Shown piece after piece: positions 1 to 63,386 of a stretch of DNA of 63,386 bases. The translations under genes were made by a program, and so were the position numbers. The first letter of the stretch is position 1; each line of letters starts with the position of its first letter. The stretch is from Methanomassiliicoccales archaeon (GTDB taxonomy: Archaea > Thermoplasmatota > Thermoplasmata > Methanomassiliicoccales > UBA472), in contig DATKZX010000008.1 in NCBI GenBank assembly GCA_035527755.1, positions 139,186-202,571 of the forward strand, written 5' to 3'. The notes under the pieces are model-generated. The model was not told the DNA's origin and did not search any database. It was given only the letters and a program-made list of their open reading frames with translations.

Positions 1-1251
1 GGCCTCAGCAACGGTGGTGGGAATGTCCTTGGGGGCGCTGAAGGCGCCAGTGACATAGATACCTTTCCTGGAGGTCTCCAGGGGGCTGTAGACGCCGGTC
101 TGGCAGAAGCCGAAATCGTTCAGCTTGAAGCCCAACCTGTCGGCCAATGCCTTGGCCTGTGCCGGAGGCTGGAAACCAGCGGATAGAACGACCAGGTCGA
201 ACTCCTCGGCCAAGATGTTGGCGCCGTCACTGTACCGCAGAAGCAGATTGTTGCCCTCGGTCTCATCAACGGAGGCCACGCGGGTTCCGCGGTGCATCTT
301 GATGCCGTATTCGCCCTCGGCCCTCTTGGCATAGTCTTCGAACTCCTTGCCGAAGGCCCTAACGTCCATGAAGAATATGGTGGACTTCAGACCAGTGGAA
401 TGCTCCCCGGCGATTATGGCCTGCTTGAGCGCGTACATGCAGCAGACGGACGAGCAGAAGGGATTACCGACCTTCTCGTCCCTGGAACCGACGCACTGGA
501 TGAATGCCACCTTCTTGGGGGTCTGATGATCTGAAGGTCTGACAACGTGTCCCTGGTAGGGACCGGTGGCGCTTAGAACCCTCTCGAACTCCAGGCTGTT
601 GAGCACGTTCTTGAACTCCTTGTACCCGTACTCCTTCTTCAGGCGGGCATCGAACAGCTCGTAACCAGGTGCGAGAACTACGGCACCCACGTTGATCTTC
701 ACGATCTCTTCCTTCATCTCGTAATCGATAGCGTCAGCGGGGCAGACCTTCTTGCAGTTGCCGCACTTCCCCTTGGTGAGGAAAAGGCAATGCTCGGCGT
801 CGATGGCGTATTTCATCGGGACGGCCTGAGCATAGGCCACATAGATGGCCTTCCTGTTCATCAATCCCAACTCATACTCGCTGGAGACCTTGGACGGACA
901 CTTTTCCGCACAAATTCCACAACCGACGCATCTGTCCTCCCGGACGTACCGGGGCTTTTTCTTCAATGTCACGGTGAAATTGCCGGCCTCTCCTTCAACG
1001 CCCATGACCTCTGTCAAGGTCATCATGCTGATCATGGGATGCCTGGATGCTTCCACAAGTTTAGGAGATAGGATACACATCGAACAGTCGTTGGTCGGGA
1101 AGGTCTTATCCAACTGAGACATGACCCCGCCGATGCTGGCCTTGTTCTCAACCATATAGACCTTGAATCCCGACTCAGCTAGGTCCAGTGAGGTCTGGAC
1201 ACCGCCAATGCCTCCCCCTACCACCAAAACAGAACCGCTTTTAGAATTCAT
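1..1251 (-). CDS. hdrA: CoB-CoM heterodisulfide reductase subunit A (3' end cut by window edge)
   Basis: This is the electron-bifurcating flavin subunit of soluble heterodisulfide reductase, which works with HdrBC and usually MvhADG hydrogenase. The 417 visible codons open with an FAD-binding GGGIGG motif (residues 12-17). A TNDCSMC segment follows near residue 53, then two ferredoxin-like clusters: Cys108/111/114/118, and Cys163/166/170 with Cys155 nearby. The C-terminal part lies beyond base 1. The ATG at 1251 follows a strong GGAGG. The same frame stays open upstream to a GTG at 1362, so 37 extra residues are possible but less likely. Family assignment is firm; the methanogenic role is inferred. 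Confidence 0.93.
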   Translation of the reverse strand, partial: MNSKSGSVLVVGGGIGGVQTSLDLAESGFKVYMVENKASIGGVMSQLDKTFPTNDCSMCILSPKLVEASRHPMISMMTLTEVMGVEGEAGNFTVTLKKKPRYVREDRCVGCGICAEKCPSKVSSEYELGLMNRKAIYVAYAQAVPMKYAIDAEHCLFLTKGKCGNCKKVCPADAIDYEMKEEIVKINVGAVVLAPGYELFDARLKKEYGYKEFKNVLNSLEFERVLSATGPYQGHVVRPSDHQTPKKVAFIQCVGSRDEKVGNPFCSSVCCMYALKQAIIAGEHSTGLKSTIFFMDVRAFGKEFEDYAKRAEGEYGIKMHRGTRVASVDETEGNNLLLRYSDGANILAEEFDLVVLSAGFQPPAQAKALADRLGFKLNDFGFCQTGVYSPLETSRKGIYVTGAFSAPKDIPTTVAEA

Positions 1252-1668
1252 TGTTGCTCCTCCTTTAATATCTTCTTTTGATCCCTTGGACGATTGTTCG
1301 CCTTTCGAGTCCTTTTTGAACAATCCACCAAATATTGACTTCAAACCGCTCAGTTTCCTCACCCTCCAAATTGTTAAACCCCATTCCTAATCAGAATACA
1401 AGATTCCATTTCCCTACAACCTATGTTCCAACCCCCTAGAGGTGAATGGGACCCTCCGGAAATCGTTATTGCCGGCGGCTGGTCCAGATGGGAATCGAGC
1501 CCTGCATTCGGAGCAGTTCCGCCATAATTACTATGTCCATATTTCAATATTTTGAATACAGTCGTGGGAAAGGACATGGTAACTCGTCAACGCATTTTAT
1601 TTAAGAGCTTTTCGCTTTTATAGTTTCTTTTTTCGGAACAATTAGGTTGATTGTAAGGGAAATGGCGA
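1252..1668. other. intergenic region with a long imperfect inverted repeat
   Basis: This 417-base gap lies between the divergent hdrA and zinc-ribbon genes. No supported gene was found. An inverted repeat spans 1474-1523 (GGCGG CTG on the left, CAG TT CCGCC on the right). Its interior on the minus strand contains GGGCTCGATTCCC, which resembles a tRNA T arm, but no complete cloverleaf can be folded. A TATA-like CTTTTATAG at 1616-1623 probably serves the zinc-ribbon gene. Confidence 0.4.
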
Positions 1669-2451
1669 ATGATTCAGGATATCGATGCGTCTTCGTCCAT
1701 GTTCGATTTTAATAATCGGATGATAAATCATATAAATGCAAAAGCGGTGGGTTTCAAGATGTTCTGGACCTTGTTCTTGGGATCGGTCGGTGTCTCCGCC
1801 GTCGTACCCCTTTATTACATAATAACTAAAAGGAACAAGGCCGGGATAAAAGGATGGACCTTTCACGAGGATCGCATAAAACCCTTGAGCAGGACGGAGG
1901 TCAGAGTACGTATCCGACCCGTACGTGGGGAGGGTGTAATATGTCAGATATGTATGGGGAGATTAAAGCCAGGCCTCCCCCATTTCAAATGTGAATGTGG
2001 AAAGGTGTTCCATATAACCTGCCTGAAACGGACCACGTTCTGTCCATATTGTCAACATAACTACCTACCTAGGGAGGTGGAGGAGGGCGCCACATACCCT
2101 GACATGGAGAGCATGGAATGTCCCGTGTGTAAACGATCGGTCTACAAGGATTCAGGCAGATGTGAGTGCGGGGCGATCATCGCCGATGAGGAGGGGCGAT
2201 TCTACTGTCCGGGATGCGGAACGCAGATCGATGAAGGAGAGAACGAGTGTCCGCACTGCGCCGAACGTTTCGAGGATATTAATTTGATACAATGCCCCTT
2301 CTGCGGCCGTATCTTCGATGAGGGGAGGGGAATATGCGAATGCGGAACGTTCTTGAGCGAGGTCTGCCCCGATTGCGGAGTGCGCCTTTCGTCGGAGGAC
2401 CGGTCCTGCCCTTCCTGCGGCATCAGGTTCGAGCTCGTGGAAGTGTGTTGA
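1669..2451 (+). CDS. membrane-anchored RING-like and multi-zinc-ribbon protein
   Basis: Function is not known. The 260-residue protein has one hydrophobic segment (about residues 28-52) and then a cysteine-rich cytoplasmic or external part. The first metal module is RING-like: CQIC, then CEC, H and C, then CPYC. At least four CxxC zinc-ribbon pairs follow (CPVC/CEC, CPGC/CPHC, CPFC/CEC, CPDC/CPSC) up to the C-terminus. The ATG lies about 45 bases after a TATA-like box and behind AAGGGA. It sits directly upstream of ftsZ and the RNase P/proteasome/exosome cluster. A RING fold could mean an E3-like or scaffold role, but that is inference. Confidence 0.8.
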   Translation: MIQDIDASSSMFDFNNRMINHINAKAVGFKMFWTLFLGSVGVSAVVPLYYIITKRNKAGIKGWTFHEDRIKPLSRTEVRVRIRPVRGEGVICQICMGRLKPGLPHFKCECGKVFHITCLKRTTFCPYCQHNYLPREVEEGATYPDMESMECPVCKRSVYKDSGRCECGAIIADEEGRFYCPGCGTQIDEGENECPHCAERFEDINLIQCPFCGRIFDEGRGICECGTFLSEVCPDCGVRLSSEDRSCPSCGIRFELVEVC

Positions 2452-2507
2452 ACACGGGCGCTGGTATTCCTTGACTTTTTATACTTTATAGAATATTCAT
2501 AAAACGG

Positions 2508-3575
2508 GTGGGTGCCATTTGCCCTTTATTTGATAATCTGTTCCAGAAGGAAGGGGAGCAAGCTCCGTCGGCATCATGTGCCGATGACGAAGAACTGATG
2601 CGTCTAGTTGAGTCGCTGAAGATCAAGATCTCCATCATCGGTTGCGGAGGGGGCGGTTCCAATACTGTCCGCAGAATGCACCAGGGAAATGTTGAGGGAG
2701 TGAACCTGGTAGCCTTAAACACAGATGCTAGGCATCTGCTGTCCATACAAGCGCCGCACAAGATCCTCATTGGCAGAAGCATGACCAAGGGGTTGGGCTC
2801 TGGCTCGATCCCCGAAATAGGTCAGAGGGCCGCAGAGGAGTCCGAGAACGAGATCTGGAAGCACGTTGACGGACAGAACATAGTCTTCGTAGTGGCTGGA
2901 ATGGGCGGAGGGACCGGCACAGGCTCCGCTCCAGTGGTGGCGGAGATGGCCAAAAAGGCCGGCGCGCTTACAATTGGGGTGGTCACCCTGCCGTTCAGGG
3001 CCGAAGGCACCGTCCGTATGACCAATGCCATCAAGGGATTGGAGCGGTTGAAGGAAAAGTGCGACACGACCATCGTTCTGCAGAACGACCGTCTACTGGA
3101 ACTGGTGCCAAAACTGCCCTTGGAAGCGGCCTTCCGCGTCACCGACGAGGTGCTCATGCAGAGCATCAGGGGGATCACCGATGCCCTTACCAAGCCCGGC
3201 CTGGTCAACATCGATTTCAATGATCTATTGACGATCATGCGCAACGGTGGCATGGCCCTTATAGGGCTGGGCGAATCGAGCGAGTATGGCCAACGCGCTG
3301 AGGCATGCATCGAGGACGCCTTGTCGTCACCAATGCTAGGTTCGATCGACATCAAGCAGGCCAAAGGAGCTTTGGTCCGAGTGGTGGGAGGGGATGACCT
3401 GACCGTCACCGAGGCCGAAAAGTCCGCCCTGCTGGTGAGCGAAGCGGTCGACCCGCGGGCCCGTATCATCTGGGGCTGCGCGGTCAATCCCGACCTCAGT
3501 GGGAGCATGAGGGTGCTGGTGGTCTTGACCGGGGTCAAGTTCAACAGTATCGTTGATTCGATTAAGGGGAAATGA
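2508..3575 (+). CDS. ftsZ: cell division protein FtsZ
   Basis: This is a tubulin-like GTPase that forms the division ring. It has 355 codons, with the glycine-rich start of the GTPase domain (IIGCGGGGSN, residues 43-52), the tubulin signature GGGTGTG (133-139), NTDA (71-74) and the IMRNGGMALIGLG segment of the T7/C-terminal half. It begins with GTG at 2508. A TATA-like TTTTTATAC ends about 28 bases upstream and no Shine-Dalgarno is present, which suggests a leaderless transcript. The variable C-terminal tail is short. I did not separate the FtsZ1 and FtsZ2 subfamilies. Confidence 0.95.
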   Translation: MGAICPLFDNLFQKEGEQAPSASCADDEELMRLVESLKIKISIIGCGGGGSNTVRRMHQGNVEGVNLVALNTDARHLLSIQAPHKILIGRSMTKGLGSGSIPEIGQRAAEESENEIWKHVDGQNIVFVVAGMGGGTGTGSAPVVAEMAKKAGALTIGVVTLPFRAEGTVRMTNAIKGLERLKEKCDTTIVLQNDRLLELVPKLPLEAAFRVTDEVLMQSIRGITDALTKPGLVNIDFNDLLTIMRNGGMALIGLGESSEYGQRAEACIEDALSSPMLGSIDIKQAKGALVRVVGGDDLTVTEAEKSALLVSEAVDPRARIIWGCAVNPDLSGSMRVLVVLTGVKFNSIVDSIKGK

Positions 3576-3585
3576 GGCTCGGCCG

Positions 3586-3891
3586 ATGGTGGTGAAGGAA
3601 AAGCGCGGCAGGCGTCGCTACGTGGCTTTCAAGACCGATCGGAAGGCGTCGGACGAGGAATTGCTAGCGACCCTGACCTCGACCTTCTCCCCTATGGGGA
3701 TCAAGGTCCCTAAAATAATTCAGTTCGACGGGTCAAAGGGAATATTTCGTTGCTCGCCTAAGGACAAGGACCGGATCTTGAACGCATTGGTCGCGCGGTC
3801 AGGTTTCGGACTATCGATAGTCACTCTGAGCACCTCCGGGACTCTCATAACCCTTCGGGAAAAATATTTCATCGTGGATGAACGCCGGTGA
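3586..3891 (+). CDS. rnp2: ribonuclease P protein component 2 (Pop5/Rpp14 type)
   Basis: This protein subunit of archaeal RNase P matures the 5' ends of tRNAs and pairs with Rpp30-type partners. It is about 101 residues, typical of the family, and starts with the usual basic stretch (MVVKEKRGRRRYVAF). The ATG at 3586 lies 10 bases after the ftsZ stop. An in-frame ATG-like start at 3553, inside ftsZ, would add an N-terminus unlike the family. In many archaea this gene sits just upstream of psmA, as here, which supports the call. Confidence 0.9.
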   Translation: MVVKEKRGRRRYVAFKTDRKASDEELLATLTSTFSPMGIKVPKIIQFDGSKGIFRCSPKDKDRILNALVARSGFGLSIVTLSTSGTLITLREKYFIVDERR

Positions 3892-3931
3892 TGACTGGAC
3901 CGGGATACATTCCCTCCGAATAATCCCCAAT

Positions 3932-3940
3932 AAATATATA
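3932..3940 (+). promoter_or_regulatory. TATA box upstream of psmA
   Basis: AAATATATA lies about 55 bases before the psmA ATG, with an AT-rich flank inside otherwise GC-rich DNA. A GGAGTGA Shine-Dalgarno follows just before the ATG. Predicted transcription starts near 3962 and would drive the proteasome/exosome cluster. Confidence 0.6.
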
Positions 3941-3989
3941 GGTCTTGATAACTTAGGTGGCGTGAGTCGAAGATAATTGGAGTGATTTA

Positions 3990-4712
3990 ATGCAACCAGG
4001 ACAGATGGCATATGACCGAGCCATAACGGTTTTTTCTCCTGACGGGCGACTTTTTCAAGTGGAATATGCTCGAGAGGCTGTAAAGCGCGGCACCACCACC
4101 GTCGGCCTGAAGTTTAAGGATGGTGTGGTCCTCATCGTTGATAAGAGGATCGCCAGCCGCCTGATGGAGCCCAAATCAATTGAAAAGATTTTCCAGATCG
4201 ATCACCACATTGGCTGCGCCACCTCGGGATTGGTGGCCGACGCCAGGATCCTTGTGGATCAGGCCAGGGTAATGGCCCAGATCAATAAGATCACCTACGA
4301 CGAAAGAGCGGGAGTGGAAGATCTGGTCAAGAGGATCTGTGATTACAAGCAGAACTATACCCAATATGGGGGAGTTCGCCCCTTCGGCACCGCACTGCTG
4401 GTGGCGGGGGTTGACGATGCAGGTGAACATCTTTTCGAGACCGATCCCAGCGGGGCTTTGATATCATACAAGGCAGGCAGCATCGGCGCCGGTCGCAACG
4501 TGGTCATGGAGGTCTTCGAGGAGGATTACCAGGAAGGGATGTCCATGGAGGACGCTGTCGGACTCGGACTCAAGGCTTTGAAGAAGGCCACGGAGGAGGA
4601 GAAGCTCAACCCCAAGGCCGTGGAGATCGGTGTTGTCCGCCACGGAGAGAACTTCCGCCGCCTGGACGAGGCTGAGGTGGAAACCTTCATCGCCAAGGTC
4701 AACTCGGAGTGA
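3990..4712 (+). CDS. psmA: 20S proteasome subunit alpha
   Basis: This structural outer-ring subunit of the 20S proteasome gates substrate entry; it is not catalytic. The 240 residues carry the alpha-type N-terminal gate sequence ([19 protein letters not shown]), followed by RGTTTVG and the conserved RPFGTALLV region. ATG at 3990 has a good GGAGTGA. It heads the conserved archaeal order psmA-sdo1-rrp4-rrp41-rrp42-rpl37ae, linking protein turnover with RNA processing and decay. Confidence 0.97.
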
Positions 4713-4724
4713 GCTGGAGAGCAG

Positions 4725-5420
4725 ATGGTAGACCTGGAAGAGGCGATTGTCGCTCGCCTGGAGTCTCACGGCGAATCATTTGAGGTTCTCATAGACCCTA
4801 AGGTGGTCAACCACATCAGGGATGGGAAGGAGGTCGAGTTGATAGACTATATGGTCATCGACGAGATCTTCAAGAACGCCCATAAGGGCACCCGTGCCTC
4901 TGAAGATAAACTCAAAGAGGTCTTCAAGACCCTCGACCCAGCCGAGATCGCCAAGATCATCATTCTGAAGGGAGAGGTGCAGCTCACCGCCCAACAGCGC
5001 AAGGAGATGCTGGAGAGCAAGCGGCTCCGCATCATCGCTACCATTGCTCGTAATGCTATCAACCCCCAGACCGGGGGACCGCACACCGCGCAACGCATAG
5101 AGATGGCCATGGAAGAGGCCAAGGTCCATATTGACGCCTTTAAACCGGTGGACCTGCAGGTCCAGCATGTTTTGGACAAACTACGACCTCTGATCCCCAT
5201 ACGTTTCGACAAGATACGAATCGCCATCAGGCTAAAGGCCGACGAGTACGCGCGATGCTTCGAGGACATGACCGAGATGGGGAAGGTCTCTAAGGAAGAA
5301 TGGCAGAAGAACGGGGATTGGATCGGTGTCGTAGAGATCCCCGCAGGTCTGAGGGACGACCTGTTCCACCGGCTTAACGCCAAGACGCATGGCACGGTGG
5401 AGACCAAGCAATTGAGATGA
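4725..5420 (+). CDS. sdo1: ribosome maturation protein SDO1 (SBDS family)
   Basis: This SBDS orthologue acts in release of the anti-association factor and maturation of the large ribosomal subunit. It is 231 residues, normal for archaeal SBDS. The N-terminal FYSH domain (about 1-90) contains the typical KEVELIDYMVIDEIFKNA segment. A helical middle domain with PQTGGPHTAQRIE follows, then a ferredoxin-like C-terminal domain. It starts 12 bases after psmA with no separate promoter visible, so co-transcription is likely. Confidence 0.96.
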   Translation: MVDLEEAIVARLESHGESFEVLIDPKVVNHIRDGKEVELIDYMVIDEIFKNAHKGTRASEDKLKEVFKTLDPAEIAKIIILKGEVQLTAQQRKEMLESKRLRIIATIARNAINPQTGGPHTAQRIEMAMEEAKVHIDAFKPVDLQVQHVLDKLRPLIPIRFDKIRIAIRLKADEYARCFEDMTEMGKVSKEEWQKNGDWIGVVEIPAGLRDDLFHRLNAKTHGTVETKQLR

Positions 5421-5451
5421 CACCATATATTAGATTCCAAGAGTTGATTAA

Positions 5452-6135
5452 ATGAATAACGAGAGCTTTACCAGAGAACTGGTGCTACCCGGTGATGAAT
5501 TGGACACCGGGACCATGAAGCCCGGTGAGGGAACCTACGTCCACGACGGAAAGATCTTCGCCGCCATGTTGGGCATCAAGAACGTAAAATCCAATTTTGT
5601 GAACGTCATCCCCCTGGGAGGCCGGTACATTCCCGCCCCTGGAGATATGATCATCGGCAAGGTGATGGACATCGGTCCCTCCAACTGGTTGATCGACATA
5701 TTCTCACCATACCCCGCCCCACTGCATGTCAACGAGGTGCCTTGGAGGGTGGAGTTCGGGGACACCGCCCGGTACCTGGGGATAGGCGATACTTTGCTTG
5801 CCAAGGTTCTAATGGTTGACGAGACAAAACGTGTGCAGGTGACCATGAAGGAGCAGGGGCTGCGCAAGCTCCAGGGCGGACAGATCGTGGAGATCGCCCA
5901 CAGCAAGGTTCCCCGGGTCATCGGCAAGAACGGGTCCATGATCCAGATGATCAAGACCTACACCAACTGCCGTATATTCATCGGACAGAACGGTAGGATA
6001 TGGATGGACGGGAACATGGAAGATATGGTTCACGCCGTACAGGCAATTAAGATGATAGACGAGGGAGCGCAGACCCTGAAACTGACCGAGCGGGTGAAGG
6101 AATTCCTGGAATCGGTATATCGCAAGGAAGAATGA
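5452..6135 (+). CDS. rrp4: exosome RNA-binding subunit Rrp4
   Basis: This cap subunit of the archaeal exosome binds RNA and feeds it to the Rrp41/Rrp42 ring. The 227 residues comprise an N-terminal beta domain with VLPGDELDTG, a central S1 domain, and a KH domain with the GKNG loop (near residue 162). No clear Shine-Dalgarno precedes the ATG. CATATATTA at 5424-5432 lies about 25 bases upstream, so an additional leaderless transcript may start here inside the operon. Confidence 0.95.
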   Translation: MNNESFTRELVLPGDELDTGTMKPGEGTYVHDGKIFAAMLGIKNVKSNFVNVIPLGGRYIPAPGDMIIGKVMDIGPSNWLIDIFSPYPAPLHVNEVPWRVEFGDTARYLGIGDTLLAKVLMVDETKRVQVTMKEQGLRKLQGGQIVEIAHSKVPRVIGKNGSMIQMIKTYTNCRIFIGQNGRIWMDGNMEDMVHAVQAIKMIDEGAQTLKLTERVKEFLESVYRKEE

Positions 6136-6144
6136 GGTGTTTTA

Positions 6145-6981
6145 ATGGGTGGAAATTCTGATATGAAGCTCATCGATGAAAACGGTATTAGGACAGACGG
6201 TCGGAAGGTGGATGAGCTCCGGCCAATCAAGATCGAGGCCGGAGTGCTCAAGAACGCCGATGGCTCAGCGTACGTGGAGGTAGGAAAGAACAAGGTATTG
6301 GCAGCGGTGTACGGACCAAGGGAATGTCACCCCCGCCACATGCAGAACCCTGCCAAGGCTATCATACAGTGTAGATACAATATGATCTCCTTTTCGGTGT
6401 CTGACCGCAAGAGGCCGGGCCCGGACCGAAGGTCGGTGGAGATATCCAAATTGATTTCCGAGGCGTTGGATTACGTGGTGTTCACTGAGAACTACCCCCG
6501 TACCTCCATTGATGTATACATAGAGGTTTTGCAGGCCAACGCCGGTACAAGATGCGCTGGATTGACCGCAGCCGCCGTGGCTTTGGCTGATGCAGGCATT
6601 CCTATGAGGGACATCGTGCCCTCCGTTGCCGTCGGGAAGGTCAACGACACCGTGGTCCTGGACCTCAACAAGGAGGAGGACAATTTCGGTCAGGCGGACC
6701 TGCCTATCGCCATGATCCCTAGGACCGGAGAGGTCCTATTGATGCAGATGGACGGGCACCTGACCAAGGCCGAGTTCGACCAAGCCATGGAGATGGGGAT
6801 CAAAGCCTGTAAGGAGATATATGAAGTACAGAAGGACGCCCTTCGCCGCCGCTACGCCATAGTGAATGGTGAGGGCGATGAAGAGTCCAAGGAAGAGCCT
6901 GTGGAAGAGCCTATGGAAGAGTCCAAGGAAGAGCCTGTGGAAGAGTCCACGGACCAACCCGAAATGACCGAGGAGGATTGA
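6145..6981 (+). CDS. rrp41: exosome catalytic subunit Rrp41 with acidic C-terminal tail
   Basis: This phosphorolytic 3'-5' exoribonuclease of the RNase PH family forms the hexameric exosome core with Rrp42. The RNase PH core covers about residues 10-242, with [13 protein letters not shown] near the start and conserved arginines in the [12 protein letters not shown] region. After it comes an unusual tail of about 35 residues built from imperfect [11 protein letters not shown] repeats and ending EED. The tail is highly acidic, low in complexity and absent from the typical family length. Start ATG 6145 follows GAGGTG. Confidence 0.96.
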
Positions 6982-6983
6982 AA

Positions 6984-7757
6984 ATGGCAAGATCAGTCGT
7001 TTCTGAGATCAAGAGGGATCACATCAACAAACTTGTCGCAGACGGCCACCGCGTAGATGGACGTGCATGGGACGAGTTCCGAAATATATCTATCCAGACC
7101 AATGTGGTAGAGACCGCTGAGGGATCTTCCCGGGTCAAGATCGGCAACACCGAGGTCATCGTCGGAGTGAAGATGACCGTGGGCGAGCCTTTCTCCGACA
7201 CCCCCAACAGGGGAGTCCTCACGACCAACGCCGAGCTCATTCCAATGGCCTCGCCAAACTTCGAGTCCGGTCCCCCGGACGAGAACTCGATCGAGCTGTC
7301 CAGGGTCGTTGACCGCGGTATCAGGGAAAGCCAGATGATAGACCTGGAGAAACTCTGCATAGAGCCCGGCAAGAAGGTGTGGATCAATTTCGTGGACATC
7401 TACGTGCTGGATTTCGACGGAAACCTGTTCGACGCCTGCTCCCTGGGAGCGGTTGCGGCCATAAAGAGCGCCATAGTACCAGCGTCGGCACATGGATTGG
7501 GCGAGGATTACCCCATGCCCACCACCTGCACCCCGATCTCCGTGACCGCGGTGCAAATCGAAAACTCTATATTGGTTGACCCGAGTCTCGACGAAGAAAA
7601 GGTCGCGGCAGCTAGGCTGACCGTTACCACTGATGACAACGGAGACCTGCGGGCCATGCAGAAGGGCCTACGCGGGGCGCTCACGGTGGAACAGATCAAT
7701 ACCATCATCGAGACCTCTCGAAGATTAGGTAGTGAGATTAGAAAACTAGTCGGGTGA
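6984..7757 (+). CDS. rrp42: exosome complex subunit Rrp42
   Basis: This inactive RNase PH paralogue completes the exosome ring and helps bind RNA. It has 257 residues with the family markers DGHRVDGRAWDEFR and GNTEVIVGVK. The ATG at 6984 sits 7 bases after a GGAGG that lies inside the end of rrp41, so this start is preferred over an overlapping TTG six bases earlier. The gene is translationally linked to rrp41. Confidence 0.95.
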   Translation: MARSVVSEIKRDHINKLVADGHRVDGRAWDEFRNISIQTNVVETAEGSSRVKIGNTEVIVGVKMTVGEPFSDTPNRGVLTTNAELIPMASPNFESGPPDENSIELSRVVDRGIRESQMIDLEKLCIEPGKKVWINFVDIYVLDFDGNLFDACSLGAVAAIKSAIVPASAHGLGEDYPMPTTCTPISVTAVQIENSILVDPSLDEEKVAAARLTVTTDDNGDLRAMQKGLRGALTVEQINTIIETSRRLGSEIRKLVG

Positions 7758-7762
7758 AAGCA

Positions 7763-8032
7763 ATGGCAAAAAGAACTGATAAGGCCGGGACCTCCGGCAG
7801 GTACGGAGCCAGATACGGCGTGGTAGTCAGGAAGCTTACCAGGGACATCGAGAAGGTCCAAAGATCCAGGTCCGAGTGCCCCAGCTGCCACCACATTAGC
7901 GTGAAGAGAGTATCCTCGGGGATATGGGCATGCAGGCACTGCGACACCAAGTTCGCGGGCGGCTGTTACACCCCCAGGGTGAGAGAGGCGGTCTCGAAAG
8001 AGATCTTGGCCGCCGCAGCTAAGGAGATCTAA
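7763..8032 (+). CDS. rpl37ae: 50S ribosomal protein L37Ae
   Basis: This small zinc-ribbon protein of the large ribosomal subunit has 89 residues. CPSC and CRHC form the metal site, and the N-terminus is basic with the AKRTDKAGTSGRYGARYG stretch. An upstream in-frame GTG at 7754 overlaps the rrp42 stop; the ATG at 7763 matches the family start. Position after rrp42 is the usual archaeal order. Confidence 0.95.
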   Translation: MAKRTDKAGTSGRYGARYGVVVRKLTRDIEKVQRSRSECPSCHHISVKRVSSGIWACRHCDTKFAGGCYTPRVREAVSKEILAAAAKEI

Positions 8033-8034
8033 GC

Positions 8035-8172
8035 TTGACATACAAGTGCGGCCAATGTGAGAAACCTATCCGTTCCAACGTCAACGCCGTGGGGATGCAG
8101 TGTGAGAACTGCGGATCCAAGATGTTCTACAAGGAGCGGCCTAACGTCAAGAAGGTTATCAAAGGCCGTTGA
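8035..8172 (+). CDS. rpoP: DNA-directed RNA polymerase subunit P
   Basis: This is the small zinc-binding RNA polymerase subunit (Rpb12/Rpc10 homologue). The frame encodes 45 residues with two metal-binding pairs, CGQC and CENC, followed by a basic tail ending KVIKGR. It starts with TTG at 8035, preceded by AAGGAG inside the end of rpl37ae. It is too short for common ORF length cut-offs and easily missed. Position between rpl37ae and pcc1 is the conserved archaeal order. Confidence 0.9.
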   Translation: MTYKCGQCEKPIRSNVNAVGMQCENCGSKMFYKERPNVKKVIKGR

Positions 8173-8173
8173 T

Positions 8174-8416
8174 ATGTTCCGAGCCACCCTAGGGGTGAGC
8201 TCCCCCTACGCCTCCACCGTGGCCAAGGCCATAGGACCGGAGGCCGGAAGGGAAATACCCCGTACAAGAGCGGAAGTGCGCCATTCTGAAGGGTCGATGA
8301 CCCTGATATTGGATGCGGATGACCTCTCGGCCTTACGGGCAGCTTTAAATTCCTACATCCGATGGATGAGCATCGCAGAAAAGATGAGTGAAACGGTCGG
8401 TGATATTGATGGATGA
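8174..8416 (+). CDS. pcc1: KEOPS complex subunit Pcc1
   Basis: This dimerisation subunit of KEOPS, the complex that makes t6A37 in ANN-decoding tRNAs, has 80 residues. It begins MFRATLGVSSPYA and has the family's central LDADDLSALRAALNSYIRW segment. The open frame extends upstream through rpoP, but the ATG at 8174 directly after the rpoP stop is the sensible start. It overlaps the next gene by eight bases, indicating translational coupling. Confidence 0.85.
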   Translation: MFRATLGVSSPYASTVAKAIGPEAGREIPRTRAEVRHSEGSMTLILDADDLSALRAALNSYIRWMSIAEKMSETVGDIDG

Positions 8417-8780
8417 GATCAGCCCCAAACTTCAGAACCAGATCGCCCAATTCCAGCAGCTTCAGCAGCAATTGCAGACGGTCATGAGCCAGAAGATCAG
8501 AATGGACGCCATGTTGAAAGAGATGGAAATGACCATCGAAGAATTGAAGAAGGTGTCCGAGGACGCCGTGGTGTTCAAGAGCGTCGGTTCCCTGATGATA
8601 AAGATCAGCGACAACCCCGCCCTCCTGAAGGATATCGAGGAGGACAAGGAGACCACCGAGGTCAGGGTTAAGAGCCTGGACCGTCAGGAGAAGATGCTCA
8701 AGGAGAAGTTCCAGAGCGTTCAGGAACAGCTGAACCGCGCCTTGGGCGCCCCTCCGAAGCAGGATGATGAGGACAACTGA
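8409..8780 (+). CDS. pfdB: prefoldin subunit beta
   Basis: This is the beta subunit of the jellyfish-shaped chaperone that passes unfolded proteins to the thermosome. It has 123 residues with two long coiled-coil helices flanking a central beta hairpin (VVFKSVGSLMIK). A glutamine-rich N-terminal coil and an acidic C-terminus (DDEDN) follow the family pattern. ATG at 8409 overlaps the pcc1 stop; the longer open frame upstream is not needed. Confidence 0.93.
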   Translation: MDEISPKLQNQIAQFQQLQQQLQTVMSQKIRMDAMLKEMEMTIEELKKVSEDAVVFKSVGSLMIKISDNPALLKDIEEDKETTEVRVKSLDRQEKMLKEKFQSVQEQLNRALGAPPKQDDEDN

Positions 8781-8813
8781 GCCTCCATCCCTTTCTCTTT
8801 ATTTCACTAAAAA

Positions 8814-9791
8814 ATGAAAATAGAACCGAGGTCTTCACCGTTGCAGATGCTTGACGACATCATCGGAAGGTTGGCCTCCTCTGACAAACTTATATTGGTC
8901 CACGGCAACGCGGACCCGGACGCATTAGGCAGCGCCTATGCTCTGAGCAAAGCCTTCCCTCCAGCCTCAATACTTGCGGTGGAGGGGTTGGACCGTACCT
9001 CAAAGAACGTCTCCGCCCGTTTGGGCATCGAACTTCTGACCTGTCCGGACCATGAATATCCCCTCATCGTTGTGGTGGACACTTCTTCTCCTGAACAATT
9101 GGGAAGTTATGGCCAGATCGCGGGGGAGATGATCATTATCGACCATCATTGCCCCTCAGAAAAGTGGGTAGGGAGAGGAACTTACCTCTGCGATGACAGT
9201 AAAAAGAGTTGCGCCGAATTAGTGCTGGACATCATAGAGAAGGCCGAAATTGAGATCACTCGGACCATGGCATTGGCCCTATGCGCCGGAATACTTACTG
9301 ACACGGGGCATTTCCGTTTCTCCAACCCCGCTTCGCTTCGAGCGTTCGCCCGCTTGATAGAGGGGTCCAACCTCAACATCGAAGAGGTGCTCTCGCTCAC
9401 CGAATCGCCCACCGATATCTCAGAGAGAGTAGCCCAGATGAAAGGCGGGCAGCGGCTTCGCTTCGAAAGGGTAGGTCAACATATCGTGGCCATATCCCAA
9501 GGCAGTTCCTTCGAATCATCGGTATGCAAGTCGCTCCTGTCACTGGGGGCGGACATTGCGTTCGTCGCTTCACAGCGTAGCGGGGAGTTCCGTTTGAGTG
9601 CTCGAGCCCGGCAGGAAATGGTGCGAAAGGGATTGCACCTGGGACAGTTGCTGGGCGACGTGGGTCAAGAGACCGATAACGACGGCGGCGGACACGGCGG
9701 GGCGGCCGGGCTCGTCGGCGAAGGGGATGCCGAGGCCATACTCAACATTTGCATGCACAAGTCCATGGCCTTTTTGAGAACGCTGAAATAA
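8814..9791 (+). CDS. DHH family phosphoesterase (RecJ/NrnA-like)
   Basis: This is a manganese-type phosphodiesterase of the DHH-DHHA1 superfamily, possibly acting on nanoRNA, pAp or a cyclic dinucleotide product; the substrate cannot be read from sequence. The 325 residues show HGNADPDALGSA (about 31-42), the signature DHH in IIIDHHC (near 106), a third motif TDTGHFRFS, and the DHHA1 glycine loop GGGHGGAAG near the end. The gene follows prefoldin beta, a recurrent neighbourhood in Euryarchaeota. Confidence 0.88.
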   Translation: MKIEPRSSPLQMLDDIIGRLASSDKLILVHGNADPDALGSAYALSKAFPPASILAVEGLDRTSKNVSARLGIELLTCPDHEYPLIVVVDTSSPEQLGSYGQIAGEMIIIDHHCPSEKWVGRGTYLCDDSKKSCAELVLDIIEKAEIEITRTMALALCAGILTDTGHFRFSNPASLRAFARLIEGSNLNIEEVLSLTESPTDISERVAQMKGGQRLRFERVGQHIVAISQGSSFESSVCKSLLSLGADIAFVASQRSGEFRLSARARQEMVRKGLHLGQLLGDVGQETDNDGGGHGGAAGLVGEGDAEAILNICMHKSMAFLRTLK

Positions 9792-9793
9792 GG

Positions 9794-10852
9794 TCAGCGA
9801 AGCTTCCTGACATCAGCTAGGACCTTCAGTATGCGCTCCAGGTTCTCCGGTTTTCGTTGGAAGTATTCGCGTGTTGGCGCTAGCACTTCCGCCAAAGCGG
9901 CGGCCGTCCCGTTCTTCAGGTCCATGGGATGCAGTTTCCCGGATAGGTAGGTGCGCTCCAGCTCATCGTAGTTCTGGAACTCCAGATCGCCGCCGAACTT
10001 CTCCGGTCTCTCGAAGCGCAGGACGTCCATCCGTTCGAACAGCACATAGCGACATATGGCCATTACCGGGTTGCCCTCCGCCTCCGGAGGGCAGAAGGCC
10101 TTGCCAAGCTTGCGCTTGATGTCTTCCGGTGAATCGTGTATGAGCAGGCTTCCGTCGGGGTCGCTCTTGGACATCTTACTGTTCACCGGGTCCATGCGGT
10201 TCCCGCCTTTCAATCCTGGTAAAAGGGGAGTGTGCACCGCGACGGCCTTCTTGACGCCCATCTTCTCCGCCGCTTCGCGAGCTAGCATGTGAGCTCTTCT
10301 CTGGTCCAACCCGGCGTATGCCACGTCGACGTCCATGAAGATGAGGTCGGCAGCCTGCATGAGCGGGTACATCATCTTACTGGAGTCGACATCAGCCTCG
10401 TCCTCGCTTCGGCCCATGATGGTCATGGCCCTCTTCACCCGTTGCAACGAGGAGGCCTTTCCGACCTTGATCACCGTCTCCCAGTAATCGATGTCGTCCA
10501 TGATCTGAGATGCCAGTTTATATTGCACTTTCTCCCTGGGCACGCCCAAGGCCTCGAAGCAGTCCTTCATGTACTCGGCGCAGACCCTTATGTTCTCGAT
10601 GTCTCCGCCCAACTTGTCGTTTATGTAGGCGTGCCAATCGGCCAAGAATATGATAAAATCAAAATTGGCGTCCACGAAGTTGCGGATCTTCTGGGCAGTG
10701 ACCATCCAACCGATGTGCACCAGTCCGGAGGGTTCGAAGCCGATATATCCGGTGGGGGAGCTCTTGTTCTGAAGTACCTGCTTTAGATCTTCAGAGGTGA
10801 TGATCTCCTCGGTGTTCCGGGCCACGAGTGCGTACCGCTCTTCGATGTCCAT
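9794..10852 (-). CDS. tyrS: tyrosyl-tRNA synthetase
   Basis: This class Ic aminoacyl-tRNA synthetase charges tRNA-Tyr. The 352-residue archaeal/eukaryotic form has the HIGH-class motif as HIGW (residues 46-49), a KMSKS loop at 226-230 and the tyrosine-pocket segment with FEPSG. The compact C-terminal anticodon-binding part is typical of archaeal TyrRS. It converges with the DHH gene (2-base gap). Confidence 0.95.
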   Translation of the reverse strand: MDIEERYALVARNTEEIITSEDLKQVLQNKSSPTGYIGFEPSGLVHIGWMVTAQKIRNFVDANFDFIIFLADWHAYINDKLGGDIENIRVCAEYMKDCFEALGVPREKVQYKLASQIMDDIDYWETVIKVGKASSLQRVKRAMTIMGRSEDEADVDSSKMMYPLMQAADLIFMDVDVAYAGLDQRRAHMLAREAAEKMGVKKAVAVHTPLLPGLKGGNRMDPVNSKMSKSDPDGSLLIHDSPEDIKRKLGKAFCPPEAEGNPVMAICRYVLFERMDVLRFERPEKFGGDLEFQNYDELERTYLSGKLHPMDLKNGTAAALAEVLAPTREYFQRKPENLERILKVLADVRKLR

Positions 10853-10899
10853 TATCCTCAGGCTCGAATGTGGAACGGACTATTAAATTGATTTGATAT

Positions 10900-12252
10900 T
10901 CAATCACGGAACAATCTAGCCAGCTTCTCCGCCGCCGCATTGACCGTGTCCACCACCATGGAGGTCGGGGGGCAGTATGCGTTCTCCATGCGTTCCACGA
11001 ACTCTTGGACGTTGACACCCTCCAACAGCGCGGCGGTGATCCAGTTCACCCGGCCAGTGACATCCTCGCCGCCTATGATCTGTCCACCGATCAATCGTCC
11101 GCTATCGGCATCGGCCAGTAGTTTGACCGTGGTCATCTTTCCCCCAGGATAGTATCTGGCCCGTGAAGATCCTTCGGCCAACGCCTCCTTGACCTTGAGG
11201 CCGTAGTAATCCGCTAGGGAACGGGAGATCCCGGTCCCGCCCACCTGAAGTCCGCCGATGACGCTGATGAAAGGGCTGGCCGTCCCCGGGAAAGTGGCCT
11301 TTCCACCAGTGGCGCGGATCCCGGCCACACGGCCCTGACGTACCGCGGTGGAACCCAGCTGGCTCATCGTTGGTCCGGCGGTGACCGCGCTTTGACACAT
11401 GACCACGTCGCCTGCCAGATAGATATCCGGAACCAAACGGCCTTTGCGGTAGGGCTGAAGACTGGGGCTGACCCTGACCGCACCCAAGGGACCTATGTCC
11501 AGCCCCATCTGCTCTGGCAACTTGAGGTTGGCCCTCACTCCCGTGGCCATGACGACCATCTGACAAGGGATGTGGACGTTCCCTACGGTGACCCCGGTGA
11601 CGTCCTCCTTCCCCTCGATCCGGGAGAGCGGCGCTCCCATGACGAACTTGATGCCCAATGATTCGCAGTGGGACCGTACCAGATCGGCCATGTCCCTATC
11701 CAATATTCGGGGGAAGACCTGGTCGAACATCTCCACCACGGTGACCTGTTTCCCCTGTTCTTGTAAGGCTACGGCCATCTCCAGACCGATGACCCCGGCT
11801 CCGGCCACGACCACCTGCTGCACCTTGGGCATATGGTCCATGATGGCCTGCCCGTCGGATATCCATCTGACCGGGAACACTCCCTTAAGGTCCCGACCGT
11901 CAACTGGAGGAACGAAGACCATTCCGCCAGTAGCCAATATCAATACGTCGAACTCGATGTCCCGACCGTCCTTGGTGGTCAGATGCCTCTTGTCTAGGTC
12001 TACCTTGTCGACGGTGGTTCTGACCAGGACCTTGATGTTCCTTTCGCTCTGGTAGAACTCAGGGGTATGCATCACGATGCTCTGGAAATCCTTGATCTTC
12101 CCTTCCAGCACGAACGGTATGGCGCAGGGTGAATAGGCCACATGCTCGTCCTCGGTGATGAGAGTGATGTCGTCCTGCCCGTGCTCCCTGGCGGTAGAGG
12201 CGGCGGTCATGCCGGCCGCACCTCCTCCGATAACCACGATCTTCCTGGCCAT
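10900..12252 (-). CDS. CoA-disulfide reductase / NADH oxidase-like flavoprotein
   Basis: This is a two-dinucleotide-binding-domain FAD/NAD(P)H oxidoreductase of the CoADR/Nox subgroup. FAD motif GGGAAG lies at residues 9-14; YSPCAIPF places the redox cysteine at position 43, exactly where CoA-disulfide reductases have it. A second nucleotide motif (GAGVIGLEMA) follows, then a C-terminal dimerisation domain. It likely reduces CoA disulfide, polysulfide or oxygen. ATG 12252 is preferred because MARKIVVIGG starts the fold and a GGGAG precedes it; the open frame runs 22 codons further. Confidence 0.88.
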   Translation of the reverse strand: MARKIVVIGGGAAGMTAASTAREHGQDDITLITEDEHVAYSPCAIPFVLEGKIKDFQSIVMHTPEFYQSERNIKVLVRTTVDKVDLDKRHLTTKDGRDIEFDVLILATGGMVFVPPVDGRDLKGVFPVRWISDGQAIMDHMPKVQQVVVAGAGVIGLEMAVALQEQGKQVTVVEMFDQVFPRILDRDMADLVRSHCESLGIKFVMGAPLSRIEGKEDVTGVTVGNVHIPCQMVVMATGVRANLKLPEQMGLDIGPLGAVRVSPSLQPYRKGRLVPDIYLAGDVVMCQSAVTAGPTMSQLGSTAVRQGRVAGIRATGGKATFPGTASPFISVIGGLQVGGTGISRSLADYYGLKVKEALAEGSSRARYYPGGKMTTVKLLADADSGRLIGGQIIGGEDVTGRVNWITAALLEGVNVQEFVERMENAYCPPTSMVVDTVNAAAEKLARLFRD

Positions 12253-12366
12253 GATGCTCTCCCAGGCAGCAAATCCGGAAGAAAGGATATAAAATGTTGG
12301 TAATGAGGTAAAGCGCATTCCTAAAATAGTAAGGGACGTTTGCTATGGAACGGATATGGAGCACCC

Positions 12367-13353
12367 ATGAAAAACCTGGACCTTAACAGACCGGTGACGA
12401 TCTGGAAGGAGGACGACGTGGTCGATGGTAAGAAGGAGAAGGCCCTAGTGGCCATCTTCCGCACCCGTGGCTGCCATTGGTCTCGAAAGTGCGGATGTTC
12501 CATGTGTGGTTATAACGTGGAGAGCCTGGAAGGCATCGGCGTTCCTGAGCTCACAGCTCAGCTCGAGGCCGTTCTATCCCGATACGAAGGGGAAGGCATG
12601 GTCAAGCTCTACACCTCAGGAAGTTTCCTCGATCCAATGGAGATCCCGGAAGAGGTGCGGGACCGCATCCTTAGTTCATTTGATAATGCGAAGCAGGTGC
12701 TCTTCGAAAGCCGTCCAGAGTTCGTTACGCCTGAGACGCTGCAGCATCTGCCGGACCACTCTGCGGTGGCGTTAGGGTTGGAGAGCGCCTCGGACAAGGT
12801 GCTCCGTTGCAGCGTGAGAAAGGGTTTCGGTACCAAGGACTACCTGAGAGCTGCTGAGGCCGTCAATTCCCGCGGATTTCCTGTCCGCACATACCTATTG
12901 CTTAAACCACCATACCTCACTGAAAGCGCGGCGATCGATGACACCCTTAGGTCCGTAAAGTTCGCCGCCCCCTATTCGGACAGCATCTCCATCAACCCGC
13001 TCAATGTGCAGAAGGAGACCTTGGTGGAAGGGCTATGGCGCCGCGGTGATTACCGGCCTCCGTGGATCTGGTCATTGTTCGAGGTGCTAAAGAGCAAGGC
13101 GGAACTGCCGGGCGTGAGGCTGTTCTCCTCACCCAGTGGTGCTGGTACCCAAAGGGGGGTGCATAATTGTCCCGACTGCGACCGCAGATTGCTGGACATA
13201 TTAGAAAAGTTCAACTTCGAGCAGGACGTTGAACTCCTTGGTGGTCACCATTGCCACTGCCGAAAGGAATGGAATTCACTGGTCGGCCTGGAGGAGCTCA
13301 TGCGCACCTCTGTTGACGTGAGCCGGCATCTAGGAGACGAACTGGTGCTTTAG
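12367..13353 (+). CDS. archaeosine biosynthesis radical SAM protein RaSEA
   Basis: This radical SAM enzyme works with ArcS to convert preQ0-lysine at G15 of tRNA into archaeosine. The cysteine cluster TRGCHWSRKCGCSMCGY puts Cys36, 42, 44 and 47 at the position of the iron-sulfur motif. Family features include the ALGLESA and LLLKPPYLTE segments and a C-terminal cysteine/histidine set (CPDC, HHCHC). Start ATG 12367 follows GGAGCACCC; a TTG start 27 bases earlier is less likely. Confidence 0.88.
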   Translation: MKNLDLNRPVTIWKEDDVVDGKKEKALVAIFRTRGCHWSRKCGCSMCGYNVESLEGIGVPELTAQLEAVLSRYEGEGMVKLYTSGSFLDPMEIPEEVRDRILSSFDNAKQVLFESRPEFVTPETLQHLPDHSAVALGLESASDKVLRCSVRKGFGTKDYLRAAEAVNSRGFPVRTYLLLKPPYLTESAAIDDTLRSVKFAAPYSDSISINPLNVQKETLVEGLWRRGDYRPPWIWSLFEVLKSKAELPGVRLFSSPSGAGTQRGVHNCPDCDRRLLDILEKFNFEQDVELLGGHHCHCRKEWNSLVGLEELMRTSVDVSRHLGDELVL

Positions 13354-13363
13354 AGGGATGTAC

Positions 13364-13684
13364 ATGGAGTACGAGATAAAACGAGGAAGCTACGGCAATC
13401 TTGAGGGCGACGGCCTGATCAACATGATGGACACGGCGTTCGGACCGACCAAGAAGGAAGGCGACAAGTGTGTCTCATCCTTCGGTGCCATGACCCGAAT
13501 AGAGGTGCGTTTGAAAAGCAAGACGCTCCTAGACATCACCACGGACACCGATAAGGGAGCCAGCGTGGAATTGGCCCAGGAGACGATCAGGCGGTGGAAC
13601 GCCTTCTTGGAGCAGGTGACCGGGTTCACATCCAAGGAGCGGCGCACACGTCTTCAGAAGAAGGCCAAGGAAGGCAAGCTCTAG
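13364..13684 (+). CDS. small conserved archaeal protein (DUF5611-like)
   Basis: It is about 106 residues with no transmembrane segment, beginning MEYEIKRGSYG and ending in a basic KKAKEGKL tail. It resembles a conserved archaeal family that I recall as DUF5611; the name is from memory. It follows RaSEA by only 10 bases, so co-transcription is likely. The ATG at 13364 has a GAGG seven bases upstream; an ATG at 13358 is too close to it. Confidence 0.65.
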   Translation: MEYEIKRGSYGNLEGDGLINMMDTAFGPTKKEGDKCVSSFGAMTRIEVRLKSKTLLDITTDTDKGASVELAQETIRRWNAFLEQVTGFTSKERRTRLQKKAKEGKL

Positions 13685-13715
13685 AAACGTCCAGAGGGAC
13701 CTTTTCCTATCCTTA

Positions 13716-13747
13716 TTATATATAGTGAGCAACGATTGTTTTATATA
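13716..13747 (+). promoter_or_regulatory. two TATA boxes of the ribosomal protein operon
   Basis: TTATATATA at 13716-13724 and TTTTATATA at 13739-13747 lie in a conspicuously AT-rich stretch just after the preceding gene. Each could place transcription starts near 13745 and 13768, so the operon may have two promoters about one core-promoter length apart. No other strong promoter is visible before rpl3. Confidence 0.6.
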
Positions 13748-13767
13748 CAGATATTAGTATGCGAGTT

Positions 13768-13958
13768 CTGCTCAACGCACTGAGGACGTTCGACCAGACC
13801 CCTTGGGCAATGCTTCAAGCATCCCTAAGTCGCCCCCATCCGCGCATTCTGGAGGGTGATGACGGTGTCACGGTCGAAGGTGCTGACCTCAACACTCTTG
13901 AGAACAGGCGTTAGCGTAAGAGAGTGTGCTCTCTCATGAGATAGGGAGAGGGAGATCC
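13768..13958 (+). ncRNA. long structured 5' leader of the rpl3 operon
   Basis: About 190 bases separate the nearer promoter from the rpl3 ATG, long for an archaeal leader. Clear hairpins are visible: GGG-CA-ATGCTT-C-AAGCAT-CCC at 13805-13825 and GAGAG-TGTG-CTCTC at 13920-13933. A 51-codon frame (13759-13914, starting MRVLLNALRT and ending ENRR) crosses it, but its ATG would be transcribed only from the upstream promoter and its third-position bias is weak. A regulatory leader, perhaps bound by a ribosomal protein of the operon, is the favoured reading. Confidence 0.4.
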
Positions 13959-14960
13959 ATGTCGAACATTAGACGTCCGAGAAGAGGCTCAAAGGGTTTT
14001 GGCCCTAGGAAAAGGGCCGTTAGCCAGACACCGAGGCTGGATGCTTGGCCCGAGATTAGCGAAGGCCCTAAAGTCCAAGGTTTTGCCGGTTATAAAGCAG
14101 GAATGACTCACGCATTCATCGTGGATCACCGCAACAAGAGCACCACTTCTGGTCAGGAGATCAGGGTGCCTGTCACTGTTCTAGAAGTACCCCCAATGGT
14201 GGTTGCCGCGGTACGTATCTACGAGAATACCCGCTATGGGCTAAAGACCTCTGGAGAGGTCTGGGCCAATCAGCTGGACGAGAACTTGTCCAGGCTATTG
14301 CCCGTTCCCAAGAAGGTCGACGCCGAGCAGGCCTGGGAGAAGATGAAAGGTGTGGACACCGAGGACGTTAGGGTCCTGGCGTTCACCCAACCCAAGCTGG
14401 TCCAAGGAGTGCCGAAGAAGCGCCCCGAGCTCATGGAGCTGCGCATAGGCGGCGGCACCATGGATGCGAGGGTAGAGTTCGCCAAGGCGTTGCTGGGTAA
14501 GTTCATCAGCATCAACGACTTCGCCAAGGTTGGCGGGATGATCGATGTCGTCGCCATCACCAAGGGGAAGGGGTTCCAAGGCGCTACCAAGCGCTGGGGC
14601 CTGAAGTTGCTGTCCCACAAGAACTCCAAGCACCGCCGCATGGTCGGTAACCTGGGACCTAAGAGGCCTGGTTACGTCCGAGGCACCGTTCCTCAGTCCG
14701 GTCAGATGGGATACCATCAGAGGACCGAGGTCAACAAGCTCATATTGAAGATCGGGGAAAGTGGGCAGGAGGTCAGCCCCAAGGGCGGCTTCCTACACTA
14801 CGGTGTGGTAAGAAACCCCTTCGTACTGATCCACGGATCCGTGCCTGGCCCGACAAAGAGGCTGGTGCGGATGAGGGACCCGGTAAGAAGGCAGCAGGCG
14901 GACCTGAAGGAAGCGCCTGATATGGTGTACATATCCACCGAATCCAAGCAGGGGGCGTAA
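13959..14960 (+). CDS. rpl3: 50S ribosomal protein L3
   Basis: This core large-subunit protein lies near the peptidyl transferase centre and is first in the operon. It has 333 residues, the archaeal/eukaryotic long form. The N-terminus is basic and glycine-rich with RRGSKGFGPRKRA, and the conserved KGKGFQGATKRWG and HRRMVGNLGPKRPG regions are present. ATG 13959 follows a GGGAGAGGGAG purine tract; the frame upstream is open for 11 codons but lacks family similarity. Confidence 0.97.
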   Translation: MSNIRRPRRGSKGFGPRKRAVSQTPRLDAWPEISEGPKVQGFAGYKAGMTHAFIVDHRNKSTTSGQEIRVPVTVLEVPPMVVAAVRIYENTRYGLKTSGEVWANQLDENLSRLLPVPKKVDAEQAWEKMKGVDTEDVRVLAFTQPKLVQGVPKKRPELMELRIGGGTMDARVEFAKALLGKFISINDFAKVGGMIDVVAITKGKGFQGATKRWGLKLLSHKNSKHRRMVGNLGPKRPGYVRGTVPQSGQMGYHQRTEVNKLILKIGESGQEVSPKGGFLHYGVVRNPFVLIHGSVPGPTKRLVRMRDPVRRQQADLKEAPDMVYISTESKQGA

Positions 14961-14963
14961 GCA

Positions 14964-15737
14964 ATGGTCGATAACGCACAGGTCAACATATATTCGTTAA
15001 CGGGCGAGGTCCTAAGGACCCAATCCCTACCCGGGGTGTTCGCCACCCAGTTCCGACCCGATGTCATCCACAGGGCTGTAGTGGCCGAGCAGGCCAACAA
15101 GAGGCAGCCCTATGGGTCCAAGCCGGGTGCCGGAATCAGGCATTCGGTGTCAACCTGGGGCAAAGGCCGAGGCGTGTCCAGGGTCCAGAGATTGGCCCAG
15201 GGCGCCAAGGGTGCCGAGTCCCCTAACAACGTGGGAGGCCGCCGTGCCTTCCCGCCCAGAGTGGACAAGGACTGGAGCAAGAAGGTCAACCAGAAGGAGC
15301 GCATATTGGCTCGCTTTTCGGCATTGGCCGCCACCGCTGATGCGGAGAAGGTCAAGGCCCGCGGTCACCGCTTCAATGAAGAGCTGACTTTGCCAGTGGT
15401 CATAGAGGACCGCCTGGAGGACGTTCGCAGCACTGCTGAGGTGCTAGATGTCCTGATGAGCCTCGGTCTGCAGGACGATGTCATCCGCAGCAAGGATGGG
15501 ATCCGTGTTCGAGCCGGCCGCGGCAAGATGAGGGGACGGCGCTACCGCATGCCCCGAAGCCTGCTCATAGTGGTCTCGAACCACGACGTCGCTCTGATCA
15601 AGGGCGCCAGGAACCTTCCAGGTGTCGAGGTTATGAACGCCGAGGGATTGAATTCAGGACTGCTGGCCCCCGGTGGATTGCCCGGAAGACTGACGGTGTT
15701 CACTGAGTCCGCGCTCAAGATAGTAGGAGAGTGGTGA
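14964..15737 (+). CDS. rpl4: 50S ribosomal protein L4 (L1e family)
   Basis: This large-subunit protein has an extended loop that lines the exit tunnel. It has 257 residues. The loop is recognisable as the basic glycine-rich stretch around residues 50-90 (KPGAGIRHSVSTWGKGRG). It ends with the EVMNAEGLNSGLL region typical of archaeal L4. It starts 3 bases after rpl3. Confidence 0.97.
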   Translation: MVDNAQVNIYSLTGEVLRTQSLPGVFATQFRPDVIHRAVVAEQANKRQPYGSKPGAGIRHSVSTWGKGRGVSRVQRLAQGAKGAESPNNVGGRRAFPPRVDKDWSKKVNQKERILARFSALAATADAEKVKARGHRFNEELTLPVVIEDRLEDVRSTAEVLDVLMSLGLQDDVIRSKDGIRVRAGRGKMRGRRYRMPRSLLIVVSNHDVALIKGARNLPGVEVMNAEGLNSGLLAPGGLPGRLTVFTESALKIVGEW

Positions 15738-15739
15738 TC

Positions 15740-16018
15740 ATGGCCAGAAAGGTACTGCTTTATCCATATGTGACGGAAAAGACCATGAACTACATGACCG
15801 GCACGCCTACCCAGGATTTCACGGACGGGAACAAGATAGTTTTCATCGTGGACCGCTTCGCCAACAAGGCGCAGATCAAGGTAGCTTTCGAAGAATACTT
15901 CGAGGTCAAGGTAGACAAGGTCTGGACCAAGATAGCCAAGGATGGCAAGCACGCCACAATAAAGCTAGCTGAAGGATACTCTGCCGAGGACATCGGTATG
16001 AGGATAGGAGTCTTCTGA
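15740..16018 (+). CDS. rpl23: 50S ribosomal protein L23
   Basis: This tunnel-exit protein is a docking site for SRP and the translocon. It is 92 residues, slightly longer than usual because of an insertion (YMTGTPTQDFTDG) after the TEKTMNYM segment. ATG 15740 is three bases beyond the rpl4 stop; an in-frame GTG overlapping rpl4 is possible but adds only three residues. Confidence 0.95.
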   Translation: MARKVLLYPYVTEKTMNYMTGTPTQDFTDGNKIVFIVDRFANKAQIKVAFEEYFEVKVDKVWTKIAKDGKHATIKLAEGYSAEDIGMRIGVF

Positions 16019-16029
16019 GGAGGGGGAAC

Positions 16030-16731
16030 ATGGGTAGACGACTAAGACAACAGAGAAGGGGCCACGGAAGCTCCACCTATCGGTCCCCGAGCCACAGGCA
16101 CGTGGGAGAGATAAAACACCCCCATTCTGAACTGAAGAATGGTGTAGTGACAGATATTATCCACGCCCCGGGCCGTAACAGCCCGGTGGCGGAGATCAAG
16201 TTCGAGAGCGGGAAGAAGGACAAGATCATCGCGGTCGAAGGCCTGATGGTCGGACAGGATATCAGCGTGGACGGTACAAAGAACCTGAAGCCTGGCAGCA
16301 TCCTGCCCTTGTCCAACATCCCTGAAGGTACTCTGATCCATAATCTGGAAGCCAGACCTGGCGATGGCGGAAAGTTCGTACGCACTGCGGGAACCTACGC
16401 CACCTTGGTGACGAAGGGTGACACCGTAGTGGTGCAGTTGCCCTCCGGCGCCTTCAAGAACCTGGACCCCAGGTGCCGCGCCGGCATTGGTATAATCGCG
16501 GGCGGAGGTGCTTCGGAGAAGCCGTTCGCCAAGGCAGGAAAGAAGTTCCATGCCCTACGTAGCAAGGCAAAAGCAAACTTCAAGGTGAAGGGAGTGGCCA
16601 TGAACGCGGTCGATCACCCCCACGGTGGTGGCGGTCACCCGCACGTTGGTAAACCTAGCACCGTATCGAGGAACGCCCCGCCGGGAAGGAAGGTCGGTAG
16701 GCTTTCCCCCCAGAAGAAACAGAGGAAGTGA
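16030..16731 (+). CDS. rpl2: 50S ribosomal protein L2
   Basis: L2 is required for subunit association and peptidyl transfer. It has 233 residues, the archaeal length. It starts MGRRLRQQRRG and has the C-terminal conserved histidine loop AMNAVDHPHGGGGHPH, whose histidine lies near the peptidyl transferase centre. A GGAGGGGG Shine-Dalgarno precedes the ATG. Confidence 0.98.
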   Translation: MGRRLRQQRRGHGSSTYRSPSHRHVGEIKHPHSELKNGVVTDIIHAPGRNSPVAEIKFESGKKDKIIAVEGLMVGQDISVDGTKNLKPGSILPLSNIPEGTLIHNLEARPGDGGKFVRTAGTYATLVTKGDTVVVQLPSGAFKNLDPRCRAGIGIIAGGGASEKPFAKAGKKFHALRSKAKANFKVKGVAMNAVDHPHGGGGHPHVGKPSTVSRNAPPGRKVGRLSPQKKQRK

Positions 16732-16737
16732 TTCTAG

Positions 16738-17199
16738 ATGGCCGATGAAAAGCTAACTGGTACCAAATCCTCGAGGAGGAAGCAGAGGAAGAAGAAGGGC
16801 ATGATGACCGCCCGTAGGAAGAAGGAATTCACCTACCGCGGTTTCAACCTGGAGCAGCTCCAGGAGATGCCTTTCGAGGAGATGGTGGACCTTCTGCCGT
16901 CCAGGACCCGAAGGTCCTTCCGTCGCGGACTCAACGAGGAACAGAAGACCACCTTCGACAAGATATGGTCCGGAAAACACGAAGTGGTGCGTACGCACCG
17001 CAGGGACATACCGGTCGTGCCGGCCTTCGTTGGTCGCCGCGTGGCCGTGTACAATGGAAAGGAATTCAAGGAAGTCGAGATAAAACCGGAGATGATCGGG
17101 CACTTCCTGGGCGAGTTCGCCGCGACAAGGGGCTCCGTGAAGCACTCTGGTCCTGGCGTCGGTGCGACCAGGGGATCCAAGTTCATGCCGCTGAAGTGA
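16738..17199 (+). CDS. rps19: 30S ribosomal protein S19
   Basis: This small-subunit head protein is of the archaeal/eukaryotic S15 type. It has 153 residues with a basic lysine-rich N-terminal extension, then FTYRGFNLEQLQ. The conserved HRRDIPVVPAFVGRRVAVYNG core follows, and the C-terminal segment includes GEFAATRGSVKHSGPG. Spacing to rpl2 is 6 bases. Confidence 0.97.
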   Translation: MADEKLTGTKSSRRKQRKKKGMMTARRKKEFTYRGFNLEQLQEMPFEEMVDLLPSRTRRSFRRGLNEEQKTTFDKIWSGKHEVVRTHRRDIPVVPAFVGRRVAVYNGKEFKEVEIKPEMIGHFLGEFAATRGSVKHSGPGVGATRGSKFMPLK

Positions 17200-17209
17200 G
17201 GTGACAAAC

Positions 17210-17656
17210 ATGGTTGGATACACTGCTCAAGCCGATCCGGACACTACGTCCAAGGCCATCGCCAAAGAGTTGCCCATCTCCCCCAAGTTCTCACGTGAGG
17301 TTTGCCGGATGATACGGGGAAAGAAGGTAGATTACGCCATCCGCATGTTGGAAGAGGTCGTGGAGCTGCGCCGCCCGGTGCCGATCCGCCGCCACAACTA
17401 TGGTGTAGCCCACAAGACCGGGGTCGGACCCGGTCGTTTCCCCACTAAGGCCGCCAAAGCCATCATCAAGGTGCTGCAAAGCGCCAAGAGCAACGCGGAG
17501 TACAAGGGACTGGACGCCGACAATATGAAGGTGAGAATAGTATCCGCGCACATGGGAAGGACCATACGCGGTTACATGCCCAGGGCACACGGTCGCAGCA
17601 CCCAATGGGACCAGCAGACCGTGAACATCGAAGTCATACTGGAGGAGGTTCAGTAA
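17210..17656 (+). CDS. rpl22: 50S ribosomal protein L22
   Basis: This large-subunit protein has a hairpin that reaches the exit tunnel. It is 148 residues, the archaeal/eukaryotic L17 type, with the conserved RPVPIRRHNYGVAHK and the hairpin end RGYMPRAHGRSTQWDQQ. The ATG at 17210 is used; an in-frame GTG at 17201 would add three residues. Its stop touches the rps3 start. Confidence 0.96.
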   Translation: MVGYTAQADPDTTSKAIAKELPISPKFSREVCRMIRGKKVDYAIRMLEEVVELRRPVPIRRHNYGVAHKTGVGPGRFPTKAAKAIIKVLQSAKSNAEYKGLDADNMKVRIVSAHMGRTIRGYMPRAHGRSTQWDQQTVNIEVILEEVQ

Positions 17657-18379
17657 ATGGCCAGCGAAAGAAAGTTCGTGGCGGAGAACATCAGAAGGGT
17701 TCTCCTTAAGGAATATTTGATGAAGACAGTCGATCGCGCCGGATTCGGCGGGGTGGACGTACAGAGGACCCCGATGGGGACCAGGGTCACCCTGGTCGTC
17801 GAGAGGCCCGGCATCGTCATTGGTCGTCGCGGTGCGGCGATCAAGTCGCTGACCAAGGCCATCGAGGACAACTATCATTACGACAACCCTCAGATCGAGG
17901 TCCAGGAGGTCGAGAACCCCAACCTCAACGCCCAGATCATGGCCGAGAAGCTGGCCTTCGCTCTGGAGCGAGGCTGGCACTTCCGCCGGGCCGGGCATTC
18001 CACGGTGCGCCGCATCATGGAATCCGGGGCTCGTGGCTGCCTGATAATCATCTCCGGCAAACTTACCGGGGAGAGACACCGCACTGAGAAGTTCAAGGAC
18101 GGGTACATAAAGTACTGCGGAGAGACCCGGTTGCTGTTCGTGGACACCGGATTCGCCGTGGCCAAACTTAAACCGGGCGTCATAGGCGTCCAGGTTGAGA
18201 TCATGGACCCCGACGCACGCCTCCCTGCGGAGATCGACGTCATGCCGATGGATGAAGCCATCAAGGCCAATCCTGAACTGATGGAGATCCTGCGCAAGGA
18301 GGACGAGGTATCGGTCATCGCCGAGCACCCCGCGGAGGAACCCTCACTGGAAGAAGACAAGGAGGAGGTGGCTGAATAA
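17657..18379 (+). CDS. rps3: 30S ribosomal protein S3
   Basis: This mRNA-entry-channel protein has 240 residues, with a KH type II domain (GIVIGRRGAAIKSL, about residues 52-65) and the conserved S3 C-terminal domain (RRIMESGARGCLIIISGKL). It ends in an acidic tail of about 25 residues rich in glutamate, as in several archaeal S3 proteins. ATG follows the rpl22 stop directly with GGAGG upstream. Confidence 0.97.
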   Translation: MASERKFVAENIRRVLLKEYLMKTVDRAGFGGVDVQRTPMGTRVTLVVERPGIVIGRRGAAIKSLTKAIEDNYHYDNPQIEVQEVENPNLNAQIMAEKLAFALERGWHFRRAGHSTVRRIMESGARGCLIIISGKLTGERHRTEKFKDGYIKYCGETRLLFVDTGFAVAKLKPGVIGVQVEIMDPDARLPAEIDVMPMDEAIKANPELMEILRKEDEVSVIAEHPAEEPSLEEDKEEVAE

Positions 18380-18580
18380 ATGGCTTTGATACATACCTCT
18401 GAAATCAGGAAGATGAACGTGGATGAGAGGGCCGGCAAGCTCCGCGAGCTGCAGGATGAGCTCATGCACGAGAAGGGAGCGGCCGCCATGGGCGGCGCTC
18501 CTAACAACCCGGGGAAGATCAGGGCCCTAAGGACCAACATCGCCAGGATCCTAACCGTCCAGAAGGAGGAAGAGAAATAA
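18380..18580 (+). CDS. rpl29: 50S ribosomal protein L29
   Basis: This small helical protein at the tunnel exit has 66 residues: two antiparallel helices beginning ALIHTSEIRKMN and ending NIARILTVQKEEEK. A methionine/glycine-rich middle (MGGAPNNPGKIRAL) is characteristic. It abuts rps3 and overlaps the next start by one base (TAATG). Confidence 0.94.
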   Translation: MALIHTSEIRKMNVDERAGKLRELQDELMHEKGAAAMGGAPNNPGKIRALRTNIARILTVQKEEEK

Positions 18581-18879
18581 TGGCCGACATTTGCTCGGTA
18601 TGTGGGCTCCCTAAAGAGCTGTGTATGTGCGAAGAGATCGCCAGAGAACAGCAGTCCGTAAGGATCTTCACCGACAGCCGACGGTACGGCAAAAAGGTCA
18701 CCGTTGTCGATGGCATCGATGCCACTGATATAGACATGGATGACCTGGCGCGCACCTTGAAGAACAAGTGCGCCGCCGGCGGCACCGCTAAAGAAGGCAA
18801 GATCGAGCTCCAGGGGGACCACAAGAAGAAGGTCCAACAAGTCCTGGAAGAAATGGGCTTCAAGACCGAGGTTCGGTAG
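18580..18879 (+). CDS. translation initiation factor aIF1 (SUI1 family)
   Basis: This start-codon selection factor has 99 residues. A small zinc-knuckle-like N-terminus (CSVCGLPKELCMC) precedes the SUI1 fold (TVVDGIDATDIDMDDLARTL and KIELQGDHKKKVQQVL). The same position within the archaeal r-protein operon, between L29 and RNase P protein 1, is well known. Confidence 0.94.
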   Translation: MADICSVCGLPKELCMCEEIAREQQSVRIFTDSRRYGKKVTVVDGIDATDIDMDDLARTLKNKCAAGGTAKEGKIELQGDHKKKVQQVLEEMGFKTEVR

Positions 18880-18884
18880 GAGCC

Positions 18885-19145
18885 ATGGACAAAAGGGATT
18901 TCATGAGACAAGAACTCATCGGACTGGACATCGAGGTGGTGGAATCCAACTGTCCCGAGCACCTGTTGCGCGGGAAGGTGGTGGACGAGACCAAGAACAT
19001 GCTGGCCATCTCCTGCCAGGGCAGTGAGCGGTGGATACCCAAGTCCGGCCATGAGTTCGAGTTCACATATCAGGGCGAGAGGATCAGGGTCCCAGGATCC
19101 GAGATCCAGTATCGACCAGAGGATAGGATCAAGAAAATTAGGTGA
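18885..19145 (+). CDS. rnp1: ribonuclease P protein component 1 (Pop4/Rpp29 type)
   Basis: This RNase P protein subunit stabilises the catalytic RNA together with Rpp21. It is 86 residues with an Sm-like beta barrel; the RGKVVDETKNMLAI strand pattern is diagnostic. With rnp2 at 3.6 kb, the window carries two RNase P protein genes at separate conserved loci. Confidence 0.92.
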   Translation: MDKRDFMRQELIGLDIEVVESNCPEHLLRGKVVDETKNMLAISCQGSERWIPKSGHEFEFTYQGERIRVPGSEIQYRPEDRIKKIR

Positions 19146-19149
19146 TCTA

Positions 19150-19476
19150 ATGAGCGAAGTTAGAGACATTGGCATTGATGTCAAGGCCCCCTCGGCCACC
19201 TGCGAGGACCAGTACTGTCCATTCCACGGGAAGCTCCCGGTAAGGGGACAGATCATTGACGGCGAAGTAGTGTCCGTTAAGATGAACGGCAGCGCCGTGG
19301 TCGAGAGGAATTACTTGAAGTATGACAAGAAGTACGAACGTTTCGAAAAGAGGACGAAGAGATACACCGTCCACAACCCCCCCTGCCTTGAGATAGGCTC
19401 GGGGGACAAGGTGCGCATCATGGAGTGCCGCCCCTTGAGCAAGACGGTGTCATTCGTCATCGTGGAGAAAAGGTGA
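19150..19476 (+). CDS. rps17: 30S ribosomal protein S17
   Basis: This primary 16S rRNA-binding OB-fold protein has 108 residues. The archaeal N-terminal extension contains [17 protein letters not shown], then the OB core and [25 protein letters not shown]. The true ATG is 19150, 4 bases after the rnp1 stop; the same frame is open far upstream through rnp1 but only by chance. Confidence 0.95.
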
Positions 19477-19480
19477 GGAC

Positions 19481-19879
19481 ATGAAGGGATTGGCAGGAAA
19501 CCAGACCCGGGGCATCATTACCGGCACCGTCCTGGATGTGGTGGACAACACCGGCGCCAAGACCATCAGTGTCATCGCCGTGCCAAACTATCACGGGACG
19601 CACGGACGCTGCCCCGCCGCGGCCGTGGGTGACATCGTAGTCGCCTCGGTGAAGAAGGGCACTCCCGAGATGAGACGACAGGTGGTATACGCCATCGTCG
19701 TCCGTCAGAGGAGACCGTTCCGCCGGGCGGACGGGACCATGGTGCATTTCGAGGATAACGCAGCGGTCATCACCACCGATGAGGGTGAGACCAAGGGAAG
19801 CGACATAAAGGGACCCGTGGCCAGAGAGGCCGCTGAGCGCTGGCCGCGTGTAGCCGCCACCGCTTCGACCATCGTTTGA
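19481..19879 (+). CDS. rpl14: 50S ribosomal protein L14
   Basis: This subunit-interface protein has 132 residues of archaeal type with the conserved [17 protein letters not shown] strand pair, the [20 protein letters not shown] core and [14 protein letters not shown]. It starts 4 bases after rps17. Confidence 0.97.
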
Positions 19880-19889
19880 GGTGTTGGAA

Positions 19890-20261
19890 ATGACGAGCAA
19901 GTTGGCAAGAAAACAGAGGAAGGCGCTGTACAACGCGCCGAACCACGTGCGCAACAAAAGCGTCGGCTCCCACCTCAGCGAAGAGCTGGTCGAGAAGCTG
20001 GGACGCCGCACCGTCAGGGTCGTCAAGGGCGACACTGTCAGGGTGGTCCGAGGGGATGAGCAAATACTCAACCTCGAGGGTAAGGTCACCAGCGTGGACA
20101 CAGAGAAGGGACGTCTTATCATCGAGGGAGTGACCATCGCCAAGGCGGACGGCACCATGACCGAAAGGCCAGTGCATGCCTCCAACGTGGTCATCATCAA
20201 GCTTGAACTAAAGGACAATTACCGCAAGCAGAAATTGCAATTCGAGGAGGGCTCCTCATGA
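19890..20261 (+). CDS. rpl24: 50S ribosomal protein L24
   Basis: This early-assembly protein is of the eukaryotic L26 type with a KOW motif (RVVKGDTVRVVRGDEQ). It has 123 residues and a basic RKQRKALYNAPNH start. ATG 19890 lies downstream of GAGGTG; in-frame GTG and TTG codons just upstream are alternatives. Its stop overlaps the rps4e start. Confidence 0.95.
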   Translation: MTSKLARKQRKALYNAPNHVRNKSVGSHLSEELVEKLGRRTVRVVKGDTVRVVRGDEQILNLEGKVTSVDTEKGRLIIEGVTIAKADGTMTERPVHASNVVIIKLELKDNYRKQKLQFEEGSS

Positions 20262-20968
20262 CCCAAGATTTAAAAAGATTGAACGCACCGAAGAGCTGGC
20301 CGGTGCCAAGGAAGAGCAGCGTATGGGTGACCAGCCCCAACCCCGGCGCACATCCGCTGGACCAATGCATGCCCCTGACCCTGGTGTTGCGGGACCTGCT
20401 TAAGGTCTGCGATACCGCCGCCGAGGCCAGGAAGATCCTCTCCGCCAAGCATGTATTGGTGGACGGAAGGGTGGTCACTGAGGCCAAGCTCCCCGTGGGC
20501 CTGATGGACGTATTGAGCCTGCCCGCTTCGGGCAAGTACTACCGCATGCTGCTGGACAGCCGCGGAAAGTTCATACTGGTCGAGACGACCGAGGAACGCG
20601 CCAAGTGGAAGTTGTGCCGCATAGAGAACAAGACCGTCATCAGCGGCGGCCGCATGCAGCTTAACATGCACGACGGACGCAACATCCTGGTCACCGAGGA
20701 CAGCTACAAGACCGGCGATGTACTGAAGATAGAACTGCCGACGCAGAAGATCATCGAACCATTCAAAATGGTACAGGGCAATGTGGCCATGATCACCAGC
20801 GGCAGCAGCGCCGGTCAGATAATGGTGATAGAGGAACAGGTCGAAGCGCGTTCCTCCTCACCAGACCTGGTTCGGTTCAAGAACGGAAAGTTGACCGTGA
20901 AGAACAACGTGTTCGTGATCGGAAACAAGACCCCCGAGGTCGTACTGCCTGAGGTGAGCGTGGTATGA
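20258..20968 (+). CDS. rps4e: 30S ribosomal protein S4e
   Basis: This archaeal/eukaryotic small-subunit protein has an S4-like RNA-binding domain (KILSAKHVLVDGRVVTEAK, about residues 63-81) and a C-terminal KOW-like region (GNVAMITSGSSAGQ). It has 236 residues. The ATG overlaps the rpl24 stop (ATGA), showing coupled translation. Confidence 0.96.
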   Translation: MTQDLKRLNAPKSWPVPRKSSVWVTSPNPGAHPLDQCMPLTLVLRDLLKVCDTAAEARKILSAKHVLVDGRVVTEAKLPVGLMDVLSLPASGKYYRMLLDSRGKFILVETTEERAKWKLCRIENKTVISGGRMQLNMHDGRNILVTEDSYKTGDVLKIELPTQKIIEPFKMVQGNVAMITSGSSAGQIMVIEEQVEARSSSPDLVRFKNGKLTVKNNVFVIGNKTPEVVLPEVSVV

Positions 20969-21480
20969 GCGAGAACATAATGCGCAAACCGCGCATCGAG
21001 AAGGTTTCCGTCAACATCGGGGTCGGCGAATCCGGAGAAAGACTAGTAAAAGCACAGAAGGTGTTGGAGATGGTCACCACACAGAAATCCAAGCAGACCT
21101 TCTCCAAGGTCACCAACCGTGATTTCGGCATCCGCGAAGGTCAACCGATCGGATGCATCGTCACTCTCAGGGGAGAGAAGGCCATGGACTTCCTGAAAAG
21201 GGCGTTCACCATTCGCGAGAACCGCATCGCCTCATACTCCTTTGATCAAGAGGGTAACCTGTCCTTCGGGATACCCGACTACACCGACTTCTCAGGGTTG
21301 AAGTACGACCCGGAGATCGGTATCTTTGGCATGGACGTAAGCGTGTCCATCCAGAGGCCTGGAAAGAGAATAACCAGGCGCCGCATCATGCGCTGTAAAG
21401 TGCCCAAGAACCACCGTATGACCAGGGCAGAGGCCATGAACTTCATGAAGGAGATATTCAACATAGAGGTGATCGATTGA
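20965..21480 (+). CDS. rpl5: 50S ribosomal protein L5
   Basis: This 5S rRNA-binding protein has 171 residues with [19 protein letters not shown] at the N-terminus and the conserved [20 protein letters not shown] end. It starts inside the last codons of rps4e (ATGA) and its stop overlaps the rps14 start. Confidence 0.97.
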
Positions 21481-21623
21481 AGCCTAAAAAGAAATTCGGA
21501 CGGAGCGTGGGCTGCACCAGATGCGGTCGTAAGAGAGGGCTCGTCCGCCGTTACGGAATGCACCTTTGCAGACAATGCTTCAGGGAGATCGCGCCGCAGA
21601 TAGGGTTCAAGAAGTACTCGTGA
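21477..21623 (+). CDS. rps14: 30S ribosomal protein S14 (zinc form)
   Basis: This small-subunit protein has a zinc site CTRC...CRQC. The frame has 48 residues, starts with TTG overlapping the rpl5 stop (TTGA), and ends GFKKYS. It is below common ORF length cut-offs but is a genuine essential gene at its usual place between L5 and S8. Confidence 0.92.
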
Positions 21624-21633
21624 GGTGAAAAAA

Positions 21634-22023
21634 ATGCAGAGCGATCCATTGAATGATGCGATGTCCACCATCAAGAACGCAGCGGCCGTGGGCAAGAGCG
21701 AGTGCCTCATCAGGCCCTCTTCCAAGCTCATCGGGCGGGTGCTCAAGGTGATGCAGGACAACGGTTACATCAACCAGTTCGAGTTCATAGAGGACGGCAA
21801 GGCCGGCGTGTTCAAGGTCAAGTTGCAGGGAAAGATCAACAACTGCGGTGTGATCAAGCCACGCTACTCGGTGAAGAAAGTTGACATGGAGCAGTTCGAG
21901 GCCCGCTATCTGCCGGCCCAGGACTTCGGCGTGCTCATACTTACCACCACCGACGGCGTGATCACTCACATGCAGGCCAAGGAGAATGGCGTGGGCGGCA
22001 AGTTGCTAGCCTTCGTATACTGA
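21634..22023 (+). CDS. rps8: 30S ribosomal protein S8
   Basis: This primary rRNA-binding protein of the central domain has 129 residues, beginning [16 protein letters not shown]. The C-terminal archaeal pattern includes [19 protein letters not shown] 21634 is preferred over a GTG three codons upstream. Spacing to rps14 is 10 bases. Confidence 0.96.
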
Positions 22024-22031
22024 GGGATGAC

Positions 22032-22580
22032 ATGACAGTAACAGGACATTTGGACGACACGGTGCACGTGCCCACGGAGGTCAAGGTTACCATGAAGGGC
22101 AGCGAGCTGACCGCCAAAGGACCGAAAGGTCAGGTCATTCGCGACTTCGGTCACCCCAAGGTCAAGGTCTCCCTGAAGGAGGACACCGTACACGTAGAGT
22201 GCGAGTACCCTCGCGTCAAGGAGAAGGCCTTGGTCGGTACATACGCTGCACATATCAGGAATATGATCGAAGGGGCCAATCACGGGTTCGAATACGCCAT
22301 GAAAGTGGTCTATTCCCACTTCCCCATGAAGATCGTGGTGAAGGGCGAAAAGTTCGTCATCGAGAACTTCTTGGGAGAGAAGGCCCCACGCTCAGCGGTC
22401 ATATTGGAAGGCGCCAAGGTCGTGATAAAAGGTAACGAGGTATTCGTCACCGGGTCCGATCTGGAGAAGGTCTCCCAGACCGCTGCCAACATCGAACGTG
22501 CCACCAAGATCCGCGGATTCGACCCTAGGGTGTTCCAGGATGGTATCTACATCGTAGAGAAGGCAAGGAGGCCGAAGTAA
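22032..22580 (+). CDS. rpl6: 50S ribosomal protein L6
   Basis: This large-subunit protein has two related domains near the factor-binding site. It is 182 residues of the archaeal L9 type, with KGPKGQVIRDFGHP in the first domain and VYSHFPMKIVVKGEKFVIENF in the second. The stop overlaps the rpl32e start by one base. Confidence 0.97.
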   Translation: MTVTGHLDDTVHVPTEVKVTMKGSELTAKGPKGQVIRDFGHPKVKVSLKEDTVHVECEYPRVKEKALVGTYAAHIRNMIEGANHGFEYAMKVVYSHFPMKIVVKGEKFVIENFLGEKAPRSAVILEGAKVVIKGNEVFVTGSDLEKVSQTAANIERATKIRGFDPRVFQDGIYIVEKARRPK

Positions 22581-23230
22581 TGTCGGCGAAGAAGGAGATC
22601 AAGAGCATACAGGACCTTCCCTACTACAGGGATGAGTACACCGCACAACTGGCCGACATGGGCATTGGGGAGCTTGACGAGCTTTTGGAGGCGTTGCAGG
22701 ACGAGCAGCGCAAGAAGGAGATCGTCGACGCCCTGGACGGTGTAGGCAACAAGATCGCCGACCACTGGATAGAAATGTTGGAAGAGGTGGAGACGGAGAT
22801 AGTCGAGACCGAGGTCGAGACCAAGCCGGTCGTGAAGATCAAGGCAGTGCTCACCGATGAGATAAAAGCTGCCCTGGAAATGAGGGACGTCAAGAACCGA
22901 AAGCGCCCAGCGTTCCTCAGACAGGAATGGTTCCGGTACCCGAGGCTCGGCGAAAAATGGAGAAAGCCCAAGGGCATTCACTCCAAGATGCGCCGGCATC
23001 TATCGTACCGCCCGCCGGTGGTCTCGATAGGCTTCCGCGGACCGAAGATGGTACGCGACTACCATCCCTCTGGTTTCCAGGAGGTCATGGTGTACAACCC
23101 CGACCAAGTGGAGAACGTGGACCCCAAGGTGCAGGCGATCCGTATCGGCGGCACCGTGGGCGGAAGGAAGAGAATAGCAATAACCAGTAAGGCGGATGAA
23201 TTGGGAATCCGCGTACTTAACAGGACGTGA
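22580..23230 (+). CDS. rpl32e: 50S ribosomal protein L32e with N-terminal extension
   Basis: This archaeal/eukaryotic large-subunit protein has 216 residues against roughly 130 for the core family. The C-terminal 120 residues are L32e (KRPAFLRQEWFRYPRL, GFRGPKMVRDYHPSGF). The first 95 residues form an extra acidic helical domain with a helix-hairpin-helix-like segment (LDGVGNKIADHW). Similar extensions are known in some euryarchaea such as haloarchaea. Confidence 0.95.
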   Translation: MSAKKEIKSIQDLPYYRDEYTAQLADMGIGELDELLEALQDEQRKKEIVDALDGVGNKIADHWIEMLEEVETEIVETEVETKPVVKIKAVLTDEIKAALEMRDVKNRKRPAFLRQEWFRYPRLGEKWRKPKGIHSKMRRHLSYRPPVVSIGFRGPKMVRDYHPSGFQEVMVYNPDQVENVDPKVQAIRIGGTVGGRKRIAITSKADELGIRVLNRT

Positions 23231-23235
23231 GAACG

Positions 23236-23691
23236 ATGGATCTAAAGAACCAAAAGCGCATGGCGGCCGAAGTCATGAAGTGCGGTTGGAACCGGGTCTG
23301 GATAGACCCTAACCGCATTGAGGACGTCGCAGACGCTATAACCCGGGCGGACATTAGGACCGCCATCCAATCCGGGACCATCCGCGCCTTGCCCAAAAAG
23401 GGCATATCCCGAGGCAGGACCCGCCACCGGCTGGCCCAGAAAGCGAAGGGACGCAGGCGTGGACAGGGCAGCAGGAAAGGTACCTCCAATGCCAGAAGGC
23501 CAAAGAAGGAGGCATGGATCCAGACGATCAGACCACTGCGTTCCACGCTGCGCGAGCTGCGGGACGGGGGCAAGATCACCAGATCCGTATACCGGGAATT
23601 CTACATGAAGGCCAAGGGAGGCATGTTCAGGAGCAGGAACAACCTGCTAATGCACTTGAAGACCGAAGGCTACCTTAAGGAGGAGAACTGA
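23236..23691 (+). CDS. rpl19e: 50S ribosomal protein L19e
   Basis: This archaeal/eukaryotic protein helps bridge the subunits. It has 151 residues with MDLKNQKRMAAEVMKCG at the start, the strongly basic RTRHRLAQKAKGRRRGQGS segment and a long C-terminal helix. ATG 23236 is preferred over a GTG overlapping rpl32e. The stop overlaps the rpl18 start by one base. Confidence 0.96.
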   Translation: MDLKNQKRMAAEVMKCGWNRVWIDPNRIEDVADAITRADIRTAIQSGTIRALPKKGISRGRTRHRLAQKAKGRRRGQGSRKGTSNARRPKKEAWIQTIRPLRSTLRELRDGGKITRSVYREFYMKAKGGMFRSRNNLLMHLKTEGYLKEEN

Positions 23692-24191
23692 TGGCGCGAG
23701 GACCGAGATACAAGTTGGCCTTCCGCCGCCGGCGTGAGGGCAGGACCGATTACCGACAGAGGGCTCGTCTGCTACGGGCGAGGATCCCGAGGGCCGTGGT
23801 CCGCGTCTCCCTGAGGCACACCAGCATTCAGATAGTGGACTTCGACCCCAAGGGCGACCAGGTGCTGGTCACCGCCCACTCCCGCGAATTGGTGGAGATG
23901 GGATGGACCAGGGCTGCCGGCAATGTGCCGGCCGCATATCTGACCGGCTATCTGGCCGGGAAGAAGGCCGTGGCCAAGGGACTGACCGAGGCGGTGCTCG
24001 ACATCGGCCTCAAGGTGCCAGCTAAGGGCGCCACCGTGTTCGCTGCCCTAAAGGGCATGCTGGACGCGGGCATGAATATCCCCCACGGAGAGGAAGTGCT
24101 GCCTAGCAAGGAACGCCTAGCAGGCAAGCACATCGGTGAGGACGTGGAGAAGATGGTACAGGACATCAAGAGTCGCATGGAGGCTGATTAA
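23691..24191 (+). CDS. rpl18: 50S ribosomal protein L18
   Basis: This 5S rRNA-binding protein of the archaeal L5/L18 type has 166 residues. It begins [17 protein letters not shown] and contains [13 protein letters not shown] and the [12 protein letters not shown]-like segment. It ends with a basic helix. It is directly coupled to its neighbours. Confidence 0.96.
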
Positions 24192-24192
24192 T

Positions 24193-24873
24193 ATGGAATG
24201 GGTACCCATGACAAGACTGGGAAATATGGTGCTCAACGGTGAGATAACCACCATGAGCCAGGCCCTAGCCACCAAGCTCCCACTGCGCGAGGCGCAGATC
24301 GTGGACATATTGCTCCCCGACCTGAAGGACGAGGTCATCGACGTCAACATCGTGCAGAGGATGACCGACTCCGGTAGGAGGGTCAAGTTCAGGATCACCT
24401 GTGTGGTCGGAAACGGCGACGGTTTCATCGGTATTGGCAGAGCCAAGGGAAAGGAGGTCGGACCCTCTATCCGCAAGGCCATCGACAACGCCAAACTGAA
24501 CATCATCGAGATCAAGCGCGGTTGCGGATCGTGGGAATGTGGGTGCGGAACGCCCCACTCCCTGCCATTCACCGTGGTCGGCAAGTCCGGCTCGGTGGTA
24601 GTGGTGCTCAAGCCCGCCCCCCGGGGTATTTCCCTGGCGGTCGGCGATGTGGCCAAGAGCATCCTTTCATTGGCCGGGGTCAAGGACTCTTGGGGATATG
24701 CCAAGGGTCACACCAAGACCACCGTTAACTACGCCTACGCCACTTACTACGCTCTAAGGAACACCATCGAGATGAGGGTGTCCGAGGAGCAGGAGAAGCG
24801 GCAGCACATCGTCAGCGGTCCGATGCAAATGCACATGGCCGAGGACGATCAGGCACAGCAGCAGGGAGAGTGA
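24193..24873 (+). CDS. rps5: 30S ribosomal protein S5
   Basis: This decoding-fidelity protein has 226 residues from ATG 24193, two bases after the rpl18 stop. It has the dsRNA-binding-like N-terminal domain with [21 protein letters not shown] and the archaeal C-terminal [21 protein letters not shown] segment. The frame is open upstream into rpl18, but that part is not S5. Confidence 0.97.
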
Positions 24874-24878
24874 GCTTC

Positions 24879-25343
24879 ATGGCATATGCAGCAATCAGAG
24901 TTCGTGGCCACTCCGGAGTGAAGGGCGACATCGCGGATACCATGCTCATGCTCCGCCTGACCCGAGCCAACCACTGTGTTGTGCTACAGGAGACCGCGGA
25001 GATAAAGGGCATGCTGATGAAGGCTAAGGACTACATCACCTGGGGCGAGGTTTCCGAGGAGACCCTGGCCCGAATGATAAAGTTCCGTGGCCGGCTCGTT
25101 GGCGACAAGCCCATTGACGATGAGGTGGTCAAGGAGAACACCCCCTTCGGTTCCATCATGGCCTTCGCCAAGGGCGTGTCCAAGGGCGAGACCAAGTATT
25201 CGGAAATGAAGGATGTAAAACCACTATTCCGCCTAAGCCCGCCTAGGAAAGGTTACGAAGGTGTCAAACGCGGCTTCGGGGCCGGAGGCGCCCTGGGCTA
25301 CCGGGGAGAAGAGATCAACGATCTCATCTCCAGGATGATCTGA
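24879..25343 (+). CDS. rpl30: 50S ribosomal protein L30
   Basis: This large-subunit protein is in the long archaeal/eukaryotic L7 form of 154 residues. It begins YAAIRVRGHSGVKGDIADT, has LRLTRANHC, and ends with a GFGAGGALGYRG segment. ATG 24879 is chosen; a GTG overlapping the rps5 stop is the alternative. Confidence 0.95.
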   Translation: MAYAAIRVRGHSGVKGDIADTMLMLRLTRANHCVVLQETAEIKGMLMKAKDYITWGEVSEETLARMIKFRGRLVGDKPIDDEVVKENTPFGSIMAFAKGVSKGETKYSEMKDVKPLFRLSPPRKGYEGVKRGFGAGGALGYRGEEINDLISRMI

Positions 25344-25355
25344 AGGTGAACTAAG

Positions 25356-25784
25356 ATGGTAAGCAGGACTGAGAAGTTCAGAGGCTCCAGGACCCACGGT
25401 CGCGGAAAGAAGGCAGGACGTGGTGCCGGTAAGCGCGGTGGAACGGGCAACGCCGGATTGCACAAGCACAAGGCCCAGTACATGTTGAAATATATGCCCG
25501 ATCACTTCGGTCGGCACGGTTTCAAGCGGCCCCAGAAAATGGTCTGCGCCAAGATCACCATTAACGTGGGCGATCTGGAACAGACCATGGACGCCATGAA
25601 GGCCCAAGGTACCGCGGTGGAGAGGGACGGAACGATAGCCGTTGACCTCACCGCCATGGGCGTGGACAAGCTGCTGGGCAATGGTCAGGTGAGCGCATCT
25701 CTGGAGATCACCGTTTCCGAGATCACGGCTTTGGCCAAGGCTAAGATTGAAGAGGCAGGCGGTCATATCGTGATGCCAGAGTAA
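25356..25784 (+). CDS. rpl15: 50S ribosomal protein L15
   Basis: This large-subunit assembly protein has 142 residues. The basic glycine-rich N-terminus (SRTHGRGKKAGRGAGKRGG) is characteristic, and the globular C-terminal half carries DKLLGNGQVSASLEI. It precedes secY as in almost all prokaryotes. Confidence 0.96.
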   Translation: MVSRTEKFRGSRTHGRGKKAGRGAGKRGGTGNAGLHKHKAQYMLKYMPDHFGRHGFKRPQKMVCAKITINVGDLEQTMDAMKAQGTAVERDGTIAVDLTAMGVDKLLGNGQVSASLEITVSEITALAKAKIEEAGGHIVMPE

Positions 25785-25801
25785 AGTATCGCGTGGTACT
25801 C

Positions 25802-27382
25802 ATGGCCGAAGACCAGAAGAGCAGGCTGTACAAGCTCAAGCCTATAACCGACCGCCTACCGGCGGTCACCAAACCCGAGGGGCATGTCCATTTCAGGACC
25901 AAGATGTTGTGGGTCGTAGTCATACTAGTGTTCTACTTCGTCATGACAAACATCTTCCTGTATGGGCTGGATAGCTCAAGCACCATCGATCTTTTCGCCC
26001 AATACCGTGCCATCCTGGCCGGTGCGCAAGGGTCCCTGATGCACCTGGGCATAGGTCCGATAGTCACTGCATCTATCATCATGCAGTTGTTCGTTGGGGC
26101 CAAGATAATCAAGCTCGACCTCACGGACCGCGAAGATAAGGCAGTCTATCAAAGCAGCCAGAAGTTCCTGGTCATAGTCATGATACTAGTGGAGGCCGTG
26201 CCTCAGGTGTTCGGGTACCTAGTACCAGCGGACACTTTCATCGGAGGGTTGAGCGGAACCTTCGGAGAGTCAGGGCTACTCAATGGCGAGAACATCGCCA
26301 GGATCATCATCATCCTGCAGCTCTGTGTCGGTTCCTATCTGGTCTTCCTATTGGACGAGGTGGTATCCAAATGGGGTATAGGCAGTGGTATCTCGCTGTT
26401 CATCGCAGCGGGTGTCGCTGAAGCGCTGTTCACCGGAACGTTGAACACTGAAGGATACAACCCTGACATGGCGTTAAGCACCAGCAATCCGCCGGTCGGG
26501 GCCATACCAAAAACGATCTTTATATTGACCAACACGTCCGCGCAGGGGCTGGTAGGCGGAGGCTATGAACAAATTTTAATACAAAATCCCAATCCATTGA
26601 TAGCTTTGGTAGGGACGATAATCATCTTCTTGTTCGTCGCTTATGCCGAATCATCCCGTATCGAGCTTCCGCTGGCCCACGGCACCGCCCGTGGGGCGCG
26701 TGGACGATATCCTATCAAACTGATATACGCCTCCAATATCCCGGTCATCTTGATGGCCGCGCTATTGGCCAACATCAGCATGTTCACAATGCTGCTTTAC
26801 ACCAATGGTGCGCTCAGTGGCATCCCGCTGCTGGGAGGGCAGGATTGGTTAGGCTCATATGTTGCTGGAAATAACAATCCGACCGGAGGTCTCGCCTGGT
26901 ACCTTTCAACGCCACGCGGGGTAGGTGATTGGCTGTTGCCCATGTTGGACCCGGGTGCCTACGGCAGCATGACCTACGGTCATGGGGCGCTGCAGATAAT
27001 GGCCCATGTGCTGGTCTACGTCGGACTGATGGTCGGAGGGTCCATTCTCTTCGCCAAGTTCTGGATCATGACCACCAACATGGGTCCGGAAGCGGTCGCC
27101 AGACAGATCGAGTCCAGCGGACTGCAGATCCCTGGTTTCCGTCGCGATCCACGGGTGCTCAAGAGAGTGCTGGAGAGATACATCCCCATTGTCACCGTCA
27201 TCAGCGGAGCGGTGGTGGGTGGCCTAGCGGCAGGTGCCGACCTGATCGGTACTGTGGGCAATGCCAGCGGTACAGGTGTTCTGCTGGCGGTAGGAATCAT
27301 GATACAGTTCTATGAGGCCATAGGTAGGGAGCAGATGATGGAGATGCACCCAGTGCTGAGAGGCTTCTTCGGAGGAGATTAA
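25802..27382 (+). CDS. secY: preprotein translocase subunit SecY
   Basis: This is the channel subunit of the Sec61/SecYEG translocon in the cytoplasmic membrane. It has 526 residues with about ten transmembrane helices. Conserved features include a plug-region sequence near residue 55, YAESSRIELPLAHGTARGARGRYPIK in the cytosolic loop 6/7 region, and FRRDPRVLKRVLERYIP in loop 8/9. The ATG at 25802 is three codons inside a GTG that follows the rpl15 stop. Confidence 0.97.
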   Translation: MAEDQKSRLYKLKPITDRLPAVTKPEGHVHFRTKMLWVVVILVFYFVMTNIFLYGLDSSSTIDLFAQYRAILAGAQGSLMHLGIGPIVTASIIMQLFVGAKIIKLDLTDREDKAVYQSSQKFLVIVMILVEAVPQVFGYLVPADTFIGGLSGTFGESGLLNGENIARIIIILQLCVGSYLVFLLDEVVSKWGIGSGISLFIAAGVAEALFTGTLNTEGYNPDMALSTSNPPVGAIPKTIFILTNTSAQGLVGGGYEQILIQNPNPLIALVGTIIIFLFVAYAESSRIELPLAHGTARGARGRYPIKLIYASNIPVILMAALLANISMFTMLLYTNGALSGIPLLGGQDWLGSYVAGNNNPTGGLAWYLSTPRGVGDWLLPMLDPGAYGSMTYGHGALQIMAHVLVYVGLMVGGSILFAKFWIMTTNMGPEAVARQIESSGLQIPGFRRDPRVLKRVLERYIPIVTVISGAVVGGLAAGADLIGTVGNASGTGVLLAVGIMIQFYEAIGREQMMEMHPVLRGFFGGD

Positions 27383-27386
27383 AAAA

Positions 27387-28040
27387 ATGGCTGACGCACC
27401 AGTTCCGGACGCCAAGGCGACGACCAACAGAATGGTGATGATATTCATCTTCATCCTGGCCTTGTTCGTCATGTTCGACCCCTCGCTACGTTCCGCCCTA
27501 GGCGGCGTGGTGGGACTGGGTCTGAACCCGCTATGGGGATTCGGCGGTGATTTCCCGGTGGTAACACTGTTCATCACTGGAATGTTCATGACCGGTCTGA
27601 CCATCACTGTGAGGCATTTCTTCACCGATTACGTGAAGCAGGCTGAAAGCCAGAAGATGATCGGAGCTTTCAACAAGGAGATGAGGCAGGCCCGCCTGGA
27701 CAACAACACCTACAAGCTGAAGAAGATGACGGAGCAGCAGCCCCAGATCATGAAGGCCTCCATGGCCCAGACGACCAATCAGTTGAAGCTGATGCCGGTG
27801 ACCATGCTCATCGTCATCCCCATCTTCGCATGGCTGGCTGTGTTCATCGGAGACCTGGATAGCACCAGGATGTCCGTCCCATGGTCGAACCTGGCCGATC
27901 TGAACACCTCATACCTGTTCCCGGCCTGGATCCTGCTGTACTCCCTGATCAGCCTCCCCTTCGGTCAGCTACTGTCCCGGGGCCTTAGGTACTTCTCCTT
28001 CAAGAAGCGCCTTAACGAACTGACAGCAGCCGGGAAATGA
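27387..28040 (+). CDS. DUF106 / EMC3-type membrane protein insertase
   Basis: This archaeal member of the Oxa1/YidC/EMC3 superfamily is thought to insert membrane proteins co-translationally. It has 217 residues with an N-terminal helix (about 15-35), a second hydrophobic segment (54-75), a charged coiled-coil cytoplasmic loop rich in glutamine, lysine and methionine, and two C-terminal helices. It is 4 bases after secY and overlaps cmk, the standard archaeal order. Confidence 0.9.
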   Translation: MADAPVPDAKATTNRMVMIFIFILALFVMFDPSLRSALGGVVGLGLNPLWGFGGDFPVVTLFITGMFMTGLTITVRHFFTDYVKQAESQKMIGAFNKEMRQARLDNNTYKLKKMTEQQPQIMKASMAQTTNQLKLMPVTMLIVIPIFAWLAVFIGDLDSTRMSVPWSNLADLNTSYLFPAWILLYSLISLPFGQLLSRGLRYFSFKKRLNELTAAGK

Positions 28041-28567
28041 TCGTCACCATCAGCGGTCCGATAGGAAGCGGCAAGACCACTGTTTGCCGAATGCTCGGCG
28101 AACGGTTGGGATACCGCACGGTCATATCCGGGCTGGTCTTCCGCGAGATGGCCAGTGAGATGAACTTGTCTTTGGAGGAGTTCGGCCATCGGGCCGAGGC
28201 CGACCCCAAGTACGACCGTCTGATCGACGAACGCATGGTGGACATCGCCCGAAAGGAGGACAATGTCATCCTGGAAGGGCGCCTGGCCGGACAGATGTTG
28301 CGCCGCAACTCCATTCCGGCCTTCTGCATTTTTTTAGACGCTCCCCTGGAGATACGCACCCAACGCGTCTCCGGAAGAGAAGGTGTAGTCTTACGCGAGG
28401 CCATGGACGAGATGAGCTCCCGTGAGGCAAGCGAAGTGCTAAGGTATCGCAAATACTACGATATTGACGTGACCGACCGTTCCATATACGATATGGTGAT
28501 CGACACCGGTGCGCTGACCCCGGAGCAGGTGGTCGACAGCATCATCTGCCGCATAAGGGGAGATTGA
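28037..28567 (+). CDS. cmk: cytidylate kinase (archaeal type)
   Basis: This kinase phosphorylates CMP and dCMP to the diphosphates with ATP. It has 176 residues. The P-loop GPIGSGKTT is at residues 7-15. LID-type and NMP-binding residues follow (ILEGRLAG, RTQRVSGREG). ATG overlaps the DUF106 stop (ATGA). Confidence 0.94.
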   Translation: MIVTISGPIGSGKTTVCRMLGERLGYRTVISGLVFREMASEMNLSLEEFGHRAEADPKYDRLIDERMVDIARKEDNVILEGRLAGQMLRRNSIPAFCIFLDAPLEIRTQRVSGREGVVLREAMDEMSSREASEVLRYRKYYDIDVTDRSIYDMVIDTGALTPEQVVDSIICRIRGD

Positions 28568-28568
28568 T

Positions 28569-29525
28569 ATGCTGGTGCGGGACAAGGACCCCCGGACGCT
28601 GCCGAACGGGAAGCGGCCTGAGGACCGCAGCATAGAAGAACTGCTCTCCGCCGGCGTCATCGTTCTCGACAAGGTGCAGGGACCTACCTCCCATCAGGTC
28701 ACCGCCTGGGTGCAGGACATGCTGGGTGTGGAGAAGATCGGGCACGGCGGTACTCTGGACCCCAACGTGAGCGGCGTTCTGCCCATCGCATTGGGAAAGG
28801 CGATACGCATGACCGACCTGGTGCTGCGTTCCGACAAGCAGTACGTCTGTCACCTCTACCTTCACCGTCAGGTTCCCGAAGAAAAGGTGCTCAACGTCAT
28901 CGGCACCTTCGTAGGCCCCATCTATCAGACGCCGCCGGTCCGTTCCGCGGTCAAGATCCAGATGCGTGTACGCAAGGTCCATACCATCGACATTCTGGAG
29001 ATGTCCGGACGGGACGTTCTCTTCAAGATCGATTGCGACGCCGGGACGTACATACGCACACTGTGCACCGATATCGGTGACGCGCTCGGTGTCGGGGCAA
29101 ACATGAAAGCGCTGCGTCGCACCCGCTCGGGCCGGATGACCGAAGATGAGGCGGTCACCCTGCAGGACCTCAAGGACGCCACGGTGCAATGGAAGCAGGG
29201 GGACGATTCCTGGTTGAGAAGCATGGTGCGCCCCATGGAGATACTGCTGGAGCCGTTGCCTAAAGTGATCGTCAAGGACGGTACGGTGGACGCCATAGCG
29301 CACGGGGCCGACCTGAACGCCCCGGGCATCATCAGCCTGGACGAGGGAATAGAGAAGGGTGGTCCGGTGGCCATGCTCACCGTGAAAGGGGAGGCGTTAG
29401 GTCTGGGAACAGCGGCCATGTCCTCCCGCGATATGTTCAAAGCTTACAAAGGCCGAGCGGTCAAGACCGTCCGGGTGTTCATTCCAGAAGGTACGTACCC
29501 ACGCATGTGGGGGGATCAGCAGTAG
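28569..29525 (+). CDS. cbf5: tRNA/rRNA pseudouridine synthase Cbf5
   Basis: This is the catalytic subunit of H/ACA ribonucleoproteins, also able to make psi55 in tRNA. The 318 residues contain the catalytic aspartate in GHGGTLDPNVSG (Asp64), the substrate-loop RSGRMTEDEAV segment, and a C-terminal PUA domain (about residues 235-305). It ends the uninterrupted operon started at rpl3. The last 10 bases overlap the convergent nuclease gene. Confidence 0.95.
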   Translation: MLVRDKDPRTLPNGKRPEDRSIEELLSAGVIVLDKVQGPTSHQVTAWVQDMLGVEKIGHGGTLDPNVSGVLPIALGKAIRMTDLVLRSDKQYVCHLYLHRQVPEEKVLNVIGTFVGPIYQTPPVRSAVKIQMRVRKVHTIDILEMSGRDVLFKIDCDAGTYIRTLCTDIGDALGVGANMKALRRTRSGRMTEDEAVTLQDLKDATVQWKQGDDSWLRSMVRPMEILLEPLPKVIVKDGTVDAIAHGADLNAPGIISLDEGIEKGGPVAMLTVKGEALGLGTAAMSSRDMFKAYKGRAVKTVRVFIPEGTYPRMWGDQQ

Positions 29526-30499
29526 CTGCCTAGATTGCTCTGCCCCTTTTTCAACGGCACGGCGGTGATCCCCAGCCGTTCCCTGATCTCCTTGGCCAAT
29601 ATCTCCTCCGAACCATGATGTATGTACACCTGGTCCGGAGAGCATCTCTTGACGAAGTCTATTATCTCGTAGAAATCGGCGTGGTCGGAGTAGGCGAACC
29701 CCTCGTCCATGCCCCAGCTGCGCCCGCTCACGCACCAGCCGGAGACGGTGGCGGTACGCCTCTTCTTCAGTGCGGAAAGGCCGTTCTCCCCCTTGGTATT
29801 GTGACTGATGACCAGCTGCGGCGTATCGTCCGCCGGATCGAACGGCAGATAATCGAACTTCAGGTCGTCCGCCTCCATCATGCGGGTGGTGTCCAGCACC
29901 GAACCGTGCAGCCGGGGCTGGAACTCCTTGAGCATGGTGGTCAGCTCCTGCGATTTGCCTAAAGGATAGGAATACAGCACCGCCGAGCATCCCTGGTTCA
30001 AGGTGTCCTCCACCCAGTCGCGGATGACGCCCATCATGGCGTTGCGGTTCGGGAAGCGGTAGCGCGGATTTCCGTAAGTAGCCTCGATGATCAGCGCGTC
30101 GCACTTCTGCGGACGGGCGCCTTCCATGCCCAGACGGTCCTGGGGGCAGAAATCGCCGGTGTACAGCACCTTCTTCCCCTCGTCGATCATGAACATGTTG
30201 GAACCGAGTATGTGACCGGCGCCGCTGGCATTGACCGACGGAAGATCGCCACGCTCCACGTTCTCCAGGTAGTTCTTGGACTTCTTGCTCTTGACCCGCC
30301 CGCGCAGGCAGCGCAGGGTGATGTCCGAGCAGAACAGCGGACCGCCGTCAAAGCTCGAGGGCATGTGATCGGAATGGGCGTGGGAGACGCAGCAAATACC
30401 GGCGGCAGAGACCTTGCGGGGGTCGAGAAAGTATTTCATCTGGCCGGAAGTAACTTCTATGCCATTGTCTGAGACAACGGAAAGCCCATCTCTTTCCAT
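29516..30499 (-). CDS. metallo-beta-lactamase/beta-CASP nuclease-like protein
   Basis: This is an RNA- or DNA-processing hydrolase of the beta-CASP family (Ysh1/CPSF or Artemis-like). From ATG 30499 it has about 327 residues, shorter than the KH-domain aCPSF1 type. Motif 2 HAHSDHM, motif 3 region GHILGSNMF, GDFC, ATYGNPRY and SDHADFYEI supply the zinc ligands. The chosen ATG lies about 22 bases after a TATA box (30521-30530), making a leaderless start; the frame is open 18 codons further. The start codon sits inside a perfect palindrome. Confidence 0.82.
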   Translation of the reverse strand: MERDGLSVVSDNGIEVTSGQMKYFLDPRKVSAAGICCVSHAHSDHMPSSFDGGPLFCSDITLRCLRGRVKSKKSKNYLENVERGDLPSVNASGAGHILGSNMFMIDEGKKVLYTGDFCPQDRLGMEGARPQKCDALIIEATYGNPRYRFPNRNAMMGVIRDWVEDTLNQGCSAVLYSYPLGKSQELTTMLKEFQPRLHGSVLDTTRMMEADDLKFDYLPFDPADDTPQLVISHNTKGENGLSALKKRRTATVSGWCVSGRSWGMDEGFAYSDHADFYEIIDFVKRCSPDQVYIHHGSEEILAKEIRERLGITAVPLKKGQSNLGSYC

Positions 30500-30512
30500 T
30501 GTCCGGACAATG
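30462..30512. promoter_or_regulatory. pair of related dyad-symmetric sites at the nuclease gene start
   Basis: CATTGTCCGGACAATG (30497-30512) is a perfect 16-base palindrome covering the start codon. A second site, CC-A-TTGTCT-G-AGACAA-C-GG (30462-30480), shares TTGTC half-sites. Their centres are about 33 bases apart, roughly three helical turns. This suggests cooperative binding of a dimeric regulator, perhaps autogenous. The second site lies inside the coding sequence. Confidence 0.5.
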
Positions 30513-30520
30513 CACCCTCG

Positions 30521-30530
30521 GATATTTACC
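30521..30530 (-). promoter_or_regulatory. TATA box of the beta-CASP nuclease gene
   Basis: On the minus strand GGTAAATATC lies about 22-31 bases before the ATG at 30499, giving a predicted transcription start at or next to the start codon. The perfect palindrome lies between box and start, where a bound protein would block polymerase. Confidence 0.5.
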
Positions 30531-30595
30531 AGTAGCGAGGACGTATCCATCATCGTCGTGGATGGTGTGCGGGACCGTACTCACGTTCGCCCGTA

Positions 30596-30715
30596 TCAGG
30601 ACAGCATGATCATCACCAGGACGATGTGCGCGATCAGCACTATTCCCAGCGCATATCCGAAGACCTTCTTGCGGCGCAGTTCCATCTCACGTGCGGTGGT
30701 TTCAATCAGGATCAT
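30596..30715 (-). CDS. 39-residue single-pass membrane protein
   Basis: A short frame reads MILIETTAREMELRRKKVFG and then a clean hydrophobic helix of about 18 residues ending VMIMLS. The positive KK/RR side would face the cytoplasm. A TATA-like GATTTATC is about 30 bases upstream, so a leaderless start is possible. It lies just upstream of the nuclease gene. The basic-then-hydrophobic pattern makes it credible, but no family is recognised. Confidence 0.5.
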   Translation of the reverse strand: MILIETTAREMELRRKKVFGYALGIVLIAHIVLVMIMLS

Positions 30716-30752
30716 CTCTATCTATCATTCGAAGGTGGGACGATAAATCTTA

Positions 30753-30936
30753 TCAATGGCCATTGACGGTGATGACATTACCAGATGCTGATATGATGGC
30801 GGTGTCCCTGCTGTAGAACGAGGCGCCATACATTGGGTCGCTGCTGGATATCGATGCTAGGTTGTACAGTGTATCGTTCAGCTGGCACTGCAGGGCGATG
30901 GCGCGTGGGAGGATTATGGTGTTCATGCCCTGCTGG
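30753..30936 (-). repeat. repeat A, copy 1 (N-terminal segment)
   Basis: This segment aligns at nucleotide level with 34403-34579. The last 60 bases, up to the shared GGTGTTCATGCCCTGCTGGAA on the plus strand, are almost identical; the rest is moderately diverged. Homology stops sharply at that point in both copies. Confidence 0.7.
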
Positions 30937-30980
30937 AAGCGGGAGTTAGCGGTGCTGACGTTGAGGTTAATGAGGTACAC
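30753..30980 (-). pseudogene. cassette remnant 1: N-terminal-domain fragment of the repeated membrane protein
   Basis: The 75-codon frame contains MNTIILPRAIALQCQLNDT, nearly identical to the start of the third cassette (34567), then stops after SASGNVITVNGH where that protein continues for over 380 residues. A stop codon (TAG) immediately precedes the GTG at 30980. In-frame sequence upstream of the shared methionine (VYLINLNVSTANSRFQQG) suggests the ancestral protein extended further N-terminally. It is therefore truncated at both ends. It could still be a short expressed peptide, but decay is more likely. Confidence 0.65.
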
Positions 30981-31006
30981 CTAGTCGTCCGCCTTTCAAC
31001 CATTAT

Positions 31007-31525
31007 TCATTCAGATGGCCCAGAGGTAAACCATCTGACACCGTTTGTATTCTTTAGAAATTCTTCGTAGTTCAATAATTTATTTCCAGTGATTGATTGA
31101 TACATTTCCTTGATTTTACGCCCAGACTCATAGTTTAATTCAATTGAACCTAACTTTCCATCGCTAAATTTTAAACTCGAATAAGGAGACCAAAAATCAT
31201 CCCCTGGCCATAGATTCAACCATTGGATATCAGTCCATTTTTTTTCTACCGATTTACTGAGTAAATATTTTATTTTTATTGATTCATTAGATAATTGAAC
31301 CTCTATTGGCGAAAACAGCCGAATATCCACTTCGAGAATAATTATGATAAATAATGTAATCGATAAAATTGCTCCCGTAATCACCCAGAAGTCGAATAAT
31401 ATTTGAGCCAATACAGTCAGAAAAATAAATCCTAAATATAATATATAATAATATTTTTTACTGATCTTTGGTATCGGAATAGGATAGGTAATCACATCTG
31501 CCTCTGAATTATTCAAGACCTTCAA
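31007..31525 (-). CDS. cassette 2 partner: small two-helix membrane protein with PH-like tail
   Basis: This protein of about 172 residues has two adjacent transmembrane helices near the N-terminus and a C-terminal beta-rich domain (IKIKYLLSKSVEKKWTDI) resembling bacterial PH domains. It starts with TTG at 31525 overlapping the stop of the large cassette gene (TTGA), or at a TTG nine bases on, after GGAGG at 31530. The DNA is strikingly AT-rich compared with the flanks, suggesting transfer. The layout matches the gene at 32787-33257, although sequence similarity is low. Confidence 0.65.
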   Translation of the reverse strand: MKVLNNSEADVITYPIPIPKISKKYYYILYLGFIFLTVLAQILFDFWVITGAILSITLFIIIILEVDIRLFSPIEVQLSNESIKIKYLLSKSVEKKWTDIQWLNLWPGDDFWSPYSSLKFSDGKLGSIELNYESGRKIKEMYQSITGNKLLNYEEFLKNTNGVRWFTSGPSE

Positions 31526-32790
31526 TCCTCCAAATACAAAGAACCGAGACTGAATAATACCGCGCAACCACCCGTGAGAATCGCTGTGACGTCAAAGGCT
31601 AATTTCGCCCCACAATTTTTTGATCCTCCGTATTTAAGATTGAGTAATCCCTCCCCTATTGAGAATAGACCAAATTCCAATCCAATGAACCCGGCCCAAC
31701 TTTTCAATGGGCCTCCGAAAATGGTGGATGTTCCGATTATCACTCCAAGCACGCCTGCGGCGAAGCTGCACAGACCGAAAAGACCGATATTGGAAAGGCC
31801 CGCTATCGCCAGCGAGAGCATCGTCGCCTGCGCTGCGACATATCCGAAGATAAACCCGAACATTGTCAACCCTGCAGACCAATCGAGACCTTCCTGGGAC
31901 TGCTCCTCCTCCGGAGTTTGCGGTCCTGCCCCCGCGTCCAAAGCGAGATCCCGAACATAGTCCGCTGTCAATCCATCGATGTTAACGTTAAAAGATTCAC
32001 CTCCGATATAATTTGAGGATAACATCTGTTCAATTATGTACATAACCGCGACGGATGCGATTATCCCGACTATGAAGCCGAAAACATTCGTGATAGCACT
32101 GATCGCCAGAACGATCACAAAGAATATCGTTGCTATTCCGAACAGTATCCAATAAAGCTCCCCGTTGAGCGCATTGACGAAATTCGATGCCCCCTTTGCA
32201 GAGATGGAACCGGTGCTCTCAACGTCCGATTGAATGAGGAGCATCGCGGAGTTCAATCCGGCCAGATAGGAATTGATAGCGTTCGTGACCGAAGATATCA
32301 ACGGATCGAACACCGCGGTCAATGTTGCTGTAATAAAATCGATCGCCCAGTCCACGAACGCCATGAACGCATCGACTATCGCGTCCACCGCGCCCTGAAC
32401 CGCCGCCGCGGCGGCGGAGAACATGTTACCTATCGCCTCCAGCCCAATCTCCACCAGGTGCACGAACAGCAGCAGCAGTCCGCCGCTGGCCACCCACACC
32501 AGGAAGTTGAAGATCATGTTTGCTATGTCACTGATGACGTCCAGCGGGTCAAAGAAGTTCGGCGCCTCGCCCAGACCGGAGTTCATTACGGACGTGGGTA
32601 TCGACGACAATATGTCGTTCGGCAGGTGCAGCAGGTAGACAGCGGTCGACGATATCGTCACATTGTTGCCGATTCGCGCACCCGTCGCGTTATGCGTGAG
32701 CTTGGTCAGTATGACCTCGGCCTGCGTGGCGGTGACGTTCTTGCTGATGACCGCGATTACGTGAGCGGAGGCGATGCACGTGGGGATCAT
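31522..32790 (-). CDS. cassette 2: multi-pass membrane protein lacking its N-terminal segment
   Basis: This 422-residue protein starts at ATG 32790, overlapping the previous stop (ATGA). Residues 8-140 closely match the third cassette: VIAVISKNVTATQAEVILTK, then a hydrophobic LLLLFVHLVEIGLEAIGNM helix and an alanine-rich amphipathic helix. After FVDW the sequences diverge completely; here the C-terminal part has about six further membrane helices and an EEEQSQEG loop. The first residues (MIPTCIA) are not homologous, so the gene was joined at a repeat boundary. Function unknown. Confidence 0.7.
   Translation of the reverse strand: MIPTCIASAHVIAVISKNVTATQAEVILTKLTHNATGARIGNNVTISSTAVYLLHLPNDILSSIPTSVMNSGLGEAPNFFDPLDVISDIANMIFNFLVWVASGGLLLLFVHLVEIGLEAIGNMFSAAAAAVQGAVDAIVDAFMAFVDWAIDFITATLTAVFDPLISSVTNAINSYLAGLNSAMLLIQSDVESTGSISAKGASNFVNALNGELYWILFGIATIFFVIVLAISAITNVFGFIVGIIASVAVMYIIEQMLSSNYIGGESFNVNIDGLTADYVRDLALDAGAGPQTPEEEQSQEGLDWSAGLTMFGFIFGYVAAQATMLSLAIAGLSNIGLFGLCSFAAGVLGVIIGTSTIFGGPLKSWAGFIGLEFGLFSIGEGLLNLKYGGSKNCGAKLAFDVTAILTGGCAVLFSLGSLYLED
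32369..32782 (-). repeat. repeat B, copy 1 (conserved middle segment)
   Basis: This segment aligns with 33985-34445 at roughly four identical bases in five by eye. It covers the extracellular-like segment, the first membrane helices and the alanine-rich helix of the cassette proteins. A local insertion after the MNSG motif (32580 region) distinguishes the copies. Confidence 0.7.
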
Positions 32791-33257
32791 AGGTTCCTGA
32801 ATCTGTTCTTCAGATCTTTAGCCAACCAGACCTCCCGCAGGGGCTTGTTCATTAAGAGATCGTAACGTTTCGCAATCTCGACAGCTGCGCTGTAACTGAC
32901 ATAGTTGAATTTCCTACCAAAATAGAAGATGATTGCCGGTGCGACTGTCGTTTCAGGACTTGAGCTGAGGCCGTAAGAGTTCAGTTTTGCCCAGGGGATA
33001 GATGTTCTCTTACCATTCACATAAAAAAGATCAACGCCGTGGTCTCCGACCCCTATCTTCAAGGGCACAGTGTAATCCCGAGCATACCAAAGACCGAAAT
33101 AGATCAGTAAAGCCATGAATACAGAGACGATAATTGGAATCAATCTTTGATAAACAATAATAAGAGGAAATCCAGATAGAGCGATGATTAGTGATAGTAC
33201 CTTCCATTTTTTTCTATGGTTTTCATTTCGAGGATAATCGAACGTTGCGTAATCCAT
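32787..33257 (-). CDS. cassette 3 partner: small two-helix membrane protein with PH-like tail
   Basis: This 156-residue protein begins MDYATFDYPRNENHRKKWK, then has two close hydrophobic helices (about 20-60) and a PH-like beta domain (VDLFYVNGKRTSIPWAKL). ATG 33257 is two bases after the stop of the large cassette protein, with GGTGG upstream, so expression is coupled. It parallels 31007-31525 in size and design. The pairing of a large and a small membrane protein is the repeating unit of the island. Confidence 0.65.
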   Translation of the reverse strand: MDYATFDYPRNENHRKKWKVLSLIIALSGFPLIIVYQRLIPIIVSVFMALLIYFGLWYARDYTVPLKIGVGDHGVDLFYVNGKRTSIPWAKLNSYGLSSSPETTVAPAIIFYFGRKFNYVSYSAAVEIAKRYDLLMNKPLREVWLAKDLKNRFRNL

Positions 33258-33259
33258 TA

Positions 33260-34567
33260 TTATACCACCATGCAAACGATATTTGAGATAAGCAGTATCG
33301 CGAGGAGTGTGTTACAACCAAAAATAATCAATTGAAGATCGTGGTCTAGATTGGCGATTGGTTTGAATGATTCGATGATTAATATCCCGCATATGGCGCA
33401 CAACAACACGTTCACCAGGATATCTTGGCTGGCGAGCGAATAGAAGGATATTATCAGGCAGAAGAGGGTGACCGCCAGACTACCGATTGAGCCGGTCGCG
33501 TCCCATGCTAACATAGATGGGATGATTGCTATTGTGAACCAAAAGCTATTGAGAATGCCAACAATAATGTCCGCACCACTCTGTTGTCCAAAGAAGCTCA
33601 CTATCCATGCGCTCACAGAATCCTCGCTTGTATCGTTCGGATTACCAGGGTCGTCCCCATTGGGATTAATGCCTAAAATTTCTGTTATCAGAACCATGAC
33701 CACAATCGTCACAAGGGTTCCCAACAGGAAGGTCATTCCACCAGAAATTATCTTCAATGCAAGAAGAACGGCATTAATACCTATTGCCAGTATGAACATC
33801 GATAAGAACAGATTGCCGTATAAAGCGTCAGATAGTGAGGACTTGTCATCATTATCCCCTGTTTCATTAACACAGTTCGCTGCCGCACTGATTGACGAAT
33901 AAGAATTCTCCCCAAGACTCAGGATAGGAGCAAGTACCGATGCATAGAGCTGATTCATCATCTCTATTGCTATAACTATGATCCAGTCCACGAACGCTGC
34001 GAACGCATCGACTATCGCGTCCATCGCGTCCTGCACCGCTGCCGCTGCGGCGGAGAGCATGTTGCCTATCGCTTCCAGCCCTATCTCCACCAGGTGGATG
34101 AAGAGAAGCAGCAGTCCGCCGCTGGCGACGAACACCAGGAAGTTGAAGATCATGCCGGCGATTTCGGTTATGCCACTGAAGATAACGAATATCTGATGTA
34201 CCGGGTCAAAATAGTAATGTCCCCCGCCCATGCCCGAGTTCATCACCGATGTGGGTATCGCCGAAAGTATATCGTTCGGCAGGTGCAGTAGATAGACGGC
34301 GGTCGATGAGATGGTTACGTTGTTGCCGATGCGCGCCCCAGTGGCGTTGTGCGTCAATTTCGTCAATATCGCCTCGGCCTGCGCGGCGGTGACGTTCTTC
34401 GAGATGACCGCGATGACGTGACCGGAGGCGGAGGCGCTCGAGGCGTCGGTGCTGTAGAACGAAGCTCCGTACAGAGGATCGCCGCTGGAGATCGATGCCA
34501 AGTTGTAAAGCGTGTCGTTGAGCTGGCACTGCAGAGCGATGGCGCGTGGGAGGATTATGGTGTTCAT
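33260..34567 (-). CDS. cassette 3: multi-pass membrane protein, conserved N-terminal and variable C-terminal part
   Basis: This 435-residue protein reads MNTIILPRAIALQCQLNDT at the start, has no signal peptide, and a thread of hydrophilic sequence up to about 115. A conserved membrane segment (LLLLFIHLVEIGLEAIGNM) and alanine-rich helix follow. From residue about 215 on, the sequence is unrelated to cassette 2 and has about six membrane helices. A TATA-like TTTAAATAT lies about 30 bases upstream. The first cassette shows that homologous sequence once extended further N-terminally. Function unknown. Confidence 0.7.
   Translation of the reverse strand: MNTIILPRAIALQCQLNDTLYNLASISSGDPLYGASFYSTDASSASASGHVIAVISKNVTAAQAEAILTKLTHNATGARIGNNVTISSTAVYLLHLPNDILSAIPTSVMNSGMGGGHYYFDPVHQIFVIFSGITEIAGMIFNFLVFVASGGLLLLFIHLVEIGLEAIGNMLSAAAAAVQDAMDAIVDAFAAFVDWIIVIAIEMMNQLYASVLAPILSLGENSYSSISAAANCVNETGDNDDKSSLSDALYGNLFLSMFILAIGINAVLLALKIISGGMTFLLGTLVTIVVMVLITEILGINPNGDDPGNPNDTSEDSVSAWIVSFFGQQSGADIIVGILNSFWFTIAIIPSMLAWDATGSIGSLAVTLFCLIISFYSLASQDILVNVLLCAICGILIIESFKPIANLDHDLQLIIFGCNTLLAILLISNIVCMVV
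33985..34445 (-). repeat. repeat B, copy 2
   Basis: This is the counterpart of 32369-32782 inside the third cassette. Together with repeat A it shows that this cassette carries both segments contiguously, whereas cassette 1 retains only A and cassette 2 only B. Confidence 0.7.
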
Positions 34568-34579
34568 GCCCTGCTGGAA
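34403..34579 (-). repeat. repeat A, copy 2
   Basis: This is the counterpart of 30753-30936. Identity ends abruptly after the plus-strand CTGCTGGAA; beyond it lies AT-rich unique sequence. Confidence 0.7.
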
Positions 34580-34807
34580 ATATTTTTATGAACGATATTT
34601 AAAAAATAGCCTTTGAGTTGCTTATTAGAAAATTGTTTGTTTCCTTGAACATCGTTAGTAGAAACGGAAGCATCAGCCATCCGATGTGTCCATTCCAGAT
34701 CGATATCGTATCTCGTCGATCTCGATGATCGCGCCGTCCATTTTCACCGACCTCTCCCCTTCAGCCCTTTATACCCTCAAAGCGAAGCGAGCGTAGAGAG
34801 AGAGAAA
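34580..34807. other. AT-rich edge of the cassette island
   Basis: The first 60 bases are AT-rich and hold the probable promoter of cassette 3 on the minus strand. The remainder carries no convincing gene. CTTTATACC at about 34768 is a TATA candidate for the RecA-like gene on the plus strand. Confidence 0.45.
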
Positions 34808-35545
34808 ATGTATCGCTCGATGCCGGAGACAGTGACCGAACCGCTGGTCCACGATTTCAATTCCGAATCGGATGGAGTACTGGCCACCACTGCCATACCT
34901 CCAGTGGACGAACTGCTGGGAGGATTGGAAGCGGGCACCGTCACCACCATCGACAGCTCCGACCGGCTGCTGTTCACCCTGATCAACATGCTCAGCGTGA
35001 ACTTCGTGCGGGAGTGGCATCGCGACGTGGTCTGGGTGGACGGCGGGAACTCCGTGAACCCTTACGATCTGACATACGTGTGCAAGCGCTTCCGCATGAG
35101 GCCGGAGGAAACGCTCTCCAGCATCAATGTGTCGAGGGCGTTCACCGCCTACCAGATGTCCACCCTGGTGGAGGAATCGTTGGAAGAGGAGCTGATGCGC
35201 AGCAAAGGCGGTATGATAGTCGTCTCCTGCTACCCCGATCTCTTCCAGGATGCCGATATGAACTGGGAGGAGTCGCTCAAGCTAATGGATAGGGGGATGA
35301 GCAAGCTGCGCTCCCTCACCTCCAAGCACCGCACCGTGACGGTCGTCACCAACTACGGATTGGCGAAGCTGATGTACCGCAAGGGATTGCGATCGCTGTT
35401 CTACGAGAAGGTCGACAGAGTGGTGAGCGTGGAGCACCGTTCCGGCTACGCGCGAATTTCCTTGCCCAGGGAGGAGAAGGAGATCATGTATCGTCCGGTC
35501 CCCCCGAACCAGACCACTCTGGACGAGTATCGGAGGAGTTGCTGA
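34808..35545 (+). CDS. RecA/RadA-superfamily protein without Walker motifs
   Basis: This 245-residue protein aligns with the RadA/RadB core: IPPVDELLGGLEAGTVTTI, then VVWVDGGNSVNPYDLTYVCK, VSRAFTAYQMSTLVEE. The P-loop position reads DSSDRLLF, with no GxxGxGKT, and the Walker B strand ends VVSCYPD, so ATP hydrolysis is unlikely. The last residues (NQTTLDEY) may be a short interaction motif. It overlaps the next gene by one base and leads into a polymerase gene. It is likely a polymerase-recruiting RecA paralogue, comparable in logic to bacterial ImuA; that is inference. Confidence 0.75.
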   Translation: MYRSMPETVTEPLVHDFNSESDGVLATTAIPPVDELLGGLEAGTVTTIDSSDRLLFTLINMLSVNFVREWHRDVVWVDGGNSVNPYDLTYVCKRFRMRPEETLSSINVSRAFTAYQMSTLVEESLEEELMRSKGGMIVVSCYPDLFQDADMNWEESLKLMDRGMSKLRSLTSKHRTVTVVTNYGLAKLMYRKGLRSLFYEKVDRVVSVEHRSGYARISLPREEKEIMYRPVPPNQTTLDEYRRSC

Positions 35546-35787
35546 TGGGGCGGACGGTGCCGACATACCGCCAGGCGGCGGAATCAACGTTCCGCAACTG
35601 GAACGATTTCCGGAGGGCGCTGTCGCAGGATGATCGGGAGGCTTTTGACCGTCTCTCGGACAAGGTGCGCCTGCACGCTTCGGCCGCCTCCGTGGCCGCC
35701 TTCCTAGACCCGTTGGAGGGAGTGCTTCTCTCCATCCTCCTGGAGCAGGAGAAGGAGCTGGAACGTTTGAGGAAGAAGGAAAGATAG
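35545..35787 (+). CDS. small helical protein of the PolB2 operon
   Basis: This 80-residue, mostly helical, charged protein starts MGRTVPTYRQAAESTF and ends in a basic coiled coil (EQEKELERLRKKER). ATG overlaps the upstream stop (TGATG), and the next gene starts one base after its stop. No family is recognised. Position between a RecA paralogue and a polymerase suggests an adaptor. A TTG six bases upstream is an alternative start. Confidence 0.7.
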   Translation: MGRTVPTYRQAAESTFRNWNDFRRALSQDDREAFDRLSDKVRLHASAASVAAFLDPLEGVLLSILLEQEKELERLRKKER

Positions 35788-35788
35788 G

Positions 35789-37945
35789 ATGCGCGGATGG
35801 ATCCTGGACTGCTATGCCGACGAGGTCAACAATGAAATGGTCACCTGGGTGAAGACCTCCGACGGCGTTGAGAGGATCACCGACCGGAGTTACCGCCCAT
35901 CCTTCTACATCAAGCCCTCCCTGGAAAAGAGATCGTCATTGCTACTGGGGCTCAAAGGATCGGGGGTGGAGCACCACTGGGAGAAGCACCGCACCTGGCT
36001 CACCGGTCCGCTGGAGGAGGTGCTGCGCGTGACGCCGCGAGGATACCGCAACCTCATGCCCCTGGCCAAGACCGTTGACAAGTGGGGGTGTCATAAAGAC
36101 CACACCCTGTTCAACGTGGACCTGCGCATGGACACCCGCTACTTCCTTCATCGAAAGGTATTCCCCATGGGTCTCATGGACATGGAGAAGTGGAAGAACC
36201 TGGACACCCCGTTCCGACTGGACTATCCGATGCCGGACCTCGGCATTTCCGAGCTGACGCTGGAGACCTCCGCCCGGAGGGGCATGCCGACCATGGACGA
36301 CCGTTTGAAGAGGGCTACGTTGGACGACGTGGTACTGGAAGGAAAGGAGGCGGACATACTGGAGCGGCTGCAATGCTCGCTCCGGGAGAAGGACCCGGAC
36401 GTGCTGCTGACCGACGGCGGCGACAGCTTTCACCTGCCGTTCCTGGAGAAGTGCGCCGAGCGCAACGAGATGGAACTGGAACTGGGGAGGGAGGGCGGCA
36501 AACGTCAGGGAAAGGGCAAGAGCTACTTCACCTACGGGCGGATACTCTACAAACCGCCGGCGTACAAGCTGCGCGGAAGGGTGCATCTGGACAAGGGTTC
36601 TTCTTTCATCTTCCAGGAGGGCGGAATGCCCGGTCTCATCGATCTCTGCCGCCTATCACGCATCTCCCTGCAGGACATGGCGCGAATGTCCCCGGGCAGC
36701 GCCATCAGCGCCATGCAGGTCAACGAGGCCATGAAGATGGGCGCGCTGGTCATGTGGAAGAAGAACCTGCCGGAGGATTTCAAGACCGCCGCCGAGCTGG
36801 TGGCATCGGACCGCGGCGGCCTCATATACGAACCGAAGGTCGGCCTGCACGAAAAGGTCCAGGAGGTGGACTTCACTTCCCTTTACCCCAGCATCATGGT
36901 GCGGCACAACATATCGCCGGAGACGTTGAACTGCCAATGCTGCGTTGGCGAAGGGGAACCGGTGCCCGGACTGGGATACTGGACATGTTCCAAGAACGTC
37001 GGCATGCTCTCCCGGGTGCTGGAGCCCATCGTCCGCCGGCGCATCTCATTGAAACGCTTGAAGAAGGAAGGCGGGCGGAACAGCGTCATGTACGATCAGC
37101 GGGCCAAGGTATTGAAATGGGTGCTGGTGACCTGCTTCGGTTACACTGGCTACCGCAACGCCCGCTTCGGACGCATAGAGTGCCATGAGTCCATCACCGC
37201 CCACGGACGGGAGATATTGCTGAAGTCGGCGGAGATCGCCGAGCGCAAAGGGTTCCGCATTTTGCACGGCATCGTCGACTCGCTGTGGCTGGAAGGGGAG
37301 GGTGACATCGAGTCCTACTGCGAAGAGATCGGCCGGCGTATGCAGATCCCGTTGGTCTGGGAGGGCGAGTACAAATGGCTGGTCTTCCTGCCCAACCTGA
37401 CGAACGGAGCAGGCGCCCTGAACCGATACTACGGCGCCTTCCAGGATGGGGAACTGAAGGTGCGGGGGATAGCGTTGCGAAGGAGGGACACATGTACTCT
37501 GGCGAGAGAACTGCAGCAGGGCATGCTGGATCGTCTCGTCCTGGGAGAGGACGCCGAGGGCTTCCGGCACCGCATACCGGAGGCCTTGGGCGTTTTGGAT
37601 CTGTATGTTCGTCAATTGAGGGACGGAGGGACGCCGCTGGAAAAGCTGGTGCTTTCGAAGCGCATCACCAGGGAACTGAAGGAGTACCGGCAGAAGAACG
37701 ATCAGTTCCGTGCGCTTTGCCAGCTGGAGCATCAGGGGTTCCACACCCCTCCGGGAGAGGCGGTGGAGTTCATCATGACCCCCGGCAGGGAGATCAAGGT
37801 GGCGCAGTTCCTGGACGGGGATGAAGAGTACGATGCCGAGAGATACGCCGAGCTTTTGTTCCGTGCCGCCGGGGAGCTGCTGTCCCCGTTCGATCTGGGA
37901 CAGGAGCGTCTGCGAGACTTCTACCGCAAGAACGGGGCGAAGTAA
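35789..37945 (+). CDS. B-family DNA polymerase, PolB2-like with degenerate exonuclease
   Basis: This 718-residue polymerase keeps motif A as DFTSLYPSI (Asp361). Motif B is altered: KWVLVTCFGYTGY at 443-455 replaces the KxxxNSxYG pattern. Motif C reads HGIVDSLW (Asp497) instead of YxDTDS: the usual first aspartate is lost and the second, metal-binding one is kept. Exonuclease motifs are broken: ExoI LTLE near 156 lacks the first aspartate, ExoII GGDSFHLPF has histidine for aspartate, and ExoIII is not found. It therefore lacks proofreading but may still polymerise, as suits a translesion enzyme. Confidence 0.85.
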   Translation: MRGWILDCYADEVNNEMVTWVKTSDGVERITDRSYRPSFYIKPSLEKRSSLLLGLKGSGVEHHWEKHRTWLTGPLEEVLRVTPRGYRNLMPLAKTVDKWGCHKDHTLFNVDLRMDTRYFLHRKVFPMGLMDMEKWKNLDTPFRLDYPMPDLGISELTLETSARRGMPTMDDRLKRATLDDVVLEGKEADILERLQCSLREKDPDVLLTDGGDSFHLPFLEKCAERNEMELELGREGGKRQGKGKSYFTYGRILYKPPAYKLRGRVHLDKGSSFIFQEGGMPGLIDLCRLSRISLQDMARMSPGSAISAMQVNEAMKMGALVMWKKNLPEDFKTAAELVASDRGGLIYEPKVGLHEKVQEVDFTSLYPSIMVRHNISPETLNCQCCVGEGEPVPGLGYWTCSKNVGMLSRVLEPIVRRRISLKRLKKEGGRNSVMYDQRAKVLKWVLVTCFGYTGYRNARFGRIECHESITAHGREILLKSAEIAERKGFRILHGIVDSLWLEGEGDIESYCEEIGRRMQIPLVWEGEYKWLVFLPNLTNGAGALNRYYGAFQDGELKVRGIALRRRDTCTLARELQQGMLDRLVLGEDAEGFRHRIPEALGVLDLYVRQLRDGGTPLEKLVLSKRITRELKEYRQKNDQFRALCQLEHQGFHTPPGEAVEFIMTPGREIKVAQFLDGDEEYDAERYAELLFRAAGELLSPFDLGQERLRDFYRKNGAK

Positions 37946-39456
37946 TAGAGAAGGATGGGCAGCAGCAGGCAGCCGGTCAGATGCACCCGGCTCACGCCCA
38001 GCTTGGCCGGTACGCTGCCGAGCACGGTGGACAGGAAGAGGAGCACCAGGCCGCCCGGTCCGGCCAAAAGGAAGGAAAGGAGCACCATGCCGACCAGCGC
38101 CACCTGGTTCAGCATGCCCAGGTCCCGTCCCTGCGCTTGGCGCAGTAACCGTGCCCCCAGCTTCATCGTCAGCCAATATGACAGCAGGGATGCGGTGAGC
38201 ACGCACAGCAGCAGCGCTGGAAGCGAGTCCACGGCGAGGGATGGTGTGGCCACCTGCATAGCCAATAACGTCCCGCTTCTCCCTTTTCCCAACAGCAGCA
38301 GCGTTCCCAATCCCAGCACCGCCGCTCCGGTGCCCACGGCGGAAACCATGGAGATGAAACCATCCGGTCCATTCTCGCCGGAGCGGGGCAGCATTGTGGT
38401 AAGCACTGCCCCGGCGGTGGCCGTTACCCCAGGCAGCCAGCCGACCAGGCCGCCCATGAACGAGCCTTTCAGCGCCCCAAGCACCGAAGGAGGATCGCCG
38501 GGGTCGTCATTCTGCTCCGGCATCCGGCCTCGACTGGAACCGATGAGCAGCGGCAGCCCGAACAGGCCGGTGAACAGGGGCATGAGCATGTTGCCCTCCA
38601 TTCCTCTCCACAGGTCATCACCGGGGACCAGGCCGTCCATGGCCATGACGCCCAGTGCTCCCGAGGCAAAAAAGAGCAGAACGCACCAGGTGATGATGGG
38701 GAGGCGGTCCTTACGTACGGTCCAATGGCCGAGCAGTTTCTGATGTCCTGGATCGAAACCTCTGCCACGCACCCTGAACGTCTGCATCGGCGTGCGCACC
38801 TCCCATCGCCCATGACGCCGGCGCAGCTCGCCGATCACCCTGGCGGAGTCGCCGTGCACCGGCACATGTCTTTTCAGAGAGATCGTCTCGGTGAAGGATG
38901 ATCCACCGTCGCGCATGTCCAGTTCCGCCTTCGGATCAGCCTTTCCCCCCTCCGCCCAAACGAGGAGGAAAGGAACGAACAGCAGCAGCCAGGGTATCAT
39001 CGGTACCAATGATAGCAGAAGGTCGATGGCCTGACGGTAAACCAACGGCAGGGGCATGAGAACGATGATGCCGGCCATGGCCCCTACCAGACTGCCCTGC
39101 GCCGCCGCCTGCAAGGCGCACAATCCCCTCCCCTCTAACAGAAGACGGTGGGAAGGCAGGACCGACAGGCATTCCGTCTCGTCCGGCACGCCCATGATCA
39201 GCGAGGGGATGAAGTCCAGAAAGGAGTGGCAGATGGCGGCGGAGAGAATGGTGCAGGAGATCAGCAGGGCGGGCGGTACCGGTGACCCCGCGCTTTGGCA
39301 TATGCCGTCCAGCATGGGGTAGAGCGAGGGAACGGTCATGAGCAGCAGGATGGCCAAGGTGTTCACGTGGATGCCTGGAGCTAACCCCGACAACGTCCCC
39401 AGCCCCATACCGAACAGGGTGAAATAGAACACCAGCAGCAGATCGACCCCGAACAC
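37921..39456 (-). CDS. TctA/DUF112-like membrane permease (COG1784 type)
   Basis: This 511-residue protein has about ten hydrophobic helices and the family signature GLAPGIHVNTLA near the N-terminus, repeated in inverted form as GWLPGVTATAGAVLT in the second half. A hydrophilic insert at about 175-240 is predicted soluble. No TctB or TctC partner is adjacent, as in other archaeal members, whose substrate is unknown. Its last 25 bases overlap the 3' end of the polymerase gene on the opposite strand. Confidence 0.8.
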   Translation of the reverse strand: MFGVDLLLVFYFTLFGMGLGTLSGLAPGIHVNTLAILLLMTVPSLYPMLDGICQSAGSPVPPALLISCTILSAAICHSFLDFIPSLIMGVPDETECLSVLPSHRLLLEGRGLCALQAAAQGSLVGAMAGIIVLMPLPLVYRQAIDLLLSLVPMIPWLLLFVPFLLVWAEGGKADPKAELDMRDGGSSFTETISLKRHVPVHGDSARVIGELRRRHGRWEVRTPMQTFRVRGRGFDPGHQKLLGHWTVRKDRLPIITWCVLLFFASGALGVMAMDGLVPGDDLWRGMEGNMLMPLFTGLFGLPLLIGSSRGRMPEQNDDPGDPPSVLGALKGSFMGGLVGWLPGVTATAGAVLTTMLPRSGENGPDGFISMVSAVGTGAAVLGLGTLLLLGKGRSGTLLAMQVATPSLAVDSLPALLLCVLTASLLSYWLTMKLGARLLRQAQGRDLGMLNQVALVGMVLLSFLLAGPGGLVLLFLSTVLGSVPAKLGVSRVHLTGCLLLPILLYYFAPFLR

Positions 39457-39556
39457 GGAGCTCCATCACCAGAGAATTGAAAGAGAGGGTCCTTTGCAAT
39501 GATACTACGTCGAATACCCTCAACCCTAATATCCGAAAAGACATTTCAGGGCGCTC

Positions 39557-40465
39557 ATGCCAGCGGTGAAGGCGGTAGGACTGACCAAGCTCTTCGGGGA
39601 GCTGCGTGCAGTGGACGCCATAGACTTCGAGATCGAGGAGGGCGAATGCTTCGGCTTCCTCGGCCCTAACGGCGCCGGCAAAAGCACCACCATGCGCATG
39701 ATACACTGCGGCAGCCCGTTGACCTCTGGGAAACTGGAGGTACTGGGCATGGACGTGACGGTCGACTCCCGCCGGATAAAAGAGGCCATAGGCGTCGCCC
39801 CGCAGGAGAACAATCTGGACCCCGATTTCACCGTCGGCCGGAACCTGACGGTGTACGGACGCTACTTCGACATACCGAAGAAGGAGGCGGAGGAGAGGGC
39901 GGACCGTCTTTTGGAGTTCATGCAGCTGACCGAGAAGAGGAACGAGAAGATCCAGGAGATCTCCGGGGGCATGAAGCGCCGGCTGATAATCGCCCGCGCC
40001 ATGGTGAACGACCCCCGGCTGCTCATTCTGGACGAACCGACGACCGGGTTGGACCCCCAGGCCAGGCACCTGATATGGGAGAAGGTGCGGGAGCTGAAGC
40101 GCAAGAAGGTAACGGTCATCCTCACCACGCATTACATGGACGAGGCGGAGCGTCTGTGCGACCGTTTGGTCATCATGGACCACGGCAAGATCATCCTGCA
40201 GGGACGGCCGCGGGAGCTCATCGACCGGATCATCGGCACCGACGTGGTGGAGATAGACACTCCCACGGACGAACTGGAATCCTACGTCAAGGGAAAGGGA
40301 TGGCAGTACGAAAGAACGATCGATCGCCTGCTGATCTATACCAACGAAGGGCAGAAGGTCGCGGCTGAGCTGAAAGAGCATTTCTCCCTGAGCTACTATC
40401 TCATCAGGAACGCCACCCTGGAGGACGTGTTCCTGCGCTCTACGGGCAGGGGTTTGATCGAATGA
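39557..40465 (+). CDS. ABC-2 type exporter ATP-binding protein
   Basis: This DrrA/NatA-type ATPase has 302 residues. Walker A GPNGAGKST is near residue 40, the signature is atypical (EISGGMKRRLIIARA), Walker B LLILDEPTTGLDP follows and the H-loop TTHYMDEAE. A C-terminal extension of about 80 residues is typical of drug or lipid exporters. It overlaps the permease start by four bases. Confidence 0.93.
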   Translation: MPAVKAVGLTKLFGELRAVDAIDFEIEEGECFGFLGPNGAGKSTTMRMIHCGSPLTSGKLEVLGMDVTVDSRRIKEAIGVAPQENNLDPDFTVGRNLTVYGRYFDIPKKEAEERADRLLEFMQLTEKRNEKIQEISGGMKRRLIIARAMVNDPRLLILDEPTTGLDPQARHLIWEKVRELKRKKVTVILTTHYMDEAERLCDRLVIMDHGKIILQGRPRELIDRIIGTDVVEIDTPTDELESYVKGKGWQYERTIDRLLIYTNEGQKVAAELKEHFSLSYYLIRNATLEDVFLRSTGRGLIE

Positions 40466-41250
40466 ACATCATCTCCAACATATCCTGGCGTTCCCTGGCC
40501 CTCTGGAAACGCAACCGGGACGTTTTCCTCACCACCTGGAAGACCAATTTCCTGCCACCGTTCCTGGAACCGATACTATACTTGTTGGCCATGGGCCTGG
40601 GGTTCGGGGCGCTCATACAGGCGGACATCGTCTATAACGGTCAAAGCGTGGAATACATCAAGTTCCTGGCACCGGGCCTCGTCTCCATCAGCATCATGTA
40701 CGGAGCGTTCTTCGAATGCTCCTACGGCTCCTTCGTCCGCATGTATTACCAAAAAACGTTCGACGCCATCTTGGCCACGCCCCTCTCATTGGAGGACATC
40801 ATCGCCGGCGAGATCCTGTGGGGAGCTACCAAGAGCTTCATCAACGCCACCATAGTGCTGGGCGTGGTGGCCGTGCTGGGATACGCCGAGGTACCGGGAT
40901 TGATGCTGGTGCCCTTGGTGGCCTTTGCCGGAGGGTTCCTGTTCGCCTCGCTAGCAATGCTGTTCACCTCCCTGGTCCCCAATCTGGATTCCTTCAACTA
41001 TCCCTTCTTCCTGTTCATCACGCCCATGTTCCTGTTCAGCGGGACGTTCTTCCCTCTGAGCGTGCTTCCGCAGTGGGGGCAGCAGTTGGCCATGACGTTG
41101 CCGCTAACGCACATCACCAGTTTGGTCCGGGACCTGTCGTACAACATATTGAGCGTAGACTCGCTGGTCAGCATGATCTACATACTGGGAATGTCCGCGA
41201 TCGTCTTCCTGGCATCGGTCTACCTGATGAAGAGAAGATTGGTCAAGTGA
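40462..41250 (+). CDS. ABC-2 type exporter permease
   Basis: This 262-residue six-helix permease of the ABC2/DrrB family pairs with the upstream ATPase. It contains a conserved family segment PFFLFITPMFLFSGTFFPL near residue 190. The substrate is unknown. ATG overlaps the ATPase stop (ATGA). The last 8 bases overlap the convergent purine salvage gene. Confidence 0.92.
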   Translation: MNIISNISWRSLALWKRNRDVFLTTWKTNFLPPFLEPILYLLAMGLGFGALIQADIVYNGQSVEYIKFLAPGLVSISIMYGAFFECSYGSFVRMYYQKTFDAILATPLSLEDIIAGEILWGATKSFINATIVLGVVAVLGYAEVPGLMLVPLVAFAGGFLFASLAMLFTSLVPNLDSFNYPFFLFITPMFLFSGTFFPLSVLPQWGQQLAMTLPLTHITSLVRDLSYNILSVDSLVSMIYILGMSAIVFLASVYLMKRRLVK

Positions 41251-41833
41251 GCACGCGGACCTTCCCGTCCTTTACATCTACCCGCACCAGGGTCTTGATC
41301 TTCATGCCCAGCTCCGCTTCCAATCGCTCCAGGCCATCGGTCTTCTGCACCACCACTATGATGTCGGTGACCTCCACTCCCATGGCCTTTAACGCCTGGA
41401 CGATGGCCTTCAGCGTTCCCCCGGTGCTGATCACGTCATCCACGATGACCACCCGGTCCCCTTCCTTCAGACCGTTGATGTAGAGGTCCTTCTCCGAATA
41501 ACCCGTCGTCTGGCGCACGCTGACCTCGCCTGGCAGGCCGTATTTTTTCTTACGCACCACGTTATAGGGTATGCCGGTCATGAGCGCCAGCGGCACGATG
41601 AGCGGGATGGCCATGGCCTCCGCCCCTACGATGAGATCGCATTGAAAGTCGCAGATGTCGTAGATGCGGTCCAGTACCTCGTCCAGCACCTGCGGGTCCA
41701 TGGACGGGATGCCGTCGGTGATGGGGTTTACGAAATACGGGTAATTGCCGAAGAGCACCACAGGGCTGTGCTCCAGGCTGTCCTTCAATCTTTCCAGCAT
41801 GGTCCTCGTCACCATATCGTATCTTATGCTCAT
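41243..41833 (-). CDS. hpt: hypoxanthine/guanine phosphoribosyltransferase (archaeal HPRT)
   Basis: It salvages hypoxanthine and guanine with PRPP. The 196-residue protein has the archaeal Hpt N-terminus (LERLKDSLEHSPVVLFGNY) and the PRPP loop VVIVDDVISTGGT (about residues 126-138). A start at the seventh codon is possible. It clusters with another phosphoribosyltransferase and adenine deaminase. Confidence 0.88.
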   Translation of the reverse strand: MSIRYDMVTRTMLERLKDSLEHSPVVLFGNYPYFVNPITDGIPSMDPQVLDEVLDRIYDICDFQCDLIVGAEAMAIPLIVPLALMTGIPYNVVRKKKYGLPGEVSVRQTTGYSEKDLYINGLKEGDRVVIVDDVISTGGTLKAIVQALKAMGVEVTDIIVVVQKTDGLERLEAELGMKIKTLVRVDVKDGKVRVLT

Positions 41834-41951
41834 AAAATATGGCGAGCGGAGTTCGAAATGATGGGCGGAAAGAAGTTGAGGTACGCTGATGCGCAGGACC
41901 TAAGGAAACACCTCATCTCGGTAAAGGAGAGAGGTTCTCCTGGAGACAAGT

Positions 41952-42638
41952 TCACTTCAGGGGCAGCGGCGCGTCACCGTTGGTCTTGTGCCACTTGGCG
42001 CCCTTCTTCTTCAGGACGCCCTGGGCCGCCAGGTGCCGGATGGTCCGCCGTAGTAGCTCTTCGGGAACATCGATCTGGAACTGCTTCTTGAAGGCCTGCT
42101 GAACCCCCAGAACGGTCTTCGGTTCGTACAGCGTCTTCGGTAGTATGGTCCGCAGGTCCTCATGAAGGTTCCAGGGGAAGATGAACCAGGTCCAGTCCTC
42201 CTTGGGCACCTCCACCTCGTAATAGTTCGGCTCCGTCTTGGAATGGGTGATGTGCAATAGCGTGGTCGTTCGGACCTCTTTGGGACCCATCTTCATCAGA
42301 TGGGCCTCGGCCAGGGCCAGGCTCTCTCCGGTATCGGTGATGTCATCGACGATCAGTACCTGCTCGCCCTCGATGATGGCGTTGAGCTCCTGAGTTAATA
42401 GGGCCTTGCCGTCATGATTGGCAGTGATGCCCCAATGTTCGGTCTTGACGGCGTAAAGACGCTTGACCTGAAGATGGTCGCAGATGAGCCTGGCGGGCAC
42501 CCATCCTCCCCTGGTAAGGCCGATGACGACCGTTGGTTTGAAACCATCATCATCGATGTCGTTCGCCACTGCCTCGGTCCAACTGGCGATCTCGTTCCAG
42601 GTCACCAACTTACACTTGAAACTCTCAGGATTGTCCAT
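41952..42638 (-). CDS. phosphoribosyltransferase with C-terminal helical domain
   Basis: This 228-residue PRTase-fold protein of the COG2236 type has its PRPP loop as VLIVDDITDTGES (about 93-105). The final 50 residues (VPEELLRRTIRHLAAQGVL) look like a winged-helix or similar helical add-on. It probably acts on a purine base such as xanthine or guanine. The exact substrate is not determined. Confidence 0.8.
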   Translation of the reverse strand: MDNPESFKCKLVTWNEIASWTEAVANDIDDDGFKPTVVIGLTRGGWVPARLICDHLQVKRLYAVKTEHWGITANHDGKALLTQELNAIIEGEQVLIVDDITDTGESLALAEAHLMKMGPKEVRTTTLLHITHSKTEPNYYEVEVPKEDWTWFIFPWNLHEDLRTILPKTLYEPKTVLGVQQAFKKQFQIDVPEELLRRTIRHLAAQGVLKKKGAKWHKTNGDAPLPLK

Positions 42639-42713
42639 TCCACTCTCTCCACCAAGGGATCGTTCCCATTCCTCTTCCGCACCACTCTGAATGCAGATAA
42701 GTTTTTACCTTCT

Positions 42714-44339
42714 TCAGAGGAGCGGATCGACAAACTCTCCCAGCACGGTATCGAATAGGCCGCGGTCGCTCATTTTCAGTTCCGGTACCACCAGCAGGGA
42801 TTGGAACGAGAGGGTCATGAACGGTGCTGGCAAAAGGCAGCCCATGTCCTTGAGCATCTCCAGAAGCACTAGCTCGCGGGAGACGACCTGTTCCGGAGAG
42901 GCCGTGCTCATGAGCCCGGCCGCATCCAGGGGAAGCTGTTCCAGACGTTCTCCGTCGACCGCCGCGTACCCGCCGCTCCGGGATACTGCGTTGACCGCCC
43001 TGGCCATCTCCTCCGCGGATGCGCCCACCACCAATAGGTTATGGGAATCATGAGCCACCGAGGATGCCAAAGCTCCCCTTTTCAGACCGAACCCTTTTAC
43101 GAAACCCAACGATGGCGGCATTCTCTTGTAACGGTTGACCACCGCCATCAGCAGCACGTCCTGACGGATGTCCGCTTGGACAACGCCGTCATGCACCGGC
43201 AGTTCGGTGATGATGGAACGGCTCTCGATCTGGTCAGGAATGACCTCGATGATCCTGGCGGAGACCCGCCTGCCTTCAGCTTTTAGTTGAAGTTCCGGCG
43301 CGGCGAGGTCCTGGGTCATAATGGCCAGCGGGCATTTCTTAGGTGTGGCTTCGAACAGCGGACGTCCTTCTTCGGCCACCAGCTCGCCGGCGATGTAGAC
43401 CTGCTTGACATTGAAATCCTTGAGGTCGTCCACCACGACCAGGTCGGCCCTGCTTCCAACGACGATGTTCCCTCCCTTCAGACCGTAATGCCATGCCGGC
43501 CAGGCGGTCACCGCTCTGATGGCGTGAATGGGTGACATGCCCAGGGCCACCGCCTTTCGCAACAGCAGTTCCAGGTGGCCGTTGCTGATGTCCGCCGCGC
43601 GCAGATCGTCCGATACCAGCATGCATTCGTGCCCTTTGGCGAAAGGCATCAGAGGGAGAAGATCGCGGGAGGCGCTGCCCTCTCGCACTTGGATCCACAT
43701 TCCCAGGAAGTACTTCTCCTCGGCCTCGTCCGCCGTCAGGCACTCGTGGTCCGTGGATATCCCGGCATTGATGTACTTGACCAGGTCGGGGCCCACCAGC
43801 CCAGGGCTGTGGCCGTCCACGTTCCTCCAGAGCTTCCTAGCAGCCCGGACCTTGTCCATGATGCGGGGGTCGTCAACAAGCACCCCCTTGTAATCCATGA
43901 CCTCGCCCAAGGCGACGAAACGGCGGTCCTTGAGCATCCGTTCGATGTCCAGCACCTCGATGGACGCCCCGGAGGTCTCGTACATGGTGGCAGGTACGCA
44001 GGAAGGGACGGTGAGGAAGATACGCAGGGGGACCCCTTCGGCATCGTTCAGCATATAATCGATGCCTGGCACGCCCAATACATTGGCGATCTCGTGCGGG
44101 TCGGACACCACCGTCGTGGTGCCATGCGGGACCACGGCCTGGGCGAAGCGGGAAGGGCAGAGCTGCGACGATTCGATGTGTATATGGGCGTCGATGAACC
44201 CCGGAAGAAGAAATTGCCGAGGCGCTTCTGGTAGAACGACGATCTCAGCATACTTACCATGCTCCATGATCACCCTGGCCGGGGTGATGCTTCCGGAGAT
44301 CACGTCCACCAGCTGCCCGCTTACCTCCCTCCTGCTCAT
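42714..44339 (-). CDS. ade: adenine deaminase
   Basis: This amidohydrolase converts adenine to hypoxanthine, feeding the neighbouring HPRT. It has 541 residues. Metal-site motifs include GFIDAHIHIESS (about 48-59), PHEIANVLG, GHSPGL and STDHEC, and the C-terminal domain carries SVAHDSHNLLVVG. Length and motifs match Ade of archaea and bacteria. Confidence 0.95.
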   Translation of the reverse strand: MSRREVSGQLVDVISGSITPARVIMEHGKYAEIVVLPEAPRQFLLPGFIDAHIHIESSQLCPSRFAQAVVPHGTTTVVSDPHEIANVLGVPGIDYMLNDAEGVPLRIFLTVPSCVPATMYETSGASIEVLDIERMLKDRRFVALGEVMDYKGVLVDDPRIMDKVRAARKLWRNVDGHSPGLVGPDLVKYINAGISTDHECLTADEAEEKYFLGMWIQVREGSASRDLLPLMPFAKGHECMLVSDDLRAADISNGHLELLLRKAVALGMSPIHAIRAVTAWPAWHYGLKGGNIVVGSRADLVVVDDLKDFNVKQVYIAGELVAEEGRPLFEATPKKCPLAIMTQDLAAPELQLKAEGRRVSARIIEVIPDQIESRSIITELPVHDGVVQADIRQDVLLMAVVNRYKRMPPSLGFVKGFGLKRGALASSVAHDSHNLLVVGASAEEMARAVNAVSRSGGYAAVDGERLEQLPLDAAGLMSTASPEQVVSRELVLLEMLKDMGCLLPAPFMTLSFQSLLVVPELKMSDRGLFDTVLGEFVDPLL

Positions 44340-44401
44340 AGGGTCCTATTCAACGCTCTCACGACAAAAACCTTTTGACCGTCCCTTCCGATAAAAAATA
44401 G

Positions 44402-44629
44402 ATGACCTATCCCAGGGATATCCTGAACGAGATCAAATGGGGAGGGGGCGGACTTTCGCTGGTGGTCATCACCTACCTGCACCGTGGTGCACCGGGTGAT
44501 CTCACCAGTATCAGAGGGGAGGAGATAGTGGAACTGGGGCGATCGTTCTTCTCGACCCGTGAGAGCAAGATACCATATCATCGGATAAGAAGAATTGAAA
44601 ATGATGGGGAAGAGGTTTTCCACCTTTAG
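44402..44629 (+). CDS. DUF504 / MJ1316 family protein
   Basis: This 75-residue protein has the sequence pattern typical of the MJ1316 RNA cyclic-group-end recognition domain: PRDILNEIKW, HRGAPGD, EIVELGRSFF, PYHRIRRI. The domain is proposed to bind 2',3'-cyclic RNA ends. It is divergent to ade and convergent with the next gene. Confidence 0.85.
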   Translation: MTYPRDILNEIKWGGGGLSLVVITYLHRGAPGDLTSIRGEEIVELGRSFFSTRESKIPYHRIRRIENDGEEVFHL

Positions 44630-44630
44630 C

Positions 44631-45221
44631 TCAATGCCGAGGCTCGTTGCAGCTGGGGCAACTGTGCATGAAGGAAGGGTAGTTGACCCCGCACTTGCGG
44701 CATTTGGTCATCTCCACCTTCTTTTCCTTCTTCTCCTCCGGAGCGTGCTCTGCCGGAGGGGCGGGCTGCTGAGGCGCTGGTCGCTGAGGCTGCTGGACCG
44801 CCTGCGGTGCTGCCTGATACTCCTGTGCCTGGTACTGTTGGTACTGAGGTTGGAATATGGTCTGCAATTTCAGGTATCCCAGCAGCAGGATGATCCCGGG
44901 AATTAACCATATGAATATCCCGACGATGGACCAGATGAGCAGGGAGTCGCTGGCTTGCTTGAACCGTCCCTGGTCCAGATGATCGAACACGTTATCCTTG
45001 AGCATGTACAGCACGATCATGCCGACACCGGCCATGGCCAGGGAAACGATCCCGTAGAAGAAGTTCCCGGTCAGTATGCTGACGATACCGACAAATACCG
45101 ATATCAGGGCGAAGACCAGGGCCAGAAGCTGTCCGATGTAGACCAGTTTGCGGGCTTCGGTCACGCTTGCTGGAAGCCAGGAAGGACCGTTCTCCTTGGC
45201 CAAGAAATCATTGAGATCCAT
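44631..45221 (-). CDS. multi-pass membrane protein with C-terminal zinc ribbon
   Basis: This 196-residue protein from ATG 45221 (strong GGAGG upstream) has four hydrophobic segments (about 27-50, 52-72, 90-115), a proline/glutamine-rich linker (QYQAQEYQAAPQAVQQPQ) and a terminal zinc ribbon CRKC...CPSC. The topology, membrane domain then disordered spacer then metal-binding tip, recurs in archaeal proteins of unknown function. Confidence 0.7.
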   Translation of the reverse strand: MDLNDFLAKENGPSWLPASVTEARKLVYIGQLLALVFALISVFVGIVSILTGNFFYGIVSLAMAGVGMIVLYMLKDNVFDHLDQGRFKQASDSLLIWSIVGIFIWLIPGIILLLGYLKLQTIFQPQYQQYQAQEYQAAPQAVQQPQRPAPQQPAPPAEHAPEEKKEKKVEMTKCRKCGVNYPSFMHSCPSCNEPRH

Positions 45222-45345
45222 TTTTTTCCTCCAATGCATGAGATTAATGCGAGATTTTACAAATGGTTTTTCCGATTATCAATCTATCGCAGCACCAGGT
45301 GTCCACTGATATTCGGGGACCACATCGATGGCGGACCACATAACG

Positions 45346-45353
45346 CTTATATA
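45346..45353 (+). promoter_or_regulatory. TATA box upstream of the TPD nuclease gene
   Basis: CTTATATA occurs about 30 bases before the GTG start at 45383, which has no Shine-Dalgarno. A leaderless transcript is predicted. Confidence 0.5.
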
Positions 45354-45382
45354 CGTTACCCCATGTACGAAAATCGTCAAGA

Positions 45383-46153
45383 GTGAAATGGATGAAGAAT
45401 GAGGATTTCAGATACCTGTACGATCGATTGAACGAACCCTCTGATATCGACATACTTTCTAAGGAGCTAGGCCTGGATCAGGAGCTTTTGAACGTTATTT
45501 ACAGCCAGAGGACCGTTCGCGAGACCACCAAGAAGTTCTACAAGGTGCAGCGCAACAGTCAGAGGATGGTGCAGTCCTGGAAGAACGGGGAGACCCTGAT
45601 GGACATATCCCGAAAATACGAGTTCCCGCCCATTCTCACGGGGCTCATGATATACCAGGAGTCCGGACGTTCCAAGAAGCAGTACTGGGCCATGGTGCGC
45701 AACCCCGAGACCATCGAGGACCTGGAACTGAGGAGGCAGATCGAGGAGATCACCAAGGCGGACCTCATATATTCCCCTGAAGCGTCCGAGAAGCAATATC
45801 TGAGAGGAACCTGGGGTGAGAAGAACCTGCAGGATTGGCTGGACGGTCAAGGCATCACCTACCGCACGGAGAACGAACTGCGCGGAGAGTTCCCCAAGAC
45901 CCCGGACGCTCTTTTGGACAAGCCCATAATGGTCAACGGTTGGAAGGTGAACTGGATAGAGTCAAAGGCCACCTTCGGGGACCGAACCGAGGTCAATAAG
46001 AACATACGGAAGCAGCTGGCACCTTACGTGCAGCTCTTCGGACAGGGACTCGTAGTGTACTGGTTCGGTTTTGTGGACGAGATCACCAGCGAGGAAGGCA
46101 TATACATCACCGATTCCTCACTGACCCACTTGAACTGCAAACCGGCGGACTGA
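45383..46153 (+). CDS. TPD-domain (CDIN1/C15orf41-like) restriction-endonuclease-fold protein
   Basis: This 256-residue protein has helix-turn-helix-like sequence in the first 90 residues and a nuclease core. The name-giving TPD motif appears as FPKTPDALL (Thr173-Asp175) and pairs with WIESKATFG (Glu193, Lys195), the PD-ExK arrangement; Glu146 may be the first acidic residue. The human relative is linked to congenital dyserythropoietic anaemia. Substrate unknown. GTG 45383 or ATG 45392 are the possible starts. Confidence 0.8.
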   Translation: MKWMKNEDFRYLYDRLNEPSDIDILSKELGLDQELLNVIYSQRTVRETTKKFYKVQRNSQRMVQSWKNGETLMDISRKYEFPPILTGLMIYQESGRSKKQYWAMVRNPETIEDLELRRQIEEITKADLIYSPEASEKQYLRGTWGEKNLQDWLDGQGITYRTENELRGEFPKTPDALLDKPIMVNGWKVNWIESKATFGDRTEVNKNIRKQLAPYVQLFGQGLVVYWFGFVDEITSEEGIYITDSSLTHLNCKPAD

Positions 46154-46202
46154 GCTTCAACACCTGCAAGAATGTAAATATCCCTAATTGACATTTTAGT
46201 GC

Positions 46203-47192
46203 ATGTACCAGGCGGAAACCATATCTGCCAGCGATTTAGAGCGGTACGGCTATTGTCCGCTCAGCTGGTGGTTGGGCCGTCAAACGCAGATGCATAGCCA
46301 GGACCTGGACGAAGGCGACAAGGTCCATAAGGAAAAGGCGGACGAGTACCGTCGGATACGACATATCGAGCAGACCGCCTGGGACTGGGAACGCATGGTG
46401 TTCTTATTTTCTCTGGTGGCAACAGTACTGGCTGTCACAGGGCTTTCCTTGATGAGGATCGGGGACAGCGCTGACTGGGGATGGTTGCTCTCTCTGCTCA
46501 GCATCATCTGGTTCTTCGCCGTCATCGCCATGCTATACTTATCGGCCCAGAGGGGAAGGGCCATCATCAAGGTCCGCCGTCTGCAGGTCGTGGCCATACT
46601 GGGACTGATGCTCATGGCCGTGGCCATGAACATCGGGAGTCTGATCGAGACCGATCCAATGGTCTCCATGATAATGGAGGCGCTGGCGCTGCTCTGGCTT
46701 ATGGCGGCTTCCTTTGCCTTGTACCTGTCCTTGAACGCGGCCCAACAGGCCAAGGAATGGAGGTGGGAGCAAGGGCTGGAGGGAGAGATCCATTACGTAG
46801 GCACGAACAGCTCGCCCATTTATTATTCCGAAAAGCACGGGCTGAGAGGCCGACCCGATTTCGTTCTGGAGATCGACGGCCAGCTGATACCGGGAGACCT
46901 GAAGACCGGCAGGACCCCGCGCGGTCCCCTGTTCTCCCATATCATGCAGGTGGCGGCATACTGCCTTTTGATCGCCGAAGAGTCCGGTAAAAGACCTCCA
47001 TACGGTCTGCTGAGGTATGGGGACGTGGAGCACGAGATCGAGTTCAGCGAGGAGTTGGAGACCCTGTTGCTCAGTAAATTGGAGGAGATGAGGGGTATCC
47101 TTAGGAGCGGGGAGGCCCACCGCAACCATGGCCGTCCAGGCAAGTGCGCTTCCTGCTCCAGGCGGGACGCCTGCACGGAAAGGTTGGTCTAG
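46203..47192 (+). CDS. Cas4-like PD-(D/E)XK nuclease with a transmembrane insert
   Basis: This 329-residue protein shows Cas4/RecB hallmarks: Cys18 in RYGYCPLSWW, His42 in GDKVH, Asp219 in GRPDF, GDLKTG (Asp232, Lys234), QVAAY (249-253) and a C-terminal CASCSRRDAC trio (315, 318, 324) that with Cys18 could hold a 4Fe-4S cluster. Between residues 62 and 180 it has four transmembrane helices, absent from canonical Cas4. No CRISPR array or cas1/cas2 is in the window. It follows the TPD nuclease by 49 bases. Confidence 0.82.
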   Translation: MYQAETISASDLERYGYCPLSWWLGRQTQMHSQDLDEGDKVHKEKADEYRRIRHIEQTAWDWERMVFLFSLVATVLAVTGLSLMRIGDSADWGWLLSLLSIIWFFAVIAMLYLSAQRGRAIIKVRRLQVVAILGLMLMAVAMNIGSLIETDPMVSMIMEALALLWLMAASFALYLSLNAAQQAKEWRWEQGLEGEIHYVGTNSSPIYYSEKHGLRGRPDFVLEIDGQLIPGDLKTGRTPRGPLFSHIMQVAAYCLLIAEESGKRPPYGLLRYGDVEHEIEFSEELETLLLSKLEEMRGILRSGEAHRNHGRPGKCASCSRRDACTERLV

Positions 47193-47193
47193 G

Positions 47194-48990
47194 TCACTCC
47201 ACGGTCACGCTCTTGGCCAGGTTCTTGGGTTTGTCAATGGAGCACCCCCGCCTCTTCGCCACGTAGTAGGAGAGGATCTGCAATGCCACGGTGACCGGGA
47301 TGGGAGAGAACACCGGTTTCACCTGCGGAACGAATATCATGCGCTCGCACAAACGGGCCAATTCGGTATCGCCTTCACTACCTACTCCCAGGACCGGACT
47401 GTCCCGGGCGGCCACCTCCGAAACGTTGGCCAACATCTTTTCGTAGGTATGATCACCCTTGATCGCCACGGCGATCACCGGCGTAGATGAGTCCAATAGG
47501 GCCAATGGACCGTGCTTGAGCTCCCCGGCGGCGAAACCCTCCGCGTGTATGTAGGATATCTCCTTGAGCTTCAGCGCACCCTCTAGCATGGTGGGATAAT
47601 TTATGTTACGGCCGATGAAGAAGCAGTGCTGTGCCGAGTCGATCATCTTGCTGGCTTCCTCGATCTCATGAACGCGGTTAAGCACCGACTGCACCATGTT
47701 GGCCGATTGGCGCAGGGAAGAGAGGGCGCCTCGCATGGAATCATGGCTCAAGGTGCCCTTGGCATATCCGATCCGAATGGATAATAGATACATGGCCAGC
47801 AGCTGTGTGAGGAAGGTCTTTGTCGCCGCCACCCCGATCTCCGGGCCGGCTCTGGTGTACATCACCTCATCCACCTCGCGGGTGATGGTCGAACCCACCA
47901 CGTTCGTCACCGCCAATGTCCGGCAGCCCCGGCGCCGGGCCTCCCTGGCCGCGGCCAGAGTATCCGCGGTCTCCCCGCTCTGGGTGATGAGAATGACCAG
48001 CGGGGCCTCCTTGGCCCCCGGTGAGTAACGATATTCGGAGGCAAGTTCGAGAGTGGTCGGTACGCCGGCGAACTCCTCCAAGGCGTACTTGCCTACCATG
48101 GCCGCATGGAACGAAGAGCCGCAGGCCACCACCTTCACCGTCTGGAAGTCGGTACGGGACAGGATCTCGCCGTTCTCTATCATGTCCAGAGCCCCTAAAA
48201 GGGTGTTATGGATGGCGTTCGGGCCTTCGAATATCTCTTTGAGCATGAAGTGCTCGAAACCGCCCTTCTGGGCATCCTCAGCGGACCAGGTGATCAACGA
48301 CGGTTCGCGCTTCACCAGTTCTCCCTGGGAATCGTAGACCGTTACCCCAGCTGGTGTCAGGGACACCGTTTCCCCATCCATGATGTAAAGCACCTTGTTC
48401 GTATAGGACAGGAACGCGGTCACGTCCGAGGCCAGGAAGTTCTCGTTGACCCCCAGACCGACCACCAATGGGTTCTCTTTCCTGGCAGCGGCTATCTCCG
48501 TGCCCCCTTCGCGCACCGCGGCGATGGCATAGGTGCCCTGTATCTCCTTGACCATATCGGCCAAAGCCTGACGCAGGTCACCATGATAGTGTCCTTCCAG
48601 CAGGTGGATCAATACTTCCGTGTCAGTTTCCGAGGTGAAATGATGTCCCTCGGACTCCAATCTGATCTTCAGCGCGGCATAGTTCTCTATTATGCCGTTG
48701 TGCACGATAGCGAGCTTGCCATCGCACGATAGGAACGGATGGGCGTTCTGATCGGAGGGGCGACCGCAGGTGGCCCAGCGGGTGTGACCGATGCCTGTCC
48801 GTCCCTCGAATCGGGGGATCACCCCTTTTAGAACGTCGAGTTCCCCCTGGCGCTTGACCAGGACCAAACGGCCGTCCTCCACCATGGCCACGCCCGCGGA
48901 GTCGTAGCCCCGATACTCCAGGCGTTTCAGTCCTTCCATGAGCACCTCCGCCGCCCTACGGTGACCCGAATATCCGATTATGCCGCACAT
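47194..48990 (-). CDS. glmS: glutamine-fructose-6-phosphate aminotransferase (isomerizing)
   Basis: This first enzyme of UDP-GlcNAc synthesis has 598 residues. It has the N-terminal glutamine amidotransferase with nucleophile Cys2 (MCGIIGYSG), GHTRWATCG and NGIIENY, and two SIS sugar isomerase domains (SQSGETADT type: ITQSGETADTL). The C-terminus is PKNLAKSVTVE. ATG 48990 overlaps the glmU stop (TGATG); long open sequence upstream is part of glmU in another frame. Confidence 0.97.
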   Translation of the reverse strand: MCGIIGYSGHRRAAEVLMEGLKRLEYRGYDSAGVAMVEDGRLVLVKRQGELDVLKGVIPRFEGRTGIGHTRWATCGRPSDQNAHPFLSCDGKLAIVHNGIIENYAALKIRLESEGHHFTSETDTEVLIHLLEGHYHGDLRQALADMVKEIQGTYAIAAVREGGTEIAAARKENPLVVGLGVNENFLASDVTAFLSYTNKVLYIMDGETVSLTPAGVTVYDSQGELVKREPSLITWSAEDAQKGGFEHFMLKEIFEGPNAIHNTLLGALDMIENGEILSRTDFQTVKVVACGSSFHAAMVGKYALEEFAGVPTTLELASEYRYSPGAKEAPLVILITQSGETADTLAAAREARRRGCRTLAVTNVVGSTITREVDEVMYTRAGPEIGVAATKTFLTQLLAMYLLSIRIGYAKGTLSHDSMRGALSSLRQSANMVQSVLNRVHEIEEASKMIDSAQHCFFIGRNINYPTMLEGALKLKEISYIHAEGFAAGELKHGPLALLDSSTPVIAVAIKGDHTYEKMLANVSEVAARDSPVLGVGSEGDTELARLCERMIFVPQVKPVFSPIPVTVALQILSYYVAKRRGCSIDKPKNLAKSVTVE

Positions 48991-50180
48991 CAGACCACTA
49001 TGCTCCTGTCTTCCAACGTGCCGCTCGCCCTGGCCCCGTCCCCTATTCGGGAGTTCGCACCTACGATGGTCCCAGCGGAAAGCACCGCCTTGGGGCCGAC
49101 CTTGGTGAACTCGCCGATCATGCTTCCGGCCTTCTCCACCTTGAAGAACTCCTCCTCGACCCTCACCTGGGCCAGACCGGATGATGCGGAGAACCCGGTA
49201 CCGATGCGGCATCCGTCGTCGATGACCGCCCGAGAGATGTGGGAGTGCGAACCTATGGAGACATTGTTCATGATGATGGAATTGTAAATGGCGGTGAAAG
49301 GAGCCACATGCACTCCGTTCCCAATGCTGCTGGTCGGGAATATGGTGGCGTAAGGTCCTATCTCGCAGCCTTCTCCGATGGCCACCGGTCCTTCTATGTA
49401 GGAACCGGCTCGCACTCTTGTCCCAGCGCCAATGAACACCGGACCGCGCAAGGTCACCCCGGCCTCTATGGTGCCCGATGTCACCTGTCCCGTTAGATTG
49501 AAGGCATACTCGTTCAAGCGTATGAGGTCCCACGGGTAAACGGCGTCCATCCATCTACCGGTGGAGCGCACCACTTCCAGGTTCAATTTGGATATGCAGC
49601 TGTGCAGAACATGGGTGATGCCGGATTTACCCGTCATGACCCCCTGGGCGAGATAATCGAAGATCTCTGGCGGGAAACGGTAGATGCCGGTGTTGATGAT
49701 GTTGCCCACACCCTTCTCAGGCTTCTCGATGATATCGACCACCCTTCCGGCCTCGATCTGCACTACTCCGTACTTCGAGGGCATCTCGGAACTGGTGACC
49801 AGCAGGGACATTCCCCCCTTATGCTTCAGGAGGTCGGTGATGACCTGGGCATCGATTATGTTGTCCCCGGCCACCATGATGAACTCCTCCTTGATGTGCT
49901 GCCGAACCGCTAAGGCGGCATGGGCGGTGCCCAACTGCTTCTCCTGAATGGCATATGAAATTTTCACCCCGAAGCGGGAACCGTTACCGAAGAAGGACAT
50001 GATCCTTTCTTTCATGTATCCGACGACCAGCACGATATCGGTGATACCGTTGGCCGCCAGCGCCCTGACGACATACTCCAGGATAGGACGGTTGCCTATG
50101 GGTATCATGACCTTGGGTCGGGATACGGTGAAGGGGCGGAGCCTAGTACCCTCTCCAGCGGCCAGAATGACAGCTTTCAT
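48990..50180 (-). CDS. glmU: bifunctional sugar-1-phosphate nucleotidylyltransferase/acetyltransferase
   Basis: This archaeal GlmU-type enzyme acts in UDP-GlcNAc formation. The N-terminal nucleotidylyltransferase domain carries LAAGEGTRLRPFT (7-19) and VAGDNIID. The left-handed beta-helix acetyltransferase part is rich in hexapeptide repeats (GAGTRVRAGS, GEGCEIGPYA). It has 396 residues, start ATG with GGAG. It forms a two-gene operon with glmS. Confidence 0.92.
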   Translation of the reverse strand: MKAVILAAGEGTRLRPFTVSRPKVMIPIGNRPILEYVVRALAANGITDIVLVVGYMKERIMSFFGNGSRFGVKISYAIQEKQLGTAHAALAVRQHIKEEFIMVAGDNIIDAQVITDLLKHKGGMSLLVTSSEMPSKYGVVQIEAGRVVDIIEKPEKGVGNIINTGIYRFPPEIFDYLAQGVMTGKSGITHVLHSCISKLNLEVVRSTGRWMDAVYPWDLIRLNEYAFNLTGQVTSGTIEAGVTLRGPVFIGAGTRVRAGSYIEGPVAIGEGCEIGPYATIFPTSSIGNGVHVAPFTAIYNSIIMNNVSIGSHSHISRAVIDDGCRIGTGFSASSGLAQVRVEEEFFKVEKAGSMIGEFTKVGPKAVLSAGTIVGANSRIGDGARASGTLEDRSIVV

Positions 50181-50284
50181 TGCATTCTCCTATGGACATA
50201 GCCATCCCTGTGGCTATTAATTAATCTTTTTAGCTTTTTTTTGATCAGACAGTTTCCATTTTGATAACGATGAGCAAAGCTAGT

Positions 50285-50295
50285 TAAAAATATAT
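50285..50295 (+). promoter_or_regulatory. TATA box upstream of the GvpD-like ATPase gene
   Basis: TTAAAAATATA lies about 30-40 bases before the ATG at 50325 in an AT-rich pocket between divergent genes. No strong Shine-Dalgarno follows. Confidence 0.5.
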
Positions 50296-50324
50296 GAGTT
50301 CCGCAAAATTAAGTAGGTCGGCCT

Positions 50325-51767
50325 ATGGAAAAGGATCTCACGTCTAAATTACCTTCAGAGATAACGCGCTTCCTGGAAAATCCGGGAGGGCATTCGCTCA
50401 TAGTTCGAGGTAACGCTGGAACCGGAAAGACCACCTTCGCCCTTCAAGTGGCCGAGGAGTTCGGTGACCGACAGGGTGCTCATTACCTTTCCACCAGGGT
50501 CTCCGACACCTCCCTTTTGATCCAATTCCCCTGGCTAGAGGGACGGCTCCTACAAAAGGGCGACCAGAACCCGCCCATCAGAAAACGTTCCGGACTTGGA
50601 AAATTGAAGGGCGTGAACTCGGAAGAAATGCTATCCTCGCGCAAGGAGATGAGCATATCCATCGGCCGGACCATGCCCGATCTGGAGCGAATGTACGACC
50701 TGGTCGAGAAGGCCGAGGGCGAACGGCAGATGATAGTCGTCGACAGCATCGACGCTCTGGCAGATCGCTACGATATGACCTGTCGTGAGGTGATGATCGC
50801 CCTGCAACGCGACCTAGTGGAGGGGCATGGCGCCAACCTCATTTTCGTATTGGAAAGCAACGACCACATGCTGGATTACCTCGGGGACGGAGTGGTGGAG
50901 TTCAGCCGTGTCGAGCACGATCGCCGTCTTGTACGGGAGATGGACCTGATGAAGCTGAGAGGGTGCGAGGTGCAACAGCCGCTGTACCTTTTTAGCCTTA
51001 AAGGGGGGCGATTCCGCTGTTTCGGGTCGCATTGGGACCTGGGCTGTCATATGGGCAATAATTGGACCAGGGTGGACGACTCCAAAGAGAACCTGTCATA
51101 CGGCATCAAGGACCTGGACGCCATGACCGGGGGCTTGGCACCGGGGTCGTTGGTCCTGATCGAGATGGGAGAGGAGATACCCCCAATGATCAGCGACCTG
51201 CTGGAACGTTCATTGGTATCCAACTTCGCCACCGCCGGCAGGGGTGTGCTTTGGGTACCATTGCGCAAGGCGAGCGGGTCAAATGCCCGGGCTTCGCTGG
51301 GAAAAGCCGTGACGGATGATCAGATGGAGCGTTCGGTTCGAGTGGTCGAGCCGACATCCCAGTTGGACCTGGACAGCGGACGTTACGTCCTTCCGGTGGA
51401 AGGACGCGAGGTGGCCAACGATCTGAAATGGAAGAATCTCGTCTACAGTTTCAACAAGGCCGAGGAACCCTTCCTCTCGATCATGGGCCTCGATTCCTTG
51501 GAATCGATCTACGGCGGTGATGTCATGCAGGGGCTAGTGGACCATTTGGCGTCCATAAAGAAGAACGGGGGGGCCTTCGTCGGGATGACCTCGCCCACCT
51601 GCCGTTCCACGACCAGATTGGCCGATCTGGCGACGGTTCATGTCCGGGCCGAGATGATCGGGGGTACTGTGATATTGTACGGTCGTAAGCCCTTCACCGA
51701 ATGCTATGCACTGACATTAGAGGAAAGACCCCAGGGAGGGTGCGTATCCCTGACCCCGTTGGTGTGA
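50325..51767 (+). CDS. GvpD/KaiC-like double RecA-fold protein
   Basis: This 480-residue protein has an active-looking first RecA-like domain: Walker A RGNAGTGKT (28-36) and Walker B MIVVDSIDAL (Asp140). The second KaiC-like domain (from SYGIKDLDAMTGGLAPGS) has the P-loop replaced by EMGEEIPPM, so it is probably non-catalytic. The closest label is gas-vesicle regulator GvpD P-loop family, but no gas-vesicle genes are present here. It likely acts in signalling or regulation. It is followed two genes later by a degenerate relative. Confidence 0.75.
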   Translation: MEKDLTSKLPSEITRFLENPGGHSLIVRGNAGTGKTTFALQVAEEFGDRQGAHYLSTRVSDTSLLIQFPWLEGRLLQKGDQNPPIRKRSGLGKLKGVNSEEMLSSRKEMSISIGRTMPDLERMYDLVEKAEGERQMIVVDSIDALADRYDMTCREVMIALQRDLVEGHGANLIFVLESNDHMLDYLGDGVVEFSRVEHDRRLVREMDLMKLRGCEVQQPLYLFSLKGGRFRCFGSHWDLGCHMGNNWTRVDDSKENLSYGIKDLDAMTGGLAPGSLVLIEMGEEIPPMISDLLERSLVSNFATAGRGVLWVPLRKASGSNARASLGKAVTDDQMERSVRVVEPTSQLDLDSGRYVLPVEGREVANDLKWKNLVYSFNKAEEPFLSIMGLDSLESIYGGDVMQGLVDHLASIKKNGGAFVGMTSPTCRSTTRLADLATVHVRAEMIGGTVILYGRKPFTECYALTLEERPQGGCVSLTPLV

Positions 51768-51777
51768 GGTGACCGAG

Positions 51778-52458
51778 ATGTTCAAGACAAATTTCCCACA
51801 GATGTGCTCAGTTCTCATATTGGGCAGTCCAGGGGTAGGGATGCTGGAATTCCAATTGGGCATGGTCAAGGAGTACCTGGAGGCCGAGGAGCCTGTGGTC
51901 TTCGTGACCTTGGACCTTCCGCCCCGTGACCTGTTGGCGGTCATGGAGGCCTTCGGTATACCCATGGACCGTTTGGGCCGGGGGCTTTACATCATCGACT
52001 ACCATTCCAGCTTGATCGGTAATTCCGAGGAGAGGGAGGCTTACGAAGGGTCCAAGGTGCGACGCATTCATGATCTGGAAGGTATCATGTTCAACGTGGC
52101 CAACATCCACTCCGAGGTGAAGAGGCCGTTGCGAGTGTTCATGAACACGCTCTCCACGCTCTTCCTTTATAACCAGCCCAGCGTGGTGCTCAAGTTCTTC
52201 CAGATAAGCACATCCCGCATCAGGAGCGAATTCGGCACGGTCTTCGTCTCGGTGTTCGATGGGGTGCATGAAGAGAAAGCGGTGAACCACCTGATGGCCT
52301 TGGCCGACGGCGCACTGGAGCTCAGGTTCGATCCGGAGCTCAATCGCATGATGCGGGTGAGGCATATGCGTGGCATGACGGTCCCATGTCGCTGGATACC
52401 GTTCGAGATCACGCCGGCCGAGGAAGATACCCCGACCCACGTGCTGCAGTGGAAGTGA
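51778..52458 (+). CDS. RAD55/KaiC-like protein with degenerate P-loop
   Basis: This protein of about 226 residues has the RecA-superfamily start LILGSPGVGMLEFQ, in which the Walker A lysine and threonine are replaced (GM). The following LEAEEPVVFVTLDLPP strand pair is typical of RAD55-like proteins. ATG 51778 after GAGGTGA is preferred over GTG 51769. It is co-transcribed with the upstream GvpD-like ATPase, and the two may form one complex. Confidence 0.75.
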   Translation: MFKTNFPQMCSVLILGSPGVGMLEFQLGMVKEYLEAEEPVVFVTLDLPPRDLLAVMEAFGIPMDRLGRGLYIIDYHSSLIGNSEEREAYEGSKVRRIHDLEGIMFNVANIHSEVKRPLRVFMNTLSTLFLYNQPSVVLKFFQISTSRIRSEFGTVFVSVFDGVHEEKAVNHLMALADGALELRFDPELNRMMRVRHMRGMTVPCRWIPFEITPAEEDTPTHVLQWK

Positions 52459-52662
52459 TCACTCCTCTGCCGTTTCCATCACCCCGTATAGGGCGCGGTT
52501 CAGTTCCTGGACCGCTCTGGCGGTGGCCCTGGAGTATAGGGGGCACTCCATCTTAGGCCGGACGACCATCTCCTTCTTGCGGCAATAGGTCAGTTGATCG
52601 CTGAGCCCGATCTCGGGGCGGTTCTCGCGTTGTAAGCAGGAAAAACAGAGGGCTTTAGTCAT
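52459..52662 (-). CDS. small four-cysteine protein
   Basis: A 67-residue frame starts MTKALCFSCLQREN and includes further cysteines at about 27 and 41 (CRKKEMVV, CPLYS), which could form a zinc site. ATG 52662 lies about 25 bases after ATAAAATAC, suggesting a leaderless start; an ATG seven codons earlier also exists. It converges with the RAD55-like gene. No family recognised. Confidence 0.5.
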   Translation of the reverse strand: MTKALCFSCLQRENRPEIGLSDQLTYCRKKEMVVRPKMECPLYSRATARAVQELNRALYGVMETAEE

Positions 52663-52701
52663 CTGGGGCGTTCTAATGTGCATGGTGTATTTTATGGTTC
52701 C

Positions 52702-53691
52702 TTAATCAACGACGGTCAAAACCTGTGAGATGTCCAACACCAATAACCCTTCCCGACCCAAGTTCAGGGCGCAGAAGGGACAGGCGGTGATGACCCCCCG
52801 CACCCCCGCTTCACGGTAGATCCGCACCTTTGATCTGGCCATGGAAGCGGAGGTGTCCGGGAAGCCAGAGAGCAGTCCGCCCCCACCTCCGCAGCAAAGG
52901 TCCTCCTCCGGCAATCGGACCAGGTCCACGCCCGCTTGGACGAGGACGGCGGCCATGTCCTCTGCCGCCCATGGGTCCAGTCCACGCTTGAGGTGACAAG
53001 GCACCTGCAGGGCCCAGCGCCCTTCCACAGTGGAACGATACTTCTTCCCGGGCAGCAGTTCCACCAGATGCTTCGATTCAATGCCGTACACCTCACGGAG
53101 CTGATAGGTGCAGCCGGGGCAGGAGGTGATTATGCTATCGTAGGCGGAGAACACCTCCAGATTGTTCTGTTGCAGGGAGGACGCCTCCTGCTTGGCCCCC
53201 ACCTTGAGCAGGGGAGACCCACAGCACTTGGCCCGAGGAGAGATATCGTGGGGCATGCCCATGGAGCTAAGGAGCTGGGAGGCGGAGCGGACCAGTTCCG
53301 GCAGGCGGCCTAGGCCGATGCATCCGGGGAAGTACAACGTCCTTTCCCCGTTCTCCCGCCAATCAGTGAAATCGCTTGCCACGGTACGACCGCAGGCCCG
53401 CACGTTCTCCCGCATGCGCTGATGACCGGGCAGGGAGGGAACGGCGTCGGCCAATCTCTCCCTCAGCATGGACATGGACCGGGTGATGGTGATGGACGAC
53501 GGGCAGGCCCATTCGCAGGCGTGGCACATGGTGCACATCAAGGCATCGTTGCCGATGCTGAGGGCCTCAGGGAAGCGCGGAGCGTCGATCCCTACCGTCC
53601 GGGGGCCGGGGAACGCCTTTCCCTGGGGGTCGTTCAGGACCGGGCAGGCCCGCATACAGCTGCCGCATTTGATGCATCGCCCTTCGTTCAT
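52702..53691 (-). CDS. glpC: anaerobic glycerol-3-phosphate dehydrogenase subunit C-like iron-sulfur protein
   Basis: This 329-residue electron-transfer subunit has two [4Fe-4S] motifs (CIKCGSCMRACP, CTMCHACEWACP) and two cysteine-rich CCG domains (CCGSPL, CCGGGGG). That is the layout shared by GlpC and HdrD-type proteins. ATG 53691 follows GGAGG and overlaps the glpB stop. The context glpA-glpB-glpC supports GlpC; an HdrD-like function is the alternative. Confidence 0.85.
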   Translation of the reverse strand: MNEGRCIKCGSCMRACPVLNDPQGKAFPGPRTVGIDAPRFPEALSIGNDALMCTMCHACEWACPSSITITRSMSMLRERLADAVPSLPGHQRMRENVRACGRTVASDFTDWRENGERTLYFPGCIGLGRLPELVRSASQLLSSMGMPHDISPRAKCCGSPLLKVGAKQEASSLQQNNLEVFSAYDSIITSCPGCTYQLREVYGIESKHLVELLPGKKYRSTVEGRWALQVPCHLKRGLDPWAAEDMAAVLVQAGVDLVRLPEEDLCCGGGGGLLSGFPDTSASMARSKVRIYREAGVRGVITACPFCALNLGREGLLVLDISQVLTVVD

Positions 53692-54764
53692 GGAACCTCC
53701 ATGGTACGTACCGCGCCCCAGGCGCTGGAGATCGCATCCCCCAGCCCTTTTCCCGGTGACCTGAGGGAATAGGCTAGACAATCGCCGGCGGCGAAGGCGT
53801 TGGCCATGGGTGTGCCCGACCTCGAAAGCAACCTTCCGCCCCGGTGGGCATAGCCTGAGAGCATCAGGTCATGGGGTCCCTGGCCCAATTCCTTCACGAG
53901 GAAAAGGCCGAAGGGATCGTCCAGGCCCGTCTGGTGTAACAATAGGCCGTCGGTCAAGGGTCCGCCGGTGGCCAACAGGACCGCGTCCAGGCCCACTGTC
54001 CGGGTCTCCAGTCCGCCTTGGACATCGGCGCCGGTGATAAGGTCCCCCTCTGTTCTCAGAGCGGTCACCCTCCTGCCGGTCCATATCTCCACCCCCGCTT
54101 CTCGGGCACCATCCTCCAGTACTTGGTGGAACCTCTCTCCCGGGGTGCCAAGGGGAGTTATGGCCTCCAATAGGCGCCTTCCTCCCCGCCGTTCCAGTTC
54201 GTCGAGGCGTCCATGGTCCTTAAGGGAGAAGAGCGGGGGAAGCAGCACGGTCTCCCCCCAGGCCTCCCTGATGCCGTTGACCAATCGATCCAAATGACCC
54301 TGGTCCCGGAACGCCGCGGTCAATGAGGATTCGCCGGGTATGTCCATGGGAACGATCTGGGGTCTGGCGTCCATGCCCCACGATCTCAGCACGGACGCTA
54401 CCAGGTTCGGGCGCAGTGACGGATGCTTGCCCATTCCCAGCACCGTAATGCTCCGGGGACCATGTCCCTGGACCCAGGTGGAACCCGGCGCGGACAATGT
54501 GCAGTCGTAGCGTGTCCCCAGATTCGTTATGCCGGTCCTTTTCTCATCAATGCCGCCCACCAGCGGCATACCGCTCGCTTGGAAAAGGCGGGAGAGCTCC
54601 CGCAGGCATTCCGGGTCCATGCCGGACCCATCGAGGCATCCGGTGGACATGGCGCAGGACGAGGTACCCTTGCCCACGGCCAAAACCTTCCAGCCCTTCT
54701 TGGCCAGGCATATCGAGGCGAAGGTCCCGGCCGCCCCCAGCCCTACCACCAGCGCGGTTCTCAT
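53688..54764 (-). CDS. glpB: anaerobic glycerol-3-phosphate dehydrogenase subunit B-like flavoprotein
   Basis: This 358-residue protein begins MRTALVVGLGAAGTFAS with a flavin-binding GxGxxG, contains a conserved cysteine-serine region (SSCAMSTGCLDG), and ends with an FAD-binding GDCLAYSLRSPGKG segment. This fits GlpB. ATG 54764 overlaps the glpA stop. Confidence 0.8.
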   Translation of the reverse strand: MRTALVVGLGAAGTFASICLAKKGWKVLAVGKGTSSCAMSTGCLDGSGMDPECLRELSRLFQASGMPLVGGIDEKRTGITNLGTRYDCTLSAPGSTWVQGHGPRSITVLGMGKHPSLRPNLVASVLRSWGMDARPQIVPMDIPGESSLTAAFRDQGHLDRLVNGIREAWGETVLLPPLFSLKDHGRLDELERRGGRRLLEAITPLGTPGERFHQVLEDGAREAGVEIWTGRRVTALRTEGDLITGADVQGGLETRTVGLDAVLLATGGPLTDGLLLHQTGLDDPFGLFLVKELGQGPHDLMLSGYAHRGGRLLSRSGTPMANAFAAGDCLAYSLRSPGKGLGDAISSAWGAVRTMEVP

Positions 54765-56293
54765 CGTCGTCGGCCTCCCAATCCGTATACGCCCTGCATC
54801 AGGCTCCATCTCATCAGTTCCTGCCGGAGCTGCTCTCCCGAGGCATGCCGCTGCCCCCTTTCCCTCTCTTCCAGGAACTCTTCGAGCAGTGGAACGGCCT
54901 CGACGCCCCTCCTCTCCACGAACATGTCCAGGACGGTCAGGGAGCAGTCCAGGCCCTGGCAGTATCCCATGCCGATCCGGGTCCTCCTCATCATATCGTC
55001 AATGGAAAGGACGTCCTGACCTTCCAGATGATGCTCGACCTCGGAACGCAGCACCTGTTCGCAGGAGCAGACCACCGAAGAGGGCTGTCCTCCCATCTCC
55101 GTGGACACGGCACCGTGCTTGCGATGCAGGCGGGCGTTGCCTATTCCTCCGCTGAGCGGTGAGGGCGGTCCCGGGCTTAGCTCCTCCAGATGGGTACGGC
55201 AATGTCCCTTGTGACCGAGCATCAGGCAGACCCGGTCCGCCACCTTCTCGGCCATCAGCCTATAGGTGGTCAGCTTGCCGCCGGCAACGCTGAGCAGGTT
55301 CTCCGCCGCCTCGTCATTCAGTATGTTGAACGATCTGCTGGCATCACGGCCGCCGGAGGCACCTAGCAACGGTCGTACCCCGCAATAGGTACGGATGGTC
55401 CTGGTAACGGAGGAGGATGGGAGCAAGCTGTTGGCCTCTCTCATAAGAAGTTCCACATCTGACCTCATCACCCGGGCATCCTCGTAGGATGCCGCAGGTC
55501 TTGAGGTGGTGCCCATGATGGTCGAGGTGTGATTGGGTACGGCGATGTCCCCGTTGGACGGAGGTCGGAGGCGATTGAGGACGTGATGGCATAATCGGCC
55601 GTCGAACACCAGCATGCTTCCCTGGTCCAGGGCCATATCGATCCTGACGCCGGCCATGGCCGCCATGTCCGGGGTCCATGACCCGGCGGCATTGACCACC
55701 ACCTCCGGACGTACCAGGTGCTTCTGTCCGTCACGGCGGTCGAGGTACTCCACCTGGGTCACCAGGCGGTCCTGCACCGTCATTCCGGTCACGCGGCAGT
55801 GATTGTGCACCACGCCCCCGTTGGTTCGGGCCTGGTCCACGTTGGCCTGCACTAGAACGAACGGATCGATCGATCCGTCCTGAACCGCGACGCACTCTCT
55901 GGTCCGTGGGTCGAGCCCCGGCTCGAGGAGCAGCGCCTCCTTGATCGTCAGTTCGTCCGTCCGCACACCGGTTTCGCGGCAGGCGTCCCGGAATCGCTGG
56001 CCGAACTCCCGGTCGTCACATGGGAGCGAGACGAAGAGGCCGCCGGTATCCTCGATGCAGAACGACGCTATCCTTCTCAGTATGGCGTTCTCGGACGCGC
56101 ATTCGATGGCGGACCCGGGGTCCTTGACCGCGTACCGTCCTCCGCTATGCAAAAGTCCATGATTTCCACCGCTGGCCCCGTGACAGTAATCCCCCATCTC
56201 CAGAAGAAGGCATCCTATGCCCCGAAGGGAAAGGTCCCTGGCCACCCCGGCTCCTGTGGCCCCGCCCCCGATCACCAGTACCTCGGTCCTCAT
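54761..56293 (-). CDS. glpA: anaerobic glycerol-3-phosphate dehydrogenase subunit A
   Basis: This FAD enzyme oxidises sn-glycerol-3-phosphate to DHAP. It has 510 residues. The FAD motif GGGATGAG is at 9-16, the DAO-fold catalytic segment GGNHGLLHSGGRYA follows, and a C-terminal BFD-like [2Fe-2S] site is formed by VCSCEQV and CQGLDC. A possible CATATA promoter lies near 56330. Archaeal membrane lipids use G1P, so a bacterial-type G3P system implies use of exogenous glycerol or lipids; transfer is likely. Confidence 0.9.
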   Translation of the reverse strand: MRTEVLVIGGGATGAGVARDLSLRGIGCLLLEMGDYCHGASGGNHGLLHSGGRYAVKDPGSAIECASENAILRRIASFCIEDTGGLFVSLPCDDREFGQRFRDACRETGVRTDELTIKEALLLEPGLDPRTRECVAVQDGSIDPFVLVQANVDQARTNGGVVHNHCRVTGMTVQDRLVTQVEYLDRRDGQKHLVRPEVVVNAAGSWTPDMAAMAGVRIDMALDQGSMLVFDGRLCHHVLNRLRPPSNGDIAVPNHTSTIMGTTSRPAASYEDARVMRSDVELLMREANSLLPSSSVTRTIRTYCGVRPLLGASGGRDASRSFNILNDEAAENLLSVAGGKLTTYRLMAEKVADRVCLMLGHKGHCRTHLEELSPGPPSPLSGGIGNARLHRKHGAVSTEMGGQPSSVVCSCEQVLRSEVEHHLEGQDVLSIDDMMRRTRIGMGYCQGLDCSLTVLDMFVERRGVEAVPLLEEFLEERERGQRHASGEQLRQELMRWSLMQGVYGLGGRRR

Positions 56294-56377
56294 AGTTCGC
56301 TCAGCGGGAGAGAGAATGCCATCGAACGTATATGGAAGTTGATGACGGATGGTGTTGGAGAGAAATGTTATAAAAAG

Positions 56378-56452
56378 TAGCGGGGGGTCGATTTGAACGA
56401 CCGGTCTCCGGGTTATGAGCCCGACGGGATGTCCTGGCTACCCTACCCCGCT
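56378..56452 (-). tRNA. initiator tRNA-Met (CAT)
   Basis: The 75-base gene starts AGCGGGG, pairs with CCCCGCT and ends in discriminator A; CCA is not encoded. The anticodon CAT lies in GGGCTCATAACCC, with three G-C pairs next to the loop, the initiator feature. D-arm GGGTAGCCAGGACATC and T-arm with GTTCAAATC match archaeal initiators. A run of T follows (CTTTTTATA), a likely terminator. Confidence 0.95.
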
Positions 56453-56479
56453 CTGGTATTTCCCCATCATGCGTACACC

Positions 56480-56489
56480 CATTATAAAC
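56480..56489 (-). promoter_or_regulatory. TATA box of the tRNA-Met gene
   Basis: On the minus strand GTTTATAATG ends about 28 bases before the tRNA start, the standard archaeal spacing. Confidence 0.6.
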
Positions 56490-56514
56490 CTTTCTACCTG
56501 GGGAAAGGACTGGT

Positions 56515-56847
56515 TCAGAAGAACTTTCGCAATTTTAAAACGTCTTCCAACGAGCCCTTGATGACTATCTTACGCAGGGCCCAGGCCTTCATGGGCTTCA
56601 TCTTGCCGGTGAACAGATCGTCGATGGTCTGCGGGTCGGATAACACCTGAACGTCCGCATCCTCCAGCAACCCTTCGTCAAAATGGGATATGCAATTGTC
56701 TTTGAGCAAAAATGAGTAATGCTCCGTTCCCAGATCGATGTTGACCTTCTTCTTGAGGGGGCCTATCTCCTTCTGCATCTCGAGGTCGCACTGCATCCTC
56801 TCATTGAATTCATCAACTGCTTTCAATAAATGGTCCTTGGCCACCAT
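56515..56847 (-). CDS. SCP2 sterol-carrier-like small protein
   Basis: This protein has about 110 residues. The pattern KKVNIDLGTEHYSFLLKDNCI, DVQVLSDPQTIDDLFTGKM and IKGSLEDVLKLRKFF is typical of SCP2-like domains, which form a hydrophobic pocket. Ligand unknown; not evidence for sterols. ATG 56847 lies close behind the rnhB stop. Confidence 0.7.
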   Translation of the reverse strand: MVAKDHLLKAVDEFNERMQCDLEMQKEIGPLKKKVNIDLGTEHYSFLLKDNCISHFDEGLLEDADVQVLSDPQTIDDLFTGKMKPMKAWALRKIVIKGSLEDVLKLRKFF

Positions 56848-56851
56848 GAGG

Positions 56852-57493
56852 TCACTCCCAGTCACTTAATTTAGAAATCTTGGACGCGCCCAGCATCTGC
56901 TTTGCGGTCGCCCACGACCTCCGGGTATAAGGAGGCAAATCCCCCTTCTCCTTTATCCATTTTTCCAGAAATGCCCTGGTCTTGGGATCGGAGGTGTAAC
57001 CGCTGCCAACATCTCCCAGCTCATCGGCGATGCGGTGCATGGCATCGTCCCGATGCACCTTGGCCACGATGGAGGCCGCCGACACCACCGGATAGGTCTG
57101 ATCGGCCCTATGTTCGCAGACCAGTTCGGTCTGGCTCTTCATTTGCCGCATGAGCGATCGACGGAAATTGCTCTCGCTCACGTCACAGGCGTCCACAAAT
57201 GCCTTGTGAGGACGAAGATCGTCCAGCAGAGATGCGAAGGCCTGTATCTCCAACGTGTTCAGTGAGATGGAGCCCCGCCTCTCGTCGATCTCCTCCGTTC
57301 CGATGACCACGACCTTCCATGAAGAATGGGACCGTATCAGTTCGGCCAGTCGCTCCCTCTCCTCTGGTTTATGGAGCTTGGAGTCCCTGACCCCCCATTC
57401 CCTGAACAGTCGATCGTCCTCGACCATGACCGCAGCCACTACCAGAGGTCCCATTACTGGTCCCCTGCCAGCCTCATCAAGACCGCAAATCAT
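56852..57493 (-). CDS. rnhB: ribonuclease HII
   Basis: It removes RNA from RNA-DNA hybrids and single ribonucleotides. From ATG 57493 the protein is 213 residues, the archaeal length. DEAGRGPVMGP gives the acidic DExGRG motif, and the other acidic residues lie in AFVDACD and HRDD. The open frame is 24 codons longer upstream but the family starts here. Confidence 0.94.
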   Translation of the reverse strand: MICGLDEAGRGPVMGPLVVAAVMVEDDRLFREWGVRDSKLHKPEERERLAELIRSHSSWKVVVIGTEEIDERRGSISLNTLEIQAFASLLDDLRPHKAFVDACDVSESNFRRSLMRQMKSQTELVCEHRADQTYPVVSAASIVAKVHRDDAMHRIADELGDVGSGYTSDPKTRAFLEKWIKEKGDLPPYTRRSWATAKQMLGASKISKLSDWE

Positions 57494-57626
57494 CGTAACT
57501 GGAATTTCTCTTCCGTATAAATGATTGTTGAAAGGCGTTCGACCAACAATTACAACAGTAACCAAAATAATTGTTGATAGGCTAAAATATAAACATAATC
57601 CCCCGATGAAGGGGGCGGTGATGTGA

Positions 57627-58508
57627 ATTTCAAAGAGCGATGTTCAGAACAGACTCCTGACCAACGGATTCAAGCTCACCCGGGTAGGCGTCACCGGAGT
57701 CAAAAAACCGGTTCGGGTCCATCGAAATAAGAAGGACACCTTTCTCAACTGCGATATCGATGTCTTCGTGGACCTTCCCTCCACCCAGCGAGGCTCCCAT
57801 CTGTCGCGCAACCTGGAGGTTATCGCGGAGATAGTGGAGCAAGGGGTCAGCCAACCGATCAAAGGGTTGGAGGAGCTGGCCGCGGACATCTGCCGCAGAC
57901 TTCTGGATAAGCATGATTACGCCACCTACGCCGAGGTGCACATCAAGGCCGATTATTTCTTGGAGCGGACCTTGCCCACCGGGCGAAAGAGCATCGAGTC
58001 CTACGAGCTCATTGCCAAGGCCACGAACAAGCGGGGAGACGGCCTGATGAAGATGATCGGTGCCAAGGTCATAGGCATGACCGCCTGCCCCTGCGCCATG
58101 GAGTCGGTGGACGAGATGCAGGGCAGCACCCTGAAGAAAGAGGGCTGCCTGCCCACCATCTCCCACAACCAGAGGAATATCACCACCGCCATGCTGGAGG
58201 TGCCGGAGGAGAACGAGGTGGACGCTAACGACATCATCGAGATCGTCGAGGCATCCTTCTCCAGTCCCACGTTCGAGATATTGAAGAGGGCGGAGGAGGC
58301 CCAGGTGGTCATCAACGCCCATCGCAACCCCAAGTTCGTCGAGGACGTGGTCCGGGACAATCTGGCTCTGATACTGAAGCGCTTCCCGCATCTGCCGGAC
58401 GACACCAACGTCACCGTCAGCAGCGAGAGCGAAGAGTCCATTCATAAGCACAACGCCATGGCCGAGCGGGTCACCACCCTGGGCGAGCTGCGGCGGAACC
58501 TGGTGTAG
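57627..58508 (+). CDS. mptA: GTP cyclohydrolase MptA (FolE2 family)
   Basis: This enzyme converts GTP to dihydroneopterin cyclic phosphate for pterin (and possibly deazapurine) synthesis. The reading frame shows family sequence from DVQNRLL (57639), through VGVTGVKKPV and DVFVDLPSTQRG to MTACPCAMES, ending near 58508. No ATG, GTG or TTG occurs between the in-frame stop TGA (57624-57626) and 57768, where family sequence is already well advanced. An ATG stands immediately before that TGA. ATT 57627, with GGTGA upstream, is the likeliest rare start. A sequencing error is the alternative. Confidence 0.85.
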   Translation: MSKSDVQNRLLTNGFKLTRVGVTGVKKPVRVHRNKKDTFLNCDIDVFVDLPSTQRGSHLSRNLEVIAEIVEQGVSQPIKGLEELAADICRRLLDKHDYATYAEVHIKADYFLERTLPTGRKSIESYELIAKATNKRGDGLMKMIGAKVIGMTACPCAMESVDEMQGSTLKKEGCLPTISHNQRNITTAMLEVPEENEVDANDIIEIVEASFSSPTFEILKRAEEAQVVINAHRNPKFVEDVVRDNLALILKRFPHLPDDTNVTVSSESEESIHKHNAMAERVTTLGELRRNLV

Positions 58509-58510
58509 GC

Positions 58511-59185
58511 ATGGGCATCAAAGCGATGGTGTGTGACGTGGACGGCACCATCACCGACGACCGGAAGGTCATTCAGAGCCTGGGCATAGAGACCCTGCGC
58601 CAGGTTCAGGACAACGGTTACACGGTCATGCTGGCCAGTGGGAACGTTCTGCCCATAGCGTACGGGCTTTCCACCTTCATCGGATTGAAGGGGCCGGTGG
58701 TGGCGGAGAACGGCGGCATCGTTCTGCACCGGGACGAGATGCACCGGCTATTTTCCAGCGAACTGCCTTTGAAGGCCTACGAACACCTGCGCCAGAACAT
58801 GCCCGGCGTCCGCCGCCTCTTCACAGATCAATGGCGGCAGACCGAGGTGGCCTTGTACCGGGACGCGGACCTCCAAATGATGAGGGAACTGCTAAAAGAT
58901 TGGCCCTTGGAAGTAGAGGCCACCGGTTTTGCCATCCACCTCATGGAAAGAGGGCACAGCAAGATGGCCGGGGTGCTCAAGGCCTGCCAGCTGTTGGGGC
59001 TGGACCCGTCGGAGGTCGCGGCCTTCGGTGACGCTGATAACGACGAGCGCATACTGCGCGAATGCGGTCACGGGGTGGCGGTAGGCAACGCTTCCCCAAA
59101 GGCCAAGGAGGCCGCGGATATTGTGACGAAAGGTCTACACGCAGATGGTGTCAGGGAAGGGCTCATGCGCCTCGGAATGCTCTGA
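58511..59185 (+). CDS. phosphoglycolate phosphatase-like HAD hydrolase (archaeal)
   Basis: This Cof-type HAD phosphatase has 224 residues. Motif I is VCDVDGTITD (Asp9/Asp11), with LASGN for motif II, a lysine in HSKMAGVL, and motif IV GDADNDE. It matches archaeal phosphoglycolate phosphatase in length. It starts 2 bases after mptA. Confidence 0.88.
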   Translation: MGIKAMVCDVDGTITDDRKVIQSLGIETLRQVQDNGYTVMLASGNVLPIAYGLSTFIGLKGPVVAENGGIVLHRDEMHRLFSSELPLKAYEHLRQNMPGVRRLFTDQWRQTEVALYRDADLQMMRELLKDWPLEVEATGFAIHLMERGHSKMAGVLKACQLLGLDPSEVAAFGDADNDERILRECGHGVAVGNASPKAKEAADIVTKGLHADGVREGLMRLGML

Positions 59186-59223
59186 GGCGTCATTCTAAAT
59201 ATCATCGATGACGATCGAAAATC

Positions 59224-59406
59224 ATGAAGGTCTTAGGCCTGTGCGCCTTCTGTTCCAAGCCAACAAGCCAAAGCTGCCCCATGTGCGGCCGTCCGGTATG
59301 CTCTGAGCATCTTGATCCCCACAACCATATCTGCCAGGGATGCTCTCGGGACCTAAGCGAGGTCCGAAAGCGCGATGGACCGCTGGATAAGCATCTTTTA
59401 CGGTGA
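59224..59406 (+). CDS. small zinc-finger protein
   Basis: A 60-residue protein begins MKVLGLCAFCSKPTSQSCPMCG. Metal ligand pattern: CAFC, CPMC, C, HLDPHNH and CQGC, resembling a B-box or HIT-type finger. Function unknown. It lies 38 bases after the HAD gene and converges with the TPR gene. Confidence 0.65.
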   Translation: MKVLGLCAFCSKPTSQSCPMCGRPVCSEHLDPHNHICQGCSRDLSEVRKRDGPLDKHLLR

Positions 59407-59408
59407 GC

Positions 59409-59903
59409 TCAGAGGAGCTTCTTGGCGGACGCCTCGTCCAGATCGATGGACTTCAGCAGGTACTTGAGGGCCTTCTTCACGATTATGGTGCGGGTCTGTT
59501 CGTCCAGATGCTGCTCGTAGACCACCGGTGCCTTCTTGTAATATTCAACACCGAACTCCGAGTAGTAGTAGGTGGCGTTCTCAGAGTCCATCTCGGCCGC
59601 CTTGTTGTAGCAGCTCTCAGCCTCATTGAACAGTCCCACGTCCATGCAGAACGCGCCCCAGCTTTGGAATATGAAGGGGTTCTCAGGGTCCAACTCAGAT
59701 GCTTTCTTGTAGAGGGCCACCACTTCTTCTTGGGTGACCTTCGGTACCAGAACTCCGGCGTCCGCCTTGGCCAGATAGGCCGCGGGGTCGTTGGGTTCGG
59801 TCTTGATAGCCTTGTCGAATTTTGATAGGGCTTGGGCGTACTCGCCGTCACCCATGAGTTGATAACCTTGCTTCATCAATTTTTCAAAGTCACCAGTTGC
59901 CAT
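59409..59903 (-). CDS. TPR-repeat protein
   Basis: This 164-residue protein has tetratricopeptide repeats: GYQLMGDGEYAQALSKFDKA, then AAYLAKADAG, and WGAFCMDVGLFNEAESCYNKA. It probably mediates protein-protein contacts. No signal peptide or membrane segment. Confidence 0.8.
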   Translation of the reverse strand: MATGDFEKLMKQGYQLMGDGEYAQALSKFDKAIKTEPNDPAAYLAKADAGVLVPKVTQEEVVALYKKASELDPENPFIFQSWGAFCMDVGLFNEAESCYNKAAEMDSENATYYYSEFGVEYYKKAPVVYEQHLDEQTRTIIVKKALKYLLKSIDLDEASAKKLL

Positions 59904-59964
59904 AAAATCACTAACCCGAGTAATAGATGATATGAGATAAAGCTTTCTTAGCCGCGGCCAGGTC

Positions 59965-60306
59965 TCACAGGTTCCGAATGAAGCGGTTTTCCTGGTCCAC
60001 CAGTACGACTTTGGAATGTATCGGCTTATCGGTCAGTTCGAAGGCCATGATTATGACCTTGTCCCCGACCCTTACCAAATGCGCGGCGGCACCGTTCACG
60101 CTGATGATGCCGGTACCCCTTTTCCCGGAGACGACATAGGTCTCGAAGCGGGCCGCATTGTCCACGTCCGATATCAATACCTTCTCTCCCGGCCAAATAT
60201 CGGCTCTGTCCAGTAGATCCTGGTCAATGACGATGCTCCCCACATAATCGGGCTCAGCGGCGGTGACCGTGGCCCTGTGGATCTTGCCCCTCAGGAGCTG
60301 TCGCAT
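59965..60306 (-). CDS. panD: aspartate 1-decarboxylase (PanD type)
   Basis: This pyruvoyl enzyme makes beta-alanine for CoA synthesis. From ATG 60306 it has 113 residues starting MRQLLRGKIHRATVT. The self-cleavage site is Gly23-Ser24 in YVGSIVID, matching YEGS of bacterial PanD, with SGKRGTGIISVNGAAAHL further on. Most archaea use MfnA instead, so lateral transfer is plausible. Confidence 0.88.
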   Translation of the reverse strand: MRQLLRGKIHRATVTAAEPDYVGSIVIDQDLLDRADIWPGEKVLISDVDNAARFETYVVSGKRGTGIISVNGAAAHLVRVGDKVIIMAFELTDKPIHSKVVLVDQENRFIRNL

Positions 60307-60425
60307 GGAGCTATGCAAGAAAAACGTCCTCTTGAATCTTTCCCCGAGACCGATGCTTCGACCAATAGCCGGGTCGCGGGATGGATTATAGATAAGGAAC
60401 CGGGCCTAGATAGAATTGGAGGAGC

Positions 60426-61133
60426 ATGCCTATCTTTAAAATGGCATTTAGCGCACCAGAGGACCGCGCCACCCTGGTGAACCACGGCTGCAATTATTCC
60501 TGTGGCATCTGTTCCTATGGTCTTAGAGAGACCCTGGAGCCCAGACGGTTCTTTGACAAGTGGGAGGTAGAGGCATATCTGGAGCGCATGAACCCATCCA
60601 CCGTGGTCATCATGGGAGGGGAGCCGACCAGGTGGGCCAATATCTTTTCGGTGGCCCGGTTCTGCAAGGAGCACTTGAAGGCCTTTATCAGGATACCTCA
60701 TAGCAACCTATCCAACTCCCCGCCCCCGGAAGTGGACGAGATCGGGGTGAGCCTTTTCGCCATCAGCAAGCGCAAGTATCTGCAACTGACCGGGTCGCAG
60801 AACAGCCGGGTGCTTTCTAACTTCTACAGGACATATGATCAGGGGACCCAAATATCCGCCTCTGCCATATTGATACCCGAGTTCATTGGAAAGGACGAAC
60901 TGATCAAGGTGGCTGAATTTATAGCCAGCATCGATCGGGACATCCCTCTGCATATCACCAGTTATCTTCCGGTGCCGAACATGCCTTGGAGACGGCCTTC
61001 CAGGGATGAGATGCGAGATGCGGTGGAATCCTGCCTAAAAGTGCTTAATAATGTCACTGGCACGTTCATTACAGCGACTGACTTCACCCGCATAAACTAT
61101 ATGCGCATGGTTCAGGACGTGCGCATGGCCTAG
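60426..61133 (+). CDS. radical SAM protein of unknown function
   Basis: This 235-residue protein has the CxxxCxxC cluster in NHGCNYSCGICSYG (near residue 22) and VVIMGGEPTRW, the typical glycine strand. It lacks an obvious auxiliary cluster domain. No clear partner gene; panD lies divergently upstream. Substrate unknown. Confidence 0.8.
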   Translation: MPIFKMAFSAPEDRATLVNHGCNYSCGICSYGLRETLEPRRFFDKWEVEAYLERMNPSTVVIMGGEPTRWANIFSVARFCKEHLKAFIRIPHSNLSNSPPPEVDEIGVSLFAISKRKYLQLTGSQNSRVLSNFYRTYDQGTQISASAILIPEFIGKDELIKVAEFIASIDRDIPLHITSYLPVPNMPWRRPSRDEMRDAVESCLKVLNNVTGTFITATDFTRINYMRMVQDVRMA

Positions 61134-61292
61134 AAGCTGCAGATAACGGTAATCGATGTGGCAGGCACCTTTCTTTGCAGAACTGCCGCGGCCCAGCTGT
61201 AGAACGGTCGAGATCTCCCACGACCTTGGTACAGCTTCCATCTCAAAGCGAAGGCAACGGATCGATAGGTCGGAATGCCGCTCTATGATCGT

Positions 61293-62105
61293 TCACTCGA
61301 CCTTCGGGGCCGGATTTCGATCACGGTTCGTGCATGACCCGATGATCTTGACACAATTGTTTTTCAATGTATCGTCGTACTCGAGCAGCGCATCGATGTT
61401 GAAAACGATCCTCATGTTCTCCTTGGTAAGAACATCTTCAGGGGTTCCGATGGCGAAAACCCTATGATCGTGGATCAGTACGATCCTATCGCAGTACTTG
61501 ACCACCATTGGAAGGTCGTGCGATACGATTACCACGGTGAGGTCCTCTTCGTCGGACAATCTCTTGACCAGTTCCAGAACCTCGAACTGATGGTTGATGT
61601 CCAGATGCAGGGTGGGTTCGTCCAGCAGTATTATCTCCGGCCTTTGCGCGATGGCCCTGGCTATGATCACACGCTGGCGTTCTCCTCCGCTCATCGTATT
61701 TATGAGCCTGTCCGAGAACTCTTTGATGTTGGTCTTCTCCATCGCTTCATCAACGATGCGTGCGTCCTCCAACGATTCTCCCTGAAAACGGTCCAGGAAC
61801 GGCATGCGTCCCATCATCACGATGTCCCTTACCGAGAAGGCGAACCTGATCTCGTTGCTCTGCGGGACCACCGCGATATGCCGTGCAATCCTCCTCTTGG
61901 ATATTTCCTCTAGGTCGGTGCCATCCATGAGCACTTTCCCAACATTTGGATGAAGGTTGCGGTTCAAAAGCTTCAGGAGCGTGGTCTTACCGCATCCGTT
62001 AGGCCCCAAAATGCCTATGATCTCTCCTTTCTTGACCCCCAGGTCCACGTTCTCCAGGACTGGTTTTTCCTTGTATGAGAAGCCGATGTCCTCGATCTTC
62101 ATCAT
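61293..62105 (-). CDS. ABC transporter ATP-binding protein (iron-chelate/cobalamin type)
   Basis: This FecE/BtuD-like ATPase has 270 residues. Walker A GPNGCGKTT is near 34, with signature MSGGERQRVIIARA, Walker B ILLDEPTLHLD and VSHD. ATG 62105 overlaps the permease stop (TGATG). It takes energy for uptake of a metal chelate or corrinoid. Confidence 0.92.
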   Translation of the reverse strand: MMKIEDIGFSYKEKPVLENVDLGVKKGEIIGILGPNGCGKTTLLKLLNRNLHPNVGKVLMDGTDLEEISKRRIARHIAVVPQSNEIRFAFSVRDIVMMGRMPFLDRFQGESLEDARIVDEAMEKTNIKEFSDRLINTMSGGERQRVIIARAIAQRPEIILLDEPTLHLDINHQFEVLELVKRLSDEEDLTVVIVSHDLPMVVKYCDRIVLIHDHRVFAIGTPEDVLTKENMRIVFNIDALLEYDDTLKNNCVKIIGSCTNRDRNPAPKVE

Positions 62106-63130
62106 CAATCCCACCCCATTTCACTGCGTCTTCTGCGCAGAAGGTATATGAAATACGGAGCACCGATGAGCGCCGTCATTATCCCTATGGGGAGAATGCC
62201 TAGGCTGGGCGCGATGACCCTGGAGATATAATCGCACATTAGCAGGAAAGCGGCGCCACCTAGCAATGTCGCCGGAAGCAGCGCCCGGTTGTTCGGCCCT
62301 ATCATGATGCGCAGGATGTGCGGCACCACCAGTCCGACGAAACCGATGACCCCGACGTACGCCACCGCGGCCGCGGTCACCAGCGCGGACGCGACCAGAA
62401 GCTGAAGCCTTATCTTCCTGACCTCCACACCAAGGTCCATCGCGTGGGCGTCCCCCAGCATCATCGCGTTGAGGTCTCGGGAGCTGGACAACATTATCAG
62501 ACATCCCGCGGTGATCAGCGGGGCCACGATCATGATGTTGTTCCAGTTGGCGTTGGTAAGATTACCCATGGTCCAATAGATGATACCCTGCATCTGGTCT
62601 CCCGCCAGGTACGTCAGGAGGGATACGATGGCTGAAAGGAACGATCCGACCGCTATGCCTGCCAGAAGAAGTGTTTCGGTCGGTACGCGCCCCCCGACAT
62701 GGGCTATCGAATAGACCAGGAACAGGGTGGCCATGCATGTCACGAACGCCAGTAAAGGGATCAGTAACAACGAGGGGATCCACGATATCGTGAAGGTGAG
62801 TCCGATGGCTGCGCCAAGAGAAGCTCCTGAAGAGAGTCCCAGTATGTACGGGGAGGCCATGGGATTCCTGAACAAGGCCTGCATGACCCCTCCAGCTATG
62901 GCCAGTCCTGCCCCGATGAGGCAGGCCATGATCACGCGGGGAAGGTTCATCTTCCATACTATGATGATGTTCGTCTCTGACCCAATGCCTAAAAGCGCCC
63001 AGAAAGCCTCCTCGAAGGACAGAGGAACGAATGCCTGCGCCAGGTCCAGGACCATGAATATGATCAGAATGATTAACAAGGCCGCAAAGACCGTTATCGT
63101 CCTTCTACGCCTCTTTGCGACATTTTCCAT
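62105..63130 (-). CDS. ABC transporter permease of the FecCD/BtuC family
   Basis: This 341-residue, roughly ten-helix permease has MNLPRVIMACLIGAGLAIAG near residue 58 and VGFVGLVVPHILRI near 265, both hallmark FecCD segments. It lies between the substrate-binding protein and ATPase genes. Substrate is either a siderophore-type chelate or cobamide. Confidence 0.92.
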   Translation of the reverse strand: MENVAKRRRRTITVFAALLIILIIFMVLDLAQAFVPLSFEEAFWALLGIGSETNIIIVWKMNLPRVIMACLIGAGLAIAGGVMQALFRNPMASPYILGLSSGASLGAAIGLTFTISWIPSLLLIPLLAFVTCMATLFLVYSIAHVGGRVPTETLLLAGIAVGSFLSAIVSLLTYLAGDQMQGIIYWTMGNLTNANWNNIMIVAPLITAGCLIMLSSSRDLNAMMLGDAHAMDLGVEVRKIRLQLLVASALVTAAAVAYVGVIGFVGLVVPHILRIMIGPNNRALLPATLLGGAAFLLMCDYISRVIAPSLGILPIGIMTALIGAPYFIYLLRRRRSEMGWD

Positions 63131-63188
63131 GGTCCACCTCAGATTAAATCATGATAAAATTGTTTGGATGGGGCAAGGGGATACCCCA

Positions 63189-63386
63189 TCAGTCCTTTCC
63201 ATCTCTCTTTCGCGTCGCAAAGACCACAGCGACCGCTCCTACGACAACCAGGATGCCGACAGCGGCGTAGAGCAGCGTATTATCATCGCTGTCGTCCACG
63301 GTCTGCACCGGGATATCACCCTCAAAGTAATCTGGATAGAGCAGGCAGGCCACCGTCCACAGACCTTCGGTCGCGTCCGGGCAATA
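63189..63386 (-). CDS. ABC transporter substrate-binding protein (C-terminal end only)
   Basis: The last 65 residues are visible. They read YCPDATEGLWTVACLLYPDY, typical of the end of iron-siderophore or B12 binding proteins. A short linker (DDSDDN), a single C-terminal transmembrane anchor and a basic tail follow. The anchor keeps the receptor on the outer face of the archaeal membrane. The remainder lies beyond the window. Confidence 0.8.
   Translation of the reverse strand, partial: YCPDATEGLWTVACLLYPDYFEGDIPVQTVDDSDDNTLLYAAVGILVVVGAVAVVFATRKRDGKD

What the first reader, a model, noticed from the sequence alone, without database searches (positions are those of the whole stretch)
30753..34583. 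Tandem cassettes: conserved N-terminal part, variable membrane C-terminus, coupled small partner
Two large membrane proteins (31522-32790 and 33260-34567) share one conserved region but have unrelated multi-helix C-terminal parts. Each is followed, with overlapping or touching stop and start, by a small two-helix PH-like membrane protein. A third unit (30753-30980) is only a fragment. The units break at shared segments: copy 1 keeps repeat A, copy 2 only repeat B, copy 3 both. The partners differ in base composition. This resembles polymorphic toxin/immunity or silent-cassette layouts, or an archaeal surface-variation locus. No toxin activity is shown.
Basis: partly seen in the sequence, partly recalled or inferred. 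Interest (0 to 1): 0.82.

Follow-up and report, generated by a model that had tools for sequence, protein, structure and literature searches.

The report
Archaeal toxin-like surface cassettes with immunity partners
In a methane-producing archaeon, a stretch of DNA holds broken-off tail ends of a giant cell-surface protein, each paired with a matching small membrane protein; relatives carry the full-length version and swap tail-plus-partner units, which is the layout bacteria use for contact weapons and their antidotes.

Summary
The layout is real, on the minus strand: L1 (34567-33260), S1, L2 (32790-31522), S2, then fragment F, tightly packed between two core genes. L1 and L2 share an ~80% identical module; their C-terminal parts are not unrelated but very diverged members of one multi-helix membrane family, and S1 and S2 are likewise diverged homologues.

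Related Thermoplasmata archaea carry full-length versions: giant secreted proteins (up to 3610 aa; signal sequence, fibronectin-like repeats) ending in this module and a 5-6-helix C-terminus (CT). In 37 of 42 CT genes a small two-helix partner gene follows immediately (11 of 282 controls). CT tracks partner (r=0.83), not module (0.31). One relative's gene is a clear chimera that switches tail and partner together. At this very site, congeners range from empty, through a single repeat scar, to a signal-peptide giant.

Best reading: N-terminally truncated cassettes of a polymorphic-toxin-like (effector/immunity) surface system whose effector acts in the membrane. Toxicity is not shown, and no known toxin domain was found. 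In near-orthologous pairs variation concentrates in the CT's end and usually in the partner's membrane half, suggesting recognition inside the membrane. The searchable literature held no description of it.

The parts
33260..34567 (-). L1: N-terminally truncated large protein (435 aa) = conserved module + variable 6-helix membrane C-terminus; no signal peptide
   Evidence: pN/pS 0.21 (module) and 0.29 (CT) against the G005 copy
33977..34567 (-). conserved module of L1 (residues 1-197, model positions 27-215 of 216)
   Evidence: hmmsearch with A1, E 5e-87
33263..33976 (-). variable membrane C-terminus (CT) of L1
   Evidence: class-wide CT profile E 1e-49
32787..33257 (-). S1: small partner of L1, two hydrophobic segments then a PH-like region; likely immunity/cognate partner
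   Evidence: 71-74% identical to the partner of the same CT in G005
31522..32790 (-). L2: second cassette (422 aa), lacks repeat A, starts at the junction 'MIPTCIASA' that it shares with G005
32338..32775 (-). conserved module part of L2 (model positions 72-216)
   Evidence: hmmsearch E 1e-64
31525..32337 (-). variable membrane C-terminus (CT) of L2
   Evidence: E 4e-69
31007..31516 (-). S2: small partner of L2 (TTG start after GGAGG; the mechanical ORF starts at 31567), 33% G+C
30753..30980 (-). F: start of a third cassette (VYLINLNV... repeat A only), ends in a stop
   Evidence: E 3e-30 to the module profile
34405..34579 (-). repeat A, copy in L1
   Evidence: 82% over 175 bp to 30764-30938
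30764..30938 (-). repeat A, copy in F; the sister species G001 keeps a single hybrid copy of A in place of the whole array
33983..34430 (-). repeat B, copy in L1
   Evidence: 80% over 448 bp to 32347-32773
32347..32773 (-). repeat B, copy in L2
29516..30553 (-). flanking metallo-beta-lactamase-like gene (345 aa), marks one side of the variable site
34808..35545 (+). flanking RecA/RadA-like gene (245 aa), marks the other side; the giant gene starts divergently from it in G005 and G009

Best explanation
The locus is an array of C-terminal cassettes from a polymorphic-toxin-like, contact-acting surface system of Thermoplasmata. In the complete form (relatives), a giant protein is exported by a signal peptide, displays a stalk of fibronectin-like repeats, and ends in a conserved module followed by a hypervariable multi-helix membrane effector; the gene directly downstream makes the cognate two-helix membrane immunity protein. 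Extra cassettes (module + tail + partner) lie behind it and exchange with the full gene by recombination in the module. In this genome the giant's N-terminal part is gone, leaving two cassettes and a fragment as a reservoir and/or as retained immunity genes. Shown: architecture, pairing, exchange, gain/loss at the site. Inferred: that the tail harms a non-kin cell's membrane, that the partner protects, and that delivery needs cell contact.
For: Giant signal-peptide proteins ending in the module and CT: 3610, 2370, 2176 and 2802 aa; Fn3-like repeats over Pfam cut-offs. CT followed at once by a small 2-TM gene in 37/42 cases against 11/282 control ORFs, and against 6/37 multi-TM controls. CT identity tracks partner identity (r 0.83) far more than module identity (0.31); partial Mantel 0 of 5000; partner against module 0.16. 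Modules 86-93% identical within one genome carry tails only 20-35% alike (G188, G049, G043). G002's gene is ~93% identical to the G003 giant up to one point and then ~90% identical to the G003 orphan cassette, and carries that cassette's partner (Fisher 3e-52). W2 and G005's second cassette share a junction and an 86% module but have different tails and different partners. Site polymorphism in the genus. L1 and S1 under purifying constraint between species, pN/pS 0.2-0.3, similar to a flanking gene (0.28). Solitary, mutually diverged partner-like genes in genomes with no detected CT, as expected of immunity genes.
Against: No known toxin or immunity family matches. All tails belong to one family instead of the assorted enzymes typical of polymorphic toxins. 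Toxicity, secretion and contact dependence are untested. Exported through Sec, a multi-helix tail might simply anchor the protein in the producer's own membrane. Some solitary partner-like domains sit in unrelated proteins (zinc ribbon + membrane, L203), so that profile is not immunity-specific. Five of 42 CTs have no partner detected.
Confidence: 0.6

Rival explanations
1. Non-toxic self-recognition or adhesion system: the tail anchors a giant, variable surface protein in the membrane and must match its partner protein (in the same or a touching cell) for recognition; mismatch changes behaviour rather than kills, like IdsD/IdsE of Proteus mirabilis.
For: The tail is a single membrane family, not diverse enzymes. 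Variation lies in the CT's last stretch and the partner's membrane half, fitting a matching device. Ids is a published non-lethal precedent for cognate pairs (PMC6682164). The authors of VARTIG, a similar archaeal layout, also list recognition and adhesion (PMC8416519).
Against: Orphan cassettes without signal peptide but with partner, and solitary partner-like genes, fit immunity and reservoir better than an anchor complex.
Confidence: 0.25
2. At this locus the array is only a decaying relic with no present function, whatever the family does elsewhere.
For: L1, L2 and F all lack the N-terminal part and any signal peptide; F is a 75-codon stump; the sister species G001 and also G008 keep only a repeat-A scar.
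Against: Four ORFs of 168-435 codons stay open with tight start/stop coupling, and L1/S1 show pN/pS 0.2-0.3 against G005, although part of that constraint may predate the truncation.
Confidence: 0.4
3. The pair is an ordinary membrane machine (transporter or secretion subunit plus accessory subunit) that happens to be variable.
For: Both members are membrane proteins of fixed size and always adjacent.
Against: No Pfam, NCBIfam or PDB match; extreme divergence of CT while the attached module stays 80-93% identical; presence/absence within one genus.
Confidence: 0.07

Closest known systems
VARTIG gene modules of Thermococcales (PMC8416519)
   Same: Archaeal array led by a long secreted protein with Ig-like repeats, recombining variable C-terminal region, downstream shorter homologues of its C-terminus, and small membrane proteins that follow particular subfamilies; no recognised toxin domain.
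   Different: VARTIG is reported as confined to Thermococcales; its variable part is Ig domains with at most one C-terminal helix, whereas here the variable part is a 5-6-helix membrane domain and each has one dedicated 2-helix partner. Homology between the two was not tested.
Polymorphic toxin systems (Zhang et al. 2012, PMC3482391), including CdiA/CdiI with orphan CdiA-CT/CdiI cassettes
   Same: Long exported protein, conserved stem, exchangeable C-terminus, immunity gene directly downstream, orphan cassettes, solitary immunity-like genes; that survey lists two-helix membrane immunity proteins (Imm-CdiI, Imm17).
   Different: There the C-termini are many unrelated toxin folds, mostly nucleases and other enzymes; here one membrane family only, no recognised toxin, delivery or processing domain, and an archaeal lineage.
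IdsD/IdsE self-recognition pair of Proteus mirabilis (PMC6682164)
   Same: Cognate pair with matching variable regions; mismatch matters to the recipient.
   Different: Delivered by type VI secretion and non-lethal; no giant fibronectin-repeat protein. No homology tested.
Adhesin-like / FN3-domain proteins of Methanomassiliicoccales (PMC7883539)
   Same: The same order; FN3-domain proteins are counted there as adhesion factors, more in the free-living clade; the giants found here would probably be counted among them (inference).
   Different: That paper only counts domains; searching it for 'toxin' gave nothing.

Membership tests
Polymorphic toxin system | long multidomain exported protein with a conserved N-terminal part | tested here: met
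   in relatives, not in this genome: hydrophobic N-terminal signal segment and Fn3-like repeats; in G000 only truncated copies
Polymorphic toxin system | C-terminus exchanged by recombination while the stem stays conserved | tested here: met
Polymorphic toxin system | cognate immunity gene immediately downstream of each C-terminus | tested here: met
   as a dedicated, co-varying adjacent gene: 37/42 against 11/282 controls; r 0.83. Immunity activity itself not tested
Polymorphic toxin system | orphan cassettes homologous to the C-terminal part behind the main gene | tested here: met
   L036, L048, L053, L209, L213 and the window
Polymorphic toxin system | recognisable and structurally diverse toxin domains at the C-terminus | tested here: not met
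   no Pfam or NCBIfam toxin match; all C-termini belong to one membrane family
Polymorphic toxin system | C-terminus is toxic and neutralised by its partner | not testable with these tools
   needs expression experiments
VARTIG | variable C-terminal region made of Ig domains | tested here: not met
   the variable part is 5-6 hydrophobic helices; beta repeats lie upstream of it
VARTIG | homology to the arCOG07710 proteins | not tested
   no arCOG profiles at hand
CDI (CdiB/CdiA/CdiI) | two-partner secretion domain and CdiB transporter | tested here: inconclusive
   no haemagglutination/TPS domain reported in the two giants scanned; CdiB not searched for, and an outer membrane is not expected in this archaeon

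The most novel reading that the evidence does not exclude
A family of archaeal contact-dependent effectors in which one membrane-inserting fold, not a set of unrelated enzymes, is diversified allelically, and specificity is read inside the lipid bilayer between the last helices of the effector and the two-helix hairpin of its immunity protein; used for kin discrimination in Thermoplasmata.
Probability: 0.35. Interest if true: 0.85.

Novelty: new variant of a known kind. Interest (0 to 1): 0.7.

Why it matters
Contact weapons and kin recognition in archaea are largely predictions; VARTIG, the nearest published archaeal layout, lacked any toxin candidate and had too few close genomes to place recombination points (PMC8416519). 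Here several species of one genus show presence, absence, scar, chimera and full gene at one site, with crossover points visible and with co-varying effector/partner pairs small enough to clone (about 250 and 160 residues). That makes a direct toxin/immunity test, and a test of how specificity is encoded inside a membrane, practical.

Tried and rejected
(1) Known families: Pfam and NCBIfam for L1, L2, S1, S2 and relatives gave nothing above cut-off; PDB profile searches with module, CT and partner gave only chance-level hits. (2) Structures: the permitted alignment held four sequences; L1 pLDDT 40 and S1 pLDDT 60, too poor for a fold search, which was not run. Proteins from loci outside the tool's stated permission were not sent. 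(3) Mobile-element idea: no match in viral contigs, phages or plasmids. (4) A tandem array of ~180-aa membrane-anchored proteins (L207) first looked like a poly-immunity locus; checked and dropped, since only two of its eleven genes are clearly partner-like. (5) That all solitary partner-like genes are one housekeeping orthologue: mutual identities 20-33% apart from one pair at 45%, so not so. (6) Paralogue in the same genome: none outside the window. (7) The key archaeal toxin survey (Makarova et al. 2019, mBio) is not held, so a prior description there cannot be excluded.
Full report
WHAT IS THERE. The window is part of a Methanomassiliicoccaceae-type archaeal genome (G000, 1.68 Mb, 26 contigs; the congeners G003 and G007 correspond to records titled Methanomassiliicoccaceae archaeon UBA472 and Methanomassiliicoccales archaeon OWC_0010). 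Between a metallo-beta-lactamase-like gene (29516-30553, -) and a RecA-like gene (34808-35545, +) lie, on the minus strand, L1 34567-33260, S1 33257-32787, L2 32790-31522, S2 31516-31007 and the stump F 30980-30753. Starts and stops touch or overlap at each L/S and S/L step, so the four genes look like one transcription unit. L1 and L2 share repeat B (80% over 448 bp), L1 and F repeat A (82% over 175 bp). These are the only matches in the genome.

THE FULL-LENGTH FORM. The module of L1 is found inside much longer reading frames in relatives: 3610 aa (G003), 2370 aa (G007), 2176 and 2802 aa (G043). These start with a hydrophobic signal segment. The two that were scanned with Pfam (G003, G007) carry runs of fibronectin/purple-acid-phosphatase-N type repeats over Pfam cut-offs: up to 19 stretches in the G003 protein. 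At the end they have the module, then a C-terminus (CT) of about 240-290 residues with mostly 5-6 hydrophobic helices, and then a separate small gene of about 130-230 codons with two hydrophobic segments. Module profile matches occur in 28 of 400 Thermoplasmata genomes sampled, in 16 genera; in the phylum-wide sample only one weak hit fell outside the class. A CT profile reaches 29 of 400 genomes. There is nothing in the viral, phage or plasmid collections.

PAIRING. Of 42 CT-bearing ORFs with a stop and room behind it, 37 are followed within -110 to +60 nt by a 100-260 aa ORF with one to three hydrophobic helices, against 11 of 282 other large ORFs in the same loci and 6 of 37 multi-helix ones (Fisher 2e-33 against all controls). 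One of the five exceptions is a natural CT-partner fusion (L039:1371-3053). Across 19 sets with module, CT and partner, CT identity correlates with partner identity at 0.83, with module identity at 0.31, and partner with module at 0.16; the partial Mantel test was reached by 0 of 5000 permutations. Leaving out near-identical tails (CT over 60%), CT-partner correlation is 0.49 and module-partner -0.06. These 19 sets are not independent of each other; the permutation test treats them as exchangeable.

EXCHANGE. L1 and L2 have 81% identical modules, but tails 15% and partners 13% identical in a multiple alignment. In G002 the gene (824 aa) is 149/160 identical to the G003 giant and then falls to about a quarter; against the orphan cassette of G003 it runs the other way, about 90% after the same point, and its partner is that cassette's partner at 73-75%. 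The second cassette of the window and that of G005 begin with the same junction (MIPTCIASA) behind the same S1 gene (72% identical) and share an 86% module, yet carry different tails (23%) and partners (19%). Tail and partner therefore change together, at the module.

THE SITE ACROSS THE GENUS. Approximate distance between the two flanking genes: G002 0.28 kb and G006 0.34 kb (empty), G007 0.78 kb (empty; its giant is elsewhere), G001 0.61 kb, G008 1.06 kb, window 4.25 kb, G003 5.0 kb (1026-aa gene plus stump), G009 5.8 kb (signal-peptide ORF of 1486 aa, interrupted, ending at repeat A). In G005, contig ends show the signal-peptide giant on the RecA side and cassettes on the other. G001, the closest relative (98% in the flanking genes), keeps one copy of repeat A that is joined to the L1-side flank on one side and the F-side flank on the other and is mixed in between: what deletion by recombination between the two A copies would leave. 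It shares the truncation point of L1, so the loss of the giant's front is older than the split of G000 and G001. These are draft genomes, and the scar could in principle be an assembly artefact; the 82% identity of the repeats makes a collapse unlikely.

CONSTRAINT AND HOT SPOTS. Against G005, pN/pS is 0.21 (L1 module), 0.29 (L1 tail) and 0.21-0.28 (S1), next to 0.10 and 0.28 for the two flanking genes; the reading frames have been under selection for at least part of that time. In near-orthologous pairs the partner's membrane half varies more than its other half: 44% against 93% identity in G002/G003o, 53-55% against 87-90% in L1's partner against G005, 14% against 39% in G003g/G005b. The end of the CT varies more than its earlier part: 70 against 96%, 42 against 68%, 58 against 89%. 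A fourth kind of pair (G049c/G051o) shows no such gradient. The cut points were chosen after looking at the profiles, so the p-values are descriptive. The pattern suggests that the pair recognises each other within the membrane.

MECHANISM. The anatomy is that of a polymorphic effector/immunity system: exported stem, interchangeable tail, dedicated partner, orphan cassettes, solitary partner-like genes that are mutually diverged, and gain and loss at a fixed site. Because the tails are multi-helix membrane domains and the partners are membrane proteins, the most likely action is insertion into and disturbance of a neighbour's membrane, blocked by the partner. The tail's toxicity, the partner's protection and the route of delivery are inferences. 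The main alternative is a matching device for recognition without killing; VARTIG's authors raised the same alternatives for a comparable archaeal layout, and Ids is a non-lethal bacterial case.

NOVELTY. No family model covers module, tail or partner. Full-text searches for polymorphic toxins with Methanomassiliicoccales gave no paper and with Thermoplasmata two that do not treat it in title or abstract. The 2019 survey of archaeal polymorphic toxins was not available, so a mention there cannot be ruled out. I rate it a new variant of a known kind.

Noticed in passing
L039:1371-3053: In G005 a copy of L1's tail lacking its last ~45 residues is fused in frame to the S1 partner: a natural CT-partner fusion, useful as a single-chain target for structure work.
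   Followed up: partly
L188, L189, L190, L191, L192, L193, L194, L197, L198, L200, L204: Solitary partner-like two-helix genes next to ordinary genes, in genomes with or without a detected CT; mutually 20-33% identical apart from one pair at 45%.
   Followed up: partly
L203:3934-5427 and L205:4235-5731: ~498-aa membrane proteins that contain a partner-like two-helix domain; the L203 one has an N-terminal zinc ribbon; not linked to CTs.
   Followed up: no
L207:11474-16000: Tandem array of at least six related ~180-aa proteins with an N-terminal membrane anchor and a probably Ig-like domain (27-72% identical to each other); not the partner family, unexplained.
   Followed up: partly
L124:5088-9773 and L041:1-4728: G005 holds two copies of the giant's signal-peptide N-terminal part; both break at a contig end at the same Asp-rich repeat (CGTLTDPTRNDTDDDGCPDN).
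   Followed up: no
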